A stretch of DNA of 64,000 nucleotides from Homoserinibacter sp. GY 40078 (GTDB lineage: Bacteria; Actinomycetota; Actinomycetes; Actinomycetales; Microbacteriaceae): NCBI RefSeq assembly GCF_008017545.1, contig NZ_VRTZ01000002.1:124001-188000 (forward strand), given 5' to 3'. The notes beneath the pieces were generated by a model. It was given only the letters and a program-made list of their open reading frames with translations. It was not told the DNA's origin and did not search any database. The translations under genes and the position numbers were made by a program. Numbering within the stretch: position 1 is the stretch's first letter; each line of letters opens with the position of its first letter. Positions 1-64,000 of this stretch are shown here, piece by piece.

Positions 1-1060
1 CCTGGTACTTCTTCGGCGGGTTCTCGGCGTAGGCGATCGACCCGTCGGGGCGCCGGGTGAACCACTCCGGGTGCTCGGTGACCCAGGGGTGGTCGGGAGA
101 GCACTGGAGGGCGAGGTCGAGAGCGACCTCGAGACCGTTGGCTTCGGCCTGCCGGACGAAGAACCGGAAGTCGGCGAGGCCGCCGAGGTCCGGGTGGATG
201 GCGTCGTGCCCGCCCTCTGCTGCACCGATCGCCCAGGGGCTGCCGGGATCTTGGGGGCCGGCGACTGTGGAGTTGTTCGGACCCTTGCGGTGTGCGCGAC
301 CGATCGGGTGGATGGGCGGCAGGTAGATCACGTCGAATCCCATGGCGGCGACGCCGGGCAGCCGCTTCGCGGCGGTGCGGAAGGTTCCCGACACCCAGGT
401 GCCATCGCGCTTCAGACGCGCCCCCTCGGAGCGCGGGAAGAATTCGTACCAGCTGCCGACGGCGGCGCGGGCGGTCTCGACGATGAGCTCGACGGACTCC
501 GACCAGGTGGTGAGCGAGCGCACGGGATGGCGCGCGAGCATCGCGACGAGCCGTCGGTCGTGCGCGACCTTCAGCCGATCTGCCGCAGAGAGGGAGGAGT
601 CGAGGAAGGCGGTGCGCGCATCGGCCGCCGTCTTTCCGGCGATGCCCTCCAGCAGCTCGGCACCCATCGCGAACACGAGCGCCGGATCGTCGCCCGCACC
701 GATCTTGATCTCCGCCGCATGCAGCCAGGTTGCCCAGTCGTCGCTGTAGGCGTGCACGCGGTAGCTGTGGGCACCCAGGGCGTCGGCTCGCACCTCCGCT
801 CGCCAGCGATCGGTGCCGGGGGCGACCAGCGTCATGGGGTGCAGCGTCACGGAGCCATCGGGATGCGTCAGCTCGACCTCGGCGCCGATGATCCCGTGAC
901 CCTCGCGGAAGACGGTCGCCTCGAAGGGCACCACCTCGCCCAGGTAGCTCTTCGCGGGCCATCGTCCCTCCGGCTGCTGGGGCGCGAGATGCCGGATCGG
1001 GATCCTCCCGATCCGGGCCGGCCGCGGGTTGGTGGCGGGGGGAGTGTGGTCGGTGGGCAC
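1..1060 (-). CDS. glgE: GlgE maltosyltransferase (5' part; 3' end beyond window)
   Basis: Alpha-1,4-glucan:maltose-1-phosphate maltosyltransferase, the GH13_3 enzyme that extends glucan chains from maltose-1-phosphate. About 353 codons are present and the catalytic barrel is cut by the left edge. The N-terminal beta-domain carries the GRIPI motif. Barrel motifs visible are MGFDVIYLPPIHPIG, the stretch GPNNS through PWAIG, and LALQCSPDHPWV followed by HPEWF, all typical of GlgE. The GTG start at 1060 is chosen because a TACGGT box lies 6 nt upstream, implying a leaderless transcript. It is divergent from the SipW operon and belongs with glgP and glgX nearby. Confidence 0.93.
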   Translation of the reverse strand, partial: MPTDHTPPATNPRPARIGRIPIRHLAPQQPEGRWPAKSYLGEVVPFEATVFREGHGIIGAEVELTHPDGSVTLHPMTLVAPGTDRWRAEVRADALGAHSYRVHAYSDDWATWLHAAEIKIGAGDDPALVFAMGAELLEGIAGKTAADARTAFLDSSLSAADRLKVAHDRRLVAMLARHPVRSLTTWSESVELIVETARAAVGSWYEFFPRSEGARLKRDGTWVSGTFRTAAKRLPGVAAMGFDVIYLPPIHPIGRAHRKGPNNSTVAGPQDPGSPWAIGAAEGGHDAIHPDLGGLADFRFFVRQAEANGLEVALDLALQCSPDHPWVTEHPEWFTRRPDGSIAYAENPPKKYQ

Positions 1061-1066
1061 GTTCCG

Positions 1067-1072
1067 ACCGTA
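1067..1072 (-). promoter_or_regulatory. -10 box of leaderless glgE
   Basis: TACGGT lies 6 nt before the GTG start of glgE, so transcription would begin at or next to the start codon. Confidence 0.55.
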
Positions 1073-1230
1073 TCGCGTCGATTCGCGTCCCCCGAGGTTG
1101 GCGGCGGGGGTTGCGCGTGACTCCCGTTTGGGGGAGGGGACAACACGGTCGTCCCCCATATGTACCCCAGTGAGAAATGCGCAAGACTCCGCAACAAATA
1201 AGAAACCCCTGGTCAGAACGATTGTGAACG

Positions 1231-1248
1231 TGAACACCCGATTGTTCA
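1231..1248. promoter_or_regulatory. Inverted repeat, possible operator
   Basis: TGAACA, a 6-nt spacer, then TGTTCA: perfect 6-bp arms upstream of the SipW operon. The shape suits a dimeric regulator. No regulator is identified. Confidence 0.35.
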
Positions 1249-1281
1249 TCTGCCCCTCGCAGTGGGGGGCGGTTGTGCCCT

Positions 1282-1301
1282 TGTCCTCCACATGGAGGAC
1301 A
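1282..1301. repeat. 9-bp perfect hairpin holding a GGAGGA sequence
   Basis: The 20 nt TGTCCTCCACATGGAGGACA form a perfect 9-bp stem. Its 3' arm contains GGAGGA, a strong ribosome-binding sequence placed before the ATG at 1307. It could be an operator or an RNA hairpin in the leader. Confidence 0.45.
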
Positions 1302-1453
1302 CAAGAATGGGATGCGGGGCACAGAGCTCCGCCGAATGCCACTCGAAGGCAACGGCACCAACCCGAACAACACAAAACCCGAAACCCGCCAGCGCCACGC
1401 GCCTCATCTACTTGCGCGCGCTTACTCGCAGGCGCTCGAAAGGACAATCCGAA

Positions 1454-2086
1454 ATGAACAAGGTCGCCAAGGGCACCATCGCTGCAGCCGCCGGCGTCAT
1501 CCTGCTCATGGGTGGCGCGGGTTCGCTCGCCTACTGGAACGACACCGCGAACGCCGGCCCCGCCAGCGGGAGCAACACCATCACCGCGGGAACCCTCTCG
1601 GTCGCCGCCGTCAACAACGGCACCTGGACCAAGGGCTTCTACAACAACGCCGGCACGCAGGTCACGGCTCCGGCCGCCGTCACGAGCCTCGCGAACGTGC
1701 GCCTCGTTCCCGGCAACCGCCTCGTCTACACGCAGACGTTCAACGTGAGCGCGAGCGGTGACGACCTCTACTTCACGATCGGCAGCACCTCGGGCGCCGT
1801 CACCGCGGCCTCCGTTGCCGCGGCCGACACCGCCCTCGCCGCGCAGATCAACGCCTCCGGCACCACCGCCTTCTCGGTCGCCTCGGTGACCGGCGGCAAC
1901 GTGGTCGCTTCCGGTGTCACCTCCGGCGTCTACAAGGTCAGCTCGAACACCGGCGGCCCGTCGACCATCACGGTCACCTGGACCATCGACTTCCCGTTCG
2001 GCGCCTCCGCCGTCAACACCGCCAAGCTCGGTGCGGTCAACCTGTCGCAGGGGTCGCTGACCCTCACGCAGGTCGCCGCTCCGTAA
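1454..2086 (+). CDS. SipW-type (alternate signal peptide) secreted protein
   Basis: A 210-aa secreted protein. The N-terminus MNKVAKGTIAAAAGVILLMGG followed by AGSLAYWND is the alternate-type signal found on TasA/camelysin-like substrates of SipW signal peptidases. The rest is Ser/Thr/Ala/Val-rich, predicted beta, and lacks cysteine. The start at 1454 has AAAGGA about 8 nt upstream, and the hydrophobic segment begins right after it. It is the first gene of the cassette and is separated from the next by a hairpin at 2095-2127, which would favour its expression over the later genes. By analogy it would be the major surface or fibre subunit; this is inference. Confidence 0.8.
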   Translation: MNKVAKGTIAAAAGVILLMGGAGSLAYWNDTANAGPASGSNTITAGTLSVAAVNNGTWTKGFYNNAGTQVTAPAAVTSLANVRLVPGNRLVYTQTFNVSASGDDLYFTIGSTSGAVTAASVAAADTALAAQINASGTTAFSVASVTGGNVVASGVTSGVYKVSSNTGGPSTITVTWTIDFPFGASAVNTAKLGAVNLSQGSLTLTQVAAP

Positions 2087-2094
2087 CCCGAACA

Positions 2095-2127
2095 GCGAGG
2101 GGCCGGAAACCCGAACCGGCCCCTCGC
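2095..2127 (+). terminator. Intra-operon hairpin (attenuator or partial terminator)
   Basis: GCGAGGGGCCGG and CCGGCCCCTCGC form a perfect 12-bp GC-rich stem with a 9-nt loop, 8 nt after the stop codon of the first SipW substrate. No U-tract follows, so it is either a weak terminator or an mRNA 3'-end stabiliser. Confidence 0.6.
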
Positions 2128-2135
2128 AACGGGAG

Positions 2136-2235
2136 TGGCGGCTCCCACCCGAACGCACCACCTGCACTACCCGAATCACCCGAACTACCCGAACCACCTG
2201 CGTCACCCGGACACCTGCAGCACCCCGAACGCTCC
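2136..2235 (+). repeat. C-rich, G-poor spacer with repeated ACCCGAA
   Basis: The RNA-like strand here repeats ACCCGAAYC units and is rich in C with few G residues. Such composition resembles Rho-utilisation regions. A similar repeat occurs in the leader of the glycan operon on the minus strand near 44290-44370. Confidence 0.45.
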
Positions 2236-2258
2236 ACGACTCGATACGGATGAGACCC

Positions 2259-2861
2259 ATGCCCCGCACGCGTCAGCCCGCTCACCCCCCGCGCGGCCGC
2301 CGCTCCACCGAAGGAGCCCGGCGCCGCCTGCCCCGCGTGACCCTCGGCCGCATCTTCGGCGCCACCGCGGCAGTGATCGTCGGCACGATGGCCGCCGTCG
2401 TCGCCGCGGGCGGCAGCTACGCGTATCTGAACGCGAGCGCCGTCGTCGGCCAGACCGGTGCCGCGGTCACCGCGGGCACCAGCACCCTGCTCGTCCAGCG
2501 CGGTAGCGACGCCGCCGCCGCCACCGTCGTGCTCCCGTCGTCGCTCTTCCAGGGGATGCTCCCCGGCGACGTCGTCAACCAGACCCTCACCGTGCTCAAC
2601 ACGGGAGACGCAGACCTCCAGGTGACCGCCGCTCTGACCGGCACCAGCGCCTGGGAGACGCGCGTCGCCGTGGGAGCGTGTCCCTCATCCGGCACGCTCC
2701 CCGGCGGCGCGCTCACCACGGTCCCCTCCGCGTCCGGCGGCCTCGCCGCGGGCACGTCCGCCGCGATCTGCCTGCAGGTCGTGTTGCCCGCGACAGCGCC
2801 GGCGTCCGCGGAGGGGACCACCACCTCGTTCAGCCTCGTCCTCACCGGGAGCCAGGCATGA
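2259..2861 (+). CDS. Putative SipW-dependent secreted protein, second substrate
   Basis: About 200 aa (in-frame ATGs at 2250 and 2259). A basic N-terminus (PRGRRS, RRR) precedes a long hydrophobic segment ending AAGGSYAYLNAS, which matches the A-Y-W/L-N style of alternate signal peptides next to SipW peptidases. The mature part has a TasA-like beta pattern (PGDVVNQTLTVLNTGDADLQV). Two cysteines (VGACPSS and AICLQV) could form a disulfide. Its stop overlaps the next start (ATGA), so translation is coupled. It probably works as a minor or anchoring component with its neighbours; no exact role is known. Confidence 0.72.
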   Translation: MPRTRQPAHPPRGRRSTEGARRRLPRVTLGRIFGATAAVIVGTMAAVVAAGGSYAYLNASAVVGQTGAAVTAGTSTLLVQRGSDAAAATVVLPSSLFQGMLPGDVVNQTLTVLNTGDADLQVTAALTGTSAWETRVAVGACPSSGTLPGGALTTVPSASGGLAAGTSAAICLQVVLPATAPASAEGTTTSFSLVLTGSQA

Positions 2862-4225
2862 GTCGGGGGTTCGGACTGAAGTCGCGCATCGCCGCCGTGA
2901 CGGCGATCACCGGCTTCCTCGTGCTGGCGGGCACGGGAGCCGGCTGGGCCTACTGGTCGAGCCAGGCGAACGTGCAGGTCCAGACGGCTTCCGCCGACCT
3001 CACGCTCGACGCGACCGGGTTCGATTCCCTCGCGAAGACCTTCACCAACGACTCGCTGAGCCACACCGGCTCGGTCTCGGTGAAGAACACGACGACCACC
3101 ACGAGCACCCAGAAGGGTGCCGTGACGCTCACGTTCAGCGCGACCGGCCAGAGCACCTCGTTCCTCCAGAACTTCGCGATCCTCGTGTGGCAGTCGACGA
3201 CGGCGAACCCGTGCACCGCATCCGCGACCCCGGGAACCTCGCTCCTGTCGAGCAACTGGGGCAGCACCTCCAGCTACACGACTCCCGCCGCGAGCGGGTT
3301 CAGCGCCGGTGAGACGCGCACCTACTGCGTGCGCACCACGGTCGCGACCCGCGAGTCGGTCGCCACGACCGCCGGGTCGGTGACCTTCACCCCCCGCATC
3401 AGCGGCAGCATCGCGGTCGGCTCGTTCACCGGAACCGATGCCGAGACCACCACGCAGGCGACCGGCTACATCTACACGCCGTCGACGATCACCACGAGCA
3501 CGTCCACCTATTACTGGGTGCGTCCCAACCTCAGCTCCACCGACTACTCGACCTACTGCGCCGACGTGAACGGCGGATCGCCCGGATCCGGGACGACCGT
3601 CATCTCCTACGGATGCAAGACGAGTGGAGCCGAGAACCAGGTGTGGCGGTTCACCGGAATCTCCGGACGCACGGGTTACTACACGATCACCACCCGCGCG
3701 AACACGAACTACCTGATCGACGGCTCCAGCGGCACCCTGCGCACGCAGACCTCCTCGGGCGCCACGTCGCAGGCCTGGCACCTGCAGCACGTCAGTGGCA
3801 GCATCTACCAGATCGTCAACGACGCGTCCGGACTCTGCTGGACCTCGCCCATCGGATCCGGCATCAACCTCGGCGACATCACCCTCGCGTCGTGCTCGAG
3901 CTCGGCGCAGCAGCAGTTCGTGATGTCGCGTGCCGTCTCGAGCGTCTCGTGCACCTATAGCGGCGGCAACTTCTCGGTCTCGCTCACCGCCGCACCCAGC
4001 ACCCCGTACTCGGTCCTCGCCGATGGCACGACTCGTGACACCGAGACCACCAACGCGAGCGGCACGACCACCCTCAGCTTCTCGCGCACCTCGGCGTCGT
4101 CGGGCACGCACGATCTCGAGGTCTACGACGAGAACGGCACGCGCGTCGCGTTCGGCTCGTACACCCGCAGCACCTTCTCGTCCAGCACGAACTCGAACTC
4201 GTGCTCCATCGGGGACATGATGTGA
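2858..4225 (+). CDS. SipW-type secreted protein with ricin-type beta-trefoil domain
   Basis: A 455-aa protein beginning MSRGFGLKSRIAAVTAITGF, then a hydrophobic run to TGAGWAYWSS, an alternate-type signal with the AYW motif. Residues about 35-210 are Thr/Ser-rich beta structure with two cysteines. Residues about 215-350 read as a ricin-B-like (beta-trefoil) lectin: YCADVNGGSPGSG, ENQVWRFTG, YLIDGSSGTLRTQ, SQAWHLQHV, YQIVNDASGLCW and QQQFV give the repeated QxW-like pattern. The last about 100 residues form another beta domain. It overlaps both neighbours (ATGA before, TGATG after). A carbohydrate-binding surface or fibre-tip role is inferred. Confidence 0.75.
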   Translation: MSRGFGLKSRIAAVTAITGFLVLAGTGAGWAYWSSQANVQVQTASADLTLDATGFDSLAKTFTNDSLSHTGSVSVKNTTTTTSTQKGAVTLTFSATGQSTSFLQNFAILVWQSTTANPCTASATPGTSLLSSNWGSTSSYTTPAASGFSAGETRTYCVRTTVATRESVATTAGSVTFTPRISGSIAVGSFTGTDAETTTQATGYIYTPSTITTSTSTYYWVRPNLSSTDYSTYCADVNGGSPGSGTTVISYGCKTSGAENQVWRFTGISGRTGYYTITTRANTNYLIDGSSGTLRTQTSSGATSQAWHLQHVSGSIYQIVNDASGLCWTSPIGSGINLGDITLASCSSSAQQQFVMSRAVSSVSCTYSGGNFSVSLTAAPSTPYSVLADGTTRDTETTNASGTTTLSFSRTSASSGTHDLEVYDENGTRVAFGSYTRSTFSSSTNSNSCSIGDMM

Positions 4226-5109
4226 TGGCCACGCGACGGATCCACGCCGCCGGGATGGCGGTAGCGCTCGCCGGGGCTGCGGCCCTGGTGGTCGTCCCTG
4301 CGCTCGGTGCCGCCGCACCGGCGAGCGCCGATGTCCAGCCGATCGCGCTCTCGGCGGACGGCAGCACCTTCGTCGACGACCTCGGTACCGCCCTATTCGG
4401 AGGCGCGAAGATCGTCCCCGGGGCCTCGGTCACCCGCACCTTCTGGGTGAAGAACCGCACAGCCGAGCCCGGCCACCTCGCCGTCGCCGTGCAGGGCGTC
4501 GGCAGCGCCGACCCGGAGCTCCTCGCGCGACTCACCGTCTCCGCCGACGCGGATGGGACGCCCGGCTCGGATGTCGCTCTCGCCGACGTCGATCCGTGCG
4601 CGACGCTCGTCAGCGGGGTCACGCTCGCCGGCTCCGGCGCCATGCAGGTCGATGTCGTGCTCGCGCTCGGCGATCTCGCCGGACTCGATGCCCAGGGATC
4701 GCTCGGCACGTTCGACCTGCGCGTGACCCTCACGAGCACCGACGTCGACGCGCCCGACGGGTGCGCGACCGTCGACCCGCCCACCGACGGCGGCTCCGGC
4801 TCCGGAGGGTCCGGTTCCGGCGGATCCGGCTCGACCGGCACGGCCGGCTCCGGCGGTTCCAGCGTCGTGGTGACCGGTGCCGGTGGCGGCTCCGCCCCCG
4901 CAGACACCGACACGGCAGAAGAGCCCGTCGCATCCGGCGAGGACGGCAGCCTTCAGGGCGAGCCCGCCGGAGCCAGCTTCACCCCATGGAACACCGACCG
5001 TTTCTACCAGGAGTACATCGTCGCGCTGTGGCTCGTCGGCATGATCGTGGGCGCCATCTACGCCCTCGCTCGTCGCCGTCGTCGCCGCAGCACAGAGGAG
5101 GACGCATGA
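4225..5109 (+). CDS. Secreted, C-terminally membrane-anchored protein of the SipW cassette
   Basis: A 294-aa protein. It has an N-terminal signal (MATRRIHAAGMAVALAG, ending near APASADV), a beta-rich ectodomain of about 150 residues, and a Gly/Ser-rich linker (GGSGSGGSGS...). One C-terminal transmembrane helix (YIVALWLVGMIVGAIYAL) is followed by a run of arginines. The signal here looks classical rather than AYW-type. It starts in a TGATG overlap with the lectin gene and ends in an ATGA overlap with the signal peptidase gene. Its topology suits a membrane anchor or assembly factor for the cassette's surface proteins. Family not recognised. Confidence 0.7.
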   Translation: MATRRIHAAGMAVALAGAAALVVVPALGAAAPASADVQPIALSADGSTFVDDLGTALFGGAKIVPGASVTRTFWVKNRTAEPGHLAVAVQGVGSADPELLARLTVSADADGTPGSDVALADVDPCATLVSGVTLAGSGAMQVDVVLALGDLAGLDAQGSLGTFDLRVTLTSTDVDAPDGCATVDPPTDGGSGSGGSGSGGSGSTGTAGSGGSSVVVTGAGGGSAPADTDTAEEPVASGEDGSLQGEPAGASFTPWNTDRFYQEYIVALWLVGMIVGAIYALARRRRRRSTEEDA

Positions 5110-5762
5110 GCACCATGACCACACCGCGCCCGACCGTCGCACCGGTCGAGCTCGCGCCGCTCGCACCCATGCCCGCGCAGGTCGCCGTCCGCGGTCGACG
5201 CCGCGCGCTGAAGGAACGCGGGCTGCTCGGCTACCTCGCGCTCGGACTCAGCTGGGGGCTGCTCGCCTTCGTTCTGCTCGTCGCGGCTCTCGTCGTCGTC
5301 GTCCCGGCCGCGACCGGATCCACCCCGTACACGATCCTCACGAGCTCGATGGAGCCGAACATGCCCGCGGGCACGCTCATCGTCGTGAAGCCCACGGATG
5401 TCGACGACATCCAGATGGGCGATGTGATCACGTACCAGCTGAACTCCGGTCAGTCCGAGGTCGTCACGCACCGGGTGATCGCGATCCAGGGTGAGAACCT
5501 CACCGACGGCGAGCGGCACTTCATCACCCAGGGCGATGCGAACTCCGCGCCCGACGAGAACCCGGTCCGCGAGGTGCAGGTGCGCGGTACCGTCTGGTAC
5601 TCGGTGCCCTGGATCGGCTGGGTCAACAACCTCGTCAACGGCGACATGCGCGCCGTCGTCATCCCGATCGTGGCCGTGCTGCTGTTCGGCTACGCCGGAT
5701 GGATGCTCGTCACGAGCCGAATCGACAAGCGTCGGTCACGCGAAACCTCCGCGACATCCTGA
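5106..5762 (+). CDS. sipW: SipW/ER-type signal peptidase I
   Basis: A 218-aa membrane signal peptidase. A helix at about 40-68 precedes the catalytic segment LTSSMEPNM (Ser81). The general base is in VVTHRVIAI (His122) instead of the lysine of classical bacterial LepB, and TQGDAN (Asp144) follows. A second helix lies at about 176-198. The Ser/His arrangement marks the SipW/archaeal/ER class, which processes TasA/camelysin-like substrates. Last gene of a tightly overlapping operon with four candidate substrates, so it is most likely dedicated to them. Confidence 0.88.
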   Translation: MSTMTTPRPTVAPVELAPLAPMPAQVAVRGRRRALKERGLLGYLALGLSWGLLAFVLLVAALVVVVPAATGSTPYTILTSSMEPNMPAGTLIVVKPTDVDDIQMGDVITYQLNSGQSEVVTHRVIAIQGENLTDGERHFITQGDANSAPDENPVREVQVRGTVWYSVPWIGWVNNLVNGDMRAVVIPIVAVLLFGYAGWMLVTSRIDKRRSRETSATS

Positions 5763-5778
5763 GAGAGGTTCGCCGATC

Positions 5779-5784
5779 TAGGGT
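5779..5784 (+). promoter_or_regulatory. -10 box of leaderless glgP
   Basis: TAGGGT lies 6 nt before the GTG of glgP, with no separate ribosome-binding site. It gives glgP its own promoter despite the 28-bp gap after the signal peptidase gene. Confidence 0.6.
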
Positions 5785-5790
5785 TGAGCC

Positions 5791-8346
5791 GTGAAGGCCA
5801 TCCGTCGGTTCACCGTCCGATCCGTTCTGCCCGAGGAGCTGCTCCCGCTGGAGGAGCTCGCCGCGAATCTGCGGTGGTCATGGCATCAGCCGACCCTCGA
5901 TCTGTTCCGCGACATCGCGCCGGACCTGTGGGACGAGCTCGGGCGCGACCCCTATGGACTGCTGGGCGAGGTTCCGCCCGCACGGCTCGCCGAGCTCGCA
6001 TCCGACGAGGTGTACCTCGCCCGCATGACGGCCCAGCGCGACGAGCTGCGCGCCTACCTCTCGGAACCCCGCTGGTACCAGGGAATCGGCGGCGACACCC
6101 CGCGGACGATCGCCTACTTCTCGCCCGAGTTCGGCATCGCCGAGGCGCTGCCGCAGTACTCCGGCGGCCTCGGGATCCTCGCGGGCGACCACCTCAAGTC
6201 GGCATCGGATCTGGGGGTGCCGATCGTCGGCGTGGGCCTGTTCTACCGGTCCGGATACTTCCGCCAGGCGATCTCACGCGACGGGTGGCAACTCGAAAGC
6301 TACCCGGTGCTCGACCCCGACGGCCTGCCGATGAACGTCCTCCGGGCACCGGATGGGGCGGCCGCGCAGGTCGTGCTCGCCCTGCCCGGCGGCACGGCGC
6401 TCACGGCGCGGATCTGGCGGCTCGCGGTGGGGCGTGTCACGCTGCTGCTCCTCGACACCGACATCCCCGAGAACGACGAGGCCCTGCGCAGCGTCACCGA
6501 CCGTCTCTACGGGGGAGGCGGTGAACATCGCCTGCTGCAGGAACTGCTGCTCGGGATCGGCGGAGCGCGGGCCGTCGCCCTCTACGCCCGGCTTGCCGAC
6601 ATCCCCCAGCCGGAGGTCTTCCACACCAACGAAGGGCACGCGGGCTTCCTCGGGCTCGAGCGCATCCGCGAACTCGTGGCAGGCGGGCTCTCGTTCGCCG
6701 AGGCGCTGCGCGTGGTGCGCTCGGGGACCGTGTTCACCACCCACACCCCGGTCGCGGCAGGCATCGACCGCTTCGAGGCTCCGCTCGTGGAGCGCTACTT
6801 CTCGACCGATCTGCTGCCCGGCATCGACGTCGCCGATGTGCTCGCGCTCGGCGCCGAGGATTACGAGGGCGGAACGCCCGACACCTTCAACATGGCCGTG
6901 ATGGGGCTGCGTCTCGCCCAGCGCGCGAACGGCGTCTCGCAACTCCACGGCGACGTCAGCCGCCACATGTTCGGCGCCCTGTGGCCCGGGTTCGACGCCG
7001 ACGAGGTGCCGATCGCCTCGATCACGAACGGCGTGCACCCCTCCACGTGGACGGACCCCGAGGTGCGTCGACTCGCGGCGTCGCGCCTCGGTAATGAGGA
7101 CTCCACGGCGGTCGACTGGACGAGCCCGGATGTCAGCGACGCCGAGATCTGGAAGCTGCGCGGCACGCTGCGCGCGCAGCTCGTCGCCGACGCCCGCGCC
7201 CGGATGACCGCCGCCTGGGAGGAGCAGAACCCGACGAGCCCCGCCCCGCCCTGGTATCGCGACCTGCTCTCGCCGGATGTGCTGACGATCGGCTTCGCCC
7301 GGCGCGTACCCACCTACAAGCGCCTCACTCTCATGCTCCACGACCCCGAGCGGCTGCGGGCGCTGCTCACCGATCCGGATCGGCCGGTCCAGCTCGTCGT
7401 GGCGGGCAAGTCGCATCCTGCCGACGACGGGGGCAAGCGGCTCATTCAGCTGCTCGTCGAGTTCTCGCAGGACCCTGCGGTGCGTGAACGCATCGTGTTC
7501 CTGCCCGACTACGACATCGGCATGGCGCAGAAGCTGTACCCGGGGTGCGACGTGTGGCTCAACAACCCGCTGCGGCCCCTCGAGGCGTGCGGCACCTCCG
7601 GGATGAAGGCGGCCCTGAACGGCAGCCTCAACCTGTCGATCCTCGACGGATGGTGGAACGAGTTCCACGACGACCACAACGGGTGGGCGATCCCGTCGGC
7701 GGACTCCGCGGGCGACGGAGCCGAGCGCGACGCCCTCGAGGCGGCGGCGATGTACGACCTCATCGAGCACCAGATCGCCCCCCGGTTCTACGACCGCGGG
7801 GTCGATGGCGTGCCGACGGCGTGGGTCGGCGACATCCGGCACACCCTCGACACCCTCTCGCCGGCGCTCTCGGCGGATCGCATGGTGCGCGAGTACGTCG
7901 AGCGACTGTACCTGCCTGCGGCGTCAGCGATGCAGGCGATCCGCGCCGACGACGCGGCTCCGGCGCGCGAACTGGCCGCGTGGGTCGCGCGGGTGACGGC
8001 GGCGTGGCCTGAGGTGCACGTGGCGCATGTGGAGTCCGGGGGAGTGGATGCGACCCCGCAGGTGGGGGAGGAGTTGCGGGTTCGCGCGTTCGTGGAGCTC
8101 GGCGAGCTCACCCCCGACGATGTCGCCGTCGAGCTCGTCTACGGTCGACCGCGCACGGGGGAGCAGCTGTCGGAGGTGCGGATCGCGGAACTCGCGCTCG
8201 AGAGCCACGACCTCGGCCGACCGGCGGTCTTCCTCGGGTCGGTGACCTTCGACCGTGCCGGAGCCTTCGGCTACACGGTGCGCGTCATCCCGCGCCACCC
8301 GCTCCTGGCCTCCTCCGCCGAGCTCCCCCTCCTCACCCTCCCCTGA
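5791..8346 (+). CDS. glgP: Alpha-glucan (glycogen) phosphorylase
   Basis: An 851-aa enzyme releasing glucose-1-phosphate from alpha-1,4-glucans. It is the short-form actinobacterial/archaeal-like phosphorylase type, with N-terminal DUF3417-like helices (LRWSWHQPTLDLF, about 28-40), the glucan core YFSPEFGIAEALPQYSGGLGILAGDHLKSASD (given here in pieces: YFSPEFGIAE, QYSGGLGILAGDHLK), and the PLP-site motif CGTSGMKAALNG with Lys at about 606. The GTG start follows a TAGGGT box by 6 nt. It sits with glgX and glgE, consistent with glycogen turnover. Confidence 0.93.
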   Translation: MKAIRRFTVRSVLPEELLPLEELAANLRWSWHQPTLDLFRDIAPDLWDELGRDPYGLLGEVPPARLAELASDEVYLARMTAQRDELRAYLSEPRWYQGIGGDTPRTIAYFSPEFGIAEALPQYSGGLGILAGDHLKSASDLGVPIVGVGLFYRSGYFRQAISRDGWQLESYPVLDPDGLPMNVLRAPDGAAAQVVLALPGGTALTARIWRLAVGRVTLLLLDTDIPENDEALRSVTDRLYGGGGEHRLLQELLLGIGGARAVALYARLADIPQPEVFHTNEGHAGFLGLERIRELVAGGLSFAEALRVVRSGTVFTTHTPVAAGIDRFEAPLVERYFSTDLLPGIDVADVLALGAEDYEGGTPDTFNMAVMGLRLAQRANGVSQLHGDVSRHMFGALWPGFDADEVPIASITNGVHPSTWTDPEVRRLAASRLGNEDSTAVDWTSPDVSDAEIWKLRGTLRAQLVADARARMTAAWEEQNPTSPAPPWYRDLLSPDVLTIGFARRVPTYKRLTLMLHDPERLRALLTDPDRPVQLVVAGKSHPADDGGKRLIQLLVEFSQDPAVRERIVFLPDYDIGMAQKLYPGCDVWLNNPLRPLEACGTSGMKAALNGSLNLSILDGWWNEFHDDHNGWAIPSADSAGDGAERDALEAAAMYDLIEHQIAPRFYDRGVDGVPTAWVGDIRHTLDTLSPALSADRMVREYVERLYLPAASAMQAIRADDAAPARELAAWVARVTAAWPEVHVAHVESGGVDATPQVGEELRVRAFVELGELTPDDVAVELVYGRPRTGEQLSEVRIAELALESHDLGRPAVFLGSVTFDRAGAFGYTVRVIPRHPLLASSAELPLLTLP

Positions 8347-8353
8347 CCCCGTC

Positions 8354-8428
8354 CCAATCCCGCGAGATGTCCAAATGTGCACATCTCGCGGGGCGAGATG
8401 TGCACATTTGGACATCTCGCGGGATTGG
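8354..8428. repeat. Nested palindromic repeat, copy 1
   Basis: Two 35-nt arms (8354-8388 and 8394-8428) are perfect reverse complements around a 5-nt loop. Each arm is itself an inverted repeat, CGAGATGT ... ACATCTCG, so one long hairpin or two small ones can form. Related copies lie at 19526-19590 and 20364-20432. It sits between convergent glgP and ybaK and could end transcription both ways. Confidence 0.9.
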
Positions 8429-8472
8429 TCTCGCGGGCTGGGGCGCGCTGGGCCGCGCGGCCCGGGGCGGGG

Positions 8473-8949
8473 CTAGAGAGCGATGGGGGCTACGCGCGCG
8501 TCGGTGGCGCGGATGAGGTCCGCGGGGGCGAGGCCCAGATCGAAGCCGCGGCGGCCTCCGGAGACGTAGATCTCGTCCCACAGCTCCGCGGTCTCGTCGA
8601 GCACCGTCTCGTGCCGGGTCTTCTGCCCGATCGGGCTGATCCCCCCCACGACGTACCCGGTCCGGCGTTGCGCGACCGCCGGATCCGCCATCGCCGCGCG
8701 CTTGCCCCCGACGGCGGCGGCGAGCGCCTTCAGATCGAGCTTGCCGGTCACGGGCACGATGCCGACGACGAGTCGACCGTCGACATCCGCGAGCAGCGTC
8801 TTGAACACCTGCTCCGGATCCAGGCCGAGCGCCGTCGCAGCCTCCATCCCGAAGTCGCGGTTGGCGGGATCGTGCTCGTACGCGTGTTCCGTGAACGGGA
8901 TCCCGGCCGCCAGCAGCGCGACCGTCGCCGGGGTGCCGCCCGCCGCCAT
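8473..8949 (-). CDS. ybaK: YbaK/EbsC-family aminoacyl-tRNA deacylase
   Basis: A 158-aa trans-editing protein. The family hydrolyses Cys-tRNA(Pro) and similar mischarged tRNAs. Recognisable are FTEHAYEHD, the conserved lysine in EQVFKTLLAD, VPVTGKLDLKALA and GGISPIGQK with a C-terminal DLIRATDARVAPI, all typical of YbaK. Its ATG overlaps the glgX stop (TGATG), so the two are translationally coupled, although the functions are unrelated. Length matches the family. Confidence 0.9.
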   Translation of the reverse strand: MAAGGTPATVALLAAGIPFTEHAYEHDPANRDFGMEAATALGLDPEQVFKTLLADVDGRLVVGIVPVTGKLDLKALAAAVGGKRAAMADPAVAQRRTGYVVGGISPIGQKTRHETVLDETAELWDEIYVSGGRRGFDLGLAPADLIRATDARVAPIAL

Positions 8950-10991
8950 CAGTCGGCCCGGAACAGCAGGATCGAGGTCGGCGCCATCGGCAGCTCCTCA
9001 CCCGGTCGGTGTACGCCCTCGATGTTGCTGATGTCGTCGTGCCCGGAATCCCACAGCAGTGTGTAGCGCTCGACGCCCTCGTGCGCGGGCAGCGTCACCG
9101 ACACGTCGGTTTCGAGGCCGTGCACCACGAGCAGGATGCGGTTGAACTCCTCGAATTCGGGCGTCGACGCCGCGAGGTACTGCAGTGTGCGCTCCTCGGG
9201 GGAGTCCCAGTCCTCGAGAGTCATCGTCTCGCCCGACTTGTTGTACCAGTCCATCTGGCTGGCGGACGGCGTCGTCTCGCCCCAGCGACCGAAACGCACC
9301 GGACGCAGCGCGGGGTTCTCGCGGCGCAGTCGGATGAGCGTCTTGACGACCTCGAAGAGGTCCTGCTGCCATTCGCTGCGATCCCAGCTCAGCCAGGTGA
9401 GCTCCGAGTCGTGGCAGTAGGCGTTGTTGTTGCCGCGCTGGCTTCGCCCGAACTCGTCGCCCGCGGTCAGCATCGGGATGCCGGCCGAGAGCAGCAGCGT
9501 GCCCAGCAGATTCCGGACGGCCTTGCGGCGGATGGCGAGTACTTGCTCGTCGCTGGTGGGTCCCTCGACGCCGTGGTTGAACGACTTGTTGTCGTTCGAG
9601 CCGTCGCGGTTGTTCTCGCCGTTGCCGAGGTTGTGCTTGCGGTCGTACGCCACGAGGTCCGCCGCCGTGAAGCCGTCGTGCGCGGTGATGAAGTTCACGC
9701 TCGCGAGAGGCCCGCGCTCAAGCGAGAACACGTGGTTCGACCCCGCCAGCCGCCGCGCGAGCGATCCGATCCCCTCACTCGCGGTGCCCGACTCGCGGGC
9801 GCCCGCGATGTCGCGCAGCCAGAAGTTGCGCATCCGGTCGCGGTAGCCGTCGTTCCATTCCGACCAACCGTCCGGGAAGTTGCCCACCTGCCAGCCGCCG
9901 AGGCCGACATCCCACGGCTCGGCGATCATCTTCACGCCCTGGAGCGCCGGGTCGTCGAGGATCGCGTGCAGCAGCGGATGGTCCGGGCTGAATTCCGCTC
10001 CCTCCCCGCGGCCGAGGGTCGCGGCGAGGTCGAAGCGGAATCCGTCGATCTGCACCTCGTTCGCCCAGTAACGCAGAGAGTCGAGCACGAGACGCTGCGC
10101 AGCGGGCAACTCGAAGTTCAGCGTGTTGCCGCAGCCGGTGGTGTCGATGTAGGCGCCGTCGGGTGTCTGCCGGTAGTAGGACGCGTTGTCGATGCCGCGG
10201 AACGAACTGGTCGGGCCGCCGGGTCCCTCCTCCGAGGTGTGGTTGTAGACCACATCGAGGATCACCTCGAGCCCCGCCTCATGCAGCAGCTTGACCATGC
10301 CCTTGAACTCGCGCAGCACCGCGCCCGTGCCGCCGAACTGCGCCTCCCGGGTGGCATAGCCCGCGTGCGGCGAGAAGAAGGCGAGAGTGTTGTAGCCCCA
10401 GTAGTTGACGAGGCCCATCTTGCGCAGCCGCTGCTCGGAGACGAACTGATGCACCGGCAGCAGCTCGACGGCGGTGACGCCCAACTCCTTCAGGTAGGCG
10501 ATCGTCGACGGATGCGCGAGGCCGGCGTAGGTGCCCCGCAGCTCCTCGGGGATGTCGGGGTTGAGCTTGGTGAGCCCCTTCGCGTGGGCCTCGTAGACGA
10601 TCGTGTGGTCGAGGGGCGTGCCGGGCTTCCGGGCGTCGCCCCAGTCGAAGGAGTCGTCTTGCACATAGCTGCGCCAGGCGCCATCCGGGGTGCGCTCGAG
10701 GCCACGTGCGTAGGGATCGAGAAGGAATCGCTCGGGGTCGAAGTCGTGGGTGGGCCCTGAGGGACCGTCGACGCTCAGGGCGTACGCGGCTCCCGGTACG
10801 AGCGAGCGGGTGGTCGCCTGCCACACATCGCCGTCGCGGGTGAGGGGTACGCGCTTCGCGACCCAGTTCGGGTCGTCATCGTCGAAGATGCACAGCTCGA
10901 TCGAGGTGGCGTGGGCACTCCATACCCGGATCTCGCCGCCGCGGGAGGTATGACGGACCCCGAGATTCCTGAGCGGATCCGCGGGCGACAT
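8949..10991 (-). CDS. glgX: Glycogen debranching enzyme GlgX
   Basis: A 680-aa GH13_11 isoamylase-type enzyme that removes alpha-1,6 branches from phosphorylase-limited glycogen. It has an N-terminal CBM48 (about 10-95), then the barrel: VYEAHAKGLT, DVVYNHTSE, DGFRFDLAATLG (nucleophile Asp), MIAEPWD (acid/base Glu) and FITAHDGFT (stabilising Asp). LTAGDEFGRSQRGNNNAYCHD is typical of GlgX. The ATG at 10991 follows TAACCT by 7 nt, implying a leaderless start. It shares an operon with ybaK downstream. Confidence 0.95.
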   Translation of the reverse strand: MSPADPLRNLGVRHTSRGGEIRVWSAHATSIELCIFDDDDPNWVAKRVPLTRDGDVWQATTRSLVPGAAYALSVDGPSGPTHDFDPERFLLDPYARGLERTPDGAWRSYVQDDSFDWGDARKPGTPLDHTIVYEAHAKGLTKLNPDIPEELRGTYAGLAHPSTIAYLKELGVTAVELLPVHQFVSEQRLRKMGLVNYWGYNTLAFFSPHAGYATREAQFGGTGAVLREFKGMVKLLHEAGLEVILDVVYNHTSEEGPGGPTSSFRGIDNASYYRQTPDGAYIDTTGCGNTLNFELPAAQRLVLDSLRYWANEVQIDGFRFDLAATLGRGEGAEFSPDHPLLHAILDDPALQGVKMIAEPWDVGLGGWQVGNFPDGWSEWNDGYRDRMRNFWLRDIAGARESGTASEGIGSLARRLAGSNHVFSLERGPLASVNFITAHDGFTAADLVAYDRKHNLGNGENNRDGSNDNKSFNHGVEGPTSDEQVLAIRRKAVRNLLGTLLLSAGIPMLTAGDEFGRSQRGNNNAYCHDSELTWLSWDRSEWQQDLFEVVKTLIRLRRENPALRPVRFGRWGETTPSASQMDWYNKSGETMTLEDWDSPEERTLQYLAASTPEFEEFNRILLVVHGLETDVSVTLPAHEGVERYTLLWDSGHDDISNIEGVHRPGEELPMAPTSILLFRAD

Positions 10992-10998
10992 GACGTCT

Positions 10999-11004
10999 AG
11001 GTTA
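10999..11004 (-). promoter_or_regulatory. -10 box of leaderless glgX
   Basis: TAACCT lies 7 nt before the glgX ATG on the minus strand. Confidence 0.5.
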
Positions 11005-11049
11005 GGACGTGCTCATGTCGGACTTGTAACGCGCCCACGAGGAGGCGGG

Positions 11050-12228
11050 ATGGCGGTCTACCTCGATCACGCGGCCACCTCTCCGATGCCGCCCGAGGTG
11101 CTCGCCGCCTACGTCGAGGCGCTCGGGGTGGTCGGCAATCCGTCGTCGATCCACGGTGCGGGGCAGACGGCGCGCGAGCTGCTCGAATCGGGGCGCGAGG
11201 CGGTCGCACGCTCGCTCGGCGCCGATCCGGTGGAGGTCGTGCTGACCGGCGGCGGCACCGAGTCGGTGAACCTCGCCGTGAAGGGGCTGTTCTGGGCGCG
11301 GGCGGGTCGCGCGGGTGCCGGTCGGGCGTCGGGATCTCGGGCGCGCGTGATCGCTCCGCGGGGCGAGCACCACGCGACCCTCGACGCGGTGGAGTGGCTC
11401 GAACGCCATGAGGGGACGCGGATCGACTGGATCGATCTCGACGCGCATGGCCGCATCCGCCTCGACACGCTCGCGGCCGCCCTCGACGACGAGCCGGACG
11501 ACATCGCCCTCGTCACCGCGCTGTGGGCCAACAACGAGGTCGGCACGGTGCAGCCGGTCGACGAGATCGTGCGCCTCGCGCACGCCCGGGGGGTGCCGGT
11601 GCATCTGGACGCGATCGCCGCCTACGGCCAGGTGCCGGTGGATGTGCACGCGGTCGGCGCGGACGCCGTCTCGGTATCGGCCCACAAGGTCGGCGGTCCG
11701 GTGGGCGTGGGCGCACTCGTGCTCGCTCGCACGGCGACGGTCGAACCGCTCCTCCACGGCGGCGACCAGCAGCGGGGCCGCTCGGGAACTCAGGATGCGG
11801 CGGGCGCGGTGGCGTTCGGTGTGGCTGCGGCGCTCGCGGTGGCGCAGCAGCCGCTCGACGCTGTCGCGGCTCGGCGCGATCGGCTCGTTGCGGGGGTTCT
11901 GTCCGAGATCGATGGGGCGCGGCTGCGCGGCGACCCGGATGCGGCGGGCCGTCTGCCGGGCAATGCCCACTTCACCTTCGACGGGGTCGACGGCGACGCG
12001 CTCCTCTACCTTCTCGACGCATCCGGCATCGCGGTGTCGACGGGGTCGGCCTGCCAGGCCGGGATCCCGGAGGTGTCGCACGTGCTCCTCGCGATGGGCG
12101 TTCCGGAGCAGGTGGCGCGGGGGGCGCTCCGGGTGACTCTCGGGCACGAGACGACCGACGCCGACGTGGATGCGTTCCTCGCGGCGCTTCCGGATGCGGT
12201 CGAGCGGGCGCGAGCGGCCGCCGGCTGA
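11050..12228 (+). CDS. Cysteine desulfurase (NifS/IscS-like)
   Basis: A 392-aa PLP enzyme that strips sulfur from cysteine as a persulfide. MAVYLDHAATSPMPPEV and GGGTESVNLAVKG are N-terminal class V markers. The PLP-binding lysine lies in SAHKVGGPVG, and the sulfur-carrying cysteine in STGSACQAGIPEVSHVL. GGAGG at 11041-11045 fixes the ATG at 11050. It stands just upstream of mnmA on the same strand, the usual partner that takes its sulfur for tRNA 2-thiolation. The 306-bp gap with repeats means mnmA has its own promoter. Confidence 0.92.
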   Translation: MAVYLDHAATSPMPPEVLAAYVEALGVVGNPSSIHGAGQTARELLESGREAVARSLGADPVEVVLTGGGTESVNLAVKGLFWARAGRAGAGRASGSRARVIAPRGEHHATLDAVEWLERHEGTRIDWIDLDAHGRIRLDTLAAALDDEPDDIALVTALWANNEVGTVQPVDEIVRLAHARGVPVHLDAIAAYGQVPVDVHAVGADAVSVSAHKVGGPVGVGALVLARTATVEPLLHGGDQQRGRSGTQDAAGAVAFGVAAALAVAQQPLDAVAARRDRLVAGVLSEIDGARLRGDPDAAGRLPGNAHFTFDGVDGDALLYLLDASGIAVSTGSACQAGIPEVSHVLLAMGVPEQVARGALRVTLGHETTDADVDAFLAALPDAVERARAAAG

Positions 12229-12261
12229 CGGGAGCGGATCCTCTTCTCCGGCCGTCTCCGC

Positions 12262-12345
12262 CGTCGCGCGCCTGCACCTCCCGTCGCGCGCCTGCCCCGT
12301 CGCGCGCCTGCCCCGTCGCGCGCCTGCCCCGTCGCGCGCCTCCCT
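12262..12345. repeat. Short tandem repeat (16-bp units)
   Basis: The unit CGTCGCGCGCCTGCCC repeats four times in tandem from 12282 to about 12345, preceded by a 20-bp variant starting at 12262. It is purely intergenic, between the desulfurase and mnmA. Confidence 0.85.
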
Positions 12346-12368
12346 CCTCGCGCACCTGCACCTCCCGT

Positions 12369-12452
12369 TCAGAAATGCAGGAGATCCGCCGCGAATGGGC
12401 CGCAACATGCGGTGCAGCCGCCACCTGGACGACAGATCTCCTGCATTTCTGA
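12369..12452. repeat. 18-bp perfect inverted repeat with 48-nt spacer
   Basis: TCAGAAATGCAGGAGATC (12369-12386) is the exact reverse complement of 12435-12452. The spacer has its own short stem around GCCGCAACATGCGGT. It could be a REP-like element or a terminator for the desulfurase gene. With the tandem repeat it fills the 306-bp gap 12229-12534. Confidence 0.85.
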
Positions 12453-12522
12453 CGTGATCCGAGCTCGGATCCCGAGCGATCGACCCACGACCGACCAGCA
12501 TGTCGGCGGGGCGTCGGCCACG

Positions 12523-12528
12523 TACCCT
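12523..12528 (+). promoter_or_regulatory. -10 box of leaderless mnmA
   Basis: TACCCT lies 6 nt before the GTG start of mnmA. Confidence 0.55.
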
Positions 12529-12534
12529 GGATGC

Positions 12535-13638
12535 GTGAAGGTTCTCGCGGCGATGAGCGGCGGCGTCGACAGCGCCGTCGCCGCGGCGCGCGCCGTGGAA
12601 GCCGGCCACGAGGTGGTGGGTGTGCATCTCGCCCTCTCGCGGATGCCGGGCACGCTCCGCACCGGATCGCGCGGATGCTGCACCGTCGAAGACGCCATGG
12701 ACGCCCGTCGTGCGGCGGCGAAGCTCGGCATCCCGTTCTACGTGTGGGATTTCTCGGAGCGCTTCCGGGCAGATGTGGTCGACGACTTCGTGGCCGAGTA
12801 CTCCGCTGGCCGCACGCCGAATCCGTGCATGCGGTGCAACGAGCGCATCAAGTTCGCGGCCCTACTCGAGAAGGCGCTCGCCCTCGGGTTCGATGCGGTC
12901 GTGACCGGGCATTATGCGGATGTGCGCGAGGGTGCGGACGGTCCCGAGCTGCATCGCGCGGCCGCGTGGGCGAAGGATCAGTCGTATGTGCTGGGGGTGT
13001 TGACCGGGCAGCAGCTCGCGCACGCGTGGTTCCCGCTCGGGGCGACACCGTCGAAGGCCGAGGTGCGTGCCGAGGCTGAGCTGCGCGGGCTCGCGGTCGC
13101 CGCGAAGCCGGACAGCCACGACATCTGCTTCATCCCCGATGGCGACACCCGCGGGTGGCTCGCCGATCGTGTGGGCGCCGAGGAGGGTGCGATCCTCGAC
13201 CGATCCGGTGAGCGGATCGGGACGCATCCGGGCGCTGCGGCCTTCACGGTGGGCCAGCGCAAGGGACTCAACATCGGCTATCCGGCGCCCGACGGCAAGC
13301 CGCGCTTCGTGCTGGAGGTGCGGCCGAAGACGAACGAGGTGGTCGTCGGCCCGCGGGAGGCGCTCGCGGTGGCCGAGCTGGCCGGATCCCGGTTCACGTG
13401 GGCGGGCTCGGCGCCTGCGGACGCCGAGGGTGGGTTCGCGTGCGAGGTGCAGGTGCGCGCGCACGCCGATCCGGTGCCCGCGTGGGCGGCTGTCGTGGAC
13501 GACGAGCTGCTCGTGCGTGTGGACATTCCGATCGAGGGCGTCGCCCCCGGCCAGACCGCCGTCGTCTACGTGGGCACCCGCGTCGTCGGCCAGTGCACCA
13601 TCGACCGCACCGTCTCCGCGACCCCCGCCCCCGTCTAG
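12535..13638 (+). CDS. mnmA: tRNA-specific 2-thiouridylase MnmA
   Basis: A 367-aa ATP-dependent enzyme that makes 2-thiouridine at the wobble position of tRNA. The PP-loop SGGVDS is near residue 8. The two catalytic cysteines are in [12 protein letters not shown] and [29 protein letters not shown] and [12 protein letters not shown] are family hallmarks. The GTG at 12535 is selected because it directly precedes [12 protein letters not shown] and follows TACCCT by 6 nt; the frame is open further upstream through the repeat region. It pairs with the upstream cysteine desulfurase. Confidence 0.95.
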
Positions 13639-16101
<2,463 letters not shown>

Positions 16102-16149
16102 GTCCTGTTACAGGTGTATTTCTCATCTCGCAACCCCGTATTCCGGCGG

Positions 16150-16155
16150 TAGAAT
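16150..16155 (+). promoter_or_regulatory. Probable -10 box of the DUF1023-like gene
   Basis: TAGAAT lies only 3 nt before the GTG at 16159. The true start may therefore be slightly downstream of that GTG. Confidence 0.4.
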
Positions 16156-16158
16156 GAG

Positions 16159-17637
16159 GTGTTCGCTGCTGAGAGTCACTGGGAAGGCAATCAGCTGATC
16201 GAGATCGCATTGCTCTGGGCCGCCCCGGTCTTCGTGACCGGGGCCTTCGTCATGCCCGCAGACCATGTGCCCGGGCCTTCGCTCACCTCGATCATCGCAA
16301 CGGCGAACTCGGAGCACTCCGCGACCACCTCCTTCGACCCGACCGCATCGACCCTGGGCGCGTCGGGCGCATCCGCGGCATCCGCTGACTCGCTCATCAC
16401 GTCTCTCGGGCCGGTCGCAGGCACCTCGGTCCCCATCTCGCAGCTCCAGGGCATCGTGCTTCTCGACCGCCTCAGCACACTCCCACGCCGTGACATCGCG
16501 AGCTACCTCGAGTCGAATCCGCAGGTCGTCAGCGAGATGCTCGCCGACCCACCGACGTCGGCATCGGTCGCCACGTGGTGGGCATCCGCTCCGGTCGAGG
16601 GCCGACGAGCGCTGCTCAACGAGGCGCCGAACCTCGTCGGCGGCCTCGAGGGTGTGCCGTATGGCACGCGCGACGCAGCGAACCGGCGGGTGCTGTTTGC
16701 TTCGCTCGACGATCTCCGCGAGACACTTGACGGATTCGTCGGCCGCGCCGAGCGGGATGAGCTCGTGAGCCGCGAGCACATGCTCACGGAGGTCGAGAAC
16801 GCCCTCGTGAGCACTGATGGCCACGTGCGACGCCTCGTGAACCTCGACCCCGAGGGGGAGGGGCGGGCGGTGATCGCCGTCGGCGACATCGCACGCGCCG
16901 ACTACGTGAGCTTCCTCGTGCCCGGCATGTTCTTCGGCGTCGATGCCCAGATCGGCGCCTGGGCGGACACCGCCGAGGATCTCGTGGTGGAGCAGGAGGA
17001 GTGGCTTGCCCGCCTGCACCCGGACGGCGACGCGACGGTCGCGGCGGTGGCCTGGATCGGGTACCGCACGCCGAGCCTCGTGAACGTCGCCTCGATGGAA
17101 CTCGCGCGCGAAGGTCAGGACGCCCTGACGGCGTCGCTGAAGGGACTCGCGGGTTCGCGCACCGACGACGAGCCGTACCTCAGTGTGCTCGCGCACTCCT
17201 ACGGCTCGACCGCCGCGCTGTTGTCGCTGGCAGAGGACGACGTGGCGGTCGATGCCCTCGCACTGGTCGGCTCCCCGGGCAGCCCCGCGCGCTCGGTGGC
17301 CGAGTTGCACGTCGCCGACGCCAACGTGTGGGTGGGTGCCGCGGACTGGGATCCGATCCCCGCATCCGGCGTGTTCGGGAGCCAGCCCACGTCGGCCGCG
17401 TATGGGGCGCACCGCTTCTCGGTCGCGCCCGGCACTGACCCGGTTACGGGCGAGGCGCTCACGGGTGCGACGTCGCACAACGAGTACTTCGCGCCGGGCG
17501 GGAGTTCGCTGCGCAACATGGCCCTCATCGGCATCGGCGAGGGATCTCTCGTGACGGACGCGAACCGTAGTGCGGGCGACGCGCTCAAGAAGCTCGGCAA
17601 GAGCGGCACGTCGTCGCGGACGTACCTCCTGCGCTGA
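16159..17637 (+). CDS. Alpha/beta-hydrolase-fold protein (DUF1023-like)
   Basis: Up to 492 aa. A hydrophobic N-terminal stretch (LIEIALLWAAPVFVTGAFVM) suggests a signal or membrane anchor. The C-terminal half (about 245-440) has a serine-hydrolase elbow, VLAHSYGSTAALL, with surrounding motifs (AVAWIGYRTP, DALALVGSPGSP) typical of DUF1023 hydrolases in actinobacteria. The start is uncertain: GTG 16159 sits unusually close to a TAGAAT box, and no clear ribosome-binding site is present. Substrate unknown; an extracytoplasmic esterase or lipase-like role is possible. Confidence 0.75.
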   Translation: MFAAESHWEGNQLIEIALLWAAPVFVTGAFVMPADHVPGPSLTSIIATANSEHSATTSFDPTASTLGASGASAASADSLITSLGPVAGTSVPISQLQGIVLLDRLSTLPRRDIASYLESNPQVVSEMLADPPTSASVATWWASAPVEGRRALLNEAPNLVGGLEGVPYGTRDAANRRVLFASLDDLRETLDGFVGRAERDELVSREHMLTEVENALVSTDGHVRRLVNLDPEGEGRAVIAVGDIARADYVSFLVPGMFFGVDAQIGAWADTAEDLVVEQEEWLARLHPDGDATVAAVAWIGYRTPSLVNVASMELAREGQDALTASLKGLAGSRTDDEPYLSVLAHSYGSTAALLSLAEDDVAVDALALVGSPGSPARSVAELHVADANVWVGAADWDPIPASGVFGSQPTSAAYGAHRFSVAPGTDPVTGEALTGATSHNEYFAPGGSSLRNMALIGIGEGSLVTDANRSAGDALKKLGKSGTSSRTYLLR

Positions 17638-17665
17638 CGCGATCGGCCGGGCGTGCCGCGGCTCC

Positions 17666-17671
17666 TAGGAT
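17666..17671 (+). promoter_or_regulatory. -10 box of leaderless gatC
   Basis: TAGGAT lies 7 nt before the GTG at 17679, supporting that start for gatC. Confidence 0.55.
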
Positions 17672-17678
17672 GGAGGTC

Positions 17679-17978
17679 GTGTCTGAGATCACTCCGGAAG
17701 TCGTGCGCCATCTCGCGCAGCTCGCACGAATCGGCATCGCCGACGACGAGGTGCAGAGGCTGACCGGCGAGCTGTCGCAGATCGTCGACGCGGTCGCCAC
17801 GGTGCGTCAGGTCGCCACAGAAGACGTGCCCGCGACGAGTCACCCGATCGCGCTCGGCACGGTGACCCGGCCGGATGTGGTGGGCACTCCGCTCACGCCC
17901 GACGAGGCGCTCGCGGGCGCTCCGGAGCGCGACGGCGACTTCTTCAAGGTCACCTCGATCCTGGGGGAGGAGCAGTGA
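17679..17978 (+). CDS. gatC: Asp-tRNA(Asn)/Glu-tRNA(Gln) amidotransferase subunit C
   Basis: A 99-aa subunit that stabilises the GatA-GatB complex making Gln-tRNA(Gln) and Asn-tRNA(Asn). [19 protein letters not shown] at the N-terminus and the C-terminal REDGDFF-like [11 protein letters not shown] are typical. The GTG at 17679 fits both the family N-terminus and a TAGGAT box 7 nt upstream; an in-frame ATG at 17670 would overlap that promoter. The stop overlaps gatA (GTGA). Confidence 0.93.
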
Positions 17979-19477
17979 GCGACCTGACCCGCCTGCCCGC
18001 GTCGGAGCTCGCGGCGCTGCTCGACGGCGGCGAAGTCTCGAGCGTCGAGATCACGCGCGCCCACCTCGACCGCATCGCCGCGGTCGACGGCGACGTACAC
18101 GCGTTCCTCCACGTGAACGAGAAGGCGATCGAGACCGCCGAGGCGGTGGATGCGGCCCGTGCCGCGGGAACCGCATCCGGTCTCGCCGGGGTCCCGGTGG
18201 CCATCAAGGATGTCCTCTGCACGCTCGACATGCCCTCGACTTCCGGGTCGAAGATCCTCGAGGGCTGGGTGCCGCCGTACGACGCGACCGTGGTCGCTCG
18301 GATGCGGCGGGCGGGACTCGTGCCGCTCGGCAAGACCAACATGGACGAGTTCGCGATGGGCTCCTCGACGGAGCACTCCGCGTACGGCAACACACACAAC
18401 CCCTGGGATCTGACCCGCATCCCCGGCGGATCCGGCGGCGGCTCGGCGGCGGCGCTTGCCGCATTCGAGGCCCCGCTCGCGCTCGGTTCCGACACCGGCG
18501 GATCGATCCGTCAGCCGGCGTCGGTCACGGGCACGGTGGGCATGAAGCCGACCTACGGCGGGGTCTCCCGTTACGGCGCGATCGCGTTGGCGTCGTCACT
18601 CGATCAGGTGGGCCCGGTGACGCGGACGGTGCTCGACGCGGGCCTGCTGCACGATGTGATCGGCGGGCACGACCCGCACGACTCGACGTCGATTCCGGAT
18701 GCGTGGCCGTCGTTCGCCGACGCGGCGCGCGCCGGCCGGCGCGAGGGCTCGGTGAAGGGGCTGCGCGTCGGCGTGGTCTCGGAGCTGGCCGGCGGCGAGG
18801 GCTTCCAGCCGGGTGTCGTGGAGCGGTTCCAGGAGTCGCTCGCACTGCTTGAAGAGGCGGGTGCTGAGATCGTCGAGGTGTCGGCGCCGTCGTTCCAGTA
18901 CGCGATCGCCGCGTACTATCTGATCCTCCCGGCCGAGGCGTCGAGCAACCTCGCCAAGTTCGATTCGGTGCGATTCGGGCTGCGCGTGACGCCAGACGGC
19001 CAGCCGACCGTCGAGGACGTCATGTCGGCGACCCGCGAGGCGGGTTTCGGCGATGAGGTGAAGCGCCGCATCATCCTCGGTACCTACGCCCTCTCGGCCG
19101 GCTACTACGACGCGTACTACGGCTCGGCGCAGAAGGTGCGCACGCTCATCCAGCGCGACTTCGCGGCCGCGTTCGAGAAGGCGGATGTGCTGGCCACCCC
19201 GTCGGCACCGACGACCGCGTTCCCGCTGGGCTCGAAGGTCGACGACCCGCTCGCGATGTACCTCAACGACCTGACGACGATCCCGGCGAACCTCGCCGGC
19301 GTGCCGGGCATCTCCTTGCCGTCTGGGCTGGCGTCGGAGGACGGCCTGCCGGTGGGCATCCAGTTCATGGCTCCCGCCCGTGAGGACGCCCGCCTCTACA
19401 CGGTGGGCGCGGCCCTCGAGCAGCTGCTCGAATCCCGCTGGGGCGGCCCCTTGCTCGCGCAGGCCCCGTCCCTCTGA
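17975..19477 (+). CDS. gatA: Amidotransferase subunit A (amidase)
   Basis: A 500-aa glutaminase subunit of GatCAB. The amidase-signature catalytic triad is visible: Lys in VAIKDVLCT, and the Ser pair in [14 protein letters not shown] and [14 protein letters not shown]. The GTG start overlaps the gatC stop, so the two are coupled. gatB is not adjacent: about 2 kb with a DUF899 gene, a DoxX gene and an SRPBCC gene separates gatA from gatB. Confidence 0.96.
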
Positions 19478-19525
19478 GTCGGCGCGGCGCGTTCCGCGCG
19501 CTGCGCCGCGCTGCGCCCATGCCAT

Positions 19526-19590
19526 CCCGCGAGATGTCCATTTCTGCACATCTCGACATGCGAGATGTGCAGAAATGGACATCTCGCGGG
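19526..19590. repeat. Nested palindromic repeat, copy 2
   Basis: Two perfect 30-nt arms (19526-19555 and 19561-19590) flank a 5-nt loop. Outer parts (CCCGCGAGATGTCC and CACATCTCG) match copy 1, while the middle (ATTTCTG) differs and is compensated on the other arm. It lies between convergent gatA and the DUF899 gene. Confidence 0.9.
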
Positions 19591-19622
19591 GCCGTGCGCT
19601 CCCCCTACGCGGGCGGGGCGAG

Positions 19623-20300
19623 TCAAGCGGGGCCGTAGGCGGCGGCGATGTCTCGATGGCTCGGCCACCGATTGAAGTCATCGGACTGCGGCCATCCCTC
19701 CGGGGAGTCCTGCCACGTCTCCTGGCGCCCATACGGCAACAGGTCGATGAGTGAGAACGTGTAGCCGAGTGATTCGGCGCCGCGTCCGGTCGAGTGCCAC
19801 GTGCGGTACACGGTGTCGCCGTCGCGCAGGAAGACGTTCACCGCGAACCCACCTCCTCGGGGAGCGTCCACATCCGCGCCGAAGTCGCTGCGCGCGGTCG
19901 AGTACCACTCCATCCGGTTGCCGACCTTCTCGCGGTAGGCGAGCGCCTCATCGATCGCGCCCTGGGTCACGATCACGAACTTCGCGTCGAACTCCTTGAG
20001 GAATTCGAGACGGGTGAACTGCGAGGTCAGGCCGGTGCACCCGATGCACTGCCACTCCGCGCCGTCGCGCCACATGTGGTGGTAGGTGATGAGCTGGCTG
20101 CGCCCCTCGAAGATGTCGACGAAACGGATGGGGCCGTTCGGGCCGTCGAGCGTGTAGTCCGGCATCTCGACCATCGGCAGTCGCCTCCTTTGCGCGGCGA
20201 TCGCGTCCAGCTCGCGTGTCGCGGCCTTCTCGCGGATGCGCAGGGCGTCGAGTTCGCGTCGCCAGCTCTCGGCATCCACGATCGGGGGAACGGCAGTCAT
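19623..20300 (-). CDS. DUF899 (thioredoxin-like) family protein
   Basis: A 225-aa protein of the DUF899 family. It starts MTAVPPIVDAESWRREL and has LDGPNGPIRFVDIFEGRSQLITYHHMW in pieces, then AEWQCIGCTGLTSQF with a C-x-x-C pair at a thioredoxin-like position. Biochemical role unknown. AGGAGG lies 7 nt before the ATG. Its promoter contains a 19-bp element shared with the TetR gene at 48306, and it is bracketed by two copies of the nested palindrome. Confidence 0.85.
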   Translation of the reverse strand: MTAVPPIVDAESWRRELDALRIREKAATRELDAIAAQRRRLPMVEMPDYTLDGPNGPIRFVDIFEGRSQLITYHHMWRDGAEWQCIGCTGLTSQFTRLEFLKEFDAKFVIVTQGAIDEALAYREKVGNRMEWYSTARSDFGADVDAPRGGGFAVNVFLRDGDTVYRTWHSTGRGAESLGYTFSLIDLLPYGRQETWQDSPEGWPQSDDFNRWPSHRDIAAAYGPA

Positions 20301-20320
20301 CTGAACCTCCTCGTCAAATG

Positions 20321-20339
20321 TGGACAGCGTACACATCCG
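20321..20339. promoter_or_regulatory. Candidate operator shared with the TetR gene
   Basis: TGGACAGCGTACACATCCG here matches 18 of 19 bases of 48969-48987, upstream of a TetR-family gene. Read on the minus strand it includes TACGCT, a possible -10 box for the DUF899 gene. Confidence 0.55.
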
Positions 20340-20363
20340 AGGAGACCTCGCGCCAGAGTCCCT

Positions 20364-20432
20364 ATCCCGCGAGATGTCCGTATTTGCACATCTCGACGTG
20401 CGAAACCTGCAGTTTTCGACATCTCGCGGGAT
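20364..20432. repeat. Nested palindromic repeat, copy 3 (degenerate)
   Basis: The outer 15-nt arms (20364-20378 and 20418-20432, ATCCCGCGAGATGTC) are perfect. The inner part has diverged on the right side. It lies in the 166-bp gap between the divergent DUF899 and DoxX genes. Confidence 0.8.
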
Positions 20433-20466
20433 GGGGGATTGGGGATTGGGGGGTGAGGATGGGGGC

Positions 20467-20847
20467 ATGAGCGCGTCGCGAAACCTCCTCCGGCTGGCCC
20501 TCGGTGCTGCACTCGCTGGCGCGGGGGTCGCGCACCTGACGTCGGCGCGCCAGGAGTTCCAGGCGCAGGTGCCCGACTGGGTGCCTCTGGATCCCGACAC
20601 GACGGTCGTCGCATCCGGGGTTGTCGAGATCGCACTCGGTGCGGCGCTCGTCGTGGCGCCCCGCCGCATCCGCCCGAAGGTCGGCGCGCTCGCAGCGGCG
20701 TTCTTCGTGGCCGTCTTTCCCGGCAACGTCTCGCAGTGGGTGCGACGCCGCGACGGATTCGGCCTCGACACCGACGGCAAGCGCTTCGCCCGCCTCTTCT
20801 TCCAGCCCGTCCTCGTGGTCTGGGCGTGGTGCTCCACACGCGCGTGA
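20467..20847 (+). CDS. DoxX-like small membrane protein
   Basis: A 126-aa protein with about four hydrophobic segments (LLRLALGAALAGAGVAHL, TVVASGVVEIALGAALVVA, VGALAAAFFVAVFPG, FFQPVLVVWAW). The pattern GAGVAHL and AVFPGNVSQW fits DoxX/DUF417-like membrane proteins. The exact role of this family is not settled. The ATG follows a run of G residues containing GGGGAT-like purines; no strong promoter is seen. It is divergent from the DUF899 gene. Confidence 0.7.
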   Translation: MSASRNLLRLALGAALAGAGVAHLTSARQEFQAQVPDWVPLDPDTTVVASGVVEIALGAALVVAPRRIRPKVGALAAAFFVAVFPGNVSQWVRRRDGFGLDTDGKRFARLFFQPVLVVWAWCSTRA

Positions 20848-20892
20848 TCGCCCGGTAGTTCAGGTCTGTCCCCCAGTCAAGGCCCTCGCGGG

Positions 20893-20898
20893 TAAAAT
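20893..20898 (+). promoter_or_regulatory. -10 box of the SRPBCC gene
   Basis: TAAAAT about 45 nt upstream of the ATG lies in a local AT-rich patch. It gives a conventional leader rather than a leaderless start. Confidence 0.45.
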
Positions 20899-20943
20899 TG
20901 ATTGCAGTTGTACTGGGTCGCGTACCCCGGGGGTGGTTGTGTT

Positions 20944-21369
20944 ATGCCGAGAATTGTGGGGGCCATTGAAGTTGATGTGCCCGTCTCGACCGTCTATGCG
21001 CAGTGGGCGCAGTTCGAGTCGTTCTCTCAATTCCTCGACGATCCGGATCGGATCACGCCGATCGACGACACGCACCAGCACTGGAAGGTGAAGGTCGGCG
21101 GCAGCTACCGGGAGTTCGACACCGTGATCACGGAGCGTCGCACGGACGAGAGCATGGCCTGGCGCACGACCGGCGGCGAATCGAACCATGTGGGGCTCGT
21201 CACCTTCGAGGCGCTCGGATCGAGCACCCGCGTAAGTGTGCAGATCGACTGGGAGCCGATGGGTGCGATGCAGGCCCTTGCGGCGCGGATGGGCGCAGGC
21301 AATCTTGCGGTGAAGCGCGATCTGGCGAACTTCAAGCAGTACATCGAGTCGGTGGCGACCCAGCGCTGA
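20944..21369 (+). CDS. SRPBCC-family (START-fold) protein
   Basis: A 141-aa protein, [21 protein letters not shown] then [10 protein letters not shown], matching polyketide-cyclase/SRPBCC proteins that bind small hydrophobic ligands. The middle ([20 protein letters not shown] and [20 protein letters not shown], shown in parts) forms the expected beta sheet, and the C-terminal helix ends [16 protein letters not shown]. The ligand is unknown. ATG 20944 is chosen at the conserved N-terminus. It lies just before gatB, which has its own promoter. Confidence 0.82.
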
Positions 21370-21457
21370 GGATCGTGCGGGTGAGGACCGCCGCACCGCC
21401 GCACCACAGCGCCGCGAGTCCGCCCGCCCCGCGCGCATCCGCCCCCGCGCCGCAACC

Positions 21458-21463
21458 TAGAAT
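21458..21463 (+). promoter_or_regulatory. -10 box of leaderless gatB
   Basis: TAGAAT lies 7 nt before the gatB ATG. Confidence 0.6.
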
Positions 21464-21470
21464 CGAACCC

Positions 21471-22988
21471 ATGCCCAAGCCCGACCTGATGGACTTCGAC
21501 AAGGCGCTCGAGCTGTTCGAGCCGGTGCTCGGATTCGAGGTGCACGTCGAGCTCTCGACCGCCACGAAGATGTTCAGCGACGCCCCGAACCCGGCCGCTC
21601 CCGGCGGATTCGGCGCCGCCCCGAACACGCAGATCACGCCGCTGTGCCTCGGACTCCCCGGCAGCCTGCCGGTCGTGAACGAGAAGGCGATCGAGTATTC
21701 GATCTCGCTCGGCCTCGCGCTCGGATGCCAGATCGCGCCGTCGAGCCGCTTCGCCCGCAAGAACTACTTCTACCCCGACCTCGCGAAGAACTACCAGATC
21801 AGCCAGTACGACGAGCCGATCGCGTTCGAGGGTTCTGTGGAGATCGAGTTGGAGGACGGCACGGCGTTCACCATCCCGATCGAGCGCGCACACATGGAGG
21901 AAGACGCCGGCAAGCTCACCCACATGGGCGGGTCGACGGGCCGCATCCACGGCGCCGAGTATTCGCTCGTCGACTACAACCGTGCAGGTGTGCCGCTCGT
22001 CGAGATCGTGACGAAGCCGATCTTCGGCGCCGAGCACCGCGCCCCCGAGGTGGGCAAGGCGTACGTGTCGACGATCCGCGACATGGTGCGCGCCCTCGGC
22101 ATCTCGGAGGCGCGGATGGAGCGGGGCAACCTGCGCTGCGACGCGAACGTGTCGCTGCGCCCGAGGGGGCAGGAGAAGCTCGGCACCCGCACTGAGACGA
22201 AGAACGTGAACTCGTTCCGTTCGGTGGAGCGCGCGGTGCGTTACGAGATCCAGCGTCAGGCGGCGATCCTCGCGGCGGGCGGCACGATCACGCAGGAGAC
22301 CCGTCACTGGCACGAAGACCGCGGGGTCACCTCCGCCGGTCGCCCCAAGTCGGATGCCGACGACTACCGCTACTTCCCGGAGCCCGACCTGCTGCCAGTG
22401 GAGCCGTCGCCGGAGCTCATCGAGCAGCTGCGTGCCGCACTTCCTGAGGCGCCGGCCGTGCGCCGTCGCCGCCTTCAGGAGGCGTGGGGCTTCACCGACC
22501 TGGAGTTCCGCGACGTGAAGAACGCCGGGCTGCTCGTCGAGGTGGAGGAGACGGTGGCCGCGGGTGCGGCGCCGGCTCAGGCCCGCAAGTGGTGGACGGG
22601 CGAGATCGCTCGCATCGCGAACACCCGCTCGGCGGAGCCCGCGGAACTCGTGTCGCCGCTGCACGTGTCCGAGTTGATTGCGCTCATCGAGTCGGGTGAC
22701 CTCACCGATCGTCTCGCCCGCCAGGTGCTGGAGGGCGTGATCGAGGGGGAGGGCCGCCCGTCTGAGGTGGTCGAGGCCCGGGGCCTCAAGGTCGTCTCGG
22801 ATGACGGTGCCCTCATCGCCGCGATCGACGAAGCTCTCGCTGCCCAGCCCGACGTGCTCGAGAAGATCCGAGACGGCAAGGTGCAGGCCGCCGGTGCCGT
22901 GATCGGCGCCGTCATGAAAGCGATGCGCGGCCAGGCGGATGCGGCGCGCGTGCGCGAGCTCGTGCTGGAGCGGGCGACGGGGGAGTAG
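21471..22988 (+). CDS. gatB: Amidotransferase subunit B
   Basis: A 505-aa subunit that binds tRNA and activates the misacylated amino acid with [38 protein letters not shown] and [16 protein letters not shown] are signature motifs. The C-terminal YqeY-like tail ends [13 protein letters not shown]. Expressed from its own leaderless-type promoter, apart from gatCA. The last 46 bp of the gene are repeated at 23739-23784. Confidence 0.96.
22943..22988 (+). repeat. 46-bp direct repeat, copy A (3' end of gatB)
   Basis: This stretch, ending at the gatB stop codon, recurs at 23739-23784 with 45 of 46 bases identical. The copies flank a block containing only the Pr6Pr gene. Confidence 0.92.
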
Positions 22989-23008
22989 CTGGATGGCTGG
23001 TGGCGCCG

Positions 23009-23683
23009 TCAGTTAGTGATGGCGACGCGCGCTCTCCTACGGGCTCGCATTGAAACGAGCCGATCCAACGCGATCACCGCGAACGCGATCGCCGCGAGGA
23101 TCAGAATGATTCGCCCGAGCGCGAGGCTCATGCTGCCGATCCCGGCGACGGTCGGATCGAGGAACGGATACGGGTACCGATCGTTCACGGCAGGCAGCAG
23201 CGTTCCCCGCACGATCATGACGGCTCCGTATCCGATCGGGTACAGCAGCCACACGAGGGCGGTGCGCCAGCGGATGACGCCGTGCGGGCCGATGGCGAGC
23301 CAGTCGATCAGCACGAGGATCGGCGACACGTAGTGAAGCAGGAAGAGTCCGGTGTTGTCGATCGCGACGGCCGGGTCGGGATCGAAGAGACCCGGTATCG
23401 GGTTCGTGCCGTGGCTGTTGAGGAAGTGCGCGATGAGGGCGGTCGTCGTGAGCCAGAACGTCACCGCCCCGCGCAGTGCGGGTACGGGAGTGACCGTCGC
23501 CCGGCGCTGCGCCATGAGGACGAGCGCAGTGAGGAAGTACCCGAGCGCGATGAGGCTGCTCTGGCTCGTGAAGAACGCGAATCTCCGTTCGCCGAGCAGC
23601 AGACCCGACACGATGACGATCACGATGGCGGAGCGCAGGGCGAACGCTGCGTATCGGGTGGCGGGTTCCATGGACCTGTGCAT
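23009..23683 (-). CDS. Pr6Pr-family six-helix membrane protein
   Basis: A 224-aa integral membrane protein with six hydrophobic helices, of the Pr6Pr type (FFTSQSSLIALGYFLTALVL, TTALIAHFLNSHG, LLHYVSPILVLIDWLA, WLLYPIGYGAVMIVRG). FTSQSNL-like and HYVxP motifs are typical of this family, whose function is not established. It is convergent to gatB with a 20-bp gap. The gene is the only one inside a block bounded by a 46-bp direct repeat. Confidence 0.85.
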   Translation of the reverse strand: MHRSMEPATRYAAFALRSAIVIVIVSGLLLGERRFAFFTSQSSLIALGYFLTALVLMAQRRATVTPVPALRGAVTFWLTTTALIAHFLNSHGTNPIPGLFDPDPAVAIDNTGLFLLHYVSPILVLIDWLAIGPHGVIRWRTALVWLLYPIGYGAVMIVRGTLLPAVNDRYPYPFLDPTVAGIGSMSLALGRIILILAAIAFAVIALDRLVSMRARRRARVAITN

Positions 23684-23738
23684 TCTTCGTCGAGTGCGAG
23701 GGGTAGAAGCACGCTAGCAGTTTCCCGAGGGGCCCCTC

Positions 23739-23784
23739 GGCGCGCGTGCGCGAGCTGGTGCTGGAGCGGGCGACGGGGGAGTAG
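23739..23784 (+). repeat. 46-bp direct repeat, copy B
   Basis: Duplicate of the gatB 3' end including its stop codon, with a single C-to-G difference. It is non-coding here, between the Pr6Pr start and the RelE remnant. Confidence 0.92.
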
Positions 23785-23802
23785 GTCTGCCGCTCGGTGC
23801 CC

Positions 23803-23902
23803 TCAGCGTGATTCGTTCACATCGCGCCGATGCCCGACCTTGAACACTGTGACTCGTACCGTCTCGTGCCGAGCTGGTGAACTCGACAGCAAACAGCCTC
23901 AC
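23803..23902 (-). pseudogene. RelE/ParE-type toxin remnant (internal deletion)
   Basis: A GTG overlaps the antitoxin stop (GTGA) and reads MRLFAVEFTSSAR, a typical RelE N-terminus. Right after, in a different frame, the DNA encodes HETVRVTVFKVGHRRDVNESR and a stop at 23803-23805, a typical RelE C-terminus. The roughly 50 residues in between are missing and the join is out of frame, so the toxin is dead. The antitoxin upstream is intact. Confidence 0.8.
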
Positions 23903-24162
23903 TCGGAGAGCTCGTCTCGCAGTTCTTCCAGAGTGACGCGCTCTCCGGTGTCAGCGGACCGGGCTGCCCGGAACTCCGCCGCGTCTCGAGCGTCTTCGAG
24001 TGCTTCGAGCAGTTCGAGGTCTTCGACGCCGATCATCACCGCGGCGAGCTTGCCGTGGCGGGTGACGCCGACGCGTTCATGGCCATACAACACCCGCCCG
24101 ACGACGTCTGCCAGGTCGTCCCGGAGCGCGGCCGTCGTCACTGAGCGGTTGAGCGAGTTCAC
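23899..24162 (-). CDS. Phd/YefM-type antitoxin
   Basis: An 87-aa antitoxin, SVTTAALRDDLADVVGRVLYG with VTRHGKLAAVMIGVEDLELLE, the Phd/YefM pattern: DNA-binding N-terminal part and an acidic toxin-binding tail. Its partner toxin directly downstream is reduced to a remnant, so this is now an orphan antitoxin. A TATACT box 6 nt before the GTG implies a leaderless start, and the palindrome CACTTAAGTG (24186-24195) upstream is a likely autoregulatory site. Confidence 0.87.
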   Translation of the reverse strand: MNSLNRSVTTAALRDDLADVVGRVLYGHERVGVTRHGKLAAVMIGVEDLELLEALEDARDAAEFRAARSADTGERVTLEELRDELSE

Positions 24163-24168
24163 GGTCGC

Positions 24169-24174
24169 AGTATA
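24169..24174 (-). promoter_or_regulatory. -10 box of the Phd-type antitoxin gene
   Basis: TATACT lies 6 nt before the GTG of the antitoxin on the minus strand. Confidence 0.65.
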
Positions 24175-24185
24175 CGTCCGTTTGC

Positions 24186-24195
24186 CACTTAAGTG
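24186..24195. promoter_or_regulatory. Palindrome, candidate antitoxin operator
   Basis: CACTTAAGTG is a perfect 10-bp palindrome just upstream of the antitoxin -10 box, near the expected -35 position. Confidence 0.45.
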
Positions 24196-24219
24196 ACGAT
24201 GTGCAAAAAATGTACAAAA

Positions 24220-25569
24220 CTAGGGCGCGCTGCTCTCGTCGACCGACGACATTGCCGTCGAGACGAGGCTCTTCGACACTGACGGATCGACTTCGACCTC
24301 GTCCTGGTCCCGGAACCGCGGGGGCGCGGCCGCCCAGGGCTTCAGCACCTGGCCGAGCTCCTCGTAGCTCGTCTCCACGGCGTCCAACACTGAGTCAATG
24401 AATCCGCCTCGCCCGGCCCCGCGTTTCGATCCCATCGTGAAGGTCCGCGCAACGGTGAAGGACTTGAGATCCTTGCCGGGCTCGCCGACGAGCTTCGCCG
24501 GGGCCTCTCGGGCGTCGCGTAGCAACTCCGCCATCGCCGTGCGTGACCGGAACGCGAACGCCTCGACCCGGGTGCTGTCCGGAGCTGCCTTCAGCTGACG
24601 CAACAGCCAGTTGATGCGTGTGAGGGCGCGGCCCGTCCTCGGTGCATCGATGTCGAAAGAGCATGTGACCTTCGAGGCGCGGAGGTCCGCGACGACCCGC
24701 ATCGGCGAGATCGCGTTCGGGATGCGAATCTCGCCCGACAGCACTCCCTCCTCGATCAGCTGGTGCGCGAGCGCGTTCGTGCGAAGCGTTGGATCCTGCG
24801 ACTCGGCACGCGTGCTCACGGGAACGACCTCCGTACCGAGTCGCCGTCCGAGTCGAAGGCACGCGAATCTCAGCAGTGCGTCGAATCGCAATGCGACGTC
24901 GACGGCGGTCTTGTCGCTGGAGCGCAGCGTGCCCGTGGAGACTGCCTCACGGACGGGAACCCAGCTCGGACCCATGTCGTCGAACTCCATGGCGCCCGAC
25001 TTCGGATGTTCGAGGTACCGGATCAGCTCGCCCAGAATCCATGACTGGTCAGGGTCGGCGACTCCCCGGAACTGCCTCTGGAGCACCGCGTGCGAAAGGA
25101 TCTCGGTCCACGAATAGTGGTGCATGGTGACCTTGCGCAGCTTGCGTCGATCCACCACCGTCGGATGCGACCCTGCCGCTGCGGGAAGCTCATTGGAGAT
25201 CGTGATCAGGTAGTCGTATCCACGGTCGCGGGCCACGTCGAGGTACTGCTCGAGCTGGTCCGGTCCCAGCGTGTTCGCCCCGGTCTTCACCTCGACGAGC
25301 GCGGTCCACTCCTTCGAGGCCCGCTTCACGCGGATGAGACCGTCCGGATAGATGCGCCTTCCGTCGGGCAGGTCGAAGGGCACCTCGATGTAGGTCTCCA
25401 CGTGACCAGCCGGCGCGCCCAGCGGCCCGAGGAGGGATCTCGAGAACTCGCGCACCGCCTCCATCACGGCGAGAAGTGCCGATGTCGCGCGGCGCTCCTG
25501 CTCCTCGGCGCCGTTGATTCCGGATGTGGGGATCAGCCGTGCGGCGTTCCAGGTCTGCTCGTCAGCCAC
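24220..25569 (-). CDS. PD-(D/E)XK nuclease-like protein, family not recognised
   Basis: A 449-aa cytoplasmic protein with no signal or membrane segment. Residues 58-125 look like a PD-(D/E)XK nuclease core: an acidic Glu25 in a helix, IYPDGLIRV (Asp76), then TALVEVKTG (Glu93-x-Lys95), followed by DQLEQYLDVARDRGYDYLITISN, the usual helix and strand after ExK. The remaining 300 residues are not recognised; the last about 60 are low-complexity and charged. GTG 25569 is chosen for the AAGGAGG 6 nt upstream. The neighbours are toxin-antitoxin genes on the same strand. A defence or DNA-repair role is possible but unproven. Confidence 0.65.
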   Translation of the reverse strand: MADEQTWNAARLIPTSGINGAEEQERRATSALLAVMEAVREFSRSLLGPLGAPAGHVETYIEVPFDLPDGRRIYPDGLIRVKRASKEWTALVEVKTGANTLGPDQLEQYLDVARDRGYDYLITISNELPAAAGSHPTVVDRRKLRKVTMHHYSWTEILSHAVLQRQFRGVADPDQSWILGELIRYLEHPKSGAMEFDDMGPSWVPVREAVSTGTLRSSDKTAVDVALRFDALLRFACLRLGRRLGTEVVPVSTRAESQDPTLRTNALAHQLIEEGVLSGEIRIPNAISPMRVVADLRASKVTCSFDIDAPRTGRALTRINWLLRQLKAAPDSTRVEAFAFRSRTAMAELLRDAREAPAKLVGEPGKDLKSFTVARTFTMGSKRGAGRGGFIDSVLDAVETSYEELGQVLKPWAAAPPRFRDQDEVEVDPSVSKSLVSTAMSSVDESSAP

Positions 25570-25690
25570 GAGACCTCCTTGCGATTCGACAGCGGTGTCG
25601 ATGGGTTGGGAGACAGTGTGGCTTGCCGCGGGGTGAGGTTTCCAGCCCCGACTTTGACTTGATCGCCACGCAGCTATGTAGAGTAGCCGC

Positions 25691-25723
25691 ATGGGTCAGC
25701 CAGGGAGCCGAGGGTGCCAGTGA
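25691..25723 (+). CDS. Possible 10-codon upstream ORF
   Basis: ATG at 25691 follows TAGAGT by 6 nt, the leaderless pattern used elsewhere here. It encodes MGQPGSRGCQ, and its TGA overlaps the ATG of the next gene (TGATG). This would couple translation of the DUF4190-like gene to the short ORF. Evidence is only positional. Confidence 0.3.
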   Translation: MGQPGSRGCQ

Positions 25724-26013
25724 TGGGTATTGGAGAGCTCGCCGAAGCGGCCGATCGGCCGCGCACGTGGAGTGCCTTGGCGATCATCGCTGTTGTGGCG
25801 GCCGTCGTCGCCCCGCCGCTGGGTCTGGTGCTGGGCATCGTCGCCCTGGTTCGCGTGCGCAGGCGCAGGTTCCGGGGCCGCGGCCTCGCCATCGCTGCGA
25901 TCGTCGTGGCGGGCGTGCTGTGCGTCGCGATTGCCCTGTCGGCGTGGGCCTGGGCGAGTTTCACAGTCGAGTACTCGGCGACGTCCGAGACGGTGTCGCG
26001 CGCCGACGGGTGA
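25723..26013 (+). CDS. DUF4190-like small membrane protein
   Basis: A 96-aa protein with two hydrophobic helices (ALAIIAVVAAVVAPPLGLVLGIVALV and LAIAAIVVAGVLCVAIALSAWAW, approximately 19-44 and 55-77) joined by a basic loop RVRRRRFRGRG. This is the DUF4190 pattern. The ATG at 25723 is preferred over a GTG at 25714 because of its TGATG overlap with a short upstream ORF. It is divergent from the nuclease-like gene. Function unknown. Confidence 0.7.
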   Translation: MGIGELAEAADRPRTWSALAIIAVVAAVVAPPLGLVLGIVALVRVRRRRFRGRGLAIAAIVVAGVLCVAIALSAWAWASFTVEYSATSETVSRADG

Positions 26014-26053
26014 GGCCGCCAGCCCCGAAGCGGTCGAGCGGCGGCAAGCCGCC

Positions 26054-26431
26054 TCAATACGGCGCCGCAAGCCCTGCGAACATCGGAAAGTGCTTCACAT
26101 TCCGCGTGAGAAGCCGCACACCGAGCGCGACCGCCGTCGCGGCGATCGCCAGATCCGCCGTGTCGATCCCACGGTTGCCCGGCAACCACGCGCGACCGAG
26201 CTCGCCGGCCAACTCCGCGAGGGTCGCATCGAACGGATGCCAGGTGAACACGTCGAGAAGAGCGCGCGTCGCGACCGCCTCACCCGAGCGCATCCCCGCC
26301 AGAACCTCGAGCCGAGTCAGTTCGCTCGCATGAAGAGGGCCAGCCCGGCGCGCCTCCTGCAGTACCAGCGCGGCCGCGTCCGAACCACGGAGCACATCGA
26401 TCACGATCGAGGTGTCCACGAGCACGGTCAT
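26054..26431 (-). CDS. vapC: VapC-type PIN-domain toxin
   Basis: A 125-aa PIN-domain ribonuclease. Acidic catalytic positions are visible: Asp6 in LVDTSIVIDVL, Glu42 in LTRLEVLAGM, Asp90/Asp93 in GIDTADLAIAATA, and Asn111 in LLTRNVKHF. Length is normal, and nothing suggests it is broken. It overlaps the antitoxin gene by 4 bp. Such toxins cleave tRNA or rRNA; the target here is unknown. Confidence 0.92.
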   Translation of the reverse strand: MTVLVDTSIVIDVLRGSDAAALVLQEARRAGPLHASELTRLEVLAGMRSGEAVATRALLDVFTWHPFDATLAELAGELGRAWLPGNRGIDTADLAIAATAVALGVRLLTRNVKHFPMFAGLAAPY

Positions 26432-26685
26432 CGATCGATCGTCCCACCGAGGCGCCCACCCGAGCGCAGGCTCTCCACATAGCTCTCGCCGTCGAACTCA
26501 CGGCCCGACCAAGCTCCCGCGGCGTGAGCGATCGCGCGCAGATCCGCATCCACATCCGCCGCAGGCGCATACACGACGGTGACCGCGTGGCGGATGAGCG
26601 CGGACAACGAGCGCCCCGTGCGCGCCGCCTCGGCATCAAGCAGACGACGCTCCTCCTCGCCGAGCGAAATCTGCGTGCGCATCAT
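26428..26685 (-). CDS. vapB: Ribbon-helix-helix antitoxin (VapB-type)
   Basis: An 85-aa antitoxin. MMRTQISLGEEERRLLDAEA and GRSLSALIRHAV form a ribbon-helix-helix DNA-binding domain; the C-terminal tail (SYVESLRSGGRLGG) would neutralise VapC. The ATG at 26685 follows TAGCCT by 6 nt. The inverted repeat GATGTA-N4-TACATC overlaps this promoter and is a likely autoregulatory operator. Confidence 0.88.
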   Translation of the reverse strand: MMRTQISLGEEERRLLDAEAARTGRSLSALIRHAVTVVYAPAADVDADLRAIAHAAGAWSGREFDGESYVESLRSGGRLGGTIDR

Positions 26686-26701
26686 GATGTAAGGCTACAT
26701 C
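26686..26701. promoter_or_regulatory. vapBC promoter and candidate operator
   Basis: GATGTAAGGCTACATC has perfect 6-bp arms and a 4-nt spacer. On the minus strand it contains the TAGCCT -10 box (26692-26697), so antitoxin binding here would block transcription. Confidence 0.6.
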
Positions 26702-26790
26702 ACCGCGCTGTTCGCCACCCCTCGTTCACCTCCGGGTCACCCGCACCAACCAGGCTTCGCATGTCCCCCATCGCGCCCCCGAAGGACCCC

Positions 26791-29700
26791 ATGAACCGCC
26801 ACGCCGCGTCCCGTATCCGCAACATCCGCACCCTCGTCGCAGCCGCCACCGCGACCCTGATCGCCGCATCCGGCGCCCTCGTCGCCACCCAGGCCGCCAC
26901 CGCCGGCGCCCTCCCCACCGTCGTGATCAACGAGGTGGAGTCGAGCGGCGGGACCCCCGGCGACTGGGTCGAGCTGAAGAACGTGGGTGATGCCCCCGTC
27001 GACGTCTCGGGCTACATCGTGAAGGACGACAACGACACCCGTACCAAGGCGATCCCCGCCAATACGACAATCGCGGCGGGCGGGTACTACACGATCGACG
27101 TCGAAGACGGCACCGACGGCTTCGGGCTCGGCGGCGCCGACAAGGCGCGCCTCTTCCTGCCCGACGGCACAACCCTTGTCGACGGCACCAGCTGGACGGC
27201 CCACGCCGCCACCACGTGGGGCCGCTGCCCCGACGGCACCGGCGACTTCGCCGAGACCGCCGCATCCACCAAGGACGCCGCGAACGCGTGCGCCGAGCCG
27301 GTCGACCCGGCCGACGTGCTCGTGATCAACGAGGTCGAGTCCTCGGGCGGCGACCCCGCCGACTGGATCGAGCTCTACAACACGGGCGACGAGGCGGTCG
27401 ACGCGGGCGGCCTGATCCTGAAAGACAACGACGACACCCACGCGTTCACCATCCCCACGCCCACCACCGTTGCGGCCGGCGGCTACGCGGTGATCGTGGT
27501 CGACGACAGCAGCGGCCAGGCATTCGGGCTCGGCGGCGCCGACTCCGCACGCCTCTTCGACACCGACGGCACCACCCTCGTCGACAGCACCAGCTGGACG
27601 GCCCACGCCACCACCACGTGGGGCCGTTGCCCCAACGGGACAGGCGATTTCAGCGTGACCGAGAGCTCCACGAAGGGCGTCGCGAACGATTGCGGCGCAA
27701 CCGACCCCGCGCCCGCCACCCCGCACATCGTCATCAACGAGGTGGAGTCCTCCGGCGGCACTCCCGGCGACTGGGTGGAGCTGAAGAACCTCGACGAGAC
27801 GAACTCGGCCGACCTCACGGGATGGCGCATCCGCGACAACGACACCGGCCACACCGCGAACCCGTTCCCGACCGGCACCACCATCGAATCCGGCGGCTAC
27901 CTCGTGATCGAGGAGGCCTTCCTCGGATTCGGGCTCGGCTCAGGCGACTCCGCCACCCTCTTCAAGGCCGACGGCACCACCGTCGCCGACACCACCACGT
28001 GGCCCGGCCACGCGAGCGTCACCTGGGCGCGCTGCCCCGACGGCACCGGTGACTTCCGCGACTCCACCGCCTCGACCAAGGGCACTGCGAACGACTGCAC
28101 CGCTCCGATCCGCATCAACGAGGTCGAGTCCTCGGGCGGCGACCCGGGCGACTGGGTCGAACTCGTCAACACGAGCGCCACAGCCCAGGATGTCGGCGGC
28201 ATGATCCTGAAGGACAACGACGACACCCACGCCCTCGCGATCCCGACCGGCACGACCATCGCCGCGGGGGAGTACCTCGCGATCGACGTCGACGTGACCG
28301 GCGGATTCGGGCTCGGTGGCGCCGACAGCGCGCGGCTCTTCGCGGCCGACGGCACCACCCTCATCGACAGCTACAGCTGGACCGCCCACGCCTCCACCAC
28401 CTACGGGCGTTGCCCTGATGGCACGGGCGACTTCGCCACCACCCTCGAGCCCACCAAGGGGGCGGCGAACCGCTGCGAAGGCATCGTGCCGGTCGAAACC
28501 TGGCCCGGCGGCACGAACATGACCGCCGTCCCCACCGACGTCACCTTCGGCGGCGACCTCTCCGGCCTCGACTACGAGACCCCGCTCGTGGGTGGCGACG
28601 TCATCTGGGCCGTCAACAACGGCACCGGAGTCTTGTCGAAGCTCACCCCCTCCACCTCCAACCCCACCCACTGGAACGGGGCATCCGGATGGGGCCAGGG
28701 CAAGCGCCTGCGCTATGCCGACGGCACCGGCACCCCGGATGCCGAGGGCGTCACCGTCTCGGGCACCGGATCCGGGGCGGGCGTGTTCGTCGCCACCGAG
28801 CGCAACAACGACGCATCCGGCACCAGCCGTCCCTCGATCCTGCGCTTCGACGTGAGCGGTAGCGGTTCGGAGCTGCTCGCCACCAACGAGTGGAACCTGG
28901 CGTCGGACCTCGCCACCGACGTGCCCACGATCGCCCCGAACTCCGGGCTCGAGGGCATCACCTGGATTCCGGATGCCGTGCTCACCGAGCGCGGGTTCGT
29001 CGACGAGTCGACCGGTTCGGCCTACGACCCTGCCGACTACCCGAACCACGGCACCGGCATCTTCGTGGTCGCCCTCGAGGCCACCGGCGACGCCTACGCG
29101 TACGTGCTCGACCTCACCGGATCCACCGCCCACCGCGTCGCGACGATCGAGACGCCCGGCGCGATGGAGCTCGCGTACGACCCTGAGGTCGAGCTGCTGT
29201 GGGCCGTCTGTGATGAGGCCTGCGAAGGGCGCACCGCCACCCTCCAGATCGGCGAGACCGGTGCATACGAGGTGACCCACCGCTACGCGCGCCCCGCAGA
29301 GGCCGCCAACTACGCGAACGAGGGTTTCACGCTCGCTCCGCAGTCCGCCTGCACCGACGGCCTGAAGCCGGTGTACTACGGCGACGACGCGGACACCGAC
29401 GGCGTTTCACTGCGCGTCGGCACGATCGAGTGCACCGAGAGCGAGCCGACCGACCCGGGCACGGATCCGACCGACCCGGGCACGGATCCGACGGACCCGA
29501 CGGACCCGACGGAACCCGTAAACGGCGGCGAGACGGATGCGCCGGACGAGAGCGACCTCACCCCCGGTACCGAGAACCTCATCACCGGCCCGGCGACGGC
29601 CGTCCAGGGCGGCACCGTGACGGTGCAGATCAGCATCGAGCTCGCGGGAGAACAGGTCGAGGGATGGATCTTCTCCACCCCGACGTACCTCGGCCAGCGC

Positions 29701-29943
29701 ACGGTGAACGCGGCGGGAAGCGTGACCTTCACGATCCCGGCGTCGCTTCCCGCGGGAGCACACCGGCTCGCGGTTCTCGACGCGGACGGCGAGTTGATCG
29801 GCTGGTTCGCGCTCACCGTTGCACCTTCGGAGCTCGGCGCGACCGGAGCGGATGCGTGGGGCGGCGTCGCCCTCGCGGTGCTGCTCCTCGCGGCGGGCGC
29901 AGGCTTCGTGGGGGCACGGGGCCTGCGGCGTCGAGTGGCCTGA
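26791..29943 (+). CDS. Secreted protein with four lamin-tail domains and C-terminal anchor
   Basis: A 1050-aa surface protein. It has a signal peptide (to about residue 38, ATAGA), then four tandem lamin-tail domains (LTD, PF00932-like) starting near residues 43, 177, 312 and 439. Each opens with INEVESSGGxPxDWxEL and closes with a WGRCPDGTGDF-like motif. Residues about 566-880 resemble a beta-propeller or SdiA-regulated-like domain. A Pro/Thr/Asp linker (TDPGTDPTDPG), a beta domain, and a C-terminal LPxTG-less anchor (helix then GLRRRVA) follow. GAAGGA sits upstream of the ATG at 26791. An adhesion or nuclease-associated surface role is possible. Confidence 0.82.
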   Translation: MNRHAASRIRNIRTLVAAATATLIAASGALVATQAATAGALPTVVINEVESSGGTPGDWVELKNVGDAPVDVSGYIVKDDNDTRTKAIPANTTIAAGGYYTIDVEDGTDGFGLGGADKARLFLPDGTTLVDGTSWTAHAATTWGRCPDGTGDFAETAASTKDAANACAEPVDPADVLVINEVESSGGDPADWIELYNTGDEAVDAGGLILKDNDDTHAFTIPTPTTVAAGGYAVIVVDDSSGQAFGLGGADSARLFDTDGTTLVDSTSWTAHATTTWGRCPNGTGDFSVTESSTKGVANDCGATDPAPATPHIVINEVESSGGTPGDWVELKNLDETNSADLTGWRIRDNDTGHTANPFPTGTTIESGGYLVIEEAFLGFGLGSGDSATLFKADGTTVADTTTWPGHASVTWARCPDGTGDFRDSTASTKGTANDCTAPIRINEVESSGGDPGDWVELVNTSATAQDVGGMILKDNDDTHALAIPTGTTIAAGEYLAIDVDVTGGFGLGGADSARLFAADGTTLIDSYSWTAHASTTYGRCPDGTGDFATTLEPTKGAANRCEGIVPVETWPGGTNMTAVPTDVTFGGDLSGLDYETPLVGGDVIWAVNNGTGVLSKLTPSTSNPTHWNGASGWGQGKRLRYADGTGTPDAEGVTVSGTGSGAGVFVATERNNDASGTSRPSILRFDVSGSGSELLATNEWNLASDLATDVPTIAPNSGLEGITWIPDAVLTERGFVDESTGSAYDPADYPNHGTGIFVVALEATGDAYAYVLDLTGSTAHRVATIETPGAMELAYDPEVELLWAVCDEACEGRTATLQIGETGAYEVTHRYARPAEAANYANEGFTLAPQSACTDGLKPVYYGDDADTDGVSLRVGTIECTESEPTDPGTDPTDPGTDPTDPTDPTEPVNGGETDAPDESDLTPGTENLITGPATAVQGGTVTVQISIELAGEQVEGWIFSTPTYLGQRTVNAAGSVTFTIPASLPAGAHRLAVLDADGELIGWFALTVAPSELGATGADAWGGVALAVLLLAAGAGFVGARGLRRRVA

Positions 29944-29960
29944 GCCACCCCACGCCCAAG

Positions 29961-30001
29961 AGAGCGTCGCCACCCCGGACGGGCCGGGGTGGCGACGCTC
30001 T
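29961..30001. terminator. Bidirectional terminator hairpin
   Basis: AGAGCGTCGCCACCCCGG and its exact complement form an 18-bp stem with a 5-nt loop, between the convergent LTD gene and the next minus-strand gene. Confidence 0.85.
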
Positions 30002-30022
30002 TCGATTCAGGTGTTCAGCGGA

Positions 30023-30547
30023 TCAGCAGTCGTCCTTCGTGAACTCCAGCTCGTACACGTCGTCCGTGCCTTCGACCTCGTAGGTGTACTTCACCGCGAT
30101 GTCGAGGTCGAGCAGCTTCTCTGTCTCCGGAGTGGAGCACAGGGCAGGCTGCACGACGCTCCGCAGCAGATCCTCGGTCACAAGCGTCGGATCCACACCG
30201 GTGAGGGTGTAGTGGTAGGCGATTGCGCTCTCCTCGGCGACGATGTCGGTGAGGATCGTGACCTCATCCACCTGTGCGGGGAGATCGTAGGAGTTGCGGG
30301 CCTCTTCGACGTTCTGCTCGATCAGCGCCTGCTTGGTCGGGCCCGCAAGCGCGGTGACGACTGCCCAGGTACCCACGCCGATCCCCACGAGCACGAACAC
30401 CCCGACCGCGACGAGCACGGTGATGAGCGTGGCGCGGCTCTTGCGCGGGGCGACGGGCGGCGCGTAGGTGCCGGGCGCGGCTGCATCGGCGGGTGAGGCC
30501 CCTTCAGCCGGGGCGGGGGTGGGCTGTTCGTTGGACGGGTCGGTCAT
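30023..30547 (-). CDS. Membrane-anchored secreted protein, paralog B
   Basis: A 174-aa protein. It has a Pro/Ala-rich cytoplasmic N-terminus, the positively charged APRKSRATLI, one transmembrane helix (about 43-68), and an outside domain of about 100 residues. The outer domain has cysteines at PALCSTPETE and at the very last residue (FTKDDC), probably a disulfide. It is paralogous to the next gene upstream, with the same architecture and a -DC C-terminus. GAGGAG precedes the ATG. Function unknown. Confidence 0.72.
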   Translation of the reverse strand: MTDPSNEQPTPAPAEGASPADAAAPGTYAPPVAPRKSRATLITVLVAVGVFVLVGIGVGTWAVVTALAGPTKQALIEQNVEEARNSYDLPAQVDEVTILTDIVAEESAIAYHYTLTGVDPTLVTEDLLRSVVQPALCSTPETEKLLDLDIAVKYTYEVEGTDDVYELEFTKDDC

Positions 30548-30607
30548 GTGTTCTCCTCGTGGTGATTCCGCGGTGGTGATGCTGCTGTGGTGGTCAGGTG
30601 TCGGGCG

Positions 30608-31240
30608 TCAGCAGTCGGCGCCCGTGAAGACCCGCTCGTACACGGTGTCGGAGCCCTCGAACTTGATGGTGTACTGCACGCCGATGTCGCTGGCGAACAG
30701 CGTCTGCGAGTCCGTGTCGGCGCAGACCGAGGGAACCATGCTCGCGGTGAGGGTTTCCTCGTCGATCAGCGACGGGTCGATGCCCGAGATGACGAAGACG
30801 AAGTGGACGGCGTCTTCCTCGGCGAGGATCTCGGTGAGAGTGGTGTTCTCGTCGATCTGGGCAGGCAGCTCGACCTGTGCCTTCGCGATCTCGACACCGC
30901 TGGCGATGATGTCCTGCTTGGAGGGCGTGGCTTCCGCCTCGGGCGTCTCGGCCGGCTCCTCGCTGACCGTCTCGACCGGGGTGGGCTCCGCCTGGGCGAC
31001 GACATTGGTGAGCGCGCTCACTCCGGCCCACGTGGCGACTCCGATCCCGCCGAGCACGATCACGCCCACTGCCACGAGGGCGATGATGAGCGGCGTCCGG
31101 CTCTTCCGGGGTGCGGGTGCCGCCGGGGTCGCCGACGCATCCTCCGGTGTTGCCGGTGTTGCCGCCGCCGCGGGGGCCTCTGCCGGCGTTGCGTCCGTCG
31201 GGTCGGCGGGCGTGGTGTTCTCGTCGGATGACTCGGCCAT
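30608..31240 (-). CDS. Membrane-anchored secreted protein, paralog A
   Basis: A 210-aa protein with the same plan as its neighbour at 30023: an acidic/Pro-Ala N-tail, APRKSRTPLI before a single helix (about 50-75), a Glu/Pro/Thr linker, and an extracytoplasmic domain. The parallel motifs are SVCADTDSQTLF and a final FTGADC. Strong AGGAGG ribosome-binding site. The pair arose by tandem duplication and is probably co-transcribed. Function not recognised. Confidence 0.72.
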   Translation of the reverse strand: MAESSDENTTPADPTDATPAEAPAAAATPATPEDASATPAAPAPRKSRTPLIIALVAVGVIVLGGIGVATWAGVSALTNVVAQAEPTPVETVSEEPAETPEAEATPSKQDIIASGVEIAKAQVELPAQIDENTTLTEILAEEDAVHFVFVISGIDPSLIDEETLTASMVPSVCADTDSQTLFASDIGVQYTIKFEGSDTVYERVFTGADC

Positions 31241-31343
31241 CCGTCCTCCTGATCTCGTGGTGGTGTGATTGCCGGATGGCCTTCAATCGCGAGTGTACTT
31301 CAGGAATAGAGGACGGGAATCCACCGTCCGGCGACACTTCAGC

Positions 31344-31763
31344 TCAGGCGGGCCAGACGCCGATGATCACCGCCATCACGACCACCGTCACGAGTTCATG
31401 GGCGCAGTTGAGCACGGTCAGGCCGGTGGTGCGCCGATCGAACTGGTCGTGCGTGATGAACCGCGCCGCCGTGAATCCCGCCCAGAGGATCACGGCGGTC
31501 AGCACCGAGTTCCAGAAGAAGCTCCCGCCGTAGAACGAGTACGAGATGAACGCCGCGCCGGCGAGCACCCACGCCGTGATGAAACTCACGATCAGGGTCA
31601 CGATGATCGGTCGGACCGCCGAGCCCATCTCCGATTCGACGATTCCCGCCTCGCGCATCCAGTACCGCCCGAACACCTTCGGGGTGTACCAGACGGAACC
31701 CACGATCATGCTCGAGAGCGTTGCGAGCACGACGGCGATGTAGTTGATCTCCGGGACGGTCAT
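31344..31763 (-). CDS. DUF1761 membrane protein
   Basis: A 139-aa protein with four hydrophobic helices. INYIAVVLATLSSMIVGSVWYTPKVFGRYW is the recognisable DUF1761 N-terminus (shown in pieces: ATLSSMIVGSVWYTP, KVFGRYWM), and helix 4 ends at AVIIGVWPA. AAGGAG lies before the ATG. Function is not established. Confidence 0.85.
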   Translation of the reverse strand: MTVPEINYIAVVLATLSSMIVGSVWYTPKVFGRYWMREAGIVESEMGSAVRPIIVTLIVSFITAWVLAGAAFISYSFYGGSFFWNSVLTAVILWAGFTAARFITHDQFDRRTTGLTVLNCAHELVTVVVMAVIIGVWPA

Positions 31764-31825
31764 GGCGGTTTCTCCTTCATCGGAGGCGGAGCGGATGCCC
31801 CGATGCTAGCCCCGTCGGGCGTACC

Positions 31826-32482
31826 TCAGGCGGCGTCCTCCGGGCGCACGCGGAATCCCTTCGCGAGGTTCTCGCGCAGCTCGTCCGCATCCTGTCGCAC
31901 GACGTACGCCGGGCGGTCGCGTTCCACCCGCCACGACTCGGCGAGGGGTCCCGCCGACACCGTGTCGAACCCGATGCGGTCGTAGAGCTCGGTGACCAGC
32001 TGGACTGCCTCGGGGAAGTCGGATGCCGTCGCGAGCGCCCGGCGGCCGGGGGTTCCCGCGGGCGAGCCGGTGGTCGTGATGTCGGCCGCCATGATGTGGT
32101 TGAACGCCTTCGCCACCTTCGCGCCGGGCAGGTGCCGCTGGAGCAGCCCGCTCACGGTCTCCTCGCCGCGATCGAGCTCGGCGATGTGGCCGTCGCGCTC
32201 CCAGTAGTAGTTGTTGGTGTCGAGGACCACCTTGCCGACGAGCGGCGCCGCCGGGATGTCGCGGTAGGCGCGCAGCGGCACGGTCACGATCACCACGTCG
32301 CCCGCCTCCGCTGCCTCGGCCGCCGTCACGGCGCGAGCGAGAGGGCCCAGTTCGTCGATGAGCCCACCGAGCGTCTCAGGTCCCCGGGAGTTGGCGATGA
32401 CGACGTGCTCCCCGAGGCCGGTGAGGGCCCGGGCGAGCTGCGATCCGATGTGGCCTGCGCCGATGATTCCGTAAGTGGTCAT
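31826..32482 (-). CDS. NADPH-dependent F420 reductase-like oxidoreductase
   Basis: A 218-aa Rossmann protein. TYGIIGAGHIGSQLARAL is the dinucleotide-binding loop, and VVIANSRGPETL places Ser-Arg where NADP-specific family members bind the 2'-phosphate. VVLDTNNYYWERDG and KAFNHIMAADI follow the FNO/YqfO-like pattern of the NPD (F420:NADP) family. Whether it truly uses F420 cannot be judged. The ATG at 32482 is chosen at the nucleotide-binding N-terminus; upstream reading is unlikely. Confidence 0.8.
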   Translation of the reverse strand: MTTYGIIGAGHIGSQLARALTGLGEHVVIANSRGPETLGGLIDELGPLARAVTAAEAAEAGDVVIVTVPLRAYRDIPAAPLVGKVVLDTNNYYWERDGHIAELDRGEETVSGLLQRHLPGAKVAKAFNHIMAADITTTGSPAGTPGRRALATASDFPEAVQLVTELYDRIGFDTVSAGPLAESWRVERDRPAYVVRQDADELRENLAKGFRVRPEDAA

Positions 32483-32580
32483 GTGGGGGTCAACTCGGCG
32501 GAGCTCGACACGATTCCCTGAGGGCCACCGGTTTCGCATCGGCAGGGGTGCGCGTCGGGGGAAGGTGACAGAGTGTGCGG

Positions 32581-33339
32581 ATGACCGACCTGCCCACTCC
32601 ACGCGATCGCACGCGGTCCGCGGTGCTGCAGGGTGCGCGCGACAGCGGGCTCGTGATCCTCGCGTACATCCCGTTCGGGATCGCCCTGGGCGCGACTCTC
32701 GCCACGAGTGGCGTGGATCCGTGGCTCGTGGTCTCGTCGTCGGTGCTGATCTTCGCGGGGGCGTCGCAGCTGGCAGGTATCCAACTGCTCGGTGCGGGGG
32801 CGGGTATCGCGCTCGTCGTGCTCACGGTCGCCGTCGTGAATGCCCGACATCTGCTCTACAGCGCGTCGCTTCAGCCGCACCTCGCCGAGTGGCCGAGGGG
32901 CCTCCGGCTGCTCGGTGCCTTTCTGCTCGCCGACCCCGTGTACGCGCTCGCTGCGGCGCGCTTCGAGCGCCCGGGAGGCGCGGGTTCCCGCCACGAGCAG
33001 TACGGCTACTACTTCGCGGCAGGCATCACGTGCCTCATCGGGTGGACGGGCCTGACCGCGGCGGGCGTGTTCGTGGGCTCTCTCGTACCCGACTCGGTGC
33101 CGCTCGGGCTCGCCGTGCCGCTGACCTTCCTACTTCTGCTGCTTCCGCTCGTGAAGGACTCGGCGGGCGCCGTCGCGGCCGTGGTCGGCGGGATCGCGGC
33201 CCTCCTGGCGAGCGGACTGCCGCTCGGCCTCGCGACGCTCGTGGGTGCCGCGGTCGGCCTCGTCGCGGGCGGCGTGGTGATACGGGCGTCGGGCACCCCA
33301 GCGAACTCGAATCCGGATCCGGAGGCGAGCGATGCTTGA
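32581..33339 (+). CDS. azlC: AzlC-type branched-chain amino acid exporter subunit
   Basis: A 252-aa membrane protein, the large subunit of AzlCD exporters. LVILAYIPFGIALGA, SVLIFAGASQLAGIQLL and VNARHLLYSASL are family motifs, with about seven hydrophobic helices. ATG 32581 is used; a GTG two codons upstream is possible. The stop lies 8 bp inside azlD, so the two are coupled. Confidence 0.9.
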   Translation: MTDLPTPRDRTRSAVLQGARDSGLVILAYIPFGIALGATLATSGVDPWLVVSSSVLIFAGASQLAGIQLLGAGAGIALVVLTVAVVNARHLLYSASLQPHLAEWPRGLRLLGAFLLADPVYALAAARFERPGGAGSRHEQYGYYFAAGITCLIGWTGLTAAGVFVGSLVPDSVPLGLAVPLTFLLLLLPLVKDSAGAVAAVVGGIAALLASGLPLGLATLVGAAVGLVAGGVVIRASGTPANSNPDPEASDA

Positions 33340-33664
33340 CGCGATCGCGATCCTCCTCGGCGGGGTGGTGACCTACATCACCCGGGCGATCTTCCTCGTC
33401 TCGCGACGGGTGCGTCCGCCTCGTGCTGTGAAGCGCTACCTGCCGCTCGTCGGCCCGGCGGTGCTCGGGGCCATCGCGGTGCCGGGGCTGCTCGCCCCCG
33501 GTGGGGAGATCTCGCTGGCGACGACCGTGCCCGCGGTGCTGGCGGGTGCCGCCGCGTGGGGAGCGTGGCGCCTGGCGCGCCGGCAGATGGTGGTGGGCCT
33601 CGTCGCCGGACTCGGGGTCTGGTGGGCGTCGCTCTGGCTGTTCCACACCCTCGGGTGGGGCTAG
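33332..33664 (+). CDS. azlD: AzlD-type branched-chain amino acid exporter subunit
   Basis: A 110-aa, four-helix small subunit. VTYITRAIFLV near the N-terminus and KRYLPLVGPAVLGAIAVPGLL are typical of AzlD. It overlaps azlC by 8 bp upstream, and its stop overlaps the convergent NYN gene stop by 4 bp. Confidence 0.9.
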   Translation: MLDAIAILLGGVVTYITRAIFLVSRRVRPPRAVKRYLPLVGPAVLGAIAVPGLLAPGGEISLATTVPAVLAGAAAWGAWRLARRQMVVGLVAGLGVWWASLWLFHTLGWG

Positions 33665-34599
33665 GCCGTCTGCTTCTTCTTCTGGGGACGCAGGCGCAGG
33701 TAGCGCTGCTGGCCGTCCTCGCGCAGCTCGACCTGCCCCGAGCGCTTCTTCACGAACTCCGTGAAGTTCGCGTGGCCGAGGCTCTTCTCCGAGAACTCGG
33801 GGTTGAGACGCTTCATCTGGCTCTTCACGACGCCCGCGAGCGCCCACCCGTCGTCGTCTTTCGTGACGAGCCCGAGCGCCTTGATGAGCAGCTTCGACGC
33901 CCCCGGTCCGCCGATCCGCTGGCCCGGTTGGGCGACCGCGGTGGCCGCGTCGGGTGCGGTGGCCGCGGGCGCGGCATCGGGCGCATCGTCGGCGACGAGC
34001 ACGTCGACGAGGGCGTCATCGCTCGTGGCGCGCTCCTCGGCATCCTCTTCATCGGCGGCGATGTCGTCGTAGTAGGCGAAGTCGTCGCACGCGGCGATGA
34101 GAGCCTGGCTCGTGCCTCCCCGCACGCCGACGCCGACGACCACTCGGCCGAGTCGCTTGCTGCGCTGGGCGAGGGGGATGTAGTCGGAGTCGCCCGCGAC
34201 GATCATCACGTGCGTGATGTCGGGGAGGCGGAAGAGGTCTTCGAGAACGTCGACCGACAGGCGGATGTCGGCGCCGTTCTTCGTTCCGGATGCGGGGAAC
34301 ATCTGCGTGAGGTCGATCGCGCGGTCCACGAGCTGCCCTCGGTAGGAGGCGTTGGCGGGCACGGACCAGTCGGCGTAGGCGCGTGAGACCGCGACCGTGC
34401 CGAACTTCGACGCGTAGTCGAGCAGCGAGGTGACGTCGATGCGGGCGGCGTCGAGCTTCTCGGCCACCGCCTTCCGCGCGTCGCGTGCGTTGTCCTTGCG
34501 CCAGGCGCCGGATCCGTGGATCTGGTCGTAGCGCGAGATGACGATGTTGTCGAAGTCGATATAGACCGCGACGCGTTCGGCGTCCACCGAGTCGGGCAT
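33661..34599 (-). CDS. NYN-domain (LabA-like PIN) protein with OST-HTH domain
   Basis: A 312-aa protein. Residues about 8-165 form an NYN/PIN-like nuclease domain with acidic motifs VAVYIDFDNI, KNGADIRLSVDVLEDLF and VMIVAGDSDYIPL. A Pro/Ala/Asp linker follows. The C-terminus (about 235-312; SKLLIKALGLVTKDDDGWALAG then KRLNPEF and FTEFVKKR, in pieces) reads as an OST-HTH/LOTUS RNA-binding domain. The combination suggests RNA cleavage or processing. It lies 29 bp after the glycan operon on the same strand and could be read through. Confidence 0.87.
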   Translation of the reverse strand: MPDSVDAERVAVYIDFDNIVISRYDQIHGSGAWRKDNARDARKAVAEKLDAARIDVTSLLDYASKFGTVAVSRAYADWSVPANASYRGQLVDRAIDLTQMFPASGTKNGADIRLSVDVLEDLFRLPDITHVMIVAGDSDYIPLAQRSKRLGRVVVGVGVRGGTSQALIAACDDFAYYDDIAADEEDAEERATSDDALVDVLVADDAPDAAPAATAPDAATAVAQPGQRIGGPGASKLLIKALGLVTKDDDGWALAGVVKSQMKRLNPEFSEKSLGHANFTEFVKKRSGQVELREDGQQRYLRLRPQKKKQTA

Positions 34600-34628
34600 C
34601 CGGACCTCCCTGAGGTTCGCCCTCGACC

Positions 34629-35588
34629 CTACCGCCGGTGCCCCCGCGAGAGTCGCGTCGCGGTGTTGAGCGCGGTGGGGAAGTCGTCGGCGAACTCGAG
34701 ACGAATGTCGAGGCCGCCGAACCAGGTGTCGGCGTACGCCGAGAGCTTGCCGGTGGTGTTGTCGATCGCCACGACGTTGCGCCCCATCTGGAGGCCGAGC
34801 AGCATCCCGTGCAGGCGATCGGTCACGATCGTCTCGCCGAGGGAGAGCATCATGACGCCATGACTCAGTCGCCGCCGCGCGCGTTCGAGCCATCTGACGT
34901 TCTCTTGGTGGAACAGCGGCTTCAGCATCGGCAGCTGGCGGGAGCGTCTGCTCCACCATGCGAAGCGCCGCAGGTCGTGCGGGTCGGTCAGCCAGTCGAC
35001 GGCGAACAGCGGCGGCAGCGCAGCGGATTCGCCGTCGGTCCGCGCGAGCACGAGCACGTCTTGCACGGGCTCGGGGGCGCTGATCGCGCCGAGCAGGTGG
35101 ACCGCGTCGGGCACGAGGATCGGGTCGACCTCGTCGGCGACGGCCACCGCCGAGGCCTCGTCGCGGACCGCGAGCCGCAAGTGCTCCCGCCCCGCCATCC
35201 GATCCCGGAAGGCGTACCGCGCCTTGTCGTCCACGAAGTGCACGGACTGCGGCTCTTGGATCAGAAGCGTGTCGGGCTCGAGACGTTCCGCCATCCTGTA
35301 GCGATGCTCGGAGATCGAGCGGTAGGTGCCGCCGAGGCTGCCGCCGCCGTTCAACGCGACCGGGACGGATGACGAGTACACCCGCCGGGGGAGCACCTGC
35401 TCACTGAAGGTCTCGTGCACCTGGATTCCGGATCGCTCCCAGTAGGCCGCCTGGCCGAGCGCGATGGCCGAGTCGCCGACGTTCGCGTAGTCGGGGAAGT
35501 CGGTGAACACGAGCTCGTCGACGCCGTCGTGCAGGCGGTCGAACGCCGACTCGGTTCGAGTCCGCATGAGCGTGGCATAGCTGCTCAC
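34629..35588 (-). CDS. Polysaccharide pyruvyl transferase-like protein
   Basis: A 319-aa protein of the polysaccharide pyruvyl transferase/CsaB fold. FTDFPDYANVGDSAIALG, NGGGSLGGTY, the later IVTDRLHGMLLGLQMGR and AIDNTTGKLSAY are its hallmark sequences. The family ketalises sugar residues with pyruvate from phosphoenolpyruvate. It is the last gene of the glycan operon. The GTG at 35588 overlaps the GH16 stop (GTGA); an internal ATG at 35567 is the alternative start. Confidence 0.87.
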   Translation of the reverse strand: MSSYATLMRTRTESAFDRLHDGVDELVFTDFPDYANVGDSAIALGQAAYWERSGIQVHETFSEQVLPRRVYSSSVPVALNGGGSLGGTYRSISEHRYRMAERLEPDTLLIQEPQSVHFVDDKARYAFRDRMAGREHLRLAVRDEASAVAVADEVDPILVPDAVHLLGAISAPEPVQDVLVLARTDGESAALPPLFAVDWLTDPHDLRRFAWWSRRSRQLPMLKPLFHQENVRWLERARRRLSHGVMMLSLGETIVTDRLHGMLLGLQMGRNVVAIDNTTGKLSAYADTWFGGLDIRLEFADDFPTALNTATRLSRGHRR

Positions 35589-36568
35589 TCCGAGCTCCAG
35601 CCCCACCACCACGGCCCCCACGGCGGACGGATGCGGGTGGGCGGCGGGGTCGAGGCGGGGACCGTCGCGGTCGGGCTGGGGCTGGGCGTGGGGCTCGGCT
35701 GGGTCGGAGCTTGTGGCGACGATTCCGAGGGCCACAGGCGGATCCAGTCGATCAGCATCGTCGACACGGCGGGCGTTGTGGCATCCGGATTCCCCGGCCA
35801 GTTGCCGCCGATGGCGAGCGAGAACAGCACATGGAAGTCCTGCTCGAACACCCAGGTCGCACCCTTCGGCAGCTCGTCCTTCGAGACGGTCAGCACCGTT
35901 CGCCCATCGATCTGGATGCGCAGCAACCCGGGGGACTTGTCGAGCGTGTAGACGTGGAAGTCGTCGGCGAGGGGAAGGTCGTGCGCGACGGTCGAGTTCA
36001 CCGCTGCGCGGCCGTCGGAGTCGGCGGCCGGCATGTGCACGTGGTGGGCGCTCGTCGAGGTGGTGTTCGGGGTCTCGACGACATCGATCTCGCCCGCCGC
36101 GGGCCATCCGACCTCGTCGAGGTCGTCGCCCAGCAGCCAGAAGGCCGGCAACAGCCCCTGGCCCTCGGGCAGCTGGATGCGCGCTTCGAGTCGGCCGTAG
36201 CGGAACGATCCCTTGCCCTGCGTGGTGATGCGGCCGGAGGTGGGGCCACCGGTCGCCGGGTCGTCGAGCCGGGCCGTGATCGCCAGGTGCCCCTTGCCGT
36301 CCAGTCGGACGGACTCGGAGGTGTAGGTCTGCAGCTCTGCGTTGCCCCATCCGCCGCCGCCGGTCTGCGCGGACCAGATCCACGGATCCGGTCGATCGCC
36401 GGCGTTCCCCTCGAATTCGTCCGACCAGATCAGGTCGGGGGTGGGGCTCGGGTCGGGTGTCGGCTCTGCCGCGCTGGCGACGGCGCCCACCGCTGCGCAC
36501 CCGGTGGTGATCGTCGCGACGGCTGCCGCGAGACCACCCGCGAGGAGGCGTCGCGCCTGCGCGTTCAT
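35585..36568 (-). CDS. GH16-family glycanase, lipoprotein
   Basis: A 327-aa exported enzyme. The lipobox ITTGC puts the lipidated cysteine at residue 24. A Pro/Thr spacer follows, and then the GH16 sandwich with the retaining catalytic motif GEIDVVE (Glu160, Asp162, Glu165) and DEFEGN, AFWLLG and IDWIRLW motifs. GH16 enzymes cut or transfer beta-1,3/1,4-glucans and galactans. A C-terminal Pro/Thr/Trp-rich tail is present. Sitting inside the polysaccharide operon, it may trim or release the product. Confidence 0.88.
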   Translation of the reverse strand: MNAQARRLLAGGLAAAVATITTGCAAVGAVASAAEPTPDPSPTPDLIWSDEFEGNAGDRPDPWIWSAQTGGGGWGNAELQTYTSESVRLDGKGHLAITARLDDPATGGPTSGRITTQGKGSFRYGRLEARIQLPEGQGLLPAFWLLGDDLDEVGWPAAGEIDVVETPNTTSTSAHHVHMPAADSDGRAAVNSTVAHDLPLADDFHVYTLDKSPGLLRIQIDGRTVLTVSKDELPKGATWVFEQDFHVLFSLAIGGNWPGNPDATTPAVSTMLIDWIRLWPSESSPQAPTQPSPTPSPSPTATVPASTPPPTRIRPPWGPWWWGWSSE

Positions 36569-37809
36569 CGCGTCTCCGCGAGCGGTGCCGTCGCGGGAGC
36601 GAGCGCACTCAGGGGGTCGTCGGCCACGAGCGCGAGGGCGGCGGTGAGGGCGCGCCGAGGTATCCGGGCCTCATCGAAGGCGGTTGTCAGGTGGAGGACG
36701 CCGTTCGAGAGGAGGGTGATCAGCGTGATCGCGCCGGCGGTTCCCGGGTCGACGTAGACGACGAGTCTCTGCTCGGCAGGGGGTGCGCTCCACGGCAGCT
36801 GCTCGATCGCCCGGACACGCCCGATGCTCGTCACGATCAGTCGGGTACCTGTGGCGACCTCCGAGGCCCCGGTGCGCGTCCGGCGGGGGGTGAGCATGCC
36901 GAGCGCGAACCCGGCGAGGGGGCGGCCGTTCGCGAGATCGGTACGGAGCCCGGCGGAGGCGCTCTCCGGGTCGGTGCCTGCGAGTGGGACACCCGTCACG
37001 AAGTTGCTCGAGACACGGGCGCCCGCGGGGAGGTATCGGCGGAGATCCACGAGAACGGTGGGCGGCGGGACGAGCCTCACCCCCGCCCGCGCTGCGACCG
37101 CGCGACCCAGCTCGACGTCGGCGACCGTGGGAAGGGCGCCCGCGTCGCGCGCCCACCGGCGCACCTCCGCGTAGGCGCGCGCTCCGAGTCGAGCGGTCGC
37201 GGCGGCGGCGACAGGAGGCCCCGCCGGAGGTGACGGCGTGCCATCCGCCGCGGGGTTCGCCGCCGTCGCCGCCCTGTCGAACTTGCTCGCGATCACGCGT
37301 CGCGCCGTGCCGGGATGCCGGAGGAATGTGGTGCGCAGCGCCGCGACCACCGGCCGTCGCGTGTCGGTCGAGCGCAACATGTCGGGGGCCTCTGCCCCCA
37401 TCGCGACCGCGACGAGCACTCCGGCGATCTGCGCCGTCACGACGCCGTCGAAGAGGCGGTGGTCACCGACCTGCACGAGTGTGTCGTCGGAGATGAGGAA
37501 CGTGAGGGGGCGATCGGCGGCATGCCTTCTCACGTCGGCGACGATCAGGTCGATGTCGGCGTCCGGATCATCGAGGGGTCGGATGGTGTCTTCGCACCGT
37601 GCGCGAATCTCGTCATCGCGCGGAGACGACCAGCCCGAGCCGCCATCGCGGAGGATCACACGCCGCTCCGGATCGGCCCGCGCGATGCGTTCCAGGGCGT
37701 CGACGAGCGCGGCGCGCGACGGGACCTGCAGCGGACGGAACGCCAGCACCATCGCGGTGCCGGTCATCGCGTCGTCCCGACGGGCCCGAGGGATCAGCCG
37801 CTCAGTCAT
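36565..37809 (-). CDS. CAT/condensation-fold acyltransferase-like protein
   Basis: A 414-aa protein without signal peptide. DHRLFDG (His117 to Gly122) matches the HxxxDG motif of chloramphenicol-acetyltransferase/condensation/BAHD-type folds, and a second half containing VLVDLRRYLP, SSNFVTGVPL and LIVTSIGRV fits the same two-lobed fold. The first His of a full HHxxxDG is replaced by Asp. It overlaps the membrane-protein gene by 8 bp (ATGACTGA). An acyl-decoration role on the glycan is inferred. Confidence 0.62.
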   Translation of the reverse strand: MTERLIPRARRDDAMTGTAMVLAFRPLQVPSRAALVDALERIARADPERRVILRDGGSGWSSPRDDEIRARCEDTIRPLDDPDADIDLIVADVRRHAADRPLTFLISDDTLVQVGDHRLFDGVVTAQIAGVLVAVAMGAEAPDMLRSTDTRRPVVAALRTTFLRHPGTARRVIASKFDRAATAANPAADGTPSPPAGPPVAAAATARLGARAYAEVRRWARDAGALPTVADVELGRAVAARAGVRLVPPPTVLVDLRRYLPAGARVSSNFVTGVPLAGTDPESASAGLRTDLANGRPLAGFALGMLTPRRTRTGASEVATGTRLIVTSIGRVRAIEQLPWSAPPAEQRLVVYVDPGTAGAITLITLLSNGVLHLTTAFDEARIPRRALTAALALVADDPLSALAPATAPLAETR

Positions 37810-39610
37810 CGTCACCGAGCTCCAGCTCGAAGAACGTGAGTGTCGGAGTCTCCTCGGCAAGACGCCAGTGCGGGTTCTCGCGCAACTGCTCCTCGTATCG
37901 GTCGATCGATCCGGGCGGGAACATCCCGTAGTAGTCGCTGTAGATCTTCATCTGATCCGTGATGAACACGACGGCCGGCTGGTCGGCGGCAACCAGGTCG
38001 TCGGTCATCTTCGTGACCTTCTCGTCGGAACGGAAGTCATAGCCGAGCCAGCCGTACCAGTTGTTGACCCCGTAGTCGAAGGCACCGTTGATGGTCGCGA
38101 ACTCGGTGTACCGGGCGACCGTCCGCCCCGGCGCTCCGGGTGCGAGCCCGATCATGAGCGTGTGCGGATCGGCGGTGAGCAGGATCTCGGTTGCGCCCAC
38201 ATACGAGTCCTTGCTCACGCGATTCGCGAACCAGCCGCCGAAGTTCGCCTCGGCGCTCGCGAGCGCTGTCACCGAGAGCGCGATGACCGCTGCCGTCTGT
38301 GCGATCCAGCCGAATCGCCGGCTGGGACCGAGCCGCCGACGGGCGCGGACGCGTCCGCCGATTCCGGATTGCAAGGCACGCGTGAGGAGCGGCGCGAGGA
38401 TCAGCGCGCATCCGACGATCGAGTAGAGCATCACGCGGAAGATCGCCTCGCCCCCGTAGCTCTGCCCGGCGAGCAGCGCGAACGACGCGAAGGCGAGCGC
38501 GCCGAGCGCGAGCATGCGGCGTCTGGTCCGCTTCTGCCGGATGACCGAGACGATCCAGACGGCCGCCGTCCCCACCCACAGTGCGGCGGTCGTGGCCCGC
38601 CCGGCGAGCGAGGAGAGCGCGTGTCCGGGGCTTCCGGCGCCCTCGACATTCGTGTTCGCGTTGCTCAGCACGTCGAACTGCAGGAGCGAGCCGTAGCGCG
38701 CGACGATGTCGTAGTTGAGCGCCAGGTAGCCGACGACGACCGCAACGAAGAGCACGACGATCCATCTCGGGCGCACCCAGCGGAGCACGGCGAACGCCGC
38801 GACGATCGCCACCAGCCAGTACGGCGTCAACTGGTGGCTGACGGTGATGGCGGCGAAGATCGCGAGCGCGATCCATGAGGCAGCGGGCGAGCGCCGAGAG
38901 CGCCCGAGCAGGGCCAGCACGGCGACCCCGAGCAGCAGCGCCACCGCTTGCGGGGAGAAGTAGTCCTGGGCGACCCAGTTCACGAGATGACCGACGAACG
39001 CGGCGACGAGCGATGCCTCCCGAGAGAGTCCGAAGCAGCGCGCGCACACGTAGATCGCCCCCGTGAGGGCGACCTGGAAGAGCGGCGTGAACCAGTGCGC
39101 CACGTCGACCGTCTCGACGCCGGTGAGGTCGTTGATCCAGGCGACGCCGGCGAAGACACCCGGCCAGGAGTGGTAGATGTCCACGCCATGGGCGACCGTG
39201 CCGAAGGTCTGGATGTAGTCGACCACTCCGAAGTGCTTGTACGTCCACGAGTACAGGGGCAGATCGGTCGCGAGGGCGAGTGGCAGGCGCATCACGAGCA
39301 CCGACGAGCCGAGAGCGACCCATGCGGCCCCGCGTGCGTGTGCCGCGATCGCTGCGGCGAAGGCCAGCGGCCCGAGCACGATCGCGATGACATACGCGAG
39401 AGGCGCCGCAGCGAGCAGCCCGTACGGATGGTAGGCCGCATCGTGCAGGTCGGGCATCGTCACGAGCGTGATCCCGAGAGCGACGAGAGAGATTGTGAGC
39501 GATGAGGCCGAGCCGAGTCGCTGCCGCTGGACCGTGCGCGCGTATACGAGCGGCTGCTCGCCGCGTTCGATCGCCGGAGGGGCACCCACGAGCGAGTCCA
39601 TGGTGGTCAT
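37802..39610 (-). CDS. Large multi-pass membrane protein of the glycan operon
   Basis: A 602-aa protein with about 11-13 hydrophobic helices and a C-terminal soluble part of about 130 residues. Its pattern (YSWTYKHFGVVDYI, GVDIYHSWPGVFAGVAW, VNWVAQDYFSPQAVALLL) fits GT-C-type glycosyltransferases or Wzy-like polymerases of surface glycans. The exact class cannot be fixed from sequence alone. It overlaps both neighbours (4 and 8 bp). It is the likely membrane core that assembles or polymerises the product. Confidence 0.7.
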   Translation of the reverse strand: MTTMDSLVGAPPAIERGEQPLVYARTVQRQRLGSASSLTISLVALGITLVTMPDLHDAAYHPYGLLAAAPLAYVIAIVLGPLAFAAAIAAHARGAAWVALGSSVLVMRLPLALATDLPLYSWTYKHFGVVDYIQTFGTVAHGVDIYHSWPGVFAGVAWINDLTGVETVDVAHWFTPLFQVALTGAIYVCARCFGLSREASLVAAFVGHLVNWVAQDYFSPQAVALLLGVAVLALLGRSRRSPAASWIALAIFAAITVSHQLTPYWLVAIVAAFAVLRWVRPRWIVVLFVAVVVGYLALNYDIVARYGSLLQFDVLSNANTNVEGAGSPGHALSSLAGRATTAALWVGTAAVWIVSVIRQKRTRRRMLALGALAFASFALLAGQSYGGEAIFRVMLYSIVGCALILAPLLTRALQSGIGGRVRARRRLGPSRRFGWIAQTAAVIALSVTALASAEANFGGWFANRVSKDSYVGATEILLTADPHTLMIGLAPGAPGRTVARYTEFATINGAFDYGVNNWYGWLGYDFRSDEKVTKMTDDLVAADQPAVVFITDQMKIYSDYYGMFPPGSIDRYEEQLRENPHWRLAEETPTLTFFELELGDDD

Positions 39611-39963
39611 GTGCGCACGCTCCGCATCCATCGCGCGCCGGCGACCGCGAGACGGGCGGCGCTCGCGGTCACTGTGGGCGCGGCGATCGCGAGCAGCCCG
39701 AGCTGCGGGTCCCAGATGGCGAGTTCGGCCATGACGGTCGCTGCGAGCAGCCACACCGAGATTCCGATTGCGGGCACGACGAGCCACACGGCAGGGGAGG
39801 GGATCGGCACCCACGAGGCCAGCGCGCATCCGGGACCGAGCAGGATGAACGCCACGAGCAGCATCCCCACCGCCCACCCGGGCAGGGGGCCGGCGGCGAA
39901 GACTCCGGCGATCCCTGCGGCGAGTCCGAGGGTCGGCGGGATCACGGGATCGCTGCGGCTCAT
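39607..39963 (-). CDS. Small membrane protein of the glycan operon
   Basis: A 118-aa protein with four hydrophobic segments (PTLGLAAGIAGVFAAGPL, AVGMLLVAFILLGPGCAL, AVWLVVPAIGISVWLLAATV, LGLLAIAAPTVTASAARL). The segment FILLGPGCAL resembles the N-terminal region of larger DUF1616-like/GT-C membrane proteins. It overlaps both flanking genes by 4 bp. Function unknown. Confidence 0.68.
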   Translation of the reverse strand: MSRSDPVIPPTLGLAAGIAGVFAAGPLPGWAVGMLLVAFILLGPGCALASWVPIPSPAVWLVVPAIGISVWLLAATVMAELAIWDPQLGLLAIAAPTVTASAARLAVAGARWMRSVRT

Positions 39964-41231
39964 GCGGCGCTCCCTCGCGGGCGGGCGAGGTGCTCGCGCA
40001 GGTAGGCCGGGGGGCCGGAGAGCACGCTGCGCAGCTCTGTCCGTGCGATCCCCGGATACGCGGGAGCGGGCGCGTCGCCGCGGTCGACCGTCGTCATCGG
40101 CTTGCGGATCAGCCGCCCGACGGCGGCGGGTGCCCGGCGCATCGCGGGTGCGAGTGTGCGGGGATCGAGCGCCACCTTCGTGAGCCAGGCGCCGAGGCCG
40201 CGGCCGTATCCCACGGCCTGAGCGCGGAGCGCATCCACATCGGACCGGTGCCGATGCCAGATGACGGCAGAGGGCTCGACCACGAGAGCATGCCCGGCGA
40301 GCAGCACGCGCACGAACATGTCGATGTCTTCCCCACCCTTCGTCCGGGTGCCGACTCCGAGCCGCCGATCGAACCCGCCGAGTTCGATCGCGACGTCTCG
40401 ACGCAGGGCGAAGTTGGCGCCGGTGCCGAACTCGCCGACGCAGAACGGGAACATCGGCAGTTCGGCGGGTGGCGTCGCCGTGCGATACACGGCACGGCGG
40501 GTGGTCTTGGACCAGTTGACTCGAGCGTCGAAGTAGCGCTGCACGTCGTTGCGCAACTCGCCGCTCGGCACGAGACCGCTCACGCACCCCACGCCCGGGT
40601 CGGCGAAAGCCGTGCGGATCCATCGCAGCCAGAGCGGATCGGCGAGCACGTCATCGTCGGTGAACGCGATGATGCCGTGACGTGCTGCCCGAATGCCGCT
40701 GTTGCGCGCTGTGGCGAGACCGGGGATCGGCTCCTCCACCAGCCGAATCCGAGGATCGTCGATCTCGTCGACGACGGCACGGGTCGCGTCGGTCGCCGAG
40801 GCGTTGTCCACCACGATGATCTCGAACGCCCCGTCCTGCAGCGCGCGCAGTGAGGCCAGTGCGGTGCGGAGGTGATCGGGTCTGTCGCGCGTGCAGACGA
40901 CGACGCTGATCGGCTCGGGCGGTCCATCGTCTCCGCGCGGCGATGACTCAACGGGCGCGCTGCCCAACTCCGCAACGGCAGACACGAGCTCCGCGGCCGA
41001 CGCGGCGCCGCCCACGAGGTCGACGCCCGCGTAGCCGCGCACGACGGTGCCGGTTCGCACCAGCAGGCGTGCGCGACGGTGTCCGATCGCGCCGTCGAAT
41101 GAGACGAGCGCCGCGCCCGGAAGCGTCTCGAGCAGTTCGGTGTCGAGCGCGCCGACCCAGATGGCGCCCGGATCGGGTTGTCCGGATGGGGGCATGGCGC
41201 GGGGGATCCGCAGCACGGCCGTCGAGGTCAT
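39960..41231 (-). CDS. Family 2 glycosyltransferase with N-terminal extension
   Basis: A 423-aa protein. About 110 N-terminal residues of unknown fold precede a GT2 domain: ISVVVCTRDRP, IIVVDNASATDATR, ARNSGIRAARHGIIAFTDDDV (DxD as TDDD), and a C-terminal GGEDIDMFVRVL acceptor motif. No membrane helix, so it acts on the cytoplasmic face using a nucleotide sugar. Overlaps both neighbours by 4 bp. Confidence 0.9.
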   Translation of the reverse strand: MTSTAVLRIPRAMPPSGQPDPGAIWVGALDTELLETLPGAALVSFDGAIGHRRARLLVRTGTVVRGYAGVDLVGGAASAAELVSAVAELGSAPVESSPRGDDGPPEPISVVVCTRDRPDHLRTALASLRALQDGAFEIIVVDNASATDATRAVVDEIDDPRIRLVEEPIPGLATARNSGIRAARHGIIAFTDDDVLADPLWLRWIRTAFADPGVGCVSGLVPSGELRNDVQRYFDARVNWSKTTRRAVYRTATPPAELPMFPFCVGEFGTGANFALRRDVAIELGGFDRRLGVGTRTKGGEDIDMFVRVLLAGHALVVEPSAVIWHRHRSDVDALRAQAVGYGRGLGAWLTKVALDPRTLAPAMRRAPAAVGRLIRKPMTTVDRGDAPAPAYPGIARTELRSVLSGPPAYLREHLARPRGSAA

Positions 41232-42505
41232 GCGGCCTCCGATCCGGTGCGCTCCAGGTGCAAGCCGACGGCTCCCGCGGCGCACGACACGAAGGATGCG
41301 GCGAGCACCCCGACGGCCGCCCCCACCGACCCCCACGTGGGGACGAGCCAGAACGAGACGGCCACCACCACGGCGGCCGTGACCGCGTTCCATCCGGCGA
41401 CTCGTCCTACGAGACGCCGCGCCCGCAGGAGAGCGGTCCAGATCGTGTAGCCGCTGCGCAGCACGCACGCCACGACGAGCAGCACGATCGTCGCGATGCC
41501 CGCACGGGCGTCGTACGCGGGCCCCAGCAACGCGAAGACGACGGGAGCTGCGGCGGACGCGGCGAGAGCACCGAGCGCCACCACCCCCACGAGTCGCACC
41601 CATACTCCGAAGCCCGCGCCGTGCCCGCTGGCATCAGTCGCCGCCCGTCGGGCGAGCGCCGTGGCCACGCTGACCGCGACGAGGTCGAGGGCGGTGCCGA
41701 GCGGGAACGCGATCGAGAACACGGCGCCCTGTTCCGGCCCGGCGAGCGCGGTCACGAGGAACGCGAGCGAGAGGTTCACGCCGAGCACCGTGCCGATGGC
41801 GAGGGTGTCGCGTGTCACGTAGCTGCCGTATCCGATGGGATGCGGCGGCAGCTCGATCGGTGCCCGCCCGTTCACGGCGCGTGGCAGCAGCCAGACTCCG
41901 ACGACGATCGTGGCGAGGATCGCTGGACCGAACGATGCGACGAGCACCACATGGGGCACCGAGAGCGCGAATGCGCCCACCACCACGACGACGCCGAGCT
42001 TCGCAGCGGTCACGGGGGCGGTCACGGCGACCGTGAGCGGTGCGCGGTCGAGCCCGGCGAGCGCTTGTCCTTGGATCGTGAAGATCGACCAGCCGACGCA
42101 CAACGCGGCGATCGCCACCACGACCACCCCGAACGGTGCATCCGGCACGATGAAGCGGTGCGCGAGGAGGCCCGCGACGATGCCGAGAGCACCCGCGAGC
42201 CCTGCCGTGACGAGGTAGGACCGTCTCAGTACCTGGGACCGGTCGGTTCCGGCGAGCATGACGACGAGCGCCGTGCCGACCCCGCTCGAGGCGACCGCAG
42301 AGGCCGCCGTGATGATCGAGACGAGAGCCGCGTCGTGGCCGAGCTCCGCAGGGGTCAGGAGGCGCGCCGCCACGATCCAGAAGACGAACCCGAGCGCGGC
42401 GTTCAGGGCGTACCCGCCGAAGAGCCACAACGACTCCCGGGCGATCCCGGAGCCCGCGCGGCTCGTCGCGGGTGCTGCTGCAGGGGCGACCGCGGGTGTC
42501 GTCAC
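41228..42505 (-). CDS. Oligosaccharide flippase-like membrane protein (Wzx-type)
   Basis: A 425-aa protein with 12 or so hydrophobic helices in MOP-family style: SLWLFGGYALNAALGFVFWIVAARLL is the usual Wzx N-terminus (in pieces: LWLFGGYALNAALGFVFW, IVAARLLTPAELGHDAAL). It would flip lipid-linked oligosaccharide across the membrane. GTG 42505 overlaps the upstream stop (GTGA), and no hydrophobic sequence precedes it. Overlaps the downstream gene by 4 bp. Confidence 0.88.
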   Translation of the reverse strand: MTTPAVAPAAAPATSRAGSGIARESLWLFGGYALNAALGFVFWIVAARLLTPAELGHDAALVSIITAASAVASSGVGTALVVMLAGTDRSQVLRRSYLVTAGLAGALGIVAGLLAHRFIVPDAPFGVVVVAIAALCVGWSIFTIQGQALAGLDRAPLTVAVTAPVTAAKLGVVVVVGAFALSVPHVVLVASFGPAILATIVVGVWLLPRAVNGRAPIELPPHPIGYGSYVTRDTLAIGTVLGVNLSLAFLVTALAGPEQGAVFSIAFPLGTALDLVAVSVATALARRAATDASGHGAGFGVWVRLVGVVALGALAASAAAPVVFALLGPAYDARAGIATIVLLVVACVLRSGYTIWTALLRARRLVGRVAGWNAVTAAVVVAVSFWLVPTWGSVGAAVGVLAASFVSCAAGAVGLHLERTGSEAA

Positions 42506-43443
42506 GGCGTCACCGCCAGGGCCGGGCGGATGCGCGGGGCAGGGGTTGCGCGCCCGTAGAGGTAGCCGACCGCTGCCGCCGCAGTGCTCGTCGTGATCGC
42601 GAACGCTCCGACGAGACCTCCGCGATGCGGCCGGAGCAGCTCCCGGCCCACGGCCCGGGGCAGCACGCGCCGCACGTAGGCGCTCTCGGTGCTCAGCGCA
42701 CTCGCCGGGCCGAGTCGGCGTCCGAGCGCTGCTTTCGAGACGCCTTCGCCGAAGCTGCGTGCGACCAGGTAGCGCATGCGCGTGCGGGGCAGCGTGACCG
42801 TGTGGTGGACGACGGCGTCGGGTGTGAAGGCGATGCGCGCACCCGGGCGCAGGCGAGTCAGGCGGATGCACGCGTCGGTCTCCTCCGCGCCCACCGGCAC
42901 GGTGCCGACGCGCCCGAGGCTCTCGTCGAATCCGCCGACCGCGCGGAGCTCACGCGCCCGGAACGCCATGTTGCAGCCCATGACGTTGCGAACGTCCCGG
43001 CCTTCCGGCTGGCCGCGGAAGCTGCATCCGACGATCCACCACAGCTCCGAGGGCAGCGAGGCGGGGCGGACGCCCGGCCATACGGGCTCGGCCCGCCCAC
43101 CGGTCGCGACCACGGAGGGCTCCGCGAAGGGCTCGACGAGCGCCTCGAGCCAGCCGTCGGCTCCCGCCGCGTCGTCGTCGAGGAAGGCGACGATCTCGTC
43201 CTCGACGAGGTCCAACGCGGTGTTGCGAGCGCCCGAGAGTCCCTGCCGGTGTGTGTTCTGCACCACCTGATGCGCGGGCCAGGTGTGCCGGGCGCGCGCA
43301 TAGAGTTCGGGGTTGTGATCGATCACGATCAGCACACGCGAGGCCACGTCTCCATCGCCCGCTGAGGCGACCGCCTCGCAGAGACGCTCCCAACGGTCCT
43401 CGGTGTAGGCGCAGATCACGACCGTGATGCTGCGCATGGTCAT
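42502..43443 (-). CDS. Family 2 glycosyltransferase
   Basis: A 313-aa GT2. ITVVICAYTEDRWERL, VLIVIDHNPELY, GARNTALDLVEDEIVAFLDDDA (DDD nucleotide-sugar site) and a later VGAEETDACIRL are visible. One hydrophobic segment near the C-terminus (GAFAITTSTAAAAVGYLYG) may anchor it. The ATG at 43443 overlaps the upstream stop (ATGA). Confidence 0.9.
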   Translation of the reverse strand: MTMRSITVVICAYTEDRWERLCEAVASAGDGDVASRVLIVIDHNPELYARARHTWPAHQVVQNTHRQGLSGARNTALDLVEDEIVAFLDDDAAGADGWLEALVEPFAEPSVVATGGRAEPVWPGVRPASLPSELWWIVGCSFRGQPEGRDVRNVMGCNMAFRARELRAVGGFDESLGRVGTVPVGAEETDACIRLTRLRPGARIAFTPDAVVHHTVTLPRTRMRYLVARSFGEGVSKAALGRRLGPASALSTESAYVRRVLPRAVGRELLRPHRGGLVGAFAITTSTAAAAVGYLYGRATPAPRIRPALAVTP

Positions 43444-44231
43444 GCCGCCGATTCGAGCGAGTCCGGGCCGAGGTCCGCGACCAGGTGCCCTCGTTGTGGC
43501 ACCCGAGACGCGCGGCGGCGCTCGTCCCACACCGTCCGCAGCACGCGCAGTCCGTCACGCACGGCATTGAGGTTGCTCACGCCGTGGATCCGTTCCCGCT
43601 CGATGCTCGGCACCTCGCGCACCCGCAGCCCGAGGGTCGCGAAGCGGCAGTTCAGCACCGTTTCGATCTCGAACCCGTCTCCCCAGCGCTGTGGGCCGGG
43701 CACCGTGGGATCGGGGAGGTCGAGAGCCTCGACGTGCTGGCGCCAGAAGGCGTTGTAGCCGTAGCAGAGGTCGCTGTAGCGGGTGCCGAGCAAGACGTTC
43801 GTCAGAGTGTTGAGGAACGCGTTGCCCGCGCGACGGAAGCGGGTGATGTCGGCGCTCCCACCGCCCGGCGTGAACCGGCTGCCTTTGGCGACGTCAGCTC
43901 CGAGCACGAGCGTGCGCACGAAGTCGGGGATCTCGGCCGGATCGGCTGAGCCGTCGGCGTCGAACATCACGACGATGTCGCCGGTGGCTTCGGCGAAGCC
44001 CGCGGCGAGAGCGTTGCCCTTGCCGCGCCGCACCTGGCGGATCACGCGGATCCCCGGGAGCGTGCGTCGTGCGACCTCGATGGTGTCGTCGACCGAGTGG
44101 CCGTCGACGAGGATCACCTCGTGGACGGGGGGCAGGTCGGGCAGGACGACCTCGAGGTTGCGAGCCTCGTTGCGAGCAGGGATGACGATGGTGACTCGGG
44201 GGGTGTCCGAGCCGTAGGCGTAGAGGTTCAC
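43440..44231 (-). CDS. Family 2 glycosyltransferase (dolichyl-phosphate mannose synthase-like)
   Basis: A 263-aa GT2, first gene of the operon. VTIVIPARNEARNLEVVLPDL, VILVDGHSVDDTIEVA, GKGNALAAGFAEATGDIVVMFDADGS (in pieces) match the DPM1/DPG-synthase type, which loads a sugar onto polyprenyl phosphate. It lacks C-terminal helices. It could supply a lipid-linked donor to the GT-C-like protein. Its leader of about 165 nt contains C-rich repeats. Confidence 0.88.
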   Translation of the reverse strand: MNLYAYGSDTPRVTIVIPARNEARNLEVVLPDLPPVHEVILVDGHSVDDTIEVARRTLPGIRVIRQVRRGKGNALAAGFAEATGDIVVMFDADGSADPAEIPDFVRTLVLGADVAKGSRFTPGGGSADITRFRRAGNAFLNTLTNVLLGTRYSDLCYGYNAFWRQHVEALDLPDPTVPGPQRWGDGFEIETVLNCRFATLGLRVREVPSIERERIHGVSNLNAVRDGLRVLRTVWDERRRASRVPQRGHLVADLGPDSLESAA

Positions 44232-44289
44232 GCGTGCTCCTGTCGGGGGGTGTACAGAAGTTCCGGGTGAGCGGTAGGGCGCCGCTCCG

Positions 44290-44370
44290 CGTGGTGCTGG
44301 TGGTTCCGGGGTTCGGGTAGGGCTGGTGGTTCGGGTGGTTCGGGTTCGGTGGTTCCGGATGCGGCGGTTC
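44290..44370 (-). repeat. C-rich CCGAACC repeats in glycan operon leader
   Basis: On the minus strand this leader repeats ACCCGAACC and CCGGAACCACC units with little G, matching the style of the SipW operon spacer at 2136-2235. Confidence 0.5.
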
Positions 44371-44404
44371 GGGAGCCCGTTGCGTCCGTACGTCGATGGT
44401 CCCG

Positions 44405-44427
44405 ACCCTATGTAACACCTGAGTTAC
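44405..44427 (-). promoter_or_regulatory. Glycan operon promoter with GTAAC-N6-GTTAC palindrome
   Basis: On the minus strand TAGGGT (44405-44410) is a -10 box. Directly upstream lies GTAACACCTGAGTTAC (44412-44427), with perfect 5-bp arms. A regulator bound there would sit between -10 and -35. About 165 nt of leader follow before the first gene. Confidence 0.5.
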
Positions 44428-44480
44428 GACACGGAGAATGTCCCGTAACGCATCGGGGCACGCCGAGCGCGCCCCGCGCC

Positions 44481-44486
44481 TAGGCT
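44481..44486 (+). promoter_or_regulatory. -10 box of leaderless small Cys-rich gene
   Basis: TAGGCT lies 6 nt before the GTG at 44493. Confidence 0.5.
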
Positions 44487-44492
44487 GTGCAC

Positions 44493-44606
44493 GTGAAGCA
44501 GTGCGTGTGCGGCCATCCTGAGGAGGCGCATCAGCACTACCGACCGGGCAGCGATTGCGGCATCTGCGGCGCAGCGGTCTGCCCCCGGTTCCGGCCCGCC
44601 GGCTGA
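44493..44606 (+). CDS. 37-aa Cys-rich (zinc-ribbon-like) small protein
   Basis: GTG start, then KQCVCGHPEEAHQHYR, GSDCGICGAAVCPRF and a stop. Five cysteines and several histidines in 37 residues (C-x-C, C-x2-C, C) suggest one bound zinc ion. A TAGGCT box 6 nt upstream supports real, leaderless expression. It is divergent from the glycan operon and convergent to the transporter gene at 44613. Function unknown. Confidence 0.6.
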   Translation: MKQCVCGHPEEAHQHYRPGSDCGICGAAVCPRFRPAG

Positions 44607-44612
44607 GTTCCG

Positions 44613-45734
44613 CTACGGCGACGCCGAGAGGAACAGGAACGACGCGAACAGCACCAGATGTGTCGTGCCCTGCAGGCGCGTCGCGCGTCCGGGGACGACC
44701 GTCAGGGTCGCGACGGCGCCGGTGAGGAGCAGCAGCACGATCTGCACCGGGCCGAGCCCGAGCGTGAGCGGCGTCGGCAGCCAGATCGATGCGACGGCGA
44801 GCGACGGGATCGTCAGACCGATCGTGGCCATCGCCGATCCGATCCCGAGGTTGAGCGACGTCTGCAGGCGGTTGCGTGCCGCCGCCTTCGTTGCGGCGAG
44901 CCCCTCCGGCAGCAGCACGACGAGCGCCACGATCACACCGACGAACGACTCGGGGATCCCGACGGCGTCCACGCCATCCTCGATCGCGGGCGACATCGCC
45001 TTCGCGAGCCCCACGACCGCCACGAGCGAGGCGAGGAGCAGGCCGAGGCTCGCGAGTGTGGCCCGCGCCGAGGGGGGATCGGAGTGGTCGTCTTCATCGA
45101 TGACCTCGCCCGACTTGCCGACCGGGAGGAAGAAGTCCCGATGGCGCCCCGTCTGCAGCAGCACGAACGCCCCGTAGAGCACGATCGCCGCGGTCGCCAC
45201 GAATGCCAGCTGGAGCGGGGTGAATCGCGCCCCCGGCTCGGAGATGGTGAACGAGGGCACGACGAGGGTGAGCGTGGTGAGTGTCATCACGACGGCCAGC
45301 CCGGATCCGGCGCCCTCCGGATTGAAGCGGGGCATGTTGTGCTTGAGCGACCCCACGAGGATCGAGAGCCCGACGATTCCGTTGATCGTGATCATCACCG
45401 CGGCGAAGGCCGTGTCACGGGCGAGGGTCGACGCCTCGGTGGAGGGCTTGCTCAACATGAGCGTGATGATGAGGGCGACCTCGATGACCGTCACCGAGAC
45501 CGCGAGCACGAGAGATCCGTAGGGCTCACCCACGCGGTGGGCGATCACCTCGGCGTGATGGACGGCGGCGAGCACGACGCCGATCAGCACCGCACCCACC
45601 ACGAGGTAGAGCGGCCCGGGGAGTTCGCGTTCCCAGCTCAGGACGAGTGCGACGAGGCCGAGCAACGGCAGCGCCCACACCCAGGCACCGGCGATTCGGC
45701 GGACGGTCAGGGTCGTCGATGCCGCGCGATTCAT
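44613..45734 (-). CDS. ChaA-like Ca2+(Na+)/H+ antiporter
   Basis: A 373-aa CaCA-family transporter with about eleven helices. The paired alpha-repeats are evident: VTVIEVALIITLML and VALVVLLPEGLAATKAAARNRLQTSLN, with the conserved Glu residues in each, as in ChaA/y4hA proteins. An acidic loop, IDEDDHSD, lies between the halves. The length and order match the family. No operon partners. Confidence 0.87.
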   Translation of the reverse strand: MNRAASTTLTVRRIAGAWVWALPLLGLVALVLSWERELPGPLYLVVGAVLIGVVLAAVHHAEVIAHRVGEPYGSLVLAVSVTVIEVALIITLMLSKPSTEASTLARDTAFAAVMITINGIVGLSILVGSLKHNMPRFNPEGAGSGLAVVMTLTTLTLVVPSFTISEPGARFTPLQLAFVATAAIVLYGAFVLLQTGRHRDFFLPVGKSGEVIDEDDHSDPPSARATLASLGLLLASLVAVVGLAKAMSPAIEDGVDAVGIPESFVGVIVALVVLLPEGLAATKAAARNRLQTSLNLGIGSAMATIGLTIPSLAVASIWLPTPLTLGLGPVQIVLLLLTGAVATLTVVPGRATRLQGTTHLVLFASFLFLSASP

Positions 45735-45812
45735 ATGTCCATTGTTCCAGGCGTGCTCGCGCGACGCCCCGAAGCCGCGGGATGGGCTCTCGACAGCCGA
45801 TCCCGTGACGCG

Positions 45813-45818
45813 TACCGT
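45813..45818 (+). promoter_or_regulatory. -10 box of leaderless gene at 45825
   Basis: TACCGT lies 6 nt before the ATG at 45825. Confidence 0.5.
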
Positions 45819-45824
45819 CGCACC

Positions 45825-46157
45825 ATGGCGCAGAGCACAAGCCCCGACATCACCGAGACGCTTGCGGCGGGCGTGCCCGATCGAAGCGTGCGACTCGCGT
45901 ACGGCGAGAAGCAGTCCGTCGACGGTACCGAGATCATCCCGGTCGCCCTCGTCACCTACGGTTTCGGAGGAGGCCAGGACATGGCCGAGCTCGGTACCGG
46001 TGGCGGCGGTGGCGGCGTGGCCGTGCCGGTCGGGGCGTACATCGGTGGGCCCGACGGCCTGCGATTCCGCCCCAACACGATCGCCCTGCTGGCGGTCGCG
46101 ATCCCCGTCATCGGGGTGATCGGATGGTCGATCGCACGGATCGTGAAGGCGGCCTGA
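45825..46157 (+). CDS. GerW/YtfJ-like small protein
   Basis: A 110-aa protein. YGEKQSVDGTEIIPVALVTYGFGGG followed by a glycine run (GTGGGGGGVAVPVGAYIGG, in part) and one C-terminal helix (TIALLAVAIPVIGVIGWSIARIV). The N-terminal pattern and glycine loop resemble sporulation-protein YtfJ/GerW-family members, which also occur in non-sporulating actinobacteria. Function unknown. Confidence 0.68.
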   Translation: MAQSTSPDITETLAAGVPDRSVRLAYGEKQSVDGTEIIPVALVTYGFGGGQDMAELGTGGGGGGVAVPVGAYIGGPDGLRFRPNTIALLAVAIPVIGVIGWSIARIVKAA

Positions 46158-46174
46158 TCCGTCCGGCGCACCGG

Positions 46175-46180
46175 TAAGGT
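46175..46180 (+). promoter_or_regulatory. -10 box of leaderless gene at 46187
   Basis: TAAGGT lies 6 nt before the ATG at 46187. Confidence 0.5.
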
Positions 46181-46186
46181 GGGCGC

Positions 46187-46360
46187 ATGAAGGTCGCCGT
46201 CTTCCTGTTCTCGCTCGTGCTCTTCGTGGGCTCGTTCCTGATGTTCGCGTACGCGGGCACGGTCGGTGGGATCGGTGCGGGGGCTATGTTCCTCGGCGGC
46301 ATCCTCCTCGTGAGCGCGGCATTTGCCATCCCATTCCACCTGCTCGAGAAGTTCGACTGA
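46187..46360 (+). CDS. 57-aa membrane protein
   Basis: MKVAVFLFSLVLFVGSFLMF then a Gly/Ala-rich turn (GTVGGIGAGAMFLGG) and a second helix ending FAIPFHLLEKFD. Two transmembrane segments, nothing else. A TAAGGT box 6 nt upstream supports expression. It is convergent to the MFS gene with an 8-bp gap. Confidence 0.65.
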   Translation: MKVAVFLFSLVLFVGSFLMFAYAGTVGGIGAGAMFLGGILLVSAAFAIPFHLLEKFD

Positions 46361-46368
46361 CCGCGATC

Positions 46369-47595
46369 TCAGCCGCGCCTGCGCCGCCCCGCGAGCGGCA
46401 GGTTGATCGCCGCTGAGACGAACGACGCTCCCGCCGCCGCGACCAGCGCGATCTGCATCGTCGTGACGTCGGCCAAGGGCAGCAGCACGAAGGACGAGAC
46501 ACCTGCTGCGACCGTCGTGACGGCGAGGAATGCGGCTGCGGCATCGCCGATCTCATCGGGCCGCACCGTGTGCTGCACCGCCGCCCGATCTGCCGCGTGA
46601 GCGACGCCGAGCGCCAGAAGCGCGAGGATCATCCCCGCGATGACGCCCTCGACCTGTGTCATGAACGACAGCCCCAGCACCACGAGCCCGAGCGCGCCGC
46701 GACCGATCGCCGCGGTTGCTGCGAAGCCGATCCGAGGGCCGAGCACGGCCACGAACGACGTGCCCAGCCCATGCAGCACCCAGCCCACGGCGGCCGCCGG
46801 GCCGAAGACGGCGGCACCGGCACCGTGCCCGCCGGTCAGCTCGACGAGCTGGGCGGGGATGAGGGTCCCGGTCGCCACGAGCGCTGCGGCGCCCACCGCC
46901 TGCGACAGGAGCACCCACCGAAGGGTCGGCGTGGTGAGCGCGAGGTGGATGCTGAGGTGGATCGAGGTGCGGATCCTGTGCGTGGACGGGGAGCTGATGC
47001 GAGGCACCGCTCGCGAGGGAGAGGGGATGAGCAGCGCGACCGCGACCAGATGCACGGCCGTCAGCGCCGCGGCGGAGAGGGCGGGGAGCACGAGCGCGCT
47101 CCAGCCGGGCACGGGATCCCAGGTCGCGAGAAGTCCGCAGACCAGCACGCCGAACGCGACTGACGTGCCGATCGTGCCGCCCGCGCGCGCGATCGCGTCG
47201 CCGAATGATGCCAGTGGTGCGCGGGCCCGGAGCGCATCGACGTACCAGGCCTCGAGGACGCCGATGTCCAGGCCGCGCGAGACGCCGACCGCGACGACCG
47301 CGATCGAGAGCTGTGTCGGGTCGCGCGCGACCGCCAGCGTCGTGGTCGCGACCAGCGCCAGTGCTGCGGCGGCGAGCAGCACGCTGCGGTTTCCGAGGGT
47401 CGTCGCGATGCCGGTGATCGGCAGTTGGAAGACCAGCGCCAGGAGGCACCCGGCCGCGATGAGGGTTCCCAATTGGCTGAGGCTGAGGCCCCGGTCGAGC
47501 GGCACGAAGGTGACGAGCCCGAAGGTCATGCCGACCGGCGTCCATCGGGTCGTCGTGAGGATCAGCAGGCGCGTCTCTGCGCCCTGGGGCGTCAC
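46369..47595 (-). CDS. MFS transporter
   Basis: A 408-aa protein with about twelve helices in major-facilitator style: TRWTPVGMTFGLVTFVPLDRGLSL (in pieces), a GNRSVLL loop like motif A between helices 2 and 3, VSRGLDIGVLEAWYVDAL in helix 4-5 and a long central loop. Probably an exporter; substrate unknown. GTG 47595 starts the hydrophobic protein. Promoter not clear. Confidence 0.83.
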   Translation of the reverse strand: MTPQGAETRLLILTTTRWTPVGMTFGLVTFVPLDRGLSLSQLGTLIAAGCLLALVFQLPITGIATTLGNRSVLLAAAALALVATTTLAVARDPTQLSIAVVAVGVSRGLDIGVLEAWYVDALRARAPLASFGDAIARAGGTIGTSVAFGVLVCGLLATWDPVPGWSALVLPALSAAALTAVHLVAVALLIPSPSRAVPRISSPSTHRIRTSIHLSIHLALTTPTLRWVLLSQAVGAAALVATGTLIPAQLVELTGGHGAGAAVFGPAAAVGWVLHGLGTSFVAVLGPRIGFAATAAIGRGALGLVVLGLSFMTQVEGVIAGMILALLALGVAHAADRAAVQHTVRPDEIGDAAAAFLAVTTVAAGVSSFVLLPLADVTTMQIALVAAAGASFVSAAINLPLAGRRRRG

Positions 47596-47773
47596 TTTGA
47601 CCCCGCTAGGAGACCCCCACCGGGTTCGTCGCCGGATGCGGTCACGCTAGGGTTTCGCGCCACGGGACACGGCATTGCTTCTCGGGTGCAGCACGTCATC
47701 GCCATCGGCAGTCTGACACGCGGTGATCCGTGCGACGGCAATTGATCACGCGCGTCGCTCACCTTTTGCGGTG

Positions 47774-48268
47774 TCAGTTGCGGGGGGCCAGCACCTTCGC
47801 GGTGAACGCCTCGAGACGGCGGAGGAGCGAGGCGGCGCGTTCGACCACGACCGCTTCGGGGTTCGGGTCCCACGGGCTGCCATGCGGGGCCATGCGGATG
47901 AGGGTCGAGCATCCGAGGTCGGAGCAGATGTAGGTGCCCACGCTGTCGCCCGCGTCTCCGGCGTCTCCGGCACGTTGCGCGCTGAAGAGGCGAACCTGGC
48001 CGGCGGGCTGCGAGGTCTGGCAGAGCGAACACATGGCGGCTCCTCCGGGGAGCCGGTTCGCCGCGGCGCGCAGCACGATGCCGATGGGGCCGTCGTCGGC
48101 ATGGAAGACGATGTATCCGCGGTGGGCGGTCGAGCCGTCGCGCCAGCCCAGGAACTCCCGCTCGTCCCAGAGCATCTCGTGGAGCCCCGGCAGCGGGATC
48201 CGCTCCGGATCGATGCTGCCGGCGTTCACGAACGAGCTGCGGATCTCGGAGGCGGTGAGCGGTCGCAT
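47774..48268 (-). CDS. FBP-domain (elongation factor G-binding) protein
   Basis: A 164-aa protein. MRPLTASEIRSSFVNAGSIDPERIPLP, then LWDEREFLGWRD, and a zinc-binding FBP-type treble clef with MCSLCQTS and YICSDLGCSTLIR (two CxxC-like pairs). This is the FBP C-terminal-domain family, related to fusidic-acid-resistance proteins that bind EF-G. Resistance itself cannot be inferred. The 178 bp upstream (47596-47773 lies downstream) holds no gene. Confidence 0.85.
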   Translation of the reverse strand: MRPLTASEIRSSFVNAGSIDPERIPLPGLHEMLWDEREFLGWRDGSTAHRGYIVFHADDGPIGIVLRAAANRLPGGAAMCSLCQTSQPAGQVRLFSAQRAGDAGDAGDSVGTYICSDLGCSTLIRMAPHGSPWDPNPEAVVVERAASLLRRLEAFTAKVLAPRN

Positions 48269-48305
48269 GACCCCGCCAGGTTAACCGAATCCCCGGGGTG
48301 AGCGC

Positions 48306-48929
48306 TCAGATGCCGCGGATCGCCATCTCGACGACCCGGCGGCCGACCGCGGTCGCCATGTCGGGGTCGAGCCCGCGCAGCGGACCCTCGAGCACGAGCA
48401 TCGCGAAGCCGTGCACGGCAGACCAGGCGAGCATCTCGGCTGCCGGGCGGCGCTCGGCGGGCAGAGCACCGGATGCGGTCAGCTCGTCGAGCACACCCGC
48501 GAGCAGCCCGAAGGGGGTGCCGCCGCCGGGGCCCGACCGCTCGGGCGAGAACGCCCGATCGAGGTCGGTGGGCACGCTGAAGGCGGTGCGGAAGAGCCCG
48601 GGCTCGTCGCGCGCGAAGCGCAGGTATCCGATCCCCACCGCACGCAGGCGCGCTTCCGCGCGCTCGATCCCCGGCGCCGACGGGACCGCGGCGAGCTCCG
48701 CCTCGATCGCGGCGGCGGCAAGGCTCTGAGAGGAGTCGCTCACGGCGGCCACGAGGTCGGCGCGGTCGGCGAAGTGCCGGTAGGCGGCATTGGGCGAGAC
48801 CCCGGCGCGGCGCGTCGCCTCGCGGAGCACGACCGCATCCGGGCCGCCCTCGCGGGCCAGTGCGATGCCCGCCTCGACGAGAGCCTGGCGGAGATCACCG
48901 TGACGATAGGTCGCGCGTTCGGCGCTCAT
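48306..48929 (-). CDS. TetR/AcrR-family regulator
   Basis: A 207-aa repressor. The N-terminal helix-turn-helix is at about 8-55 (YRHGDLRQALVEAGIALA, VVLREATRRAGVSPNAAYRHFADRADLVAAV, in pieces). The C-terminal ligand domain resembles TetR_C_33 types (LFRTAFSVPTDL, MLAWSAVHGFAMLVL). Upstream lies the 19-bp element also found before the DUF899 gene, making autorepression and control of that distant gene plausible. Confidence 0.9.
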   Translation of the reverse strand: MSAERATYRHGDLRQALVEAGIALAREGGPDAVVLREATRRAGVSPNAAYRHFADRADLVAAVSDSSQSLAAAAIEAELAAVPSAPGIERAEARLRAVGIGYLRFARDEPGLFRTAFSVPTDLDRAFSPERSGPGGGTPFGLLAGVLDELTASGALPAERRPAAEMLAWSAVHGFAMLVLEGPLRGLDPDMATAVGRRVVEMAIRGI

Positions 48930-48968
48930 GGCCTGGTGACCTCCCGGGAGGTTCGGCGGACGACGGGC

Positions 48969-48987
48969 GTGGACAGTGTACACATCC
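48969..48987. promoter_or_regulatory. Candidate operator at the TetR promoter
   Basis: TGGACAGTGTACACATCCG contains the palindrome GTGTACAC and, on the minus strand, TACACT as a -10 box for the TetR gene. It matches 20321-20339 at 18 of 19 positions. Confidence 0.6.
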
Positions 48988-49020
48988 GCTCGGCGCATCC
49001 GGAGAATGTTGAATAGCGGG

Positions 49021-50526
49021 ATGGACCCCGCTCGCGTCGCCGCTCTGCGCGACGATCTCGCCGCCGCAGCTTTCCATGTCGAGACGCTCACCGCCCTCTG
49101 GGGTGCGGAGGCCGACGCCGCCCTCCGTCGCGGAAACCGGGTGCAGGCGTCGCGGGCGCTCGGCGGATCGTCATCCCCGGCGGCGGTACTGGCGCGCCTC
49201 TTCGTGCTGGGTCATGAGGTCCGAGACGCGGAGCTGGACCGCGCCCTGCCGTCGGTCGGGGTATCCGGTGCCCGCGAGCTCGGCCTCGTGAACCTCGAGG
49301 GCGCCCGAGTACAGCCGCGAGCCGATCTGCGGCCGTATTCGTTCGTCGACGCGGAGGGCGCAGGGGAGTGGTGGATCGCCTCCGATCCGGGTGAGCTGGT
49401 GACGGGTGGCGCGCTTCCGGTCGATCACGTGCTGGGCGTCGGGGGCGCATCGGCCACTCTCGCGGGCCTGCAGTTCTCGGACCTCGTCGACCGAGCGCTC
49501 GACCTCGGCACCGGATGCGGCATCCAGGCGCTGCACGCCCGCCGATTCGCACGCACTGTCGTGGCGACCGACATCTCCGAGCGTGCCCTCCGCTACGCGC
49601 AGCTGAACGCCCTGCTCAACGGAATCGACGGCATCGAGTTCCGTCACGGCGACCTCTTCGAGCCCGTCGAGGGGGAGCGCTTCGATCGGATCGTGTCGAA
49701 CCCGCCCTTCGTGATCACGCCCCGCACCGAGGGCGTGCCCGCCTACGAGTACCGCGACGGCGGACGCGAGGGCGATGCACTCGTCGCTGCCGTCGTCGCG
49801 GGCGTCGCACGGCACCTCGCTCCCGGCGGTACCGCGCAGCTGCTCGGCAACTGGGAGTACCGCGCAGACGAGGACGGGCTCGCGCGGGCCGGCGCCTGGG
49901 CTCGGGAAGCCGGACTCGAGCACTGGATCGTGGAGCGCGAACGGCTCGATCCCGCGCTCTACGCCGAGACCTGGATCCGCGATGGCGGCACCCGCCCCGG
50001 CACTCCCGAATTCGAGCGGATGTGCGGGCTCTGGCTCGACGACTTCGCCCGACGCGGCGTGCTCGGGGTCGGCTTCGGGTATCTCGTGCTGCGGCGCCCG
50101 GTCGGCGAACCGGTGCTCCAACGCGCGGAGCGTCAGTCGGCTCCGCTCGACGAGTCGACCGGTTCGGGCGCCCACCTGCAGGCCGCGCTCGCCGCGATCG
50201 ACATCGTCGCTCCGCTCGACGACGACGCCCTCCTCGCGATGCGGATGCAGGTGGCCGGAGATGTGACCGAGGAGCGCAGCCACTGGCCGGGCGACGCCGA
50301 CCCCTCGGTGATCGTGCTGCGGCAGGGCGGGGGGCTGCGTCGTGAGCTGCGAGTCGACTCCGCCCTCGCCGCCATCATCGGCGCCTGCGACGGCGAGCTC
50401 TCGCTCGGCGTCATCATCCAGGCGGTCGCCGATCTGCTCGACGCCGACCCGCTCGCGCTGCGTGCGGCCGTCGTTCCCGAGGTGCGCGAGCTCGTCGCAG
50501 ACGGCATGCTCGCGCCTCGCGTATAG
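49021..50526 (+). CDS. Class I SAM-dependent methyltransferase (NPPF type)
   Basis: A 501-aa protein. The N-terminal 130 residues are helical, a region seen in actinobacterial DUF7059-type proteins. The Rossmann methyltransferase follows: ALDLGTGCGIQALH (motif I), VATDISERAL, and IVSNPPFVI, the NPP-F/Y signature of N- or amino-group methylases such as PrmC/RsmC. A C-terminal 150-residue domain is helical. Substrate unknown. It is divergent from the TetR gene, 91 bp apart. Confidence 0.82.
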   Translation: MDPARVAALRDDLAAAAFHVETLTALWGAEADAALRRGNRVQASRALGGSSSPAAVLARLFVLGHEVRDAELDRALPSVGVSGARELGLVNLEGARVQPRADLRPYSFVDAEGAGEWWIASDPGELVTGGALPVDHVLGVGGASATLAGLQFSDLVDRALDLGTGCGIQALHARRFARTVVATDISERALRYAQLNALLNGIDGIEFRHGDLFEPVEGERFDRIVSNPPFVITPRTEGVPAYEYRDGGREGDALVAAVVAGVARHLAPGGTAQLLGNWEYRADEDGLARAGAWAREAGLEHWIVERERLDPALYAETWIRDGGTRPGTPEFERMCGLWLDDFARRGVLGVGFGYLVLRRPVGEPVLQRAERQSAPLDESTGSGAHLQAALAAIDIVAPLDDDALLAMRMQVAGDVTEERSHWPGDADPSVIVLRQGGGLRRELRVDSALAAIIGACDGELSLGVIIQAVADLLDADPLALRAAVVPEVRELVADGMLAPRV

Positions 50527-50592
50527 GTGCGTGTCAGCCTCGTCACAGCACTCACCCAGCACCCCCACTTAGCTTTTGTTGTGGAGGCAGAC

Positions 50593-51183
50593 ATGGGTTT
50601 TCTCGATCGCTTGTTCGGCGCCGGAGACTCGCCCGAGCGGGCGACCGCGGCATCGTCGGCGTCGGCGCGCACGGATGACGAGCGGGCTCTCGAGAGGTAC
50701 CGCTATCTGCTCCGCACCGCGCCTCCCGAGACGATCGAACAGGTACACGCGGACGCCTTCGCGCGGCTCACCGACAGCCAGCGCGCCCTCATCTACGAAG
50801 AGCTGAGCCGAGGGGCTGGCACGGGCGAGCGCCCATTGTCGAGCGAGCCCGCGACGCTCGCCCGGGCGGCGACCCGCGCCGAGATGCGCACCCCGGGTGC
50901 TCTGGAGCGCTCACTCTCGGGCAGCTCGGCGGGCCTCACCCCGGGGGCGCCGTCGTTCGGTTCGATGCTCGCGAGTTCGCTTCTGGGCACGGTCGCGGGC
51001 TATGTGATCGGATCTGCGCTCGTGAGCGCCTTCCTGCCGTGGGACGCCGGATACGATCAGGCGGCGTCGGGCGACGACGCGGCCGCCGACGCATCCACCG
51101 CCGACGCATCCGCCGACTTCGGTTCGGCCGACTTCGGTTCTGCCGACTTCGGTTCTGCTGACTTCGGCGACTTCGGCTTCTGA
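50593..51183 (+). CDS. Hypothetical protein with C-terminal SADFG repeats
   Basis: A 196-aa protein. MGFLDRLFGAGD, then a conserved helical block (ERYRYLLRTAPPETIEQVHADAF, ARLTDSQRALIYEEL, in pieces), a single hydrophobic helix (LASSLLGTVAGYVIGSALVSAF, about 122-143) and an acidic tail with four SADFG units. GGAGG precedes the ATG. The last 127 bp overlap, in antisense, the acyltransferase gene at 51057. Function unknown. Confidence 0.72.
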   Translation: MGFLDRLFGAGDSPERATAASSASARTDDERALERYRYLLRTAPPETIEQVHADAFARLTDSQRALIYEELSRGAGTGERPLSSEPATLARAATRAEMRTPGALERSLSGSSAGLTPGAPSFGSMLASSLLGTVAGYVIGSALVSAFLPWDAGYDQAASGDDAAADASTADASADFGSADFGSADFGSADFGDFGF

Positions 51184-52469
51184 CCCGCGCGGAGCGCGAT
51201 AACGGCGACCGCGTAGCCCAGAGCCGCCGCGACGGCCGACCAGAGCGTCAGACCGCGAACGGTGATGACGACGATGGGTGCGATAGTGGTGACCCCCGCG
51301 ATCGCGAGCGTCGCGAACGACGCCGGCCGCGCGACCGGTACGGGGCGTTCGAGCCGCGCGACGCCGAGTGAGATCAGGAAGACGACCCCGAGCACCGCGA
51401 GGTAGACGAGGGGGCGGGTGAGCCACCATTCGGAGGACCCCGCGACCGGCGTCAGGGCCGGTACGAGCAGCCCGGCGCCCGCGATCGCGACGATCACCGG
51501 CAGATGCCAGAGGTACAGCGTGATGAGCCGGGAGCCGAGAGCGTAGACGGCGCCCCGCACCGGACGCGCGCGCATGAGCGCGCTGAGCGGACGCTTCAGC
51601 AGCTGGAGCAGCGCCGCCTGGCCGACACCGAGGGCGATGAGCGGAACGGTCGGAGGGTTGAGATTCGTGAGCATGTCGAGTGAGTACGGACCCCACGCGG
51701 TGAGCGGCACCAGCACCGCCCAGGAGCCGGCCGCCAGAAGCACGAGCTGCCAGGGCCTCCGTCGGGCGAACGCGCCGTCGGCGTAGTGGAACCCGATGAG
51801 CTGCACAAGCGGCCACACGAACAGCAGGTTGAGATAGCCGAGCACGCTCATCCCGGAGGTGTCTTCGGGGACACCGGGAAGGCTGAACTGCAGCACATCG
51901 ACCGCCGTGGAGGCGACGAGCAGCGACCCGGCCGTGACCCACGGCGCGATCTCGTGCGCGCGCAGCAGAAGAGGCGCGGCGAGCTGGCAGATGAGGTACG
52001 CCCCGAGGAACCAGAGAGGGCTCCCGACCCCGATCGCGACTGCGCCGACGAGAGCCGGATCCACGCCCACGACCGCCGCCACTCCCAGCGCGACCGCCAG
52101 GAAGGCCAGCAGCGGCAGCGCCGGACGCGCGAGCCGGTCGAGGCGTCCGTGAGCGAAGGTGCGCGCCGCGAGATCGGCATCCGGAATCCGCCGACGGGCG
52201 CTGCGAAGCGCGGTCGCCGTCGCGAACCCGCCCACGACGAAGAACAGGGGCATGACCTGCCCGAACCAGGTGGCCAGCCAGAACCACGGCTGCTCCTCGA
52301 GCGGCCGACGGATCTCAATCCCGCCATCCGGGGTCGCGCCGACCCCCACGAACATCAGGTGAACCGCCACGACCAGCAGCACGCAGAAGACCCTGGCGAG
52401 ATCGAGAGTGAGATCCCGACCCGCGAGCGCGGCATCGCGCTCGGGTGAACTGGCGCCCGCGGTCGTCAC
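51057..52469 (-). CDS. Acyltransferase-3 family membrane protein
   Basis: A 470-aa membrane acyltransferase with about ten helices. RDLTLDLARVFCVLLVVAVHL carries the family's His near the first helix, and PLFFVVGGFATATALRS and PLWFLGAYLICQL are typical. Such proteins O-acylate cell-wall or extracellular glycans. GTG 52469 is chosen because TACAGT lies 6 nt upstream (alternative 52475). The Lys/Pro/Ser-rich tail (EPKSA repeats) overlaps the convergent gene by 127 bp. Confidence 0.83.
   Translation of the reverse strand: MTTAGASSPERDAALAGRDLTLDLARVFCVLLVVAVHLMFVGVGATPDGGIEIRRPLEEQPWFWLATWFGQVMPLFFVVGGFATATALRSARRRIPDADLAARTFAHGRLDRLARPALPLLAFLAVALGVAAVVGVDPALVGAVAIGVGSPLWFLGAYLICQLAAPLLLRAHEIAPWVTAGSLLVASTAVDVLQFSLPGVPEDTSGMSVLGYLNLLFVWPLVQLIGFHYADGAFARRRPWQLVLLAAGSWAVLVPLTAWGPYSLDMLTNLNPPTVPLIALGVGQAALLQLLKRPLSALMRARPVRGAVYALGSRLITLYLWHLPVIVAIAGAGLLVPALTPVAGSSEWWLTRPLVYLAVLGVVFLISLGVARLERPVPVARPASFATLAIAGVTTIAPIVVITVRGLTLWSAVAAALGYAVAVIALRAGQKPKSPKSAEPKSAEPKSAEPKSADASAVDASAAASSPDAA
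51106..51165. repeat. 15-bp tandem repeat read on both strands
   Basis: Four 15-bp units (starting at 51106, 51121, 51136 and 51151) encode SADFG on the plus strand and EPKSA on the minus strand. Both genes end in this repeat. Confidence 0.88.
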
Positions 52470-52475
52470 GAGCAC

Positions 52476-52481
52476 ACTGTA
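52476..52481 (-). promoter_or_regulatory. -10 box of leaderless acyltransferase gene
   Basis: TACAGT lies 6 nt before the GTG at 52469 on the minus strand. Confidence 0.5.
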
Positions 52482-52490
52482 TCGGCGGGG

Positions 52491-52709
52491 TCAGGCGTCG
52501 ACGAGGATCCGCACGGCCGTGTCCAGGTCGCGCGACTGCCCCACCTCCACCGAGGTGTTGAATACGGCTCCCCGGAGACTCACGAAGACCATCCCGGTCT
52601 CCATCACGTACCCCAGAACGTGCTCGTCGGTGCGGACCCGATGAATGTCGTCGAGCACTCGTTCCACGTCGACCTCGGCCACCCTCGCCGATCCGATCGT
52701 GACATGCAT
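52491..52709 (-). CDS. Small conserved-looking hypothetical protein
   Basis: A 72-aa soluble protein: MHVTIGSARVAEVDVERVLDDIH, then VLGYVMETGMVFVSLRGAVFNTSVEV and RDLDTAVRILVDA. It has a compact alpha/beta composition. A purine-rich GAAGGGACGG precedes the ATG. It stands alone upstream of the acyltransferase gene on the same strand, 21 bp from it. No family recognised. Confidence 0.55.
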   Translation of the reverse strand: MHVTIGSARVAEVDVERVLDDIHRVRTDEHVLGYVMETGMVFVSLRGAVFNTSVEVGQSRDLDTAVRILVDA

Positions 52710-53032
52710 GATTCGACCGTCCCTTCTCGATGCGCCCTCAAATCGGGGGACAACATCAATTACACGCCCGTGTGTATGGGACGGCAAGGGCTGGGGGGAG
52801 GGAGTTGTCCGAGAGTTTCCGCAGACGTTCCTCCGAGACGGTGATCCGTACCCCTGAGGCGGCCCGATACCCAGGGTTCTGCCAGGAAGACCAGTCAACG
52901 TTGACGATGCCCGGGTGGCCCGGCGTGTCTTCACCGCCGCGGCTCTCCGCCCACCACGGCCTCCATCAGATCCAACGGCGCGCTTCCGCGCAGAGGACGC
53001 CTGCGTCCCGACGAACCGAAAAGACCCGACCC
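52710..53032. other. 323-bp intergenic leader region
   Basis: Between the divergent small gene and the M23 gene. The only structure seen is the short palindrome ACACGCCCGTGT (52762-52773) in an AT-richer patch, likely part of a promoter. The plus strand from about 52780 on would be the M23 leader. No gene is seen, and no riboswitch match by eye. Confidence 0.45.
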
Positions 53033-53734
53033 GTGCCCCACTCGTCCTCGCCCGCTTCGGCGCATGCGCACTCCCACGTGCGCCTGCACGGCTTCCGAGC
53101 CGTCAGCCGCCGTTCCCTCGCCATTTCGACCCTCACGCTCAGCACCCTCCTCGTGGTGGTTCACGACCTGCCCGCCTCCGCGACCACGCTTCCGGAGCCG
53201 GAGGTCGAGATCGCCGGACAGGAGCTCGTGCTCACGCGCGCGACCGTCGAGTCGAAGCTCAGCGCTCCGGTCACCGAGGACCGCGACGAATTCGAGCTCA
53301 TCAGCTACACGCCCGTGCAGTGGCCGATCGATCCGTCGTCGACGATGACCGCGGGATTCGGCTACCGCACCGCTCCCTGCGCGGGGTGCTCCACGAATCA
53401 CTCCGGCGTCGACTGGACTCCCGGCTACGGCACCCCCGTCGAGGCGATCGCCGACGGCGTCGTGGTCGCCCGCCCCATGTCCGACTGGGGCACCTACGTG
53501 GTCATCGAGCACGAGATCGACGGTCAGACCGTGCTGAGCGGATACGCGCACCTCGTCGCGGGATCCGCCCTCGCCGTCGGCACCCGCGTCTCGCGGGGTG
53601 ACGTCATCGGTCTCGTCGGCAACACGGGACCCACCTCGGGCACGCACCTGCACTTCAGCATCCTCGTCGGCGACACCTTCGTCGACCCGATCGCCTGGAT
53701 GACCACGAACGTCACGGAGGCATGGGGCGAGTAG
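53033..53734 (+). CDS. M23-family peptidase (LytM-like)
   Basis: A 233-aa exported protein. The start at GTG 53033 precedes a basic segment and a hydrophobic signal (SLAISTLTLSTLLVVVHDLPASA). The LytM zinc site is complete: NHSGVDW (H-x3-D) and THLHFSI (H-x-H). TAGFGYRTAPC and GYGTPVEAIADG are typical of M23. It should cleave peptidoglycan or act as an activator at the wall. Two cysteines (PCAGC) are near the active site. Frame is open upstream, so the start is the best guess. Confidence 0.85.
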   Translation: MPHSSSPASAHAHSHVRLHGFRAVSRRSLAISTLTLSTLLVVVHDLPASATTLPEPEVEIAGQELVLTRATVESKLSAPVTEDRDEFELISYTPVQWPIDPSSTMTAGFGYRTAPCAGCSTNHSGVDWTPGYGTPVEAIADGVVVARPMSDWGTYVVIEHEIDGQTVLSGYAHLVAGSALAVGTRVSRGDVIGLVGNTGPTSGTHLHFSILVGDTFVDPIAWMTTNVTEAWGE

Positions 53735-53738
53735 CCGT

Positions 53739-53744
53739 TAGCCT
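53739..53744 (+). promoter_or_regulatory. -10 box of leaderless GNAT gene
   Basis: TAGCCT lies 6 nt before the GTG at 53751. Confidence 0.55.
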
Positions 53745-53750
53745 CGACCC

Positions 53751-54254
53751 GTGACCGACGTCGACATCCGCCCGCTGCGATCCGACGACCTCCCGGCGAT
53801 CGTCGCGATCAACGACGGCGCCTACCCGGCCGTGCCGATCACCCCGCTCGACGAGCTCGGCGCCCTGGTCGCCCATGCCGAGCTCGCCCTCGTGGTGGAG
53901 CGCGCCGGGGCGACCGTCGGATTCCTCGTCGCGATCGCGCCCGGCCGCGACTACGCGAGCGAGAACTACCGCTTCTTCAGCGAACGCTCGAACGACTTCC
54001 TCTACGTGGACCGCATCGTCCTCGCGCCGGATGCGCGGGGAGCCGGCGCGGGTCGCGCGCTCTATGGGCGCGTGTTCGACGCCGCCCGCGCTCGTGGCGC
54101 GAGCGAGGTGGTGTGCGAGGTGAACGTCGAGCCGCCGAATCCCGAGTCGCTCGCGTTCCATGCCGCGCTCGGGTTCCGCGAGGTGGGCAGACAGGAGACC
54201 AAGGGCGGCTCCGTGATCGTCGCGTTGCTCGCGGCGCCCGTAGAAGGCGCCTGA
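53751..54254 (+). CDS. GNAT-family N-acetyltransferase
   Basis: A 167-aa protein. IRPLRSDDLPAIVAIN at the N-terminus, LYVDRIVLAPDARGAGAGRAL as the acetyl-CoA-binding motif A (V-x-P-x-x-R-G-x-G-x-G), and SLAFHAALGFREVGRQ as motif B. Substrate unknown. The GTG follows a TAGCCT box by 6 nt, so it is likely leaderless. Confidence 0.9.
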   Translation: MTDVDIRPLRSDDLPAIVAINDGAYPAVPITPLDELGALVAHAELALVVERAGATVGFLVAIAPGRDYASENYRFFSERSNDFLYVDRIVLAPDARGAGAGRALYGRVFDAARARGASEVVCEVNVEPPNPESLAFHAALGFREVGRQETKGGSVIVALLAAPVEGA

Positions 54255-54257
54255 GCC

Positions 54258-55619
54258 TCACGCCTCCTGGGGGCGCTCGCCGGTGGAGTCGTCGAGCAGG
54301 TCCTGCAACGCCCGGTCGACGTCATCCTGTTCGGGTTCGTCGCCCGTGAGCCGTGCGATGAGCAGCGTCGGGTCGTCGATGTCGGCGTCGACGGGAACGA
54401 TGTCCGGGTGCGCCCAGAGCGCGTCGCGTGCCTCGGCGCCGACGGCATCCGAGACGGCGCGCCACATCGCTGCGGCCTCGCGCAGGCGGCGGGGCCGCAG
54501 CTCCAACCCCACGAGGCTCGCGAACGCCGACTCGGCGGGGCCCCCCGCAGCGCGGCGCCGACGCACCGACTCCGCGATCGCGTCGGACTTCGGCAGACGT
54601 TTCGTGGCCTCCGCCGTCACGACGTCGACCCAGCCCTCGACGAGCGCGAGCATGGTCTCGAGTCGCGCCAGGGCCACCCGCTGCTCGTCGCTCTTCGGCG
54701 GGATGAGCTTTCCGCTCGTCAGCGCGTCGCGCAGAGCCTCGGGGTTCTGCGGGTCGAAGTCGGCCGCGAGCTCCTCGAGCGGGGCCGTGTCGATCCGGAT
54801 GCCGCGGGCGTAGTCCGTGATCTGGGAGAGCAGGTGCAGACGCAGCCACCGCGCGTGGCGGAAGAGCCGCGCGTGGGCGAGTTCGCGCACCGCGAGGTAG
54901 AGCCGCACCTCCTCGACGGGGATCTCGAGGCCCCGCGCGAAGTCCTCCACGTTCTGGGGCACGAGAGCGGCCTGCCGCTGTTCGCCGTCGAGCAGGGGGA
55001 TTCCCACGTCTCCGCCCGAGACGACTTCCTGAGCCAGCTGTCCGACCACCTGACCGAGCTGCATCGCGAAGAGCGTGCCGCCGACGTTCCGCATGAGGCG
55101 GCCCGCATCCGGGATCATCGACGACAGCTCCTCCGGAGCCTGCTCCTCCAGCACGCCGGTGAGCGCGGATGCGATCGAATCGGCCACCGGCTCGGCGAGT
55201 TGCGTCCACACGGGCATCGTCGCCTCCGCCCACCCGGCGCGGGTGAGCAGCACGGGTTCGGCGGTGAGCGCCGCGATGCCCGTCGACTCCTCCAGCCACA
55301 GCGCCGCGACGTGCAGCGCCTGCTCGAGTGCCGAGACCTCGCCCGGCGTCGCGGGAACGGCAGAGCGCGCGGCGAGTGCCGATGCCTGCTCGCGCGCGAG
55401 ACCCCAGTCGATCTCGTCACCCGAGTTCTGCAGCGCCTGCTGCAACTGCCCGATGAGTCGCTGCACGAGTTCGGGATCCGAGGGAAGACCGGCGGCGCTC
55501 GCCAACTGCGACGGGTCGAGGTCGGAATTGCCCGCGAGGAACTCGCGCAGCATGTCGCGGAACTCCTCCGCGGGATCGTCGGAGGAGCCGTCCCGGGGCT
55601 CGAGCGGGTCGTCAGCCAT
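54258..55619 (-). CDS. DUF2342 zincin-like protein
   Basis: A 453-aa protein of the DUF2342/zinc-dependent metalloprotease-like actinobacterial family: IDWGLAREQASAL, VRELAHARLFRHARWLRLHL and a C-terminal RRRRAAGGPAESAFASLVGLELRPRRLREA (in pieces). The expected zinc-binding segment reads RELAH, not a canonical HExxH, so activity is uncertain. ATG 55619 follows TAGCGT by 7 nt. It is divergent from the S16 protease gene. Confidence 0.87.
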   Translation of the reverse strand: MADDPLEPRDGSSDDPAEEFRDMLREFLAGNSDLDPSQLASAAGLPSDPELVQRLIGQLQQALQNSGDEIDWGLAREQASALAARSAVPATPGEVSALEQALHVAALWLEESTGIAALTAEPVLLTRAGWAEATMPVWTQLAEPVADSIASALTGVLEEQAPEELSSMIPDAGRLMRNVGGTLFAMQLGQVVGQLAQEVVSGGDVGIPLLDGEQRQAALVPQNVEDFARGLEIPVEEVRLYLAVRELAHARLFRHARWLRLHLLSQITDYARGIRIDTAPLEELAADFDPQNPEALRDALTSGKLIPPKSDEQRVALARLETMLALVEGWVDVVTAEATKRLPKSDAIAESVRRRRAAGGPAESAFASLVGLELRPRRLREAAAMWRAVSDAVGAEARDALWAHPDIVPVDADIDDPTLLIARLTGDEPEQDDVDRALQDLLDDSTGERPQEA

Positions 55620-55626
55620 GGAATCA

Positions 55627-55632
55627 ACGCTA
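55627..55632 (-). promoter_or_regulatory. -10 box of leaderless DUF2342 gene
   Basis: TAGCGT lies 7 nt before the ATG at 55619 on the minus strand. Confidence 0.5.
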
Positions 55633-55714
55633 GCCCTCGCTGACAGGGAAGACCCGGGGGTTGGCCCTATGCTGGGCCGGTCCGTCTGCGCCCGCAGCGA
55701 ACACGGAGGGGTAT

Positions 55715-56815
55715 GTGAGCGAGTCCGTCACCGCATCATCGGATCCGCACGCGCGCCGCCGCATCACCCTTCAGGCGATCGGTGTCGCGCTGATCGTCGT
55801 GGTGTCCCTCATCGGCATCATGCCCTCGCCGTTCGTCATCGAGCGTCCTGGGCCCGTCTACGACACCCTCGGCACGACGACGGTCGACGGCGACGACGTG
55901 CCGGTGATCGAGATCACGGGAACCGAGACGTTCCCGACCAAGGGGCGGCTCGACCTGCTCACGGTGTACCTCGACGGTACGCGCGAGAGCCCGATCGACT
56001 GGTTCTCGGTCGCCAGCGCGTGGTTTGATTCGAACCAGGCGATCATCCCCGTCGATCAGGTGTTCCCCGCTGGTCAGACCGACGAGGAGGCCGATCAAGA
56101 GAGCGCGATCGACATGCAGGTGTCGCAGCAGGAGGCGGTCGCCGCCGCCCTCTCGCAGCTCGACATCCCCTTCACCGCGAAGGTCGCTGTCGGTGCCGTG
56201 ACCACCGATGGCCCGTCCGACGGAGTGCTGCTGGAGGGCGATATCGTCCTGGAGATCGGGGGAGCGTCGATCGCCACCGAGGACGAGCTGCGCGAAGCGA
56301 TCGCGGCGTCGACGGTGGGCGAGCCTCTCGCGATCGTGGTCGACCGCGACGGCTCCGAGCGCGACCTCGAGGTGACACCGCAGGCGAGGTCCGCGGAGGA
56401 TGCCGGCCCTGTGCTCGGCATCTACCCGATCACGGCCTATACCTTCCCGTTCCAGGTCGACATCGGTCTGCAGGATGTGGGCGGCCCGAGCGCGGGCACG
56501 ATGTTCGCGCTGGCCATCTACGACAAGCTGACCCCGGGGCCCCTTGTGGGCGGCGAGCACGTCGCGGGTACCGGCACGATCTCCGCCGACGGCACGGTCG
56601 GCCCGATCGGCGGCATCCGACAGAAGATGATCGGGGCGCGGGATGCGGGTGCCGACTGGTTCCTCGCGCCCTCGGCCAACTGCGACGAGGTCGTCGGGCA
56701 CGTCCCGAATGGGCTCACGGTCTTCGCCGTCGACACCTTCGACGACGCGGTCGATCTCGTCACCGCGATCGGTGACGGCGGTTCGACGTCCGCGTTCGCC
56801 AGCTGCGAAGGCTGA
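55715..56815 (+). CDS. PDZ-Lon (S16) membrane protease, YlbL-like
   Basis: A 366-aa protein: one N-terminal helix (about 17-36), an extracytoplasmic PDZ domain (DGVLLEGDIVLEIGGASI), and a C-terminal S16 domain with catalytic Ser in GGPSAGTMF and Lys in GGIRQKMIGA. This is the YlbL architecture. GTG 55715 is chosen for GGAGG 6-7 nt upstream. It is divergent from the DUF2342 gene, a pairing common in actinobacteria. Confidence 0.9.
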   Translation: MSESVTASSDPHARRRITLQAIGVALIVVVSLIGIMPSPFVIERPGPVYDTLGTTTVDGDDVPVIEITGTETFPTKGRLDLLTVYLDGTRESPIDWFSVASAWFDSNQAIIPVDQVFPAGQTDEEADQESAIDMQVSQQEAVAAALSQLDIPFTAKVAVGAVTTDGPSDGVLLEGDIVLEIGGASIATEDELREAIAASTVGEPLAIVVDRDGSERDLEVTPQARSAEDAGPVLGIYPITAYTFPFQVDIGLQDVGGPSAGTMFALAIYDKLTPGPLVGGEHVAGTGTISADGTVGPIGGIRQKMIGARDAGADWFLAPSANCDEVVGHVPNGLTVFAVDTFDDAVDLVTAIGDGGSTSAFASCEG

Positions 56816-56909
56816 CCCGCTCCCAGAGCCCGTCCAGCCGTAGGCGTCTAGGATCGACCCTGAGCCGCCGGGGTCCGCAATCGCCCCGCTGACCGCAGGA
56901 GTGCCACCC

Positions 56910-59786
56910 GTGACATCCGCCAGCAGCCCCGAAACCCGCCCCCGTGGACGCAGCACCGTCGCGATCGTCATCGCGATCCTCGCCGTGTTCGTGGTCGGTT
57001 TCCTCGTGTTCGCGAACCTCTACACCGACGTCCTCTGGTTCGACCAGCTGGGCTATCTGCCGGTGCTCACCACGCAGTGGGCCGCGACGGGAGTCCTGTT
57101 CCTTGTGGGGTTCGCGACCACCGCACTCGTCATCTGGGCGAGTATCTACATCGCGTTCCGGTCACGCCCGCTCTACCAGAAGCTCAACTCGCAGCTCGAC
57201 CGCTACCAGCAGGTGATCGAGCCATTGCGTCGGCTCGCGATGATCGGCATCCCGGTGCTGCTCGGCCTCTTCGTCGGAGTCTCGACGGGCGCGCGGTGGT
57301 CGACCACCGTCCAGTTCCTCAACCGCACCTCGTTCGGCCAGACCGATCCGCAGTTCGGGCTCGACGTGTCGTTCTTCGTCTACGAGCTGCCGTTCTATCG
57401 CGGTCTCGTCGCCTACGCGTCGGCGATCGTGCTCATCGCGGGGCTCGCCGCACTTGCGACGCACTACCTCTACGGCGGGATCCGCATCAACGGCCGCGAG
57501 GTGCGCGTCACGCGCCCCGCGCGTATCCAGCTGGCGATCACGGGTGCGGTCTACGTCGCCCTGCAGGCGATCAGCATCTGGCTCGATCAGTACGCGACGC
57601 TCACCGATGACAGCGGGATCGTCACAGGTGCTCTCTACACGGACGTGAACGCGGGCATCCCGGGCCGCGCGATCCTCGCTGGCATCGCGGCGTTCGTCGC
57701 GGTGCTGTTCATCGTCACGGCGGTCATCGGCCGCTGGCGCCTGCCGCTCATCGGCACGGGGCTGCTCATCGTCTCGAGCATCATCATCGGAAGCGTCTAC
57801 CCGGCGATCGTCCAGCGCTTCACCGTCGAACCGAACGCGCGCACCGCCGAGTCGGAGTACATCCAGAACTCGATCGAGGCGACCCGAACCGCATACGGTC
57901 TCGACGACGTAGAGGTCGTCCCGTACGACGCGACGACGACCGCATCCGCGGGTGCGCTCCGTGCGGATGCCGCGACGACGGCGAACATCCGCATCCTCGA
58001 CCCGGCCCTCGTGAGCCCGACGTTCGCGCAGCTCGAGCGCGTGAAGCAGTACTACCAGTTCGCGACGCACCTCGACGTCGATCGGTACGAGATCGACGGC
58101 CGTTCCCAGGACACGGTGATCGCCGTCCGCGAGCTCAACCAGTCCGGCCAGAGCAACAACAGCTGGTACAACAACACGCTCGTGTTCACCCACGGATTCG
58201 GTGTGGTGGCCGCGTACGGCAACAAGCGCACGGTCGACGGCCAGCCGGAGTTCCTCGAGTCGGGCATCCCGTCGGCGGGCGAGCTCGGCGAATTCGAGCC
58301 GCGCGTGTACTTCGGCGAGTCATCGCCCTCCTACTCGATCGTCGGCGGCCCCGAGGGTTCCTCCCCGATCGAGCTCGACTACCCGTCGGGCGGCGAGGAC
58401 AGCGACGCGAACGCGAAGACGACCTTCACGGGCGACGGCGGACCGCTGCTCGACAACATCGTCAAGAAGATCGCGTATGCGATCAAGTTCCAGTCGGCTG
58501 ACCTGCTGCTCTCGGACGCGGTCACGCCGGAGTCGCAGATCCTGTACGACCGCGACCCGCTCGACCGCGTGAAGACGGTGGCGCCCTACCTGACGCTCGA
58601 TTCCGACACCTATCCGGCAGTCGTCGACGGCAAGGTTCTGTGGATCGTCGACGGCTACACGACGACCGCCGACTACCCGTACTCGAGCATCCAGCAGTTG
58701 TCGTCGACCATCGCCGACACGTACACGCCGGCGCCCGCGTACCCGGTCGACGACGTGAACTACATCCGCAACTCGGTGAAGGCGACGGTCGACGCGTACA
58801 GCGGCGAGGTCACCCTCTACGCCTGGGACACGGAGGACCCGATCCTGCAGACGTGGCAGAAGGTGTTCCCGACCTCGCTCGTTCCGATGTCCGAGATGAG
58901 CGACGACCTGATCTCGCACGTGCGTTACCCCGCGGACCTCTTCAAGGTGCAGCGGGCGATCATGCAGACCTACCACGTGGACGACGCGGGCACCTTCTAT
59001 TCGGGTGATGACGCGTGGGCCACCCCCGCCGACCCCACCCAGTCGGACGATGTGCTGCAGCCGCCCTACTACCTGACGATGCAGGTGCCGGGCACGGATA
59101 CGCCCGCGTTCACGCTGTACTCCACGTACATCCCGCAGCGTGCGGGCTCCGACAGTCAGAGCGTGCTCACCGGGTACCTGGCGGTGAACGCCGATCCGGG
59201 GGAGGACTACGGCAAGTTGACGCTGCTGACGCTTCCGAAGCAGGACACCGTGCCGGGGCCGGGCCAGGTGCAGAACTCGTTCAGCACCGACACGGAGGTG
59301 GCCAACCAGATCGCGCTCCTCGAACGCGGTGCGACCTCGGTCAAGCGAGGAAACCTGCTGACACTTCCCGTGGGTGGCGGTCTGCTCTACGTGCAGCCTG
59401 TGTACGTGCAGTCCACGGGTGAGACGAGCTACCCGTTGCTGCGTAAGGTGCTGGTGGCATTCGGCGATCAGGTCGCCTTCGAAGACACCCTCGACCAGGC
59501 CCTCGATGTGCTGTTCGGTGGCGACTCCGGCGCGAATGCGGGCGACGGCGACGCCGAGAATCCGGATACGGGTGGCGACGGCGGCGACGGCGGCGACGGT
59601 ACGACCGACCCGGGCACGGGCGGCGGAACGATCGACACGAGCGAGCTTCAGCAGGCGCTTCAGGACTACCAGGACGCCCTCGAGGACCGCGAGGCGGCGT
59701 ACGCCGATAACGACCTCGTCGCGGCCGCGGAGGCCGACCAGCGCATGCAGGACGCCATCGAGCGCGCGATCGAGCTCGCCGACTGA
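56910..59786 (+). CDS. UPF0182-family membrane protein
   Basis: A 958-aa protein with seven N-terminal helices (to about residue 300) and a large outside domain. VLWFDQLGYLPVLTTQW, RWSTTVQFLNRTSFGQTDP and FFVYELPFYR are hallmark motifs. The C-terminal tail is Gly/Asp-rich and then acidic and helical. The family's function is unknown. The start GTG at 56910 follows GGAG at about 8 nt; GTG 56901 is the alternative. Confidence 0.92.
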   Translation: MTSASSPETRPRGRSTVAIVIAILAVFVVGFLVFANLYTDVLWFDQLGYLPVLTTQWAATGVLFLVGFATTALVIWASIYIAFRSRPLYQKLNSQLDRYQQVIEPLRRLAMIGIPVLLGLFVGVSTGARWSTTVQFLNRTSFGQTDPQFGLDVSFFVYELPFYRGLVAYASAIVLIAGLAALATHYLYGGIRINGREVRVTRPARIQLAITGAVYVALQAISIWLDQYATLTDDSGIVTGALYTDVNAGIPGRAILAGIAAFVAVLFIVTAVIGRWRLPLIGTGLLIVSSIIIGSVYPAIVQRFTVEPNARTAESEYIQNSIEATRTAYGLDDVEVVPYDATTTASAGALRADAATTANIRILDPALVSPTFAQLERVKQYYQFATHLDVDRYEIDGRSQDTVIAVRELNQSGQSNNSWYNNTLVFTHGFGVVAAYGNKRTVDGQPEFLESGIPSAGELGEFEPRVYFGESSPSYSIVGGPEGSSPIELDYPSGGEDSDANAKTTFTGDGGPLLDNIVKKIAYAIKFQSADLLLSDAVTPESQILYDRDPLDRVKTVAPYLTLDSDTYPAVVDGKVLWIVDGYTTTADYPYSSIQQLSSTIADTYTPAPAYPVDDVNYIRNSVKATVDAYSGEVTLYAWDTEDPILQTWQKVFPTSLVPMSEMSDDLISHVRYPADLFKVQRAIMQTYHVDDAGTFYSGDDAWATPADPTQSDDVLQPPYYLTMQVPGTDTPAFTLYSTYIPQRAGSDSQSVLTGYLAVNADPGEDYGKLTLLTLPKQDTVPGPGQVQNSFSTDTEVANQIALLERGATSVKRGNLLTLPVGGGLLYVQPVYVQSTGETSYPLLRKVLVAFGDQVAFEDTLDQALDVLFGGDSGANAGDGDAENPDTGGDGGDGGDGTTDPGTGGGTIDTSELQQALQDYQDALEDREAAYADNDLVAAAEADQRMQDAIERAIELAD

Positions 59787-59816
59787 CGCCCGCGCGACTG
59801 CCCACCCGATCCGTGC

Positions 59817-59822
59817 TAGGCT
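59817..59822 (+). promoter_or_regulatory. -10 box of initiator tRNA gene
   Basis: TAGGCT lies 12 nt before the mature 5' end of the tRNA. Confidence 0.55.
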
Positions 59823-59834
59823 CATTCCTTGTGC

Positions 59835-59908
59835 CGCGGGGTGGAGCAGTTCGGTAGCTCGCTGGGCTCATAACCCAGAGGTCGCAGGTTCAAATCCTGT
59901 CCCCGCAA
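59835..59908 (+). tRNA. Initiator tRNA-fMet (CAT)
   Basis: A 74-nt cloverleaf. The acceptor stem CGCGGGG/CCCCGCA has a C1-A72 mismatch, and the anticodon stem has three GC pairs (GGG-CTCATAA-CCC). Both are initiator hallmarks. The anticodon is CAT, and the T-loop is GTTCAAATC. CCA is not encoded. It has its own promoter and terminator. Confidence 0.96.
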
Positions 59909-59921
59909 CTGAAGAAACACG

Positions 59922-59959
59922 AAAAGAACCCCGGGCCCGCAAGGGTCCGGGGTTCTTTT
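59922..59959 (+). terminator. Intrinsic terminator of the tRNA gene
   Basis: AAAAGAACCCCGGGCCC pairs with GGGTCCGGGGTTCTTTT with a single G-T, loop of 4 nt, ending in a T-run. Confidence 0.9.
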
Positions 59960-60003
59960 GTCGTTCCGGGAATCGCGGAAGCCGGTCTCCCGTTGTGCAC
60001 TTA

Positions 60004-60020
60004 ATACCCCATGGGGGTAT
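60004..60020. promoter_or_regulatory. CsoR operator 1
   Basis: ATACCCCATGGGGGTAT has perfect 7-bp arms around ATG and matches the CsoR-type operator. It overlaps the -10 box TATAGT (60018-60023), with TTGTGC (59993-59998) as -35. Confidence 0.8.
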
Positions 60021-60023
60021 AGT
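60018..60023 (+). promoter_or_regulatory. -10 box of the copper operon
   Basis: TATAGT, 19 bp after TTGTGC, begins inside CsoR operator 1. Confidence 0.65.
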
Positions 60024-60033
60024 GCATACCGCA

Positions 60034-60048
60034 ACCCCCTATGGGTAT
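60034..60048. promoter_or_regulatory. CsoR operator 2 (imperfect)
   Basis: ACCCCCTATGGGTAT, a second, weaker CsoR-like box downstream of the -10 box and just before the ribosome-binding site. Confidence 0.55.
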
Positions 60049-60057
60049 GGAGGAACG

Positions 60058-62475
60058 ATGGCGCACGACCACGACCACACATCTCACGCGTCGCTCGAGG
60101 CGTCCGACGACGAACTCGCGGTCTGTCCGGTGATGCCGGGCAATGTCGTGGTGAAGAGCGAAGCCGAAGCTGCAGGCCTCTTCCGTGATGTCGACGGCCA
60201 GCGATATTGGCTGTGCTGCGAGAGTTGCGGACCCCGATTCGATGAGGATCCCCAGCGATTCGTCGCTGCGGCGGCCACGCTTCCCACGCCCCGCGAGGTG
60301 CTCGAACGGCGGGAGTCGTCCCATCACCACTCCCACGAGCCGCACGAGCACGCGTCGCATGGCCACGGTGATGCGCATGCGCACGACCACGAGCACGACT
60401 CTCACGAAGGTCACGGTGGCCACGAAGGTCACGAAGGTCACGGCGGTCACGGCGACCACGTCGGCCAGTTCCGGCGGTTGTTCTGGATCATGCTGGCGTT
60501 CGCAGCACCCGTCGTCGCGTTCTCGGGCATGTTCGCGATGTTGATCGGCTACGAGCTGCCTGACGTCGCGGTCATCGCGTGGATCTCCCCGGTCCTGGGA
60601 ACGGTCATGTACTTCTGGGGCGGCTGGCCCTTCCTCACCGGAGCGGTCTCCGAGCTGCGCAGCCGCGCGCCCGGCATGATGCTGCTGATCGGCTTGGCGA
60701 TCACGGTGGCCTACCTCGCCTCGCTCGGCGCGAGTCTCGGGCTGCTCGATCATCGACTCGATTTCTGGTGGGAGCTCGCGCTCCTGATCGTCATCATGCT
60801 GCTCGGCCATTGGATCGAGATGCGCTCGCTCGCTCAGACGACCTCCGCGCTCGACTCGCTCGCCGCACTGCTGCCCGACGAGGCCGAGGTGGTGGATGGT
60901 GAGTCGACCCGCACGGTCGCCCCCGCCGAGCTCGTCGTCGGCGATGTCGTGGTGGTGCGGCCCGGCGGCCGGGTCCCCGCCGACGGTCGTGTCGTCTCCG
61001 GTTCGGCGAGCATGGACGAGTCGATGATCACCGGCGAGTCCACGACCGTCAGCCGCGGCGAAGGCGCGACGGTGGTCGCCGGGACGATCGCGACCGATTC
61101 GTCGATCCGCGTCGAGGTCACGGCGGTCGGCGACGACACGACCCTCGCCGGAATCCGGAAGCTCGTCGCCGAGGCCCAAGGCTCGACGTCGCGCGCCCAG
61201 CGCATCGCCGACCGTGCGGCAGCGTGGCTGTTCTGGTTCGCGCTGGGAGCCGGTGTGATCACGGCGATTGTGTGGACCGCAATGGGTCGTCCCGACGACG
61301 CCATCATCCGCACCATCACGGTTCTCGTGATCGCGTGTCCCCATGCGCTCGGTCTCGCGATCCCGCTCGTCGTGTCGATCGCGACGGAACGTGCAGCCCG
61401 GGGTGGCGTGCTCGTGAAGGACCGCCTGGCGCTCGAGAGCATGCGGACGGTCGACACGATCCTGTTCGACAAGACCGGCACGCTCACCAAGGGTGAGCCC
61501 ACCGTGACCGCGGTGGAGGCCGCCGGCGGCCGTTCCGAGGATGAGGTGCTAGCTCTGGCGGCGAGCGCCGAGTCCGATTCGGAGCATCCGCTGGCTCGCG
61601 CCATCGTGCGGGCGGCGGCGGAGCGCGACCTCGCCGTCCCCACCGCACGTGACATCAGCTCGTCGCCTGCGGTCGGCGTGGCCGCGACCGTCGACGGCAC
61701 CACCGTCCGCGTCGGCGGTCCGCGCCTCCTGGAGGAGGAGCGCGCCACCGAGCTGCCGGTCGTCGAGGATTGGCGTCGGGATGGCGCGATCATCCTCCAC
61801 GTGCTGGCCGGGGGAGTCGTCGTCGGCGCCCTCCGGCTGGAGGACGCGATCCGGCAGGAGTCGCGCGAGGCCATCGAAGCTCTGCATGCCCTCGGCCGCC
61901 AGGTCGTCATGATCACCGGTGACGCCGAGGCAGTGGCCATGTCTGTCGCCGAGCAGCTCGGGATCGACCGCGTGTTCGCGGGTGTGCGTCCCGAGGAGAA
62001 GGCCGCGAAGGTCCGAGAGCTGCAGGCCGAGGGGCGCTCCGTGGCGATGGTCGGTGACGGCGTGAACGACGCGCCGGCGCTCGCACAGGCGGATGTCGGA
62101 ATCGCGATCGGGGCCGGGACCGACGTGGCGATCGCGTCGGCCGGTGTCATCCTGGCCGGCTCGGACCCGAGATCGGTGCTCTCGGTCATCCAGCTGTCGC
62201 AGGCCTCGTACCGGAAGATGAAGCAGAATCTGTGGTGGGCAGCCGGATACAACCTGCTGTCCGTGCCATTGGCGGCGGGAGTGCTCGCCCCGATCGGTTT
62301 CGTTCTGCCGATGTCGGTGGGAGCCCTCCTGATGTCGGCCTCGACGATCGTGGTCGCGCTGAACGCGCAGCTCCTTCGTCGCCTCGATCTGCGGCCGGAT
62401 TCGAGTGTGCGCGAGATCATCGGGCGAGCACGCCCTCAGCACGAGCAAGAGCAGGAGAACGACCATGTCCACTGA
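60058..62475 (+). CDS. copB: Copper-exporting P1B-type ATPase (CopB-like, CPH)
   Basis: An 805-aa P-type ATPase. Residues 23-60 are a YHS/TRASH-like metal-binding segment (AVCPVMPG, WLCCESCG). Residues 89-134 are His/Gly/Glu-rich. The helix motif CPH (427-429) is the CopB-type transport site. TGES (326-329), DKTGT (phosphorylated Asp471) and GDGVNDAPAL are complete. Eight helices. GGAGG precedes the ATG at 60058. Metal specificity, probably copper, is inferred from CPH and the linked CsoR. Confidence 0.93.
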   Translation: MAHDHDHTSHASLEASDDELAVCPVMPGNVVVKSEAEAAGLFRDVDGQRYWLCCESCGPRFDEDPQRFVAAAATLPTPREVLERRESSHHHSHEPHEHASHGHGDAHAHDHEHDSHEGHGGHEGHEGHGGHGDHVGQFRRLFWIMLAFAAPVVAFSGMFAMLIGYELPDVAVIAWISPVLGTVMYFWGGWPFLTGAVSELRSRAPGMMLLIGLAITVAYLASLGASLGLLDHRLDFWWELALLIVIMLLGHWIEMRSLAQTTSALDSLAALLPDEAEVVDGESTRTVAPAELVVGDVVVVRPGGRVPADGRVVSGSASMDESMITGESTTVSRGEGATVVAGTIATDSSIRVEVTAVGDDTTLAGIRKLVAEAQGSTSRAQRIADRAAAWLFWFALGAGVITAIVWTAMGRPDDAIIRTITVLVIACPHALGLAIPLVVSIATERAARGGVLVKDRLALESMRTVDTILFDKTGTLTKGEPTVTAVEAAGGRSEDEVLALAASAESDSEHPLARAIVRAAAERDLAVPTARDISSSPAVGVAATVDGTTVRVGGPRLLEEERATELPVVEDWRRDGAIILHVLAGGVVVGALRLEDAIRQESREAIEALHALGRQVVMITGDAEAVAMSVAEQLGIDRVFAGVRPEEKAAKVRELQAEGRSVAMVGDGVNDAPALAQADVGIAIGAGTDVAIASAGVILAGSDPRSVLSVIQLSQASYRKMKQNLWWAAGYNLLSVPLAAGVLAPIGFVLPMSVGALLMSASTIVVALNAQLLRRLDLRPDSSVREIIGRARPQHEQEQENDHVH

Positions 62476-62764
62476 ACACGCGCACCACGGCTATATCAGC
62501 GACAAGGACAAATACCTCGCCCGCCTCAAGCGGATCGAGGGGCAGGCTCGCGGCATCTACCGCATGGTCGACGAGGAGCAGTACTGCATCGACATCCTGA
62601 CGCAGATCTCGGCCCTGACGAGCGCCCTGCAGGGCGTCGCAGTCGGGCTGGTCGACGACCACCTCAAGCACTGCGTCGCCGACGCGGTCCGGGAGGGCGG
62701 CGAGGTCTCCACCGCGAAGCTGGACGAGGCGAGCAAGGCGATCTCGCGCCTCGTCCGCTCCTAG
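62465..62764 (+). CDS. csoR: CsoR-type copper-sensing repressor
   Basis: A 99-aa all-helical repressor. The Cu(I) ligands Cys41, His66 and Cys70 have CsoR spacing (QYCIDIL, HLKHC). It overlaps copB by 11 bp and should repress the operon from the operators at 60004-60048, releasing on copper. Arg and Lys residues near the N-terminus (YLARLKRIEGQARG) match the DNA-binding face. Confidence 0.95.
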   Translation: MSTEHAHHGYISDKDKYLARLKRIEGQARGIYRMVDEEQYCIDILTQISALTSALQGVAVGLVDDHLKHCVADAVREGGEVSTAKLDEASKAISRLVRS

Positions 62765-62768
62765 GCGC

Positions 62769-63308
62769 TCAGTAGTAGAGCAGCGCCTCGTCGATCGACA
62801 TGAACACGGTGTCGATCTGGTCGTCGCTCGGCGAGAAGGCGACGAGCGGACCGTCGCTCGAGACGCCCACGATCGCATCCTCGGGGAAGAACATGGAGTA
62901 GTACTCGCTGTCGCGGTAGGCGTCGAGCTGCTCCTCGGTGACGTCGAAGTCCCAGTCGCCCGATTCCGGATGCACGTAGTCGAGGGCGAGCGCCGCATCC
63001 ACGGGCTCGACCTGGGCGTCGGCCTCGCTCGCCGCGATGACCACCCGCACCGGGTCGGTGAATCGCGACTCGAGGCTGTCGGCGTCTCCCGCGTCGAACG
63101 CTGCGATCACCTCGGCGCGCAACTCGGCAGTCGGATCGCCGACGGGTTCCGGGTCCGGGTCGGGATCCGCGGCGGTCGCGCTCGGCGCCGCGGCGGGCGG
63201 TGTGCTCTCGGAGGGGCCGGGGATGTCGGTGGAGCACGCGGTGAGCACGCCCGCGATGGCGACCGCGATGAGCCAGAGGGCGGGGGTGGAACGTGAGCGC
63301 AGGGGCAC
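62769..63308 (-). CDS. Lipoprotein, hypothetical
   Basis: A 179-aa exported protein. The signal has a lipobox VLTACS (Cys25). A Pro/Ala/Asp-rich spacer (DPDPDPEP) follows, then an alpha/beta domain of about 110 residues (EVIAAFDAGDADSLESRF and similar) resembling NTF2-like folds. The end has DEALLYY. GTG start. Convergent to csoR. Function unknown. Confidence 0.72.
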   Translation of the reverse strand: MPLRSRSTPALWLIAVAIAGVLTACSTDIPGPSESTPPAAAPSATAADPDPDPEPVGDPTAELRAEVIAAFDAGDADSLESRFTDPVRVVIAASEADAQVEPVDAALALDYVHPESGDWDFDVTEEQLDAYRDSEYYSMFFPEDAIVGVSSDGPLVAFSPSDDQIDTVFMSIDEALLYY

Positions 63309-63386
63309 GGTGCACCTCGATCTTGCGGTGGTGGTTGCCTGATGCTAGCTGAGCCGGGCGACATCGGGCAGGCCCCCGTCGAGGCG

Positions 63387-63392
63387 TAGTGT
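63387..63392 (+). promoter_or_regulatory. -10 box of leaderless nitrilase-family gene
   Basis: TAGTGT lies 7 nt before the ATG at 63400. Confidence 0.5.
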
Positions 63393-63399
63393 GACCGTT

Positions 63400-64000
63400 A
63401 TGAACGCCGAGGACACCCCCTTCGCGGTCGCCGTCGCCCAGTTCGCTCCCGGGGATGACACGGCCGCCAACCTCGACGAGATCTCCCGTCTCGCGGTCGA
63501 CGCGGCCTCGCGCGGCGCGATGCTCGTGGTGTTCCCCGAGTACTCCTCCTACTTCACCCCGACGATGGGCGCCGACTGGGTGGAACATGCGCAGACCCTG
63601 CACGGCCCGTTCGTGCGGGGGCTCGCCGAGATCGCCGCAGAGCTCGGCATCCATCTCGTCGCGGGCATGCTCGAGGTCGTCCCCGGTGAGCCCGAGCGGG
63701 CCGCGAACACGATCGTCGCGCTCGATCCGAGCGGTGAGCTCGTGGCCCACTACCGCAAGACGCACCTGTACGACGCGTTCGGGCAGCGGGAGTCGGACTG
63801 GATCGTCGCAGGCCCCGTGGAGGACCCCCGCACGTTCGAGGCGGGCGGCTTCACCGTGGGCCTGCAGACCTGCTACGACGTGCGCTTCCCCGAGGTCACG
63901 CGGCGACTCGTCGATGCGGGCGTCGACCTCGTCCTCCTGCCGAGCGAGTGGGTGCGGGGTCCGCTCAAGGAGTCGGCGTGGCGCACGCTCGTCACGGCGC
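63400..64000 (+). CDS. Carbon-nitrogen hydrolase (nitrilase superfamily), 5' part
   Basis: About 200 codons, cut by the right edge. The catalytic triad is visible: Glu in VVFPEYSSYF, Lys in HYRKTHLYDAF, Cys in LQTCYDVRFPE. This order and the RKTHLYD motif fit amidase-type members such as omega-amidase or related deaminated-glutathione amidases; the exact substrate is unknown. ATG 63400 follows TAGTGT by 7 nt. Confidence 0.9.
   Translation, partial: MNAEDTPFAVAVAQFAPGDDTAANLDEISRLAVDAASRGAMLVVFPEYSSYFTPTMGADWVEHAQTLHGPFVRGLAEIAAELGIHLVAGMLEVVPGEPERAANTIVALDPSGELVAHYRKTHLYDAFGQRESDWIVAGPVEDPRTFEAGGFTVGLQTCYDVRFPEVTRRLVDAGVDLVLLPSEWVRGPLKESAWRTLVTA

Follow-up and report, generated by a model that had tools for sequence, protein, structure and literature searches.

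A five-gene SipW cassette of Homoserinibacter sp. GY 40078 and its relatives: candidate operon for a TasA-type surface fibre

Introduction

Most knowledge of TasA-type fibres comes from Bacillus and archaea. In the actinobacterium Homoserinibacter sp. GY 40078, five forward-strand genes at positions 1454-5762 of the 64,000-nucleotide stretch of DNA analysed here (the window) form a cassette that includes a gene for a SipW-class signal peptidase. A sequence-only reading of this locus had proposed that the operon assembles a fibre or surface layer from up to four substrates. This raises the question of whether such a fibre is made and, if so, which place each protein would occupy in it.

Results

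Layout of the cassette

The open reading frames encode proteins of 210, about 202, 455, 294 or 295, and 218 amino acids (genes 1 to 5, respectively; Table 1). The previously described arrangement of five same-strand genes, the last four overlapping, was confirmed: the junctions lie at 2858/2861 (ATGA), 4223-4227 (TGATG) and 5106/5109 (ATGA), and a gap of 163 nt separates gene 1 from gene 2. Past the hydrophobic stretch, the motifs LAYWND, YAYLNA and WAYWSS were found in genes 1, 2 and 3, respectively. The signal of gene 4 was of the ordinary AxA type (ASA-DV) and had no SipW-type motif, which ruled this protein out as a fourth SipW substrate in the window. Therefore, three rather than four SipW-type substrates were counted, gene 4 apparently encoding an Ig-like anchor instead. 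The sequence supports a cassette of three SipW-type substrates (AYW, AYL and AYW), one C-terminally anchored partner and a signal peptidase. An RNA family search returned a single match, a tRNA far from the cassette.

Table 1. Features of the cassette, in window coordinates
Feature	Position	Strand	Basis
Gene 1, TasA-like proposed main subunit; SipW-type signal LAYW/ND; TIGR04089	1454..2086	+	NCBIfam match, fold match, invariant residues
12-bp G+C hairpin (GCGAGGGGCCGG-loop-CCGGCCCCTCGC), no T tail	2095..2127	+	folding z -4.0
Gene 2, second SipW-type subunit (YAYLNA), possible adaptor	2250 or 2253..2861	+	motif, profile similarity
Gene 3, SipW-type N-terminal domain (AYWSS signal) and ricin-type lectin, proposed tip adhesin	2858..4225	+	signal, Pfam match
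Ricin-type beta-trefoil lectin domain of gene 3, residues 230-354	3545..3919	+	PF00652 match
Gene 4, Ig-like anchor, ordinary AxA signal, proposed fibre base	4225 (or 4222)..5109	+	AF2 fold; relatives' anchor families
C-terminal membrane helix and arginine tail of gene 4, residues 260-291	5002..5097	+	AF2 helix; ALARRRRRR
Gene 5, SipW-class (ER-type) signal peptidase	5106..5762	+	TIGR02228
Codon of Ser81, presumed nucleophile (TSSMEPNM)	5346..5348	+	position
Codon of His122, presumed general base (VVTHRV)	5469..5471	+	position

The signal peptidase and the recurrence of the cassette

Gene 5 matched TIGR02228 above its cut-off (7.8e-29; 100.6 bits, cut-off 51.85) and scored 82.2 bits with the Bacillus SipW equivalog NF046067, below the cut-off of 190. 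The Ser/His pair in place of Ser/Lys, assigned by position only, was located at Ser81 in TSSMEP and His122 in VVTHRV, as the sequence-only reading had it. A strict count of the Ser/His motif across all cassette SipWs was unreliable. Relatives with the cargo genes and no sipW, named in that reading as evidence against it, were looked for: TIGR02228 was present in 82 of the 84 Microbacteriaceae genomes with TIGR04089, and both exceptions were fragmented assemblies (Fisher p 1.5e-18, uncorrected for the relatedness of the genomes). For about a dozen loci, the SipW was located by tblastn beyond the gene calls.

The SipW of the window was 63-70% identical to those of four close cassettes and 33% identical to the two others of its own genome. 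The pairwise identities of gene 1 and SipW were moderately correlated (Spearman 0.44). Three SipW loci were counted in the genome. Both above-cut-off TIGR04088 matches adjoin one of these, which fits the description of the cassette as self-contained.

When related genomes were compared, the gene order recurred in dozens of them; the order from gene 1 to gene 4 followed by SipW was kept across Microbacteriaceae, and simpler versions were found in Nocardioides and Aeromicrobium. Chance is ruled out by the family matches together with this recurring order. Because repeated rounds of searching from gene 2 came to take in the whole family, the gene families were rebuilt by position in the locus.

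Gene 1 and the hairpin behind it

Gene 1 matched TIGR04089 ('exp_by_SipW_III'; 1.6e-27; 96.7 bits, cut-off 60) and TIGR04088 (5.4e-6; 26.4 bits, cut-off 19). Since it belongs to the curated NCBI family TIGR04089, proteins of this kind are already known bioinformatically. This model names the substrate only, and the operon partners, anchor, tip and hairpin lie outside it. No experimental paper on the family was found in the literature searched, and the cassette seems unstudied in this actinobacterial group. The TasA/camelysin family PF12389 gave gene 1 15.8 of the 22.5 bits of its gathering score and reached E 0.01 in 8 of 51 relatives; a search with the gene 1 profile against PDB sequences, solved TasA included, gave no match even at E 10.

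When the AF2 model of gene 1 (pLDDT 82.9) was compared with 350,542 PDB chains, the TasA fibre 8aur ranked first (probability 0.93, E 0.012, TM 0.36), followed by matches with a probability of 0.38 or less, among them archaeal bundling pili (7ueg, rank 15). This fold match is suggestive only. W28, P86, G87 and Q206 were invariant in 51 relatives, and W28, P86 and Q206 may be counterparts of the conserved proline box F29/P62/Q232 of TasA (PMC10151520), which forms a donor-strand fibre (PMC9674648). By a coarse motif count, the donor motif was present in 94 and the Pro-Gly motif in 96 of 97 gene 1 relatives. Both the fold match and the invariant residues speak for a probable donor-strand fibre.

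The hairpin begins 9 nt past the stop codon of gene 1. A stem of at least 10 bp near this stop was found in 60 of 104 relatives, compared with 27 of 177 other same-strand gaps and 1 of 104 shuffles. The hairpin is presumed to be a partial terminator or a 3'-end protector and may cause an excess of the main subunit. In the C. perfringens sipW-bsaABCRSD operon, a terminator with readthrough likewise follows the major subunit gene bsaA (PMC7395162).

Genes 2 and 3

Genes 2 and 3 fell below the cut-offs of the SipW-substrate models and were assigned by motif and profile similarity. The mature domain of gene 2 gave profile matches of 95.9%, 98.0% and 94.9% with genes 1, 3 and 4, respectively, thus linking each of them to gene 2; direct links of gene 4 with genes 1 and 3 were weak or absent. 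In coarse counts, the donor and Pro-Gly motifs were found in 51 and 45 of 64 gene 2 relatives, some lacking these marks, and in 58 and 16 of 63 gene 3 relatives.

RicinB_lectin_2 (PF14200) matched gene 3 in three stretches (6.3e-19; 68.9 bits, cut-off 25.6), in agreement with the earlier view that a cargo set with a lectin sets the cassette apart from the Bacillus tapA-sipW-tasA locus. Among 50 C-terminal ends of gene 3 proteins, 30 carried a ricin-type lectin, 17 fn3 and one CBM_2. Judged by these families, gene 3 can end in several alternative, putatively adhesive domains, the lectin being one, and it pairs a predicted export and polymerisation domain with such a variable end.

Gene 4

Gene 4 had no Pfam or NCBIfam match, and its relatives matched LAXTG/LPXTG anchor families of NCBIfam. 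By a strict count, the sortase motif L[AP]xTG was present in 26 of 55 gene 4 proteins. The window protein lacks it (NTDRFYQEY followed by the helix) and was ruled out as a sortase substrate. The sortase motif in about half of the relatives and the predicted membrane helix in the window mark gene 4 as an anchor. Several Microbacterium loci, as well as Clavibacter and Curtobacterium, gave no gene 4; therefore, such an anchor is dispensable in some cases.

The AF2 model of gene 4 (pLDDT 76.5) had an Ig/PapD-like fold, and its matches included the Sulfolobus thread 7pnb (probability 0.99) and TasA (probability 1.00); the fold is a generic Ig one, with TasA only at rank 22. In a coarse count, the donor motif was found in 2 and the Pro-Gly motif in 28 of 41 gene 4 relatives, some lacking these marks. 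The number of residues ahead of the first strand did not clearly set gene 4 apart from the other subunits.

These properties also bear on another arrangement, in which a fibre is likewise assembled but gene 4 starts it and does not receive it. Here gene 4 would be a folding platform in the membrane, on which gene 1 folds before being handed on, and the lectin protein would decorate the shaft laterally and not cap it. The Ig/PapD-like fold would suit such a platform, as would two cysteines that never vary among 19 aligned relatives; TapA, too, associates with the membrane and nucleates TasA (PMC10151520). However, wall-anchoring signals occur in gene 4 relatives, and the donor segment is nearly absent from them, whereas TapA donates its N terminus. 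This arrangement is considered unlikely, although it is the strongest competitor.

Discussion

From the observed gene content, conservation, motifs, anchor signals of relatives and hairpin, we conclude that the product of the operon is probably a thin, TasA-like fibre on the cell surface. We infer cleavage by the gene 5 SipW, polymerisation, the order along the fibre, the subunit ratio and sugar binding as follows. On the outside of the membrane, SipW would cleave the atypical signal peptides of genes 1-3 and free a short N-terminal segment beginning with an aromatic residue, which would serve, as in TasA, as the donor strand by which the next subunit completes its beta-sandwich. The shaft would consist of gene 1, made in excess because the hairpin past its stop would limit or protect transcripts, with genes 2-5 expressed less. 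Gene 4 would be cut by an ordinary signal peptidase and remain in the membrane, and in many relatives a sortase would attach it to the wall. Since gene 4 could accept a donor strand but hardly give one, its place would be at the base; for gene 3, which keeps the donor segment, has lost the acceptor-side Pro-Gly and bears the lectin, a role as sugar-binding tip is proposed; gene 2 may be an adaptor or initiator. The donor and acceptor marks thus suggest a polarity with gene 4 at the base, genes 1 and 2 in the shaft and gene 3 at the tip.

The SipW might instead free three surface proteins, soluble or loosely bound and one of them lectin-bearing, that stay separate and form no polymer; gene 4 would then be a membrane protein in its own right or act as an assembly chaperone like TapA and CapP. 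The cassette is known from sequence and a filament has not been observed; the sequences of genes 2 and 4 vary; the gene 4 fold is PapD/MSP-like; and accessory proteins act as chaperones in Bacillus, namely TapA in B. subtilis (PMC10151520) and CapP in B. cereus (PMC13082335). However, separate proteins would leave unexplained the invariant donor-side and acceptor-side residues of gene 1, its best fold match to the TasA fibre, the profile links joining all four proteins through gene 2 and the conserved hairpin favouring an excess of gene 1, and we regard this explanation as distinctly improbable. An S-layer-like sheet, which secreted beta-sandwich proteins with an anchor could make, is very hard to credit, since the fold match is to a filament and no S-layer homology domain was among the Pfam and NCBIfam matches of the five proteins; of the fibre or surface layer originally proposed, only the fibre is retained, as probable.

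Compared with tapA-sipW-tasA of B. subtilis, which belongs to the Bacillus biofilm fibre system, the cassette likewise places a SipW-class peptidase beside its own substrates, and TasA resembles gene 1 in having a short segment past an A-aromatic cleavage region. It differs in that no TapA-type model of Pfam or NCBIfam matches its five proteins, the major subunit comes first and SipW last, a dedicated C-terminal anchor and a lectin-bearing third protein are present, and genes 1 and 5 fall under the Pfam camelysin and Bacillus SipW equivalog cut-offs. Therefore, it is best described as a variant of the SipW/TasA fibre kind, its fibre assembly presumptive, and not as a tapA-sipW-tasA operon. The sipW-tasA/calY/capP system of B. 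cereus also combines several SipW substrates of one family with an accessory protein, but CapP is a chaperone-like DUF4047 protein, and neither a lectin nor a wall or membrane anchor of the gene 4 type is mentioned in the text compared. The C. perfringens operon similarly yields one major polymer and accessory secreted proteins; unlike the cassette, it contains a two-component regulator, its BsaA has no sorting motif and is mainly extracellular, and no lectin is mentioned in the text compared. F-ENA endospore appendages are also Gram-positive fibres with separate anchor and tip proteins joined via N-terminal peptides, but these two are collagen-like, the fibres are spore-specific with another subunit fold, and no SipW is mentioned in the abstract.

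The new points are the kept gene order and SipW co-occurrence, the variable end of gene 3, the anchor of gene 4, the TasA fibre as best PDB match of the gene 1 model, the conserved hairpin past gene 1 and the polarity suggested by the donor and acceptor marks. A more general type is put forward tentatively: a complete, inherently polar fibre made without an usher and encoded with its own signal peptidase in one operon. Its acceptor-only base would sit in the membrane or be fixed in the wall by sortase, its shaft would consist of donor-plus-acceptor subunits, and its donor-only tip would bear interchangeable ends for sugar binding. The base-shaft-tip plan is known from other pili; if this proposal is true, the TasA principle would be joined to it across many actinobacteria, including plant-associated ones. 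Should the operon act in this way, TasA-type fibres would also be made by a broad range of actinobacteria from soil, the sea, cold habitats and plants, their base and adhesive tip could be named from sequence, and how an usher-less donor-strand fibre gets an anchor, a cap and a fixed subunit ratio would become testable. The variable ends of gene 3 are candidate adhesins for plant or polysaccharide surfaces.

SipW cassette and its occurrence in relatives

The five genes form a conserved, dedicated SipW cassette, harbored by a 2.98-Mb Microbacteriaceae genome in 3 contigs. They encode a proposed TasA-like main subunit (g1), a second SipW-type subunit (g2), a lectin protein (g3), an anchor (g4) and SipW (g5). 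The gene overlaps, AYW/AYL/AYW motifs, C-terminal anchor and Ser81/His122 positions described in the sequence-only reading were borne out. The g1 protein scored above the curated cut-offs of the SipW-dependent substrate models TIGR04089 and TIGR04088; g5 scored above that of the SipW-class peptidase model TIGR02228 and below that of the Bacillus SipW equivalog. A ricin-type lectin was present in g3, and g4 had no match in Pfam or NCBIfam. Because g4 carries an ordinary AxA signal peptide, SipW would not be expected to process it.

Among 200 Microbacteriaceae genomes surveyed, 84 matched TIGR04089, and 82 of these also matched TIGR02228 (Fisher p 1.5e-18, relatedness ignored). Cargo without sipW, which the earlier reading had regarded as contrary evidence, was not borne out: the two exceptions, G044 and G099, are fragmented assemblies, and G044 has a SipW fragment at a contig end. 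The order g1-g2-g3-g4-SipW was common to many genera: it was complete in named Protaetiibacter, Schumannella and Cryobacterium members and shorter in Herbiconiux and Naasia, and g4 was not called at the cassette loci of Clavibacter, Curtobacterium and several Microbacterium. Protaetiibacter mangrovi (L121) was among the best matches; its contig corresponds to the same-genus survey genome G181.

Nocardioides and Aeromicrobium showed the arrangement g1-SipW-g4-g1-like-second SipW. At L176, L184 and L191 the second SipW-like protein was larger (326-485 aa), and L191 held two such sets consecutively. In Curtobacterium MCPF17_052, g1 had no cassette around it; on either side lay a reverse-strand gene of 488 aa, and these two may be copies of a mobile element that broke the cassette. 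Genome G048 contained a tandem pair of cassettes, with one SipW called between them; the second has its own g1, together with an anchor and a large protein of the AxW type.

Coordinates of the cassette, its neighbors and related loci
Feature	Position	Strand	Content
Five-gene SipW cassette	window 1454-5762	+	five genes
Alpha-glucan genes around cassette	window 1-1060 and 5791-10991	- (1-1060)	partial glucan-enzyme-like gene, alpha-glucan phosphorylase, ybaK, glgX
Second SipW cluster	L105:4688-9528 (G000, the window's genome, C1, about 171700-176530)	-	SipW and 223-, 201-, 179-, 192- and 550-aa genes
Third SipW cluster	L106:3519-7405 (G000:C2, about 414500-418400)		AAWTDTEW protein, SipW, C-anchored protein, 600-aa protein
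g1 without cassette	L183:5335-9025		
Tandem cassettes	L096:2328-11309 (G048)		

The partial gene near the cassette is probably glgE. As in the window, at least one of these glucan-neighborhood genes lay near 36 of 100 cassettes (about a third).

Other SipW genes of the genome

Two more SipW-class genes were found (C1:171726 and C2:415509), each in a separate cluster with C-terminally anchored proteins; AxW-signal proteins occurred at least at C2:415509. Both TIGR04088 matches above the cut-off in this genome adjoin a SipW. The window SipW was 63-70% identical to the SipWs of four close cassettes elsewhere, whereas its identity to the two paralogues was 33%; this fits inheritance of the peptidase together with its cassette.

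The second cluster contains SipW, 223-aa and 201-aa (C-anchored) genes, followed by 179-, 192- and 550-aa genes. The three proteins checked (223, 201 and 550 aa) had no NCBIfam match, and the cluster may therefore encode a further fibre or set of surface proteins. The 600-aa protein of the third cluster was a 'choice-of-anchor G' protein (NF033766, 5.7e-37).

Hairpin after g1

Cassette junctions were mostly 4-nt overlaps; the exception was g1-g2, where the genes lie a median of 131 nt apart. A stem of at least 10 bp beginning no more than about 22 nt past the g1 stop was found at 60 of 104 loci; the corresponding counts were 27 of 177 for other same-strand gaps and 1 of 104 for shuffles. Pairing was conserved though the sequences diverge. 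Since a T tail was absent, the hairpin may terminate transcription in part or protect the 3' end. C. perfringens offers a close functional precedent: there, a short sipW-bsaA transcript arises from a predicted terminator downstream of bsaA, along with a readthrough product (PMC7395162).

Subunit folds and a proposed fibre polarity

Mature-domain profiles linked g1 to g2 (95.9%), g2 to g3 (98.0%) and g2 to g4 (94.9%); an earlier comparison under a different alignment setting left g1-g3 and g3-g4 unlinked and gave a weak g1-g4 link. The top PDB match of the g1 model (pLDDT 82.9) was the TasA fibre (prob 0.93, E 0.012), followed by matches at prob 0.38 or less, with archaeal bundling pili at rank 15. 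The g4 model (pLDDT 76.5) had a generic Ig/PapD-like fold, donor-strand filaments also being among its matches. TasA assembles by donor strand (PMC9674648), and its proline box is the most conserved contact, with F29, P62, F200 and Q232 (PMC10151520). Across 51 g1 sequences, 15 columns were invariant, including W28, P86, G87 and Q206; W28, P86 and Q206 are proposed as possible counterparts of the proline-box residues.

An L[AP]xTG motif lay near the C terminus of 26 of 55 g4 proteins, with near variants in others, and family members matched LAVTG, LAXTG and LPXTG anchor models. The window's g4 has a membrane helix and arginine tail in place of a sorting motif; the genome encodes three sortases. 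The g3 N-terminal domain was kept, and its C-terminal end varied (ricin-type lectin 30/50, fn3 17/50, others CBM_2 or Ig-like). By coarse motif count, donor-type starts occurred in 94/97 g1, 51/64 g2, 58/63 g3 and 2/41 g4 proteins, and the Pro-Gly motif in 96/97, 45/64, 16/63 and 28/41, respectively. These counts are as predicted if g4 accepts only and g3 donates only. Such a polarity is put forward tentatively, as somewhat less than an even chance.

No study of such a SipW operon in actinobacteria was found in the open-access literature searched. Two reports describe anchor and tip proteins of F-ENA (PMC11952670) and CapP in B. cereus (PMC13082335). As the best reading, it is fairly likely that the cassette builds a fibre of the TasA-like kind, based in the membrane or wall and tipped by the lectin.
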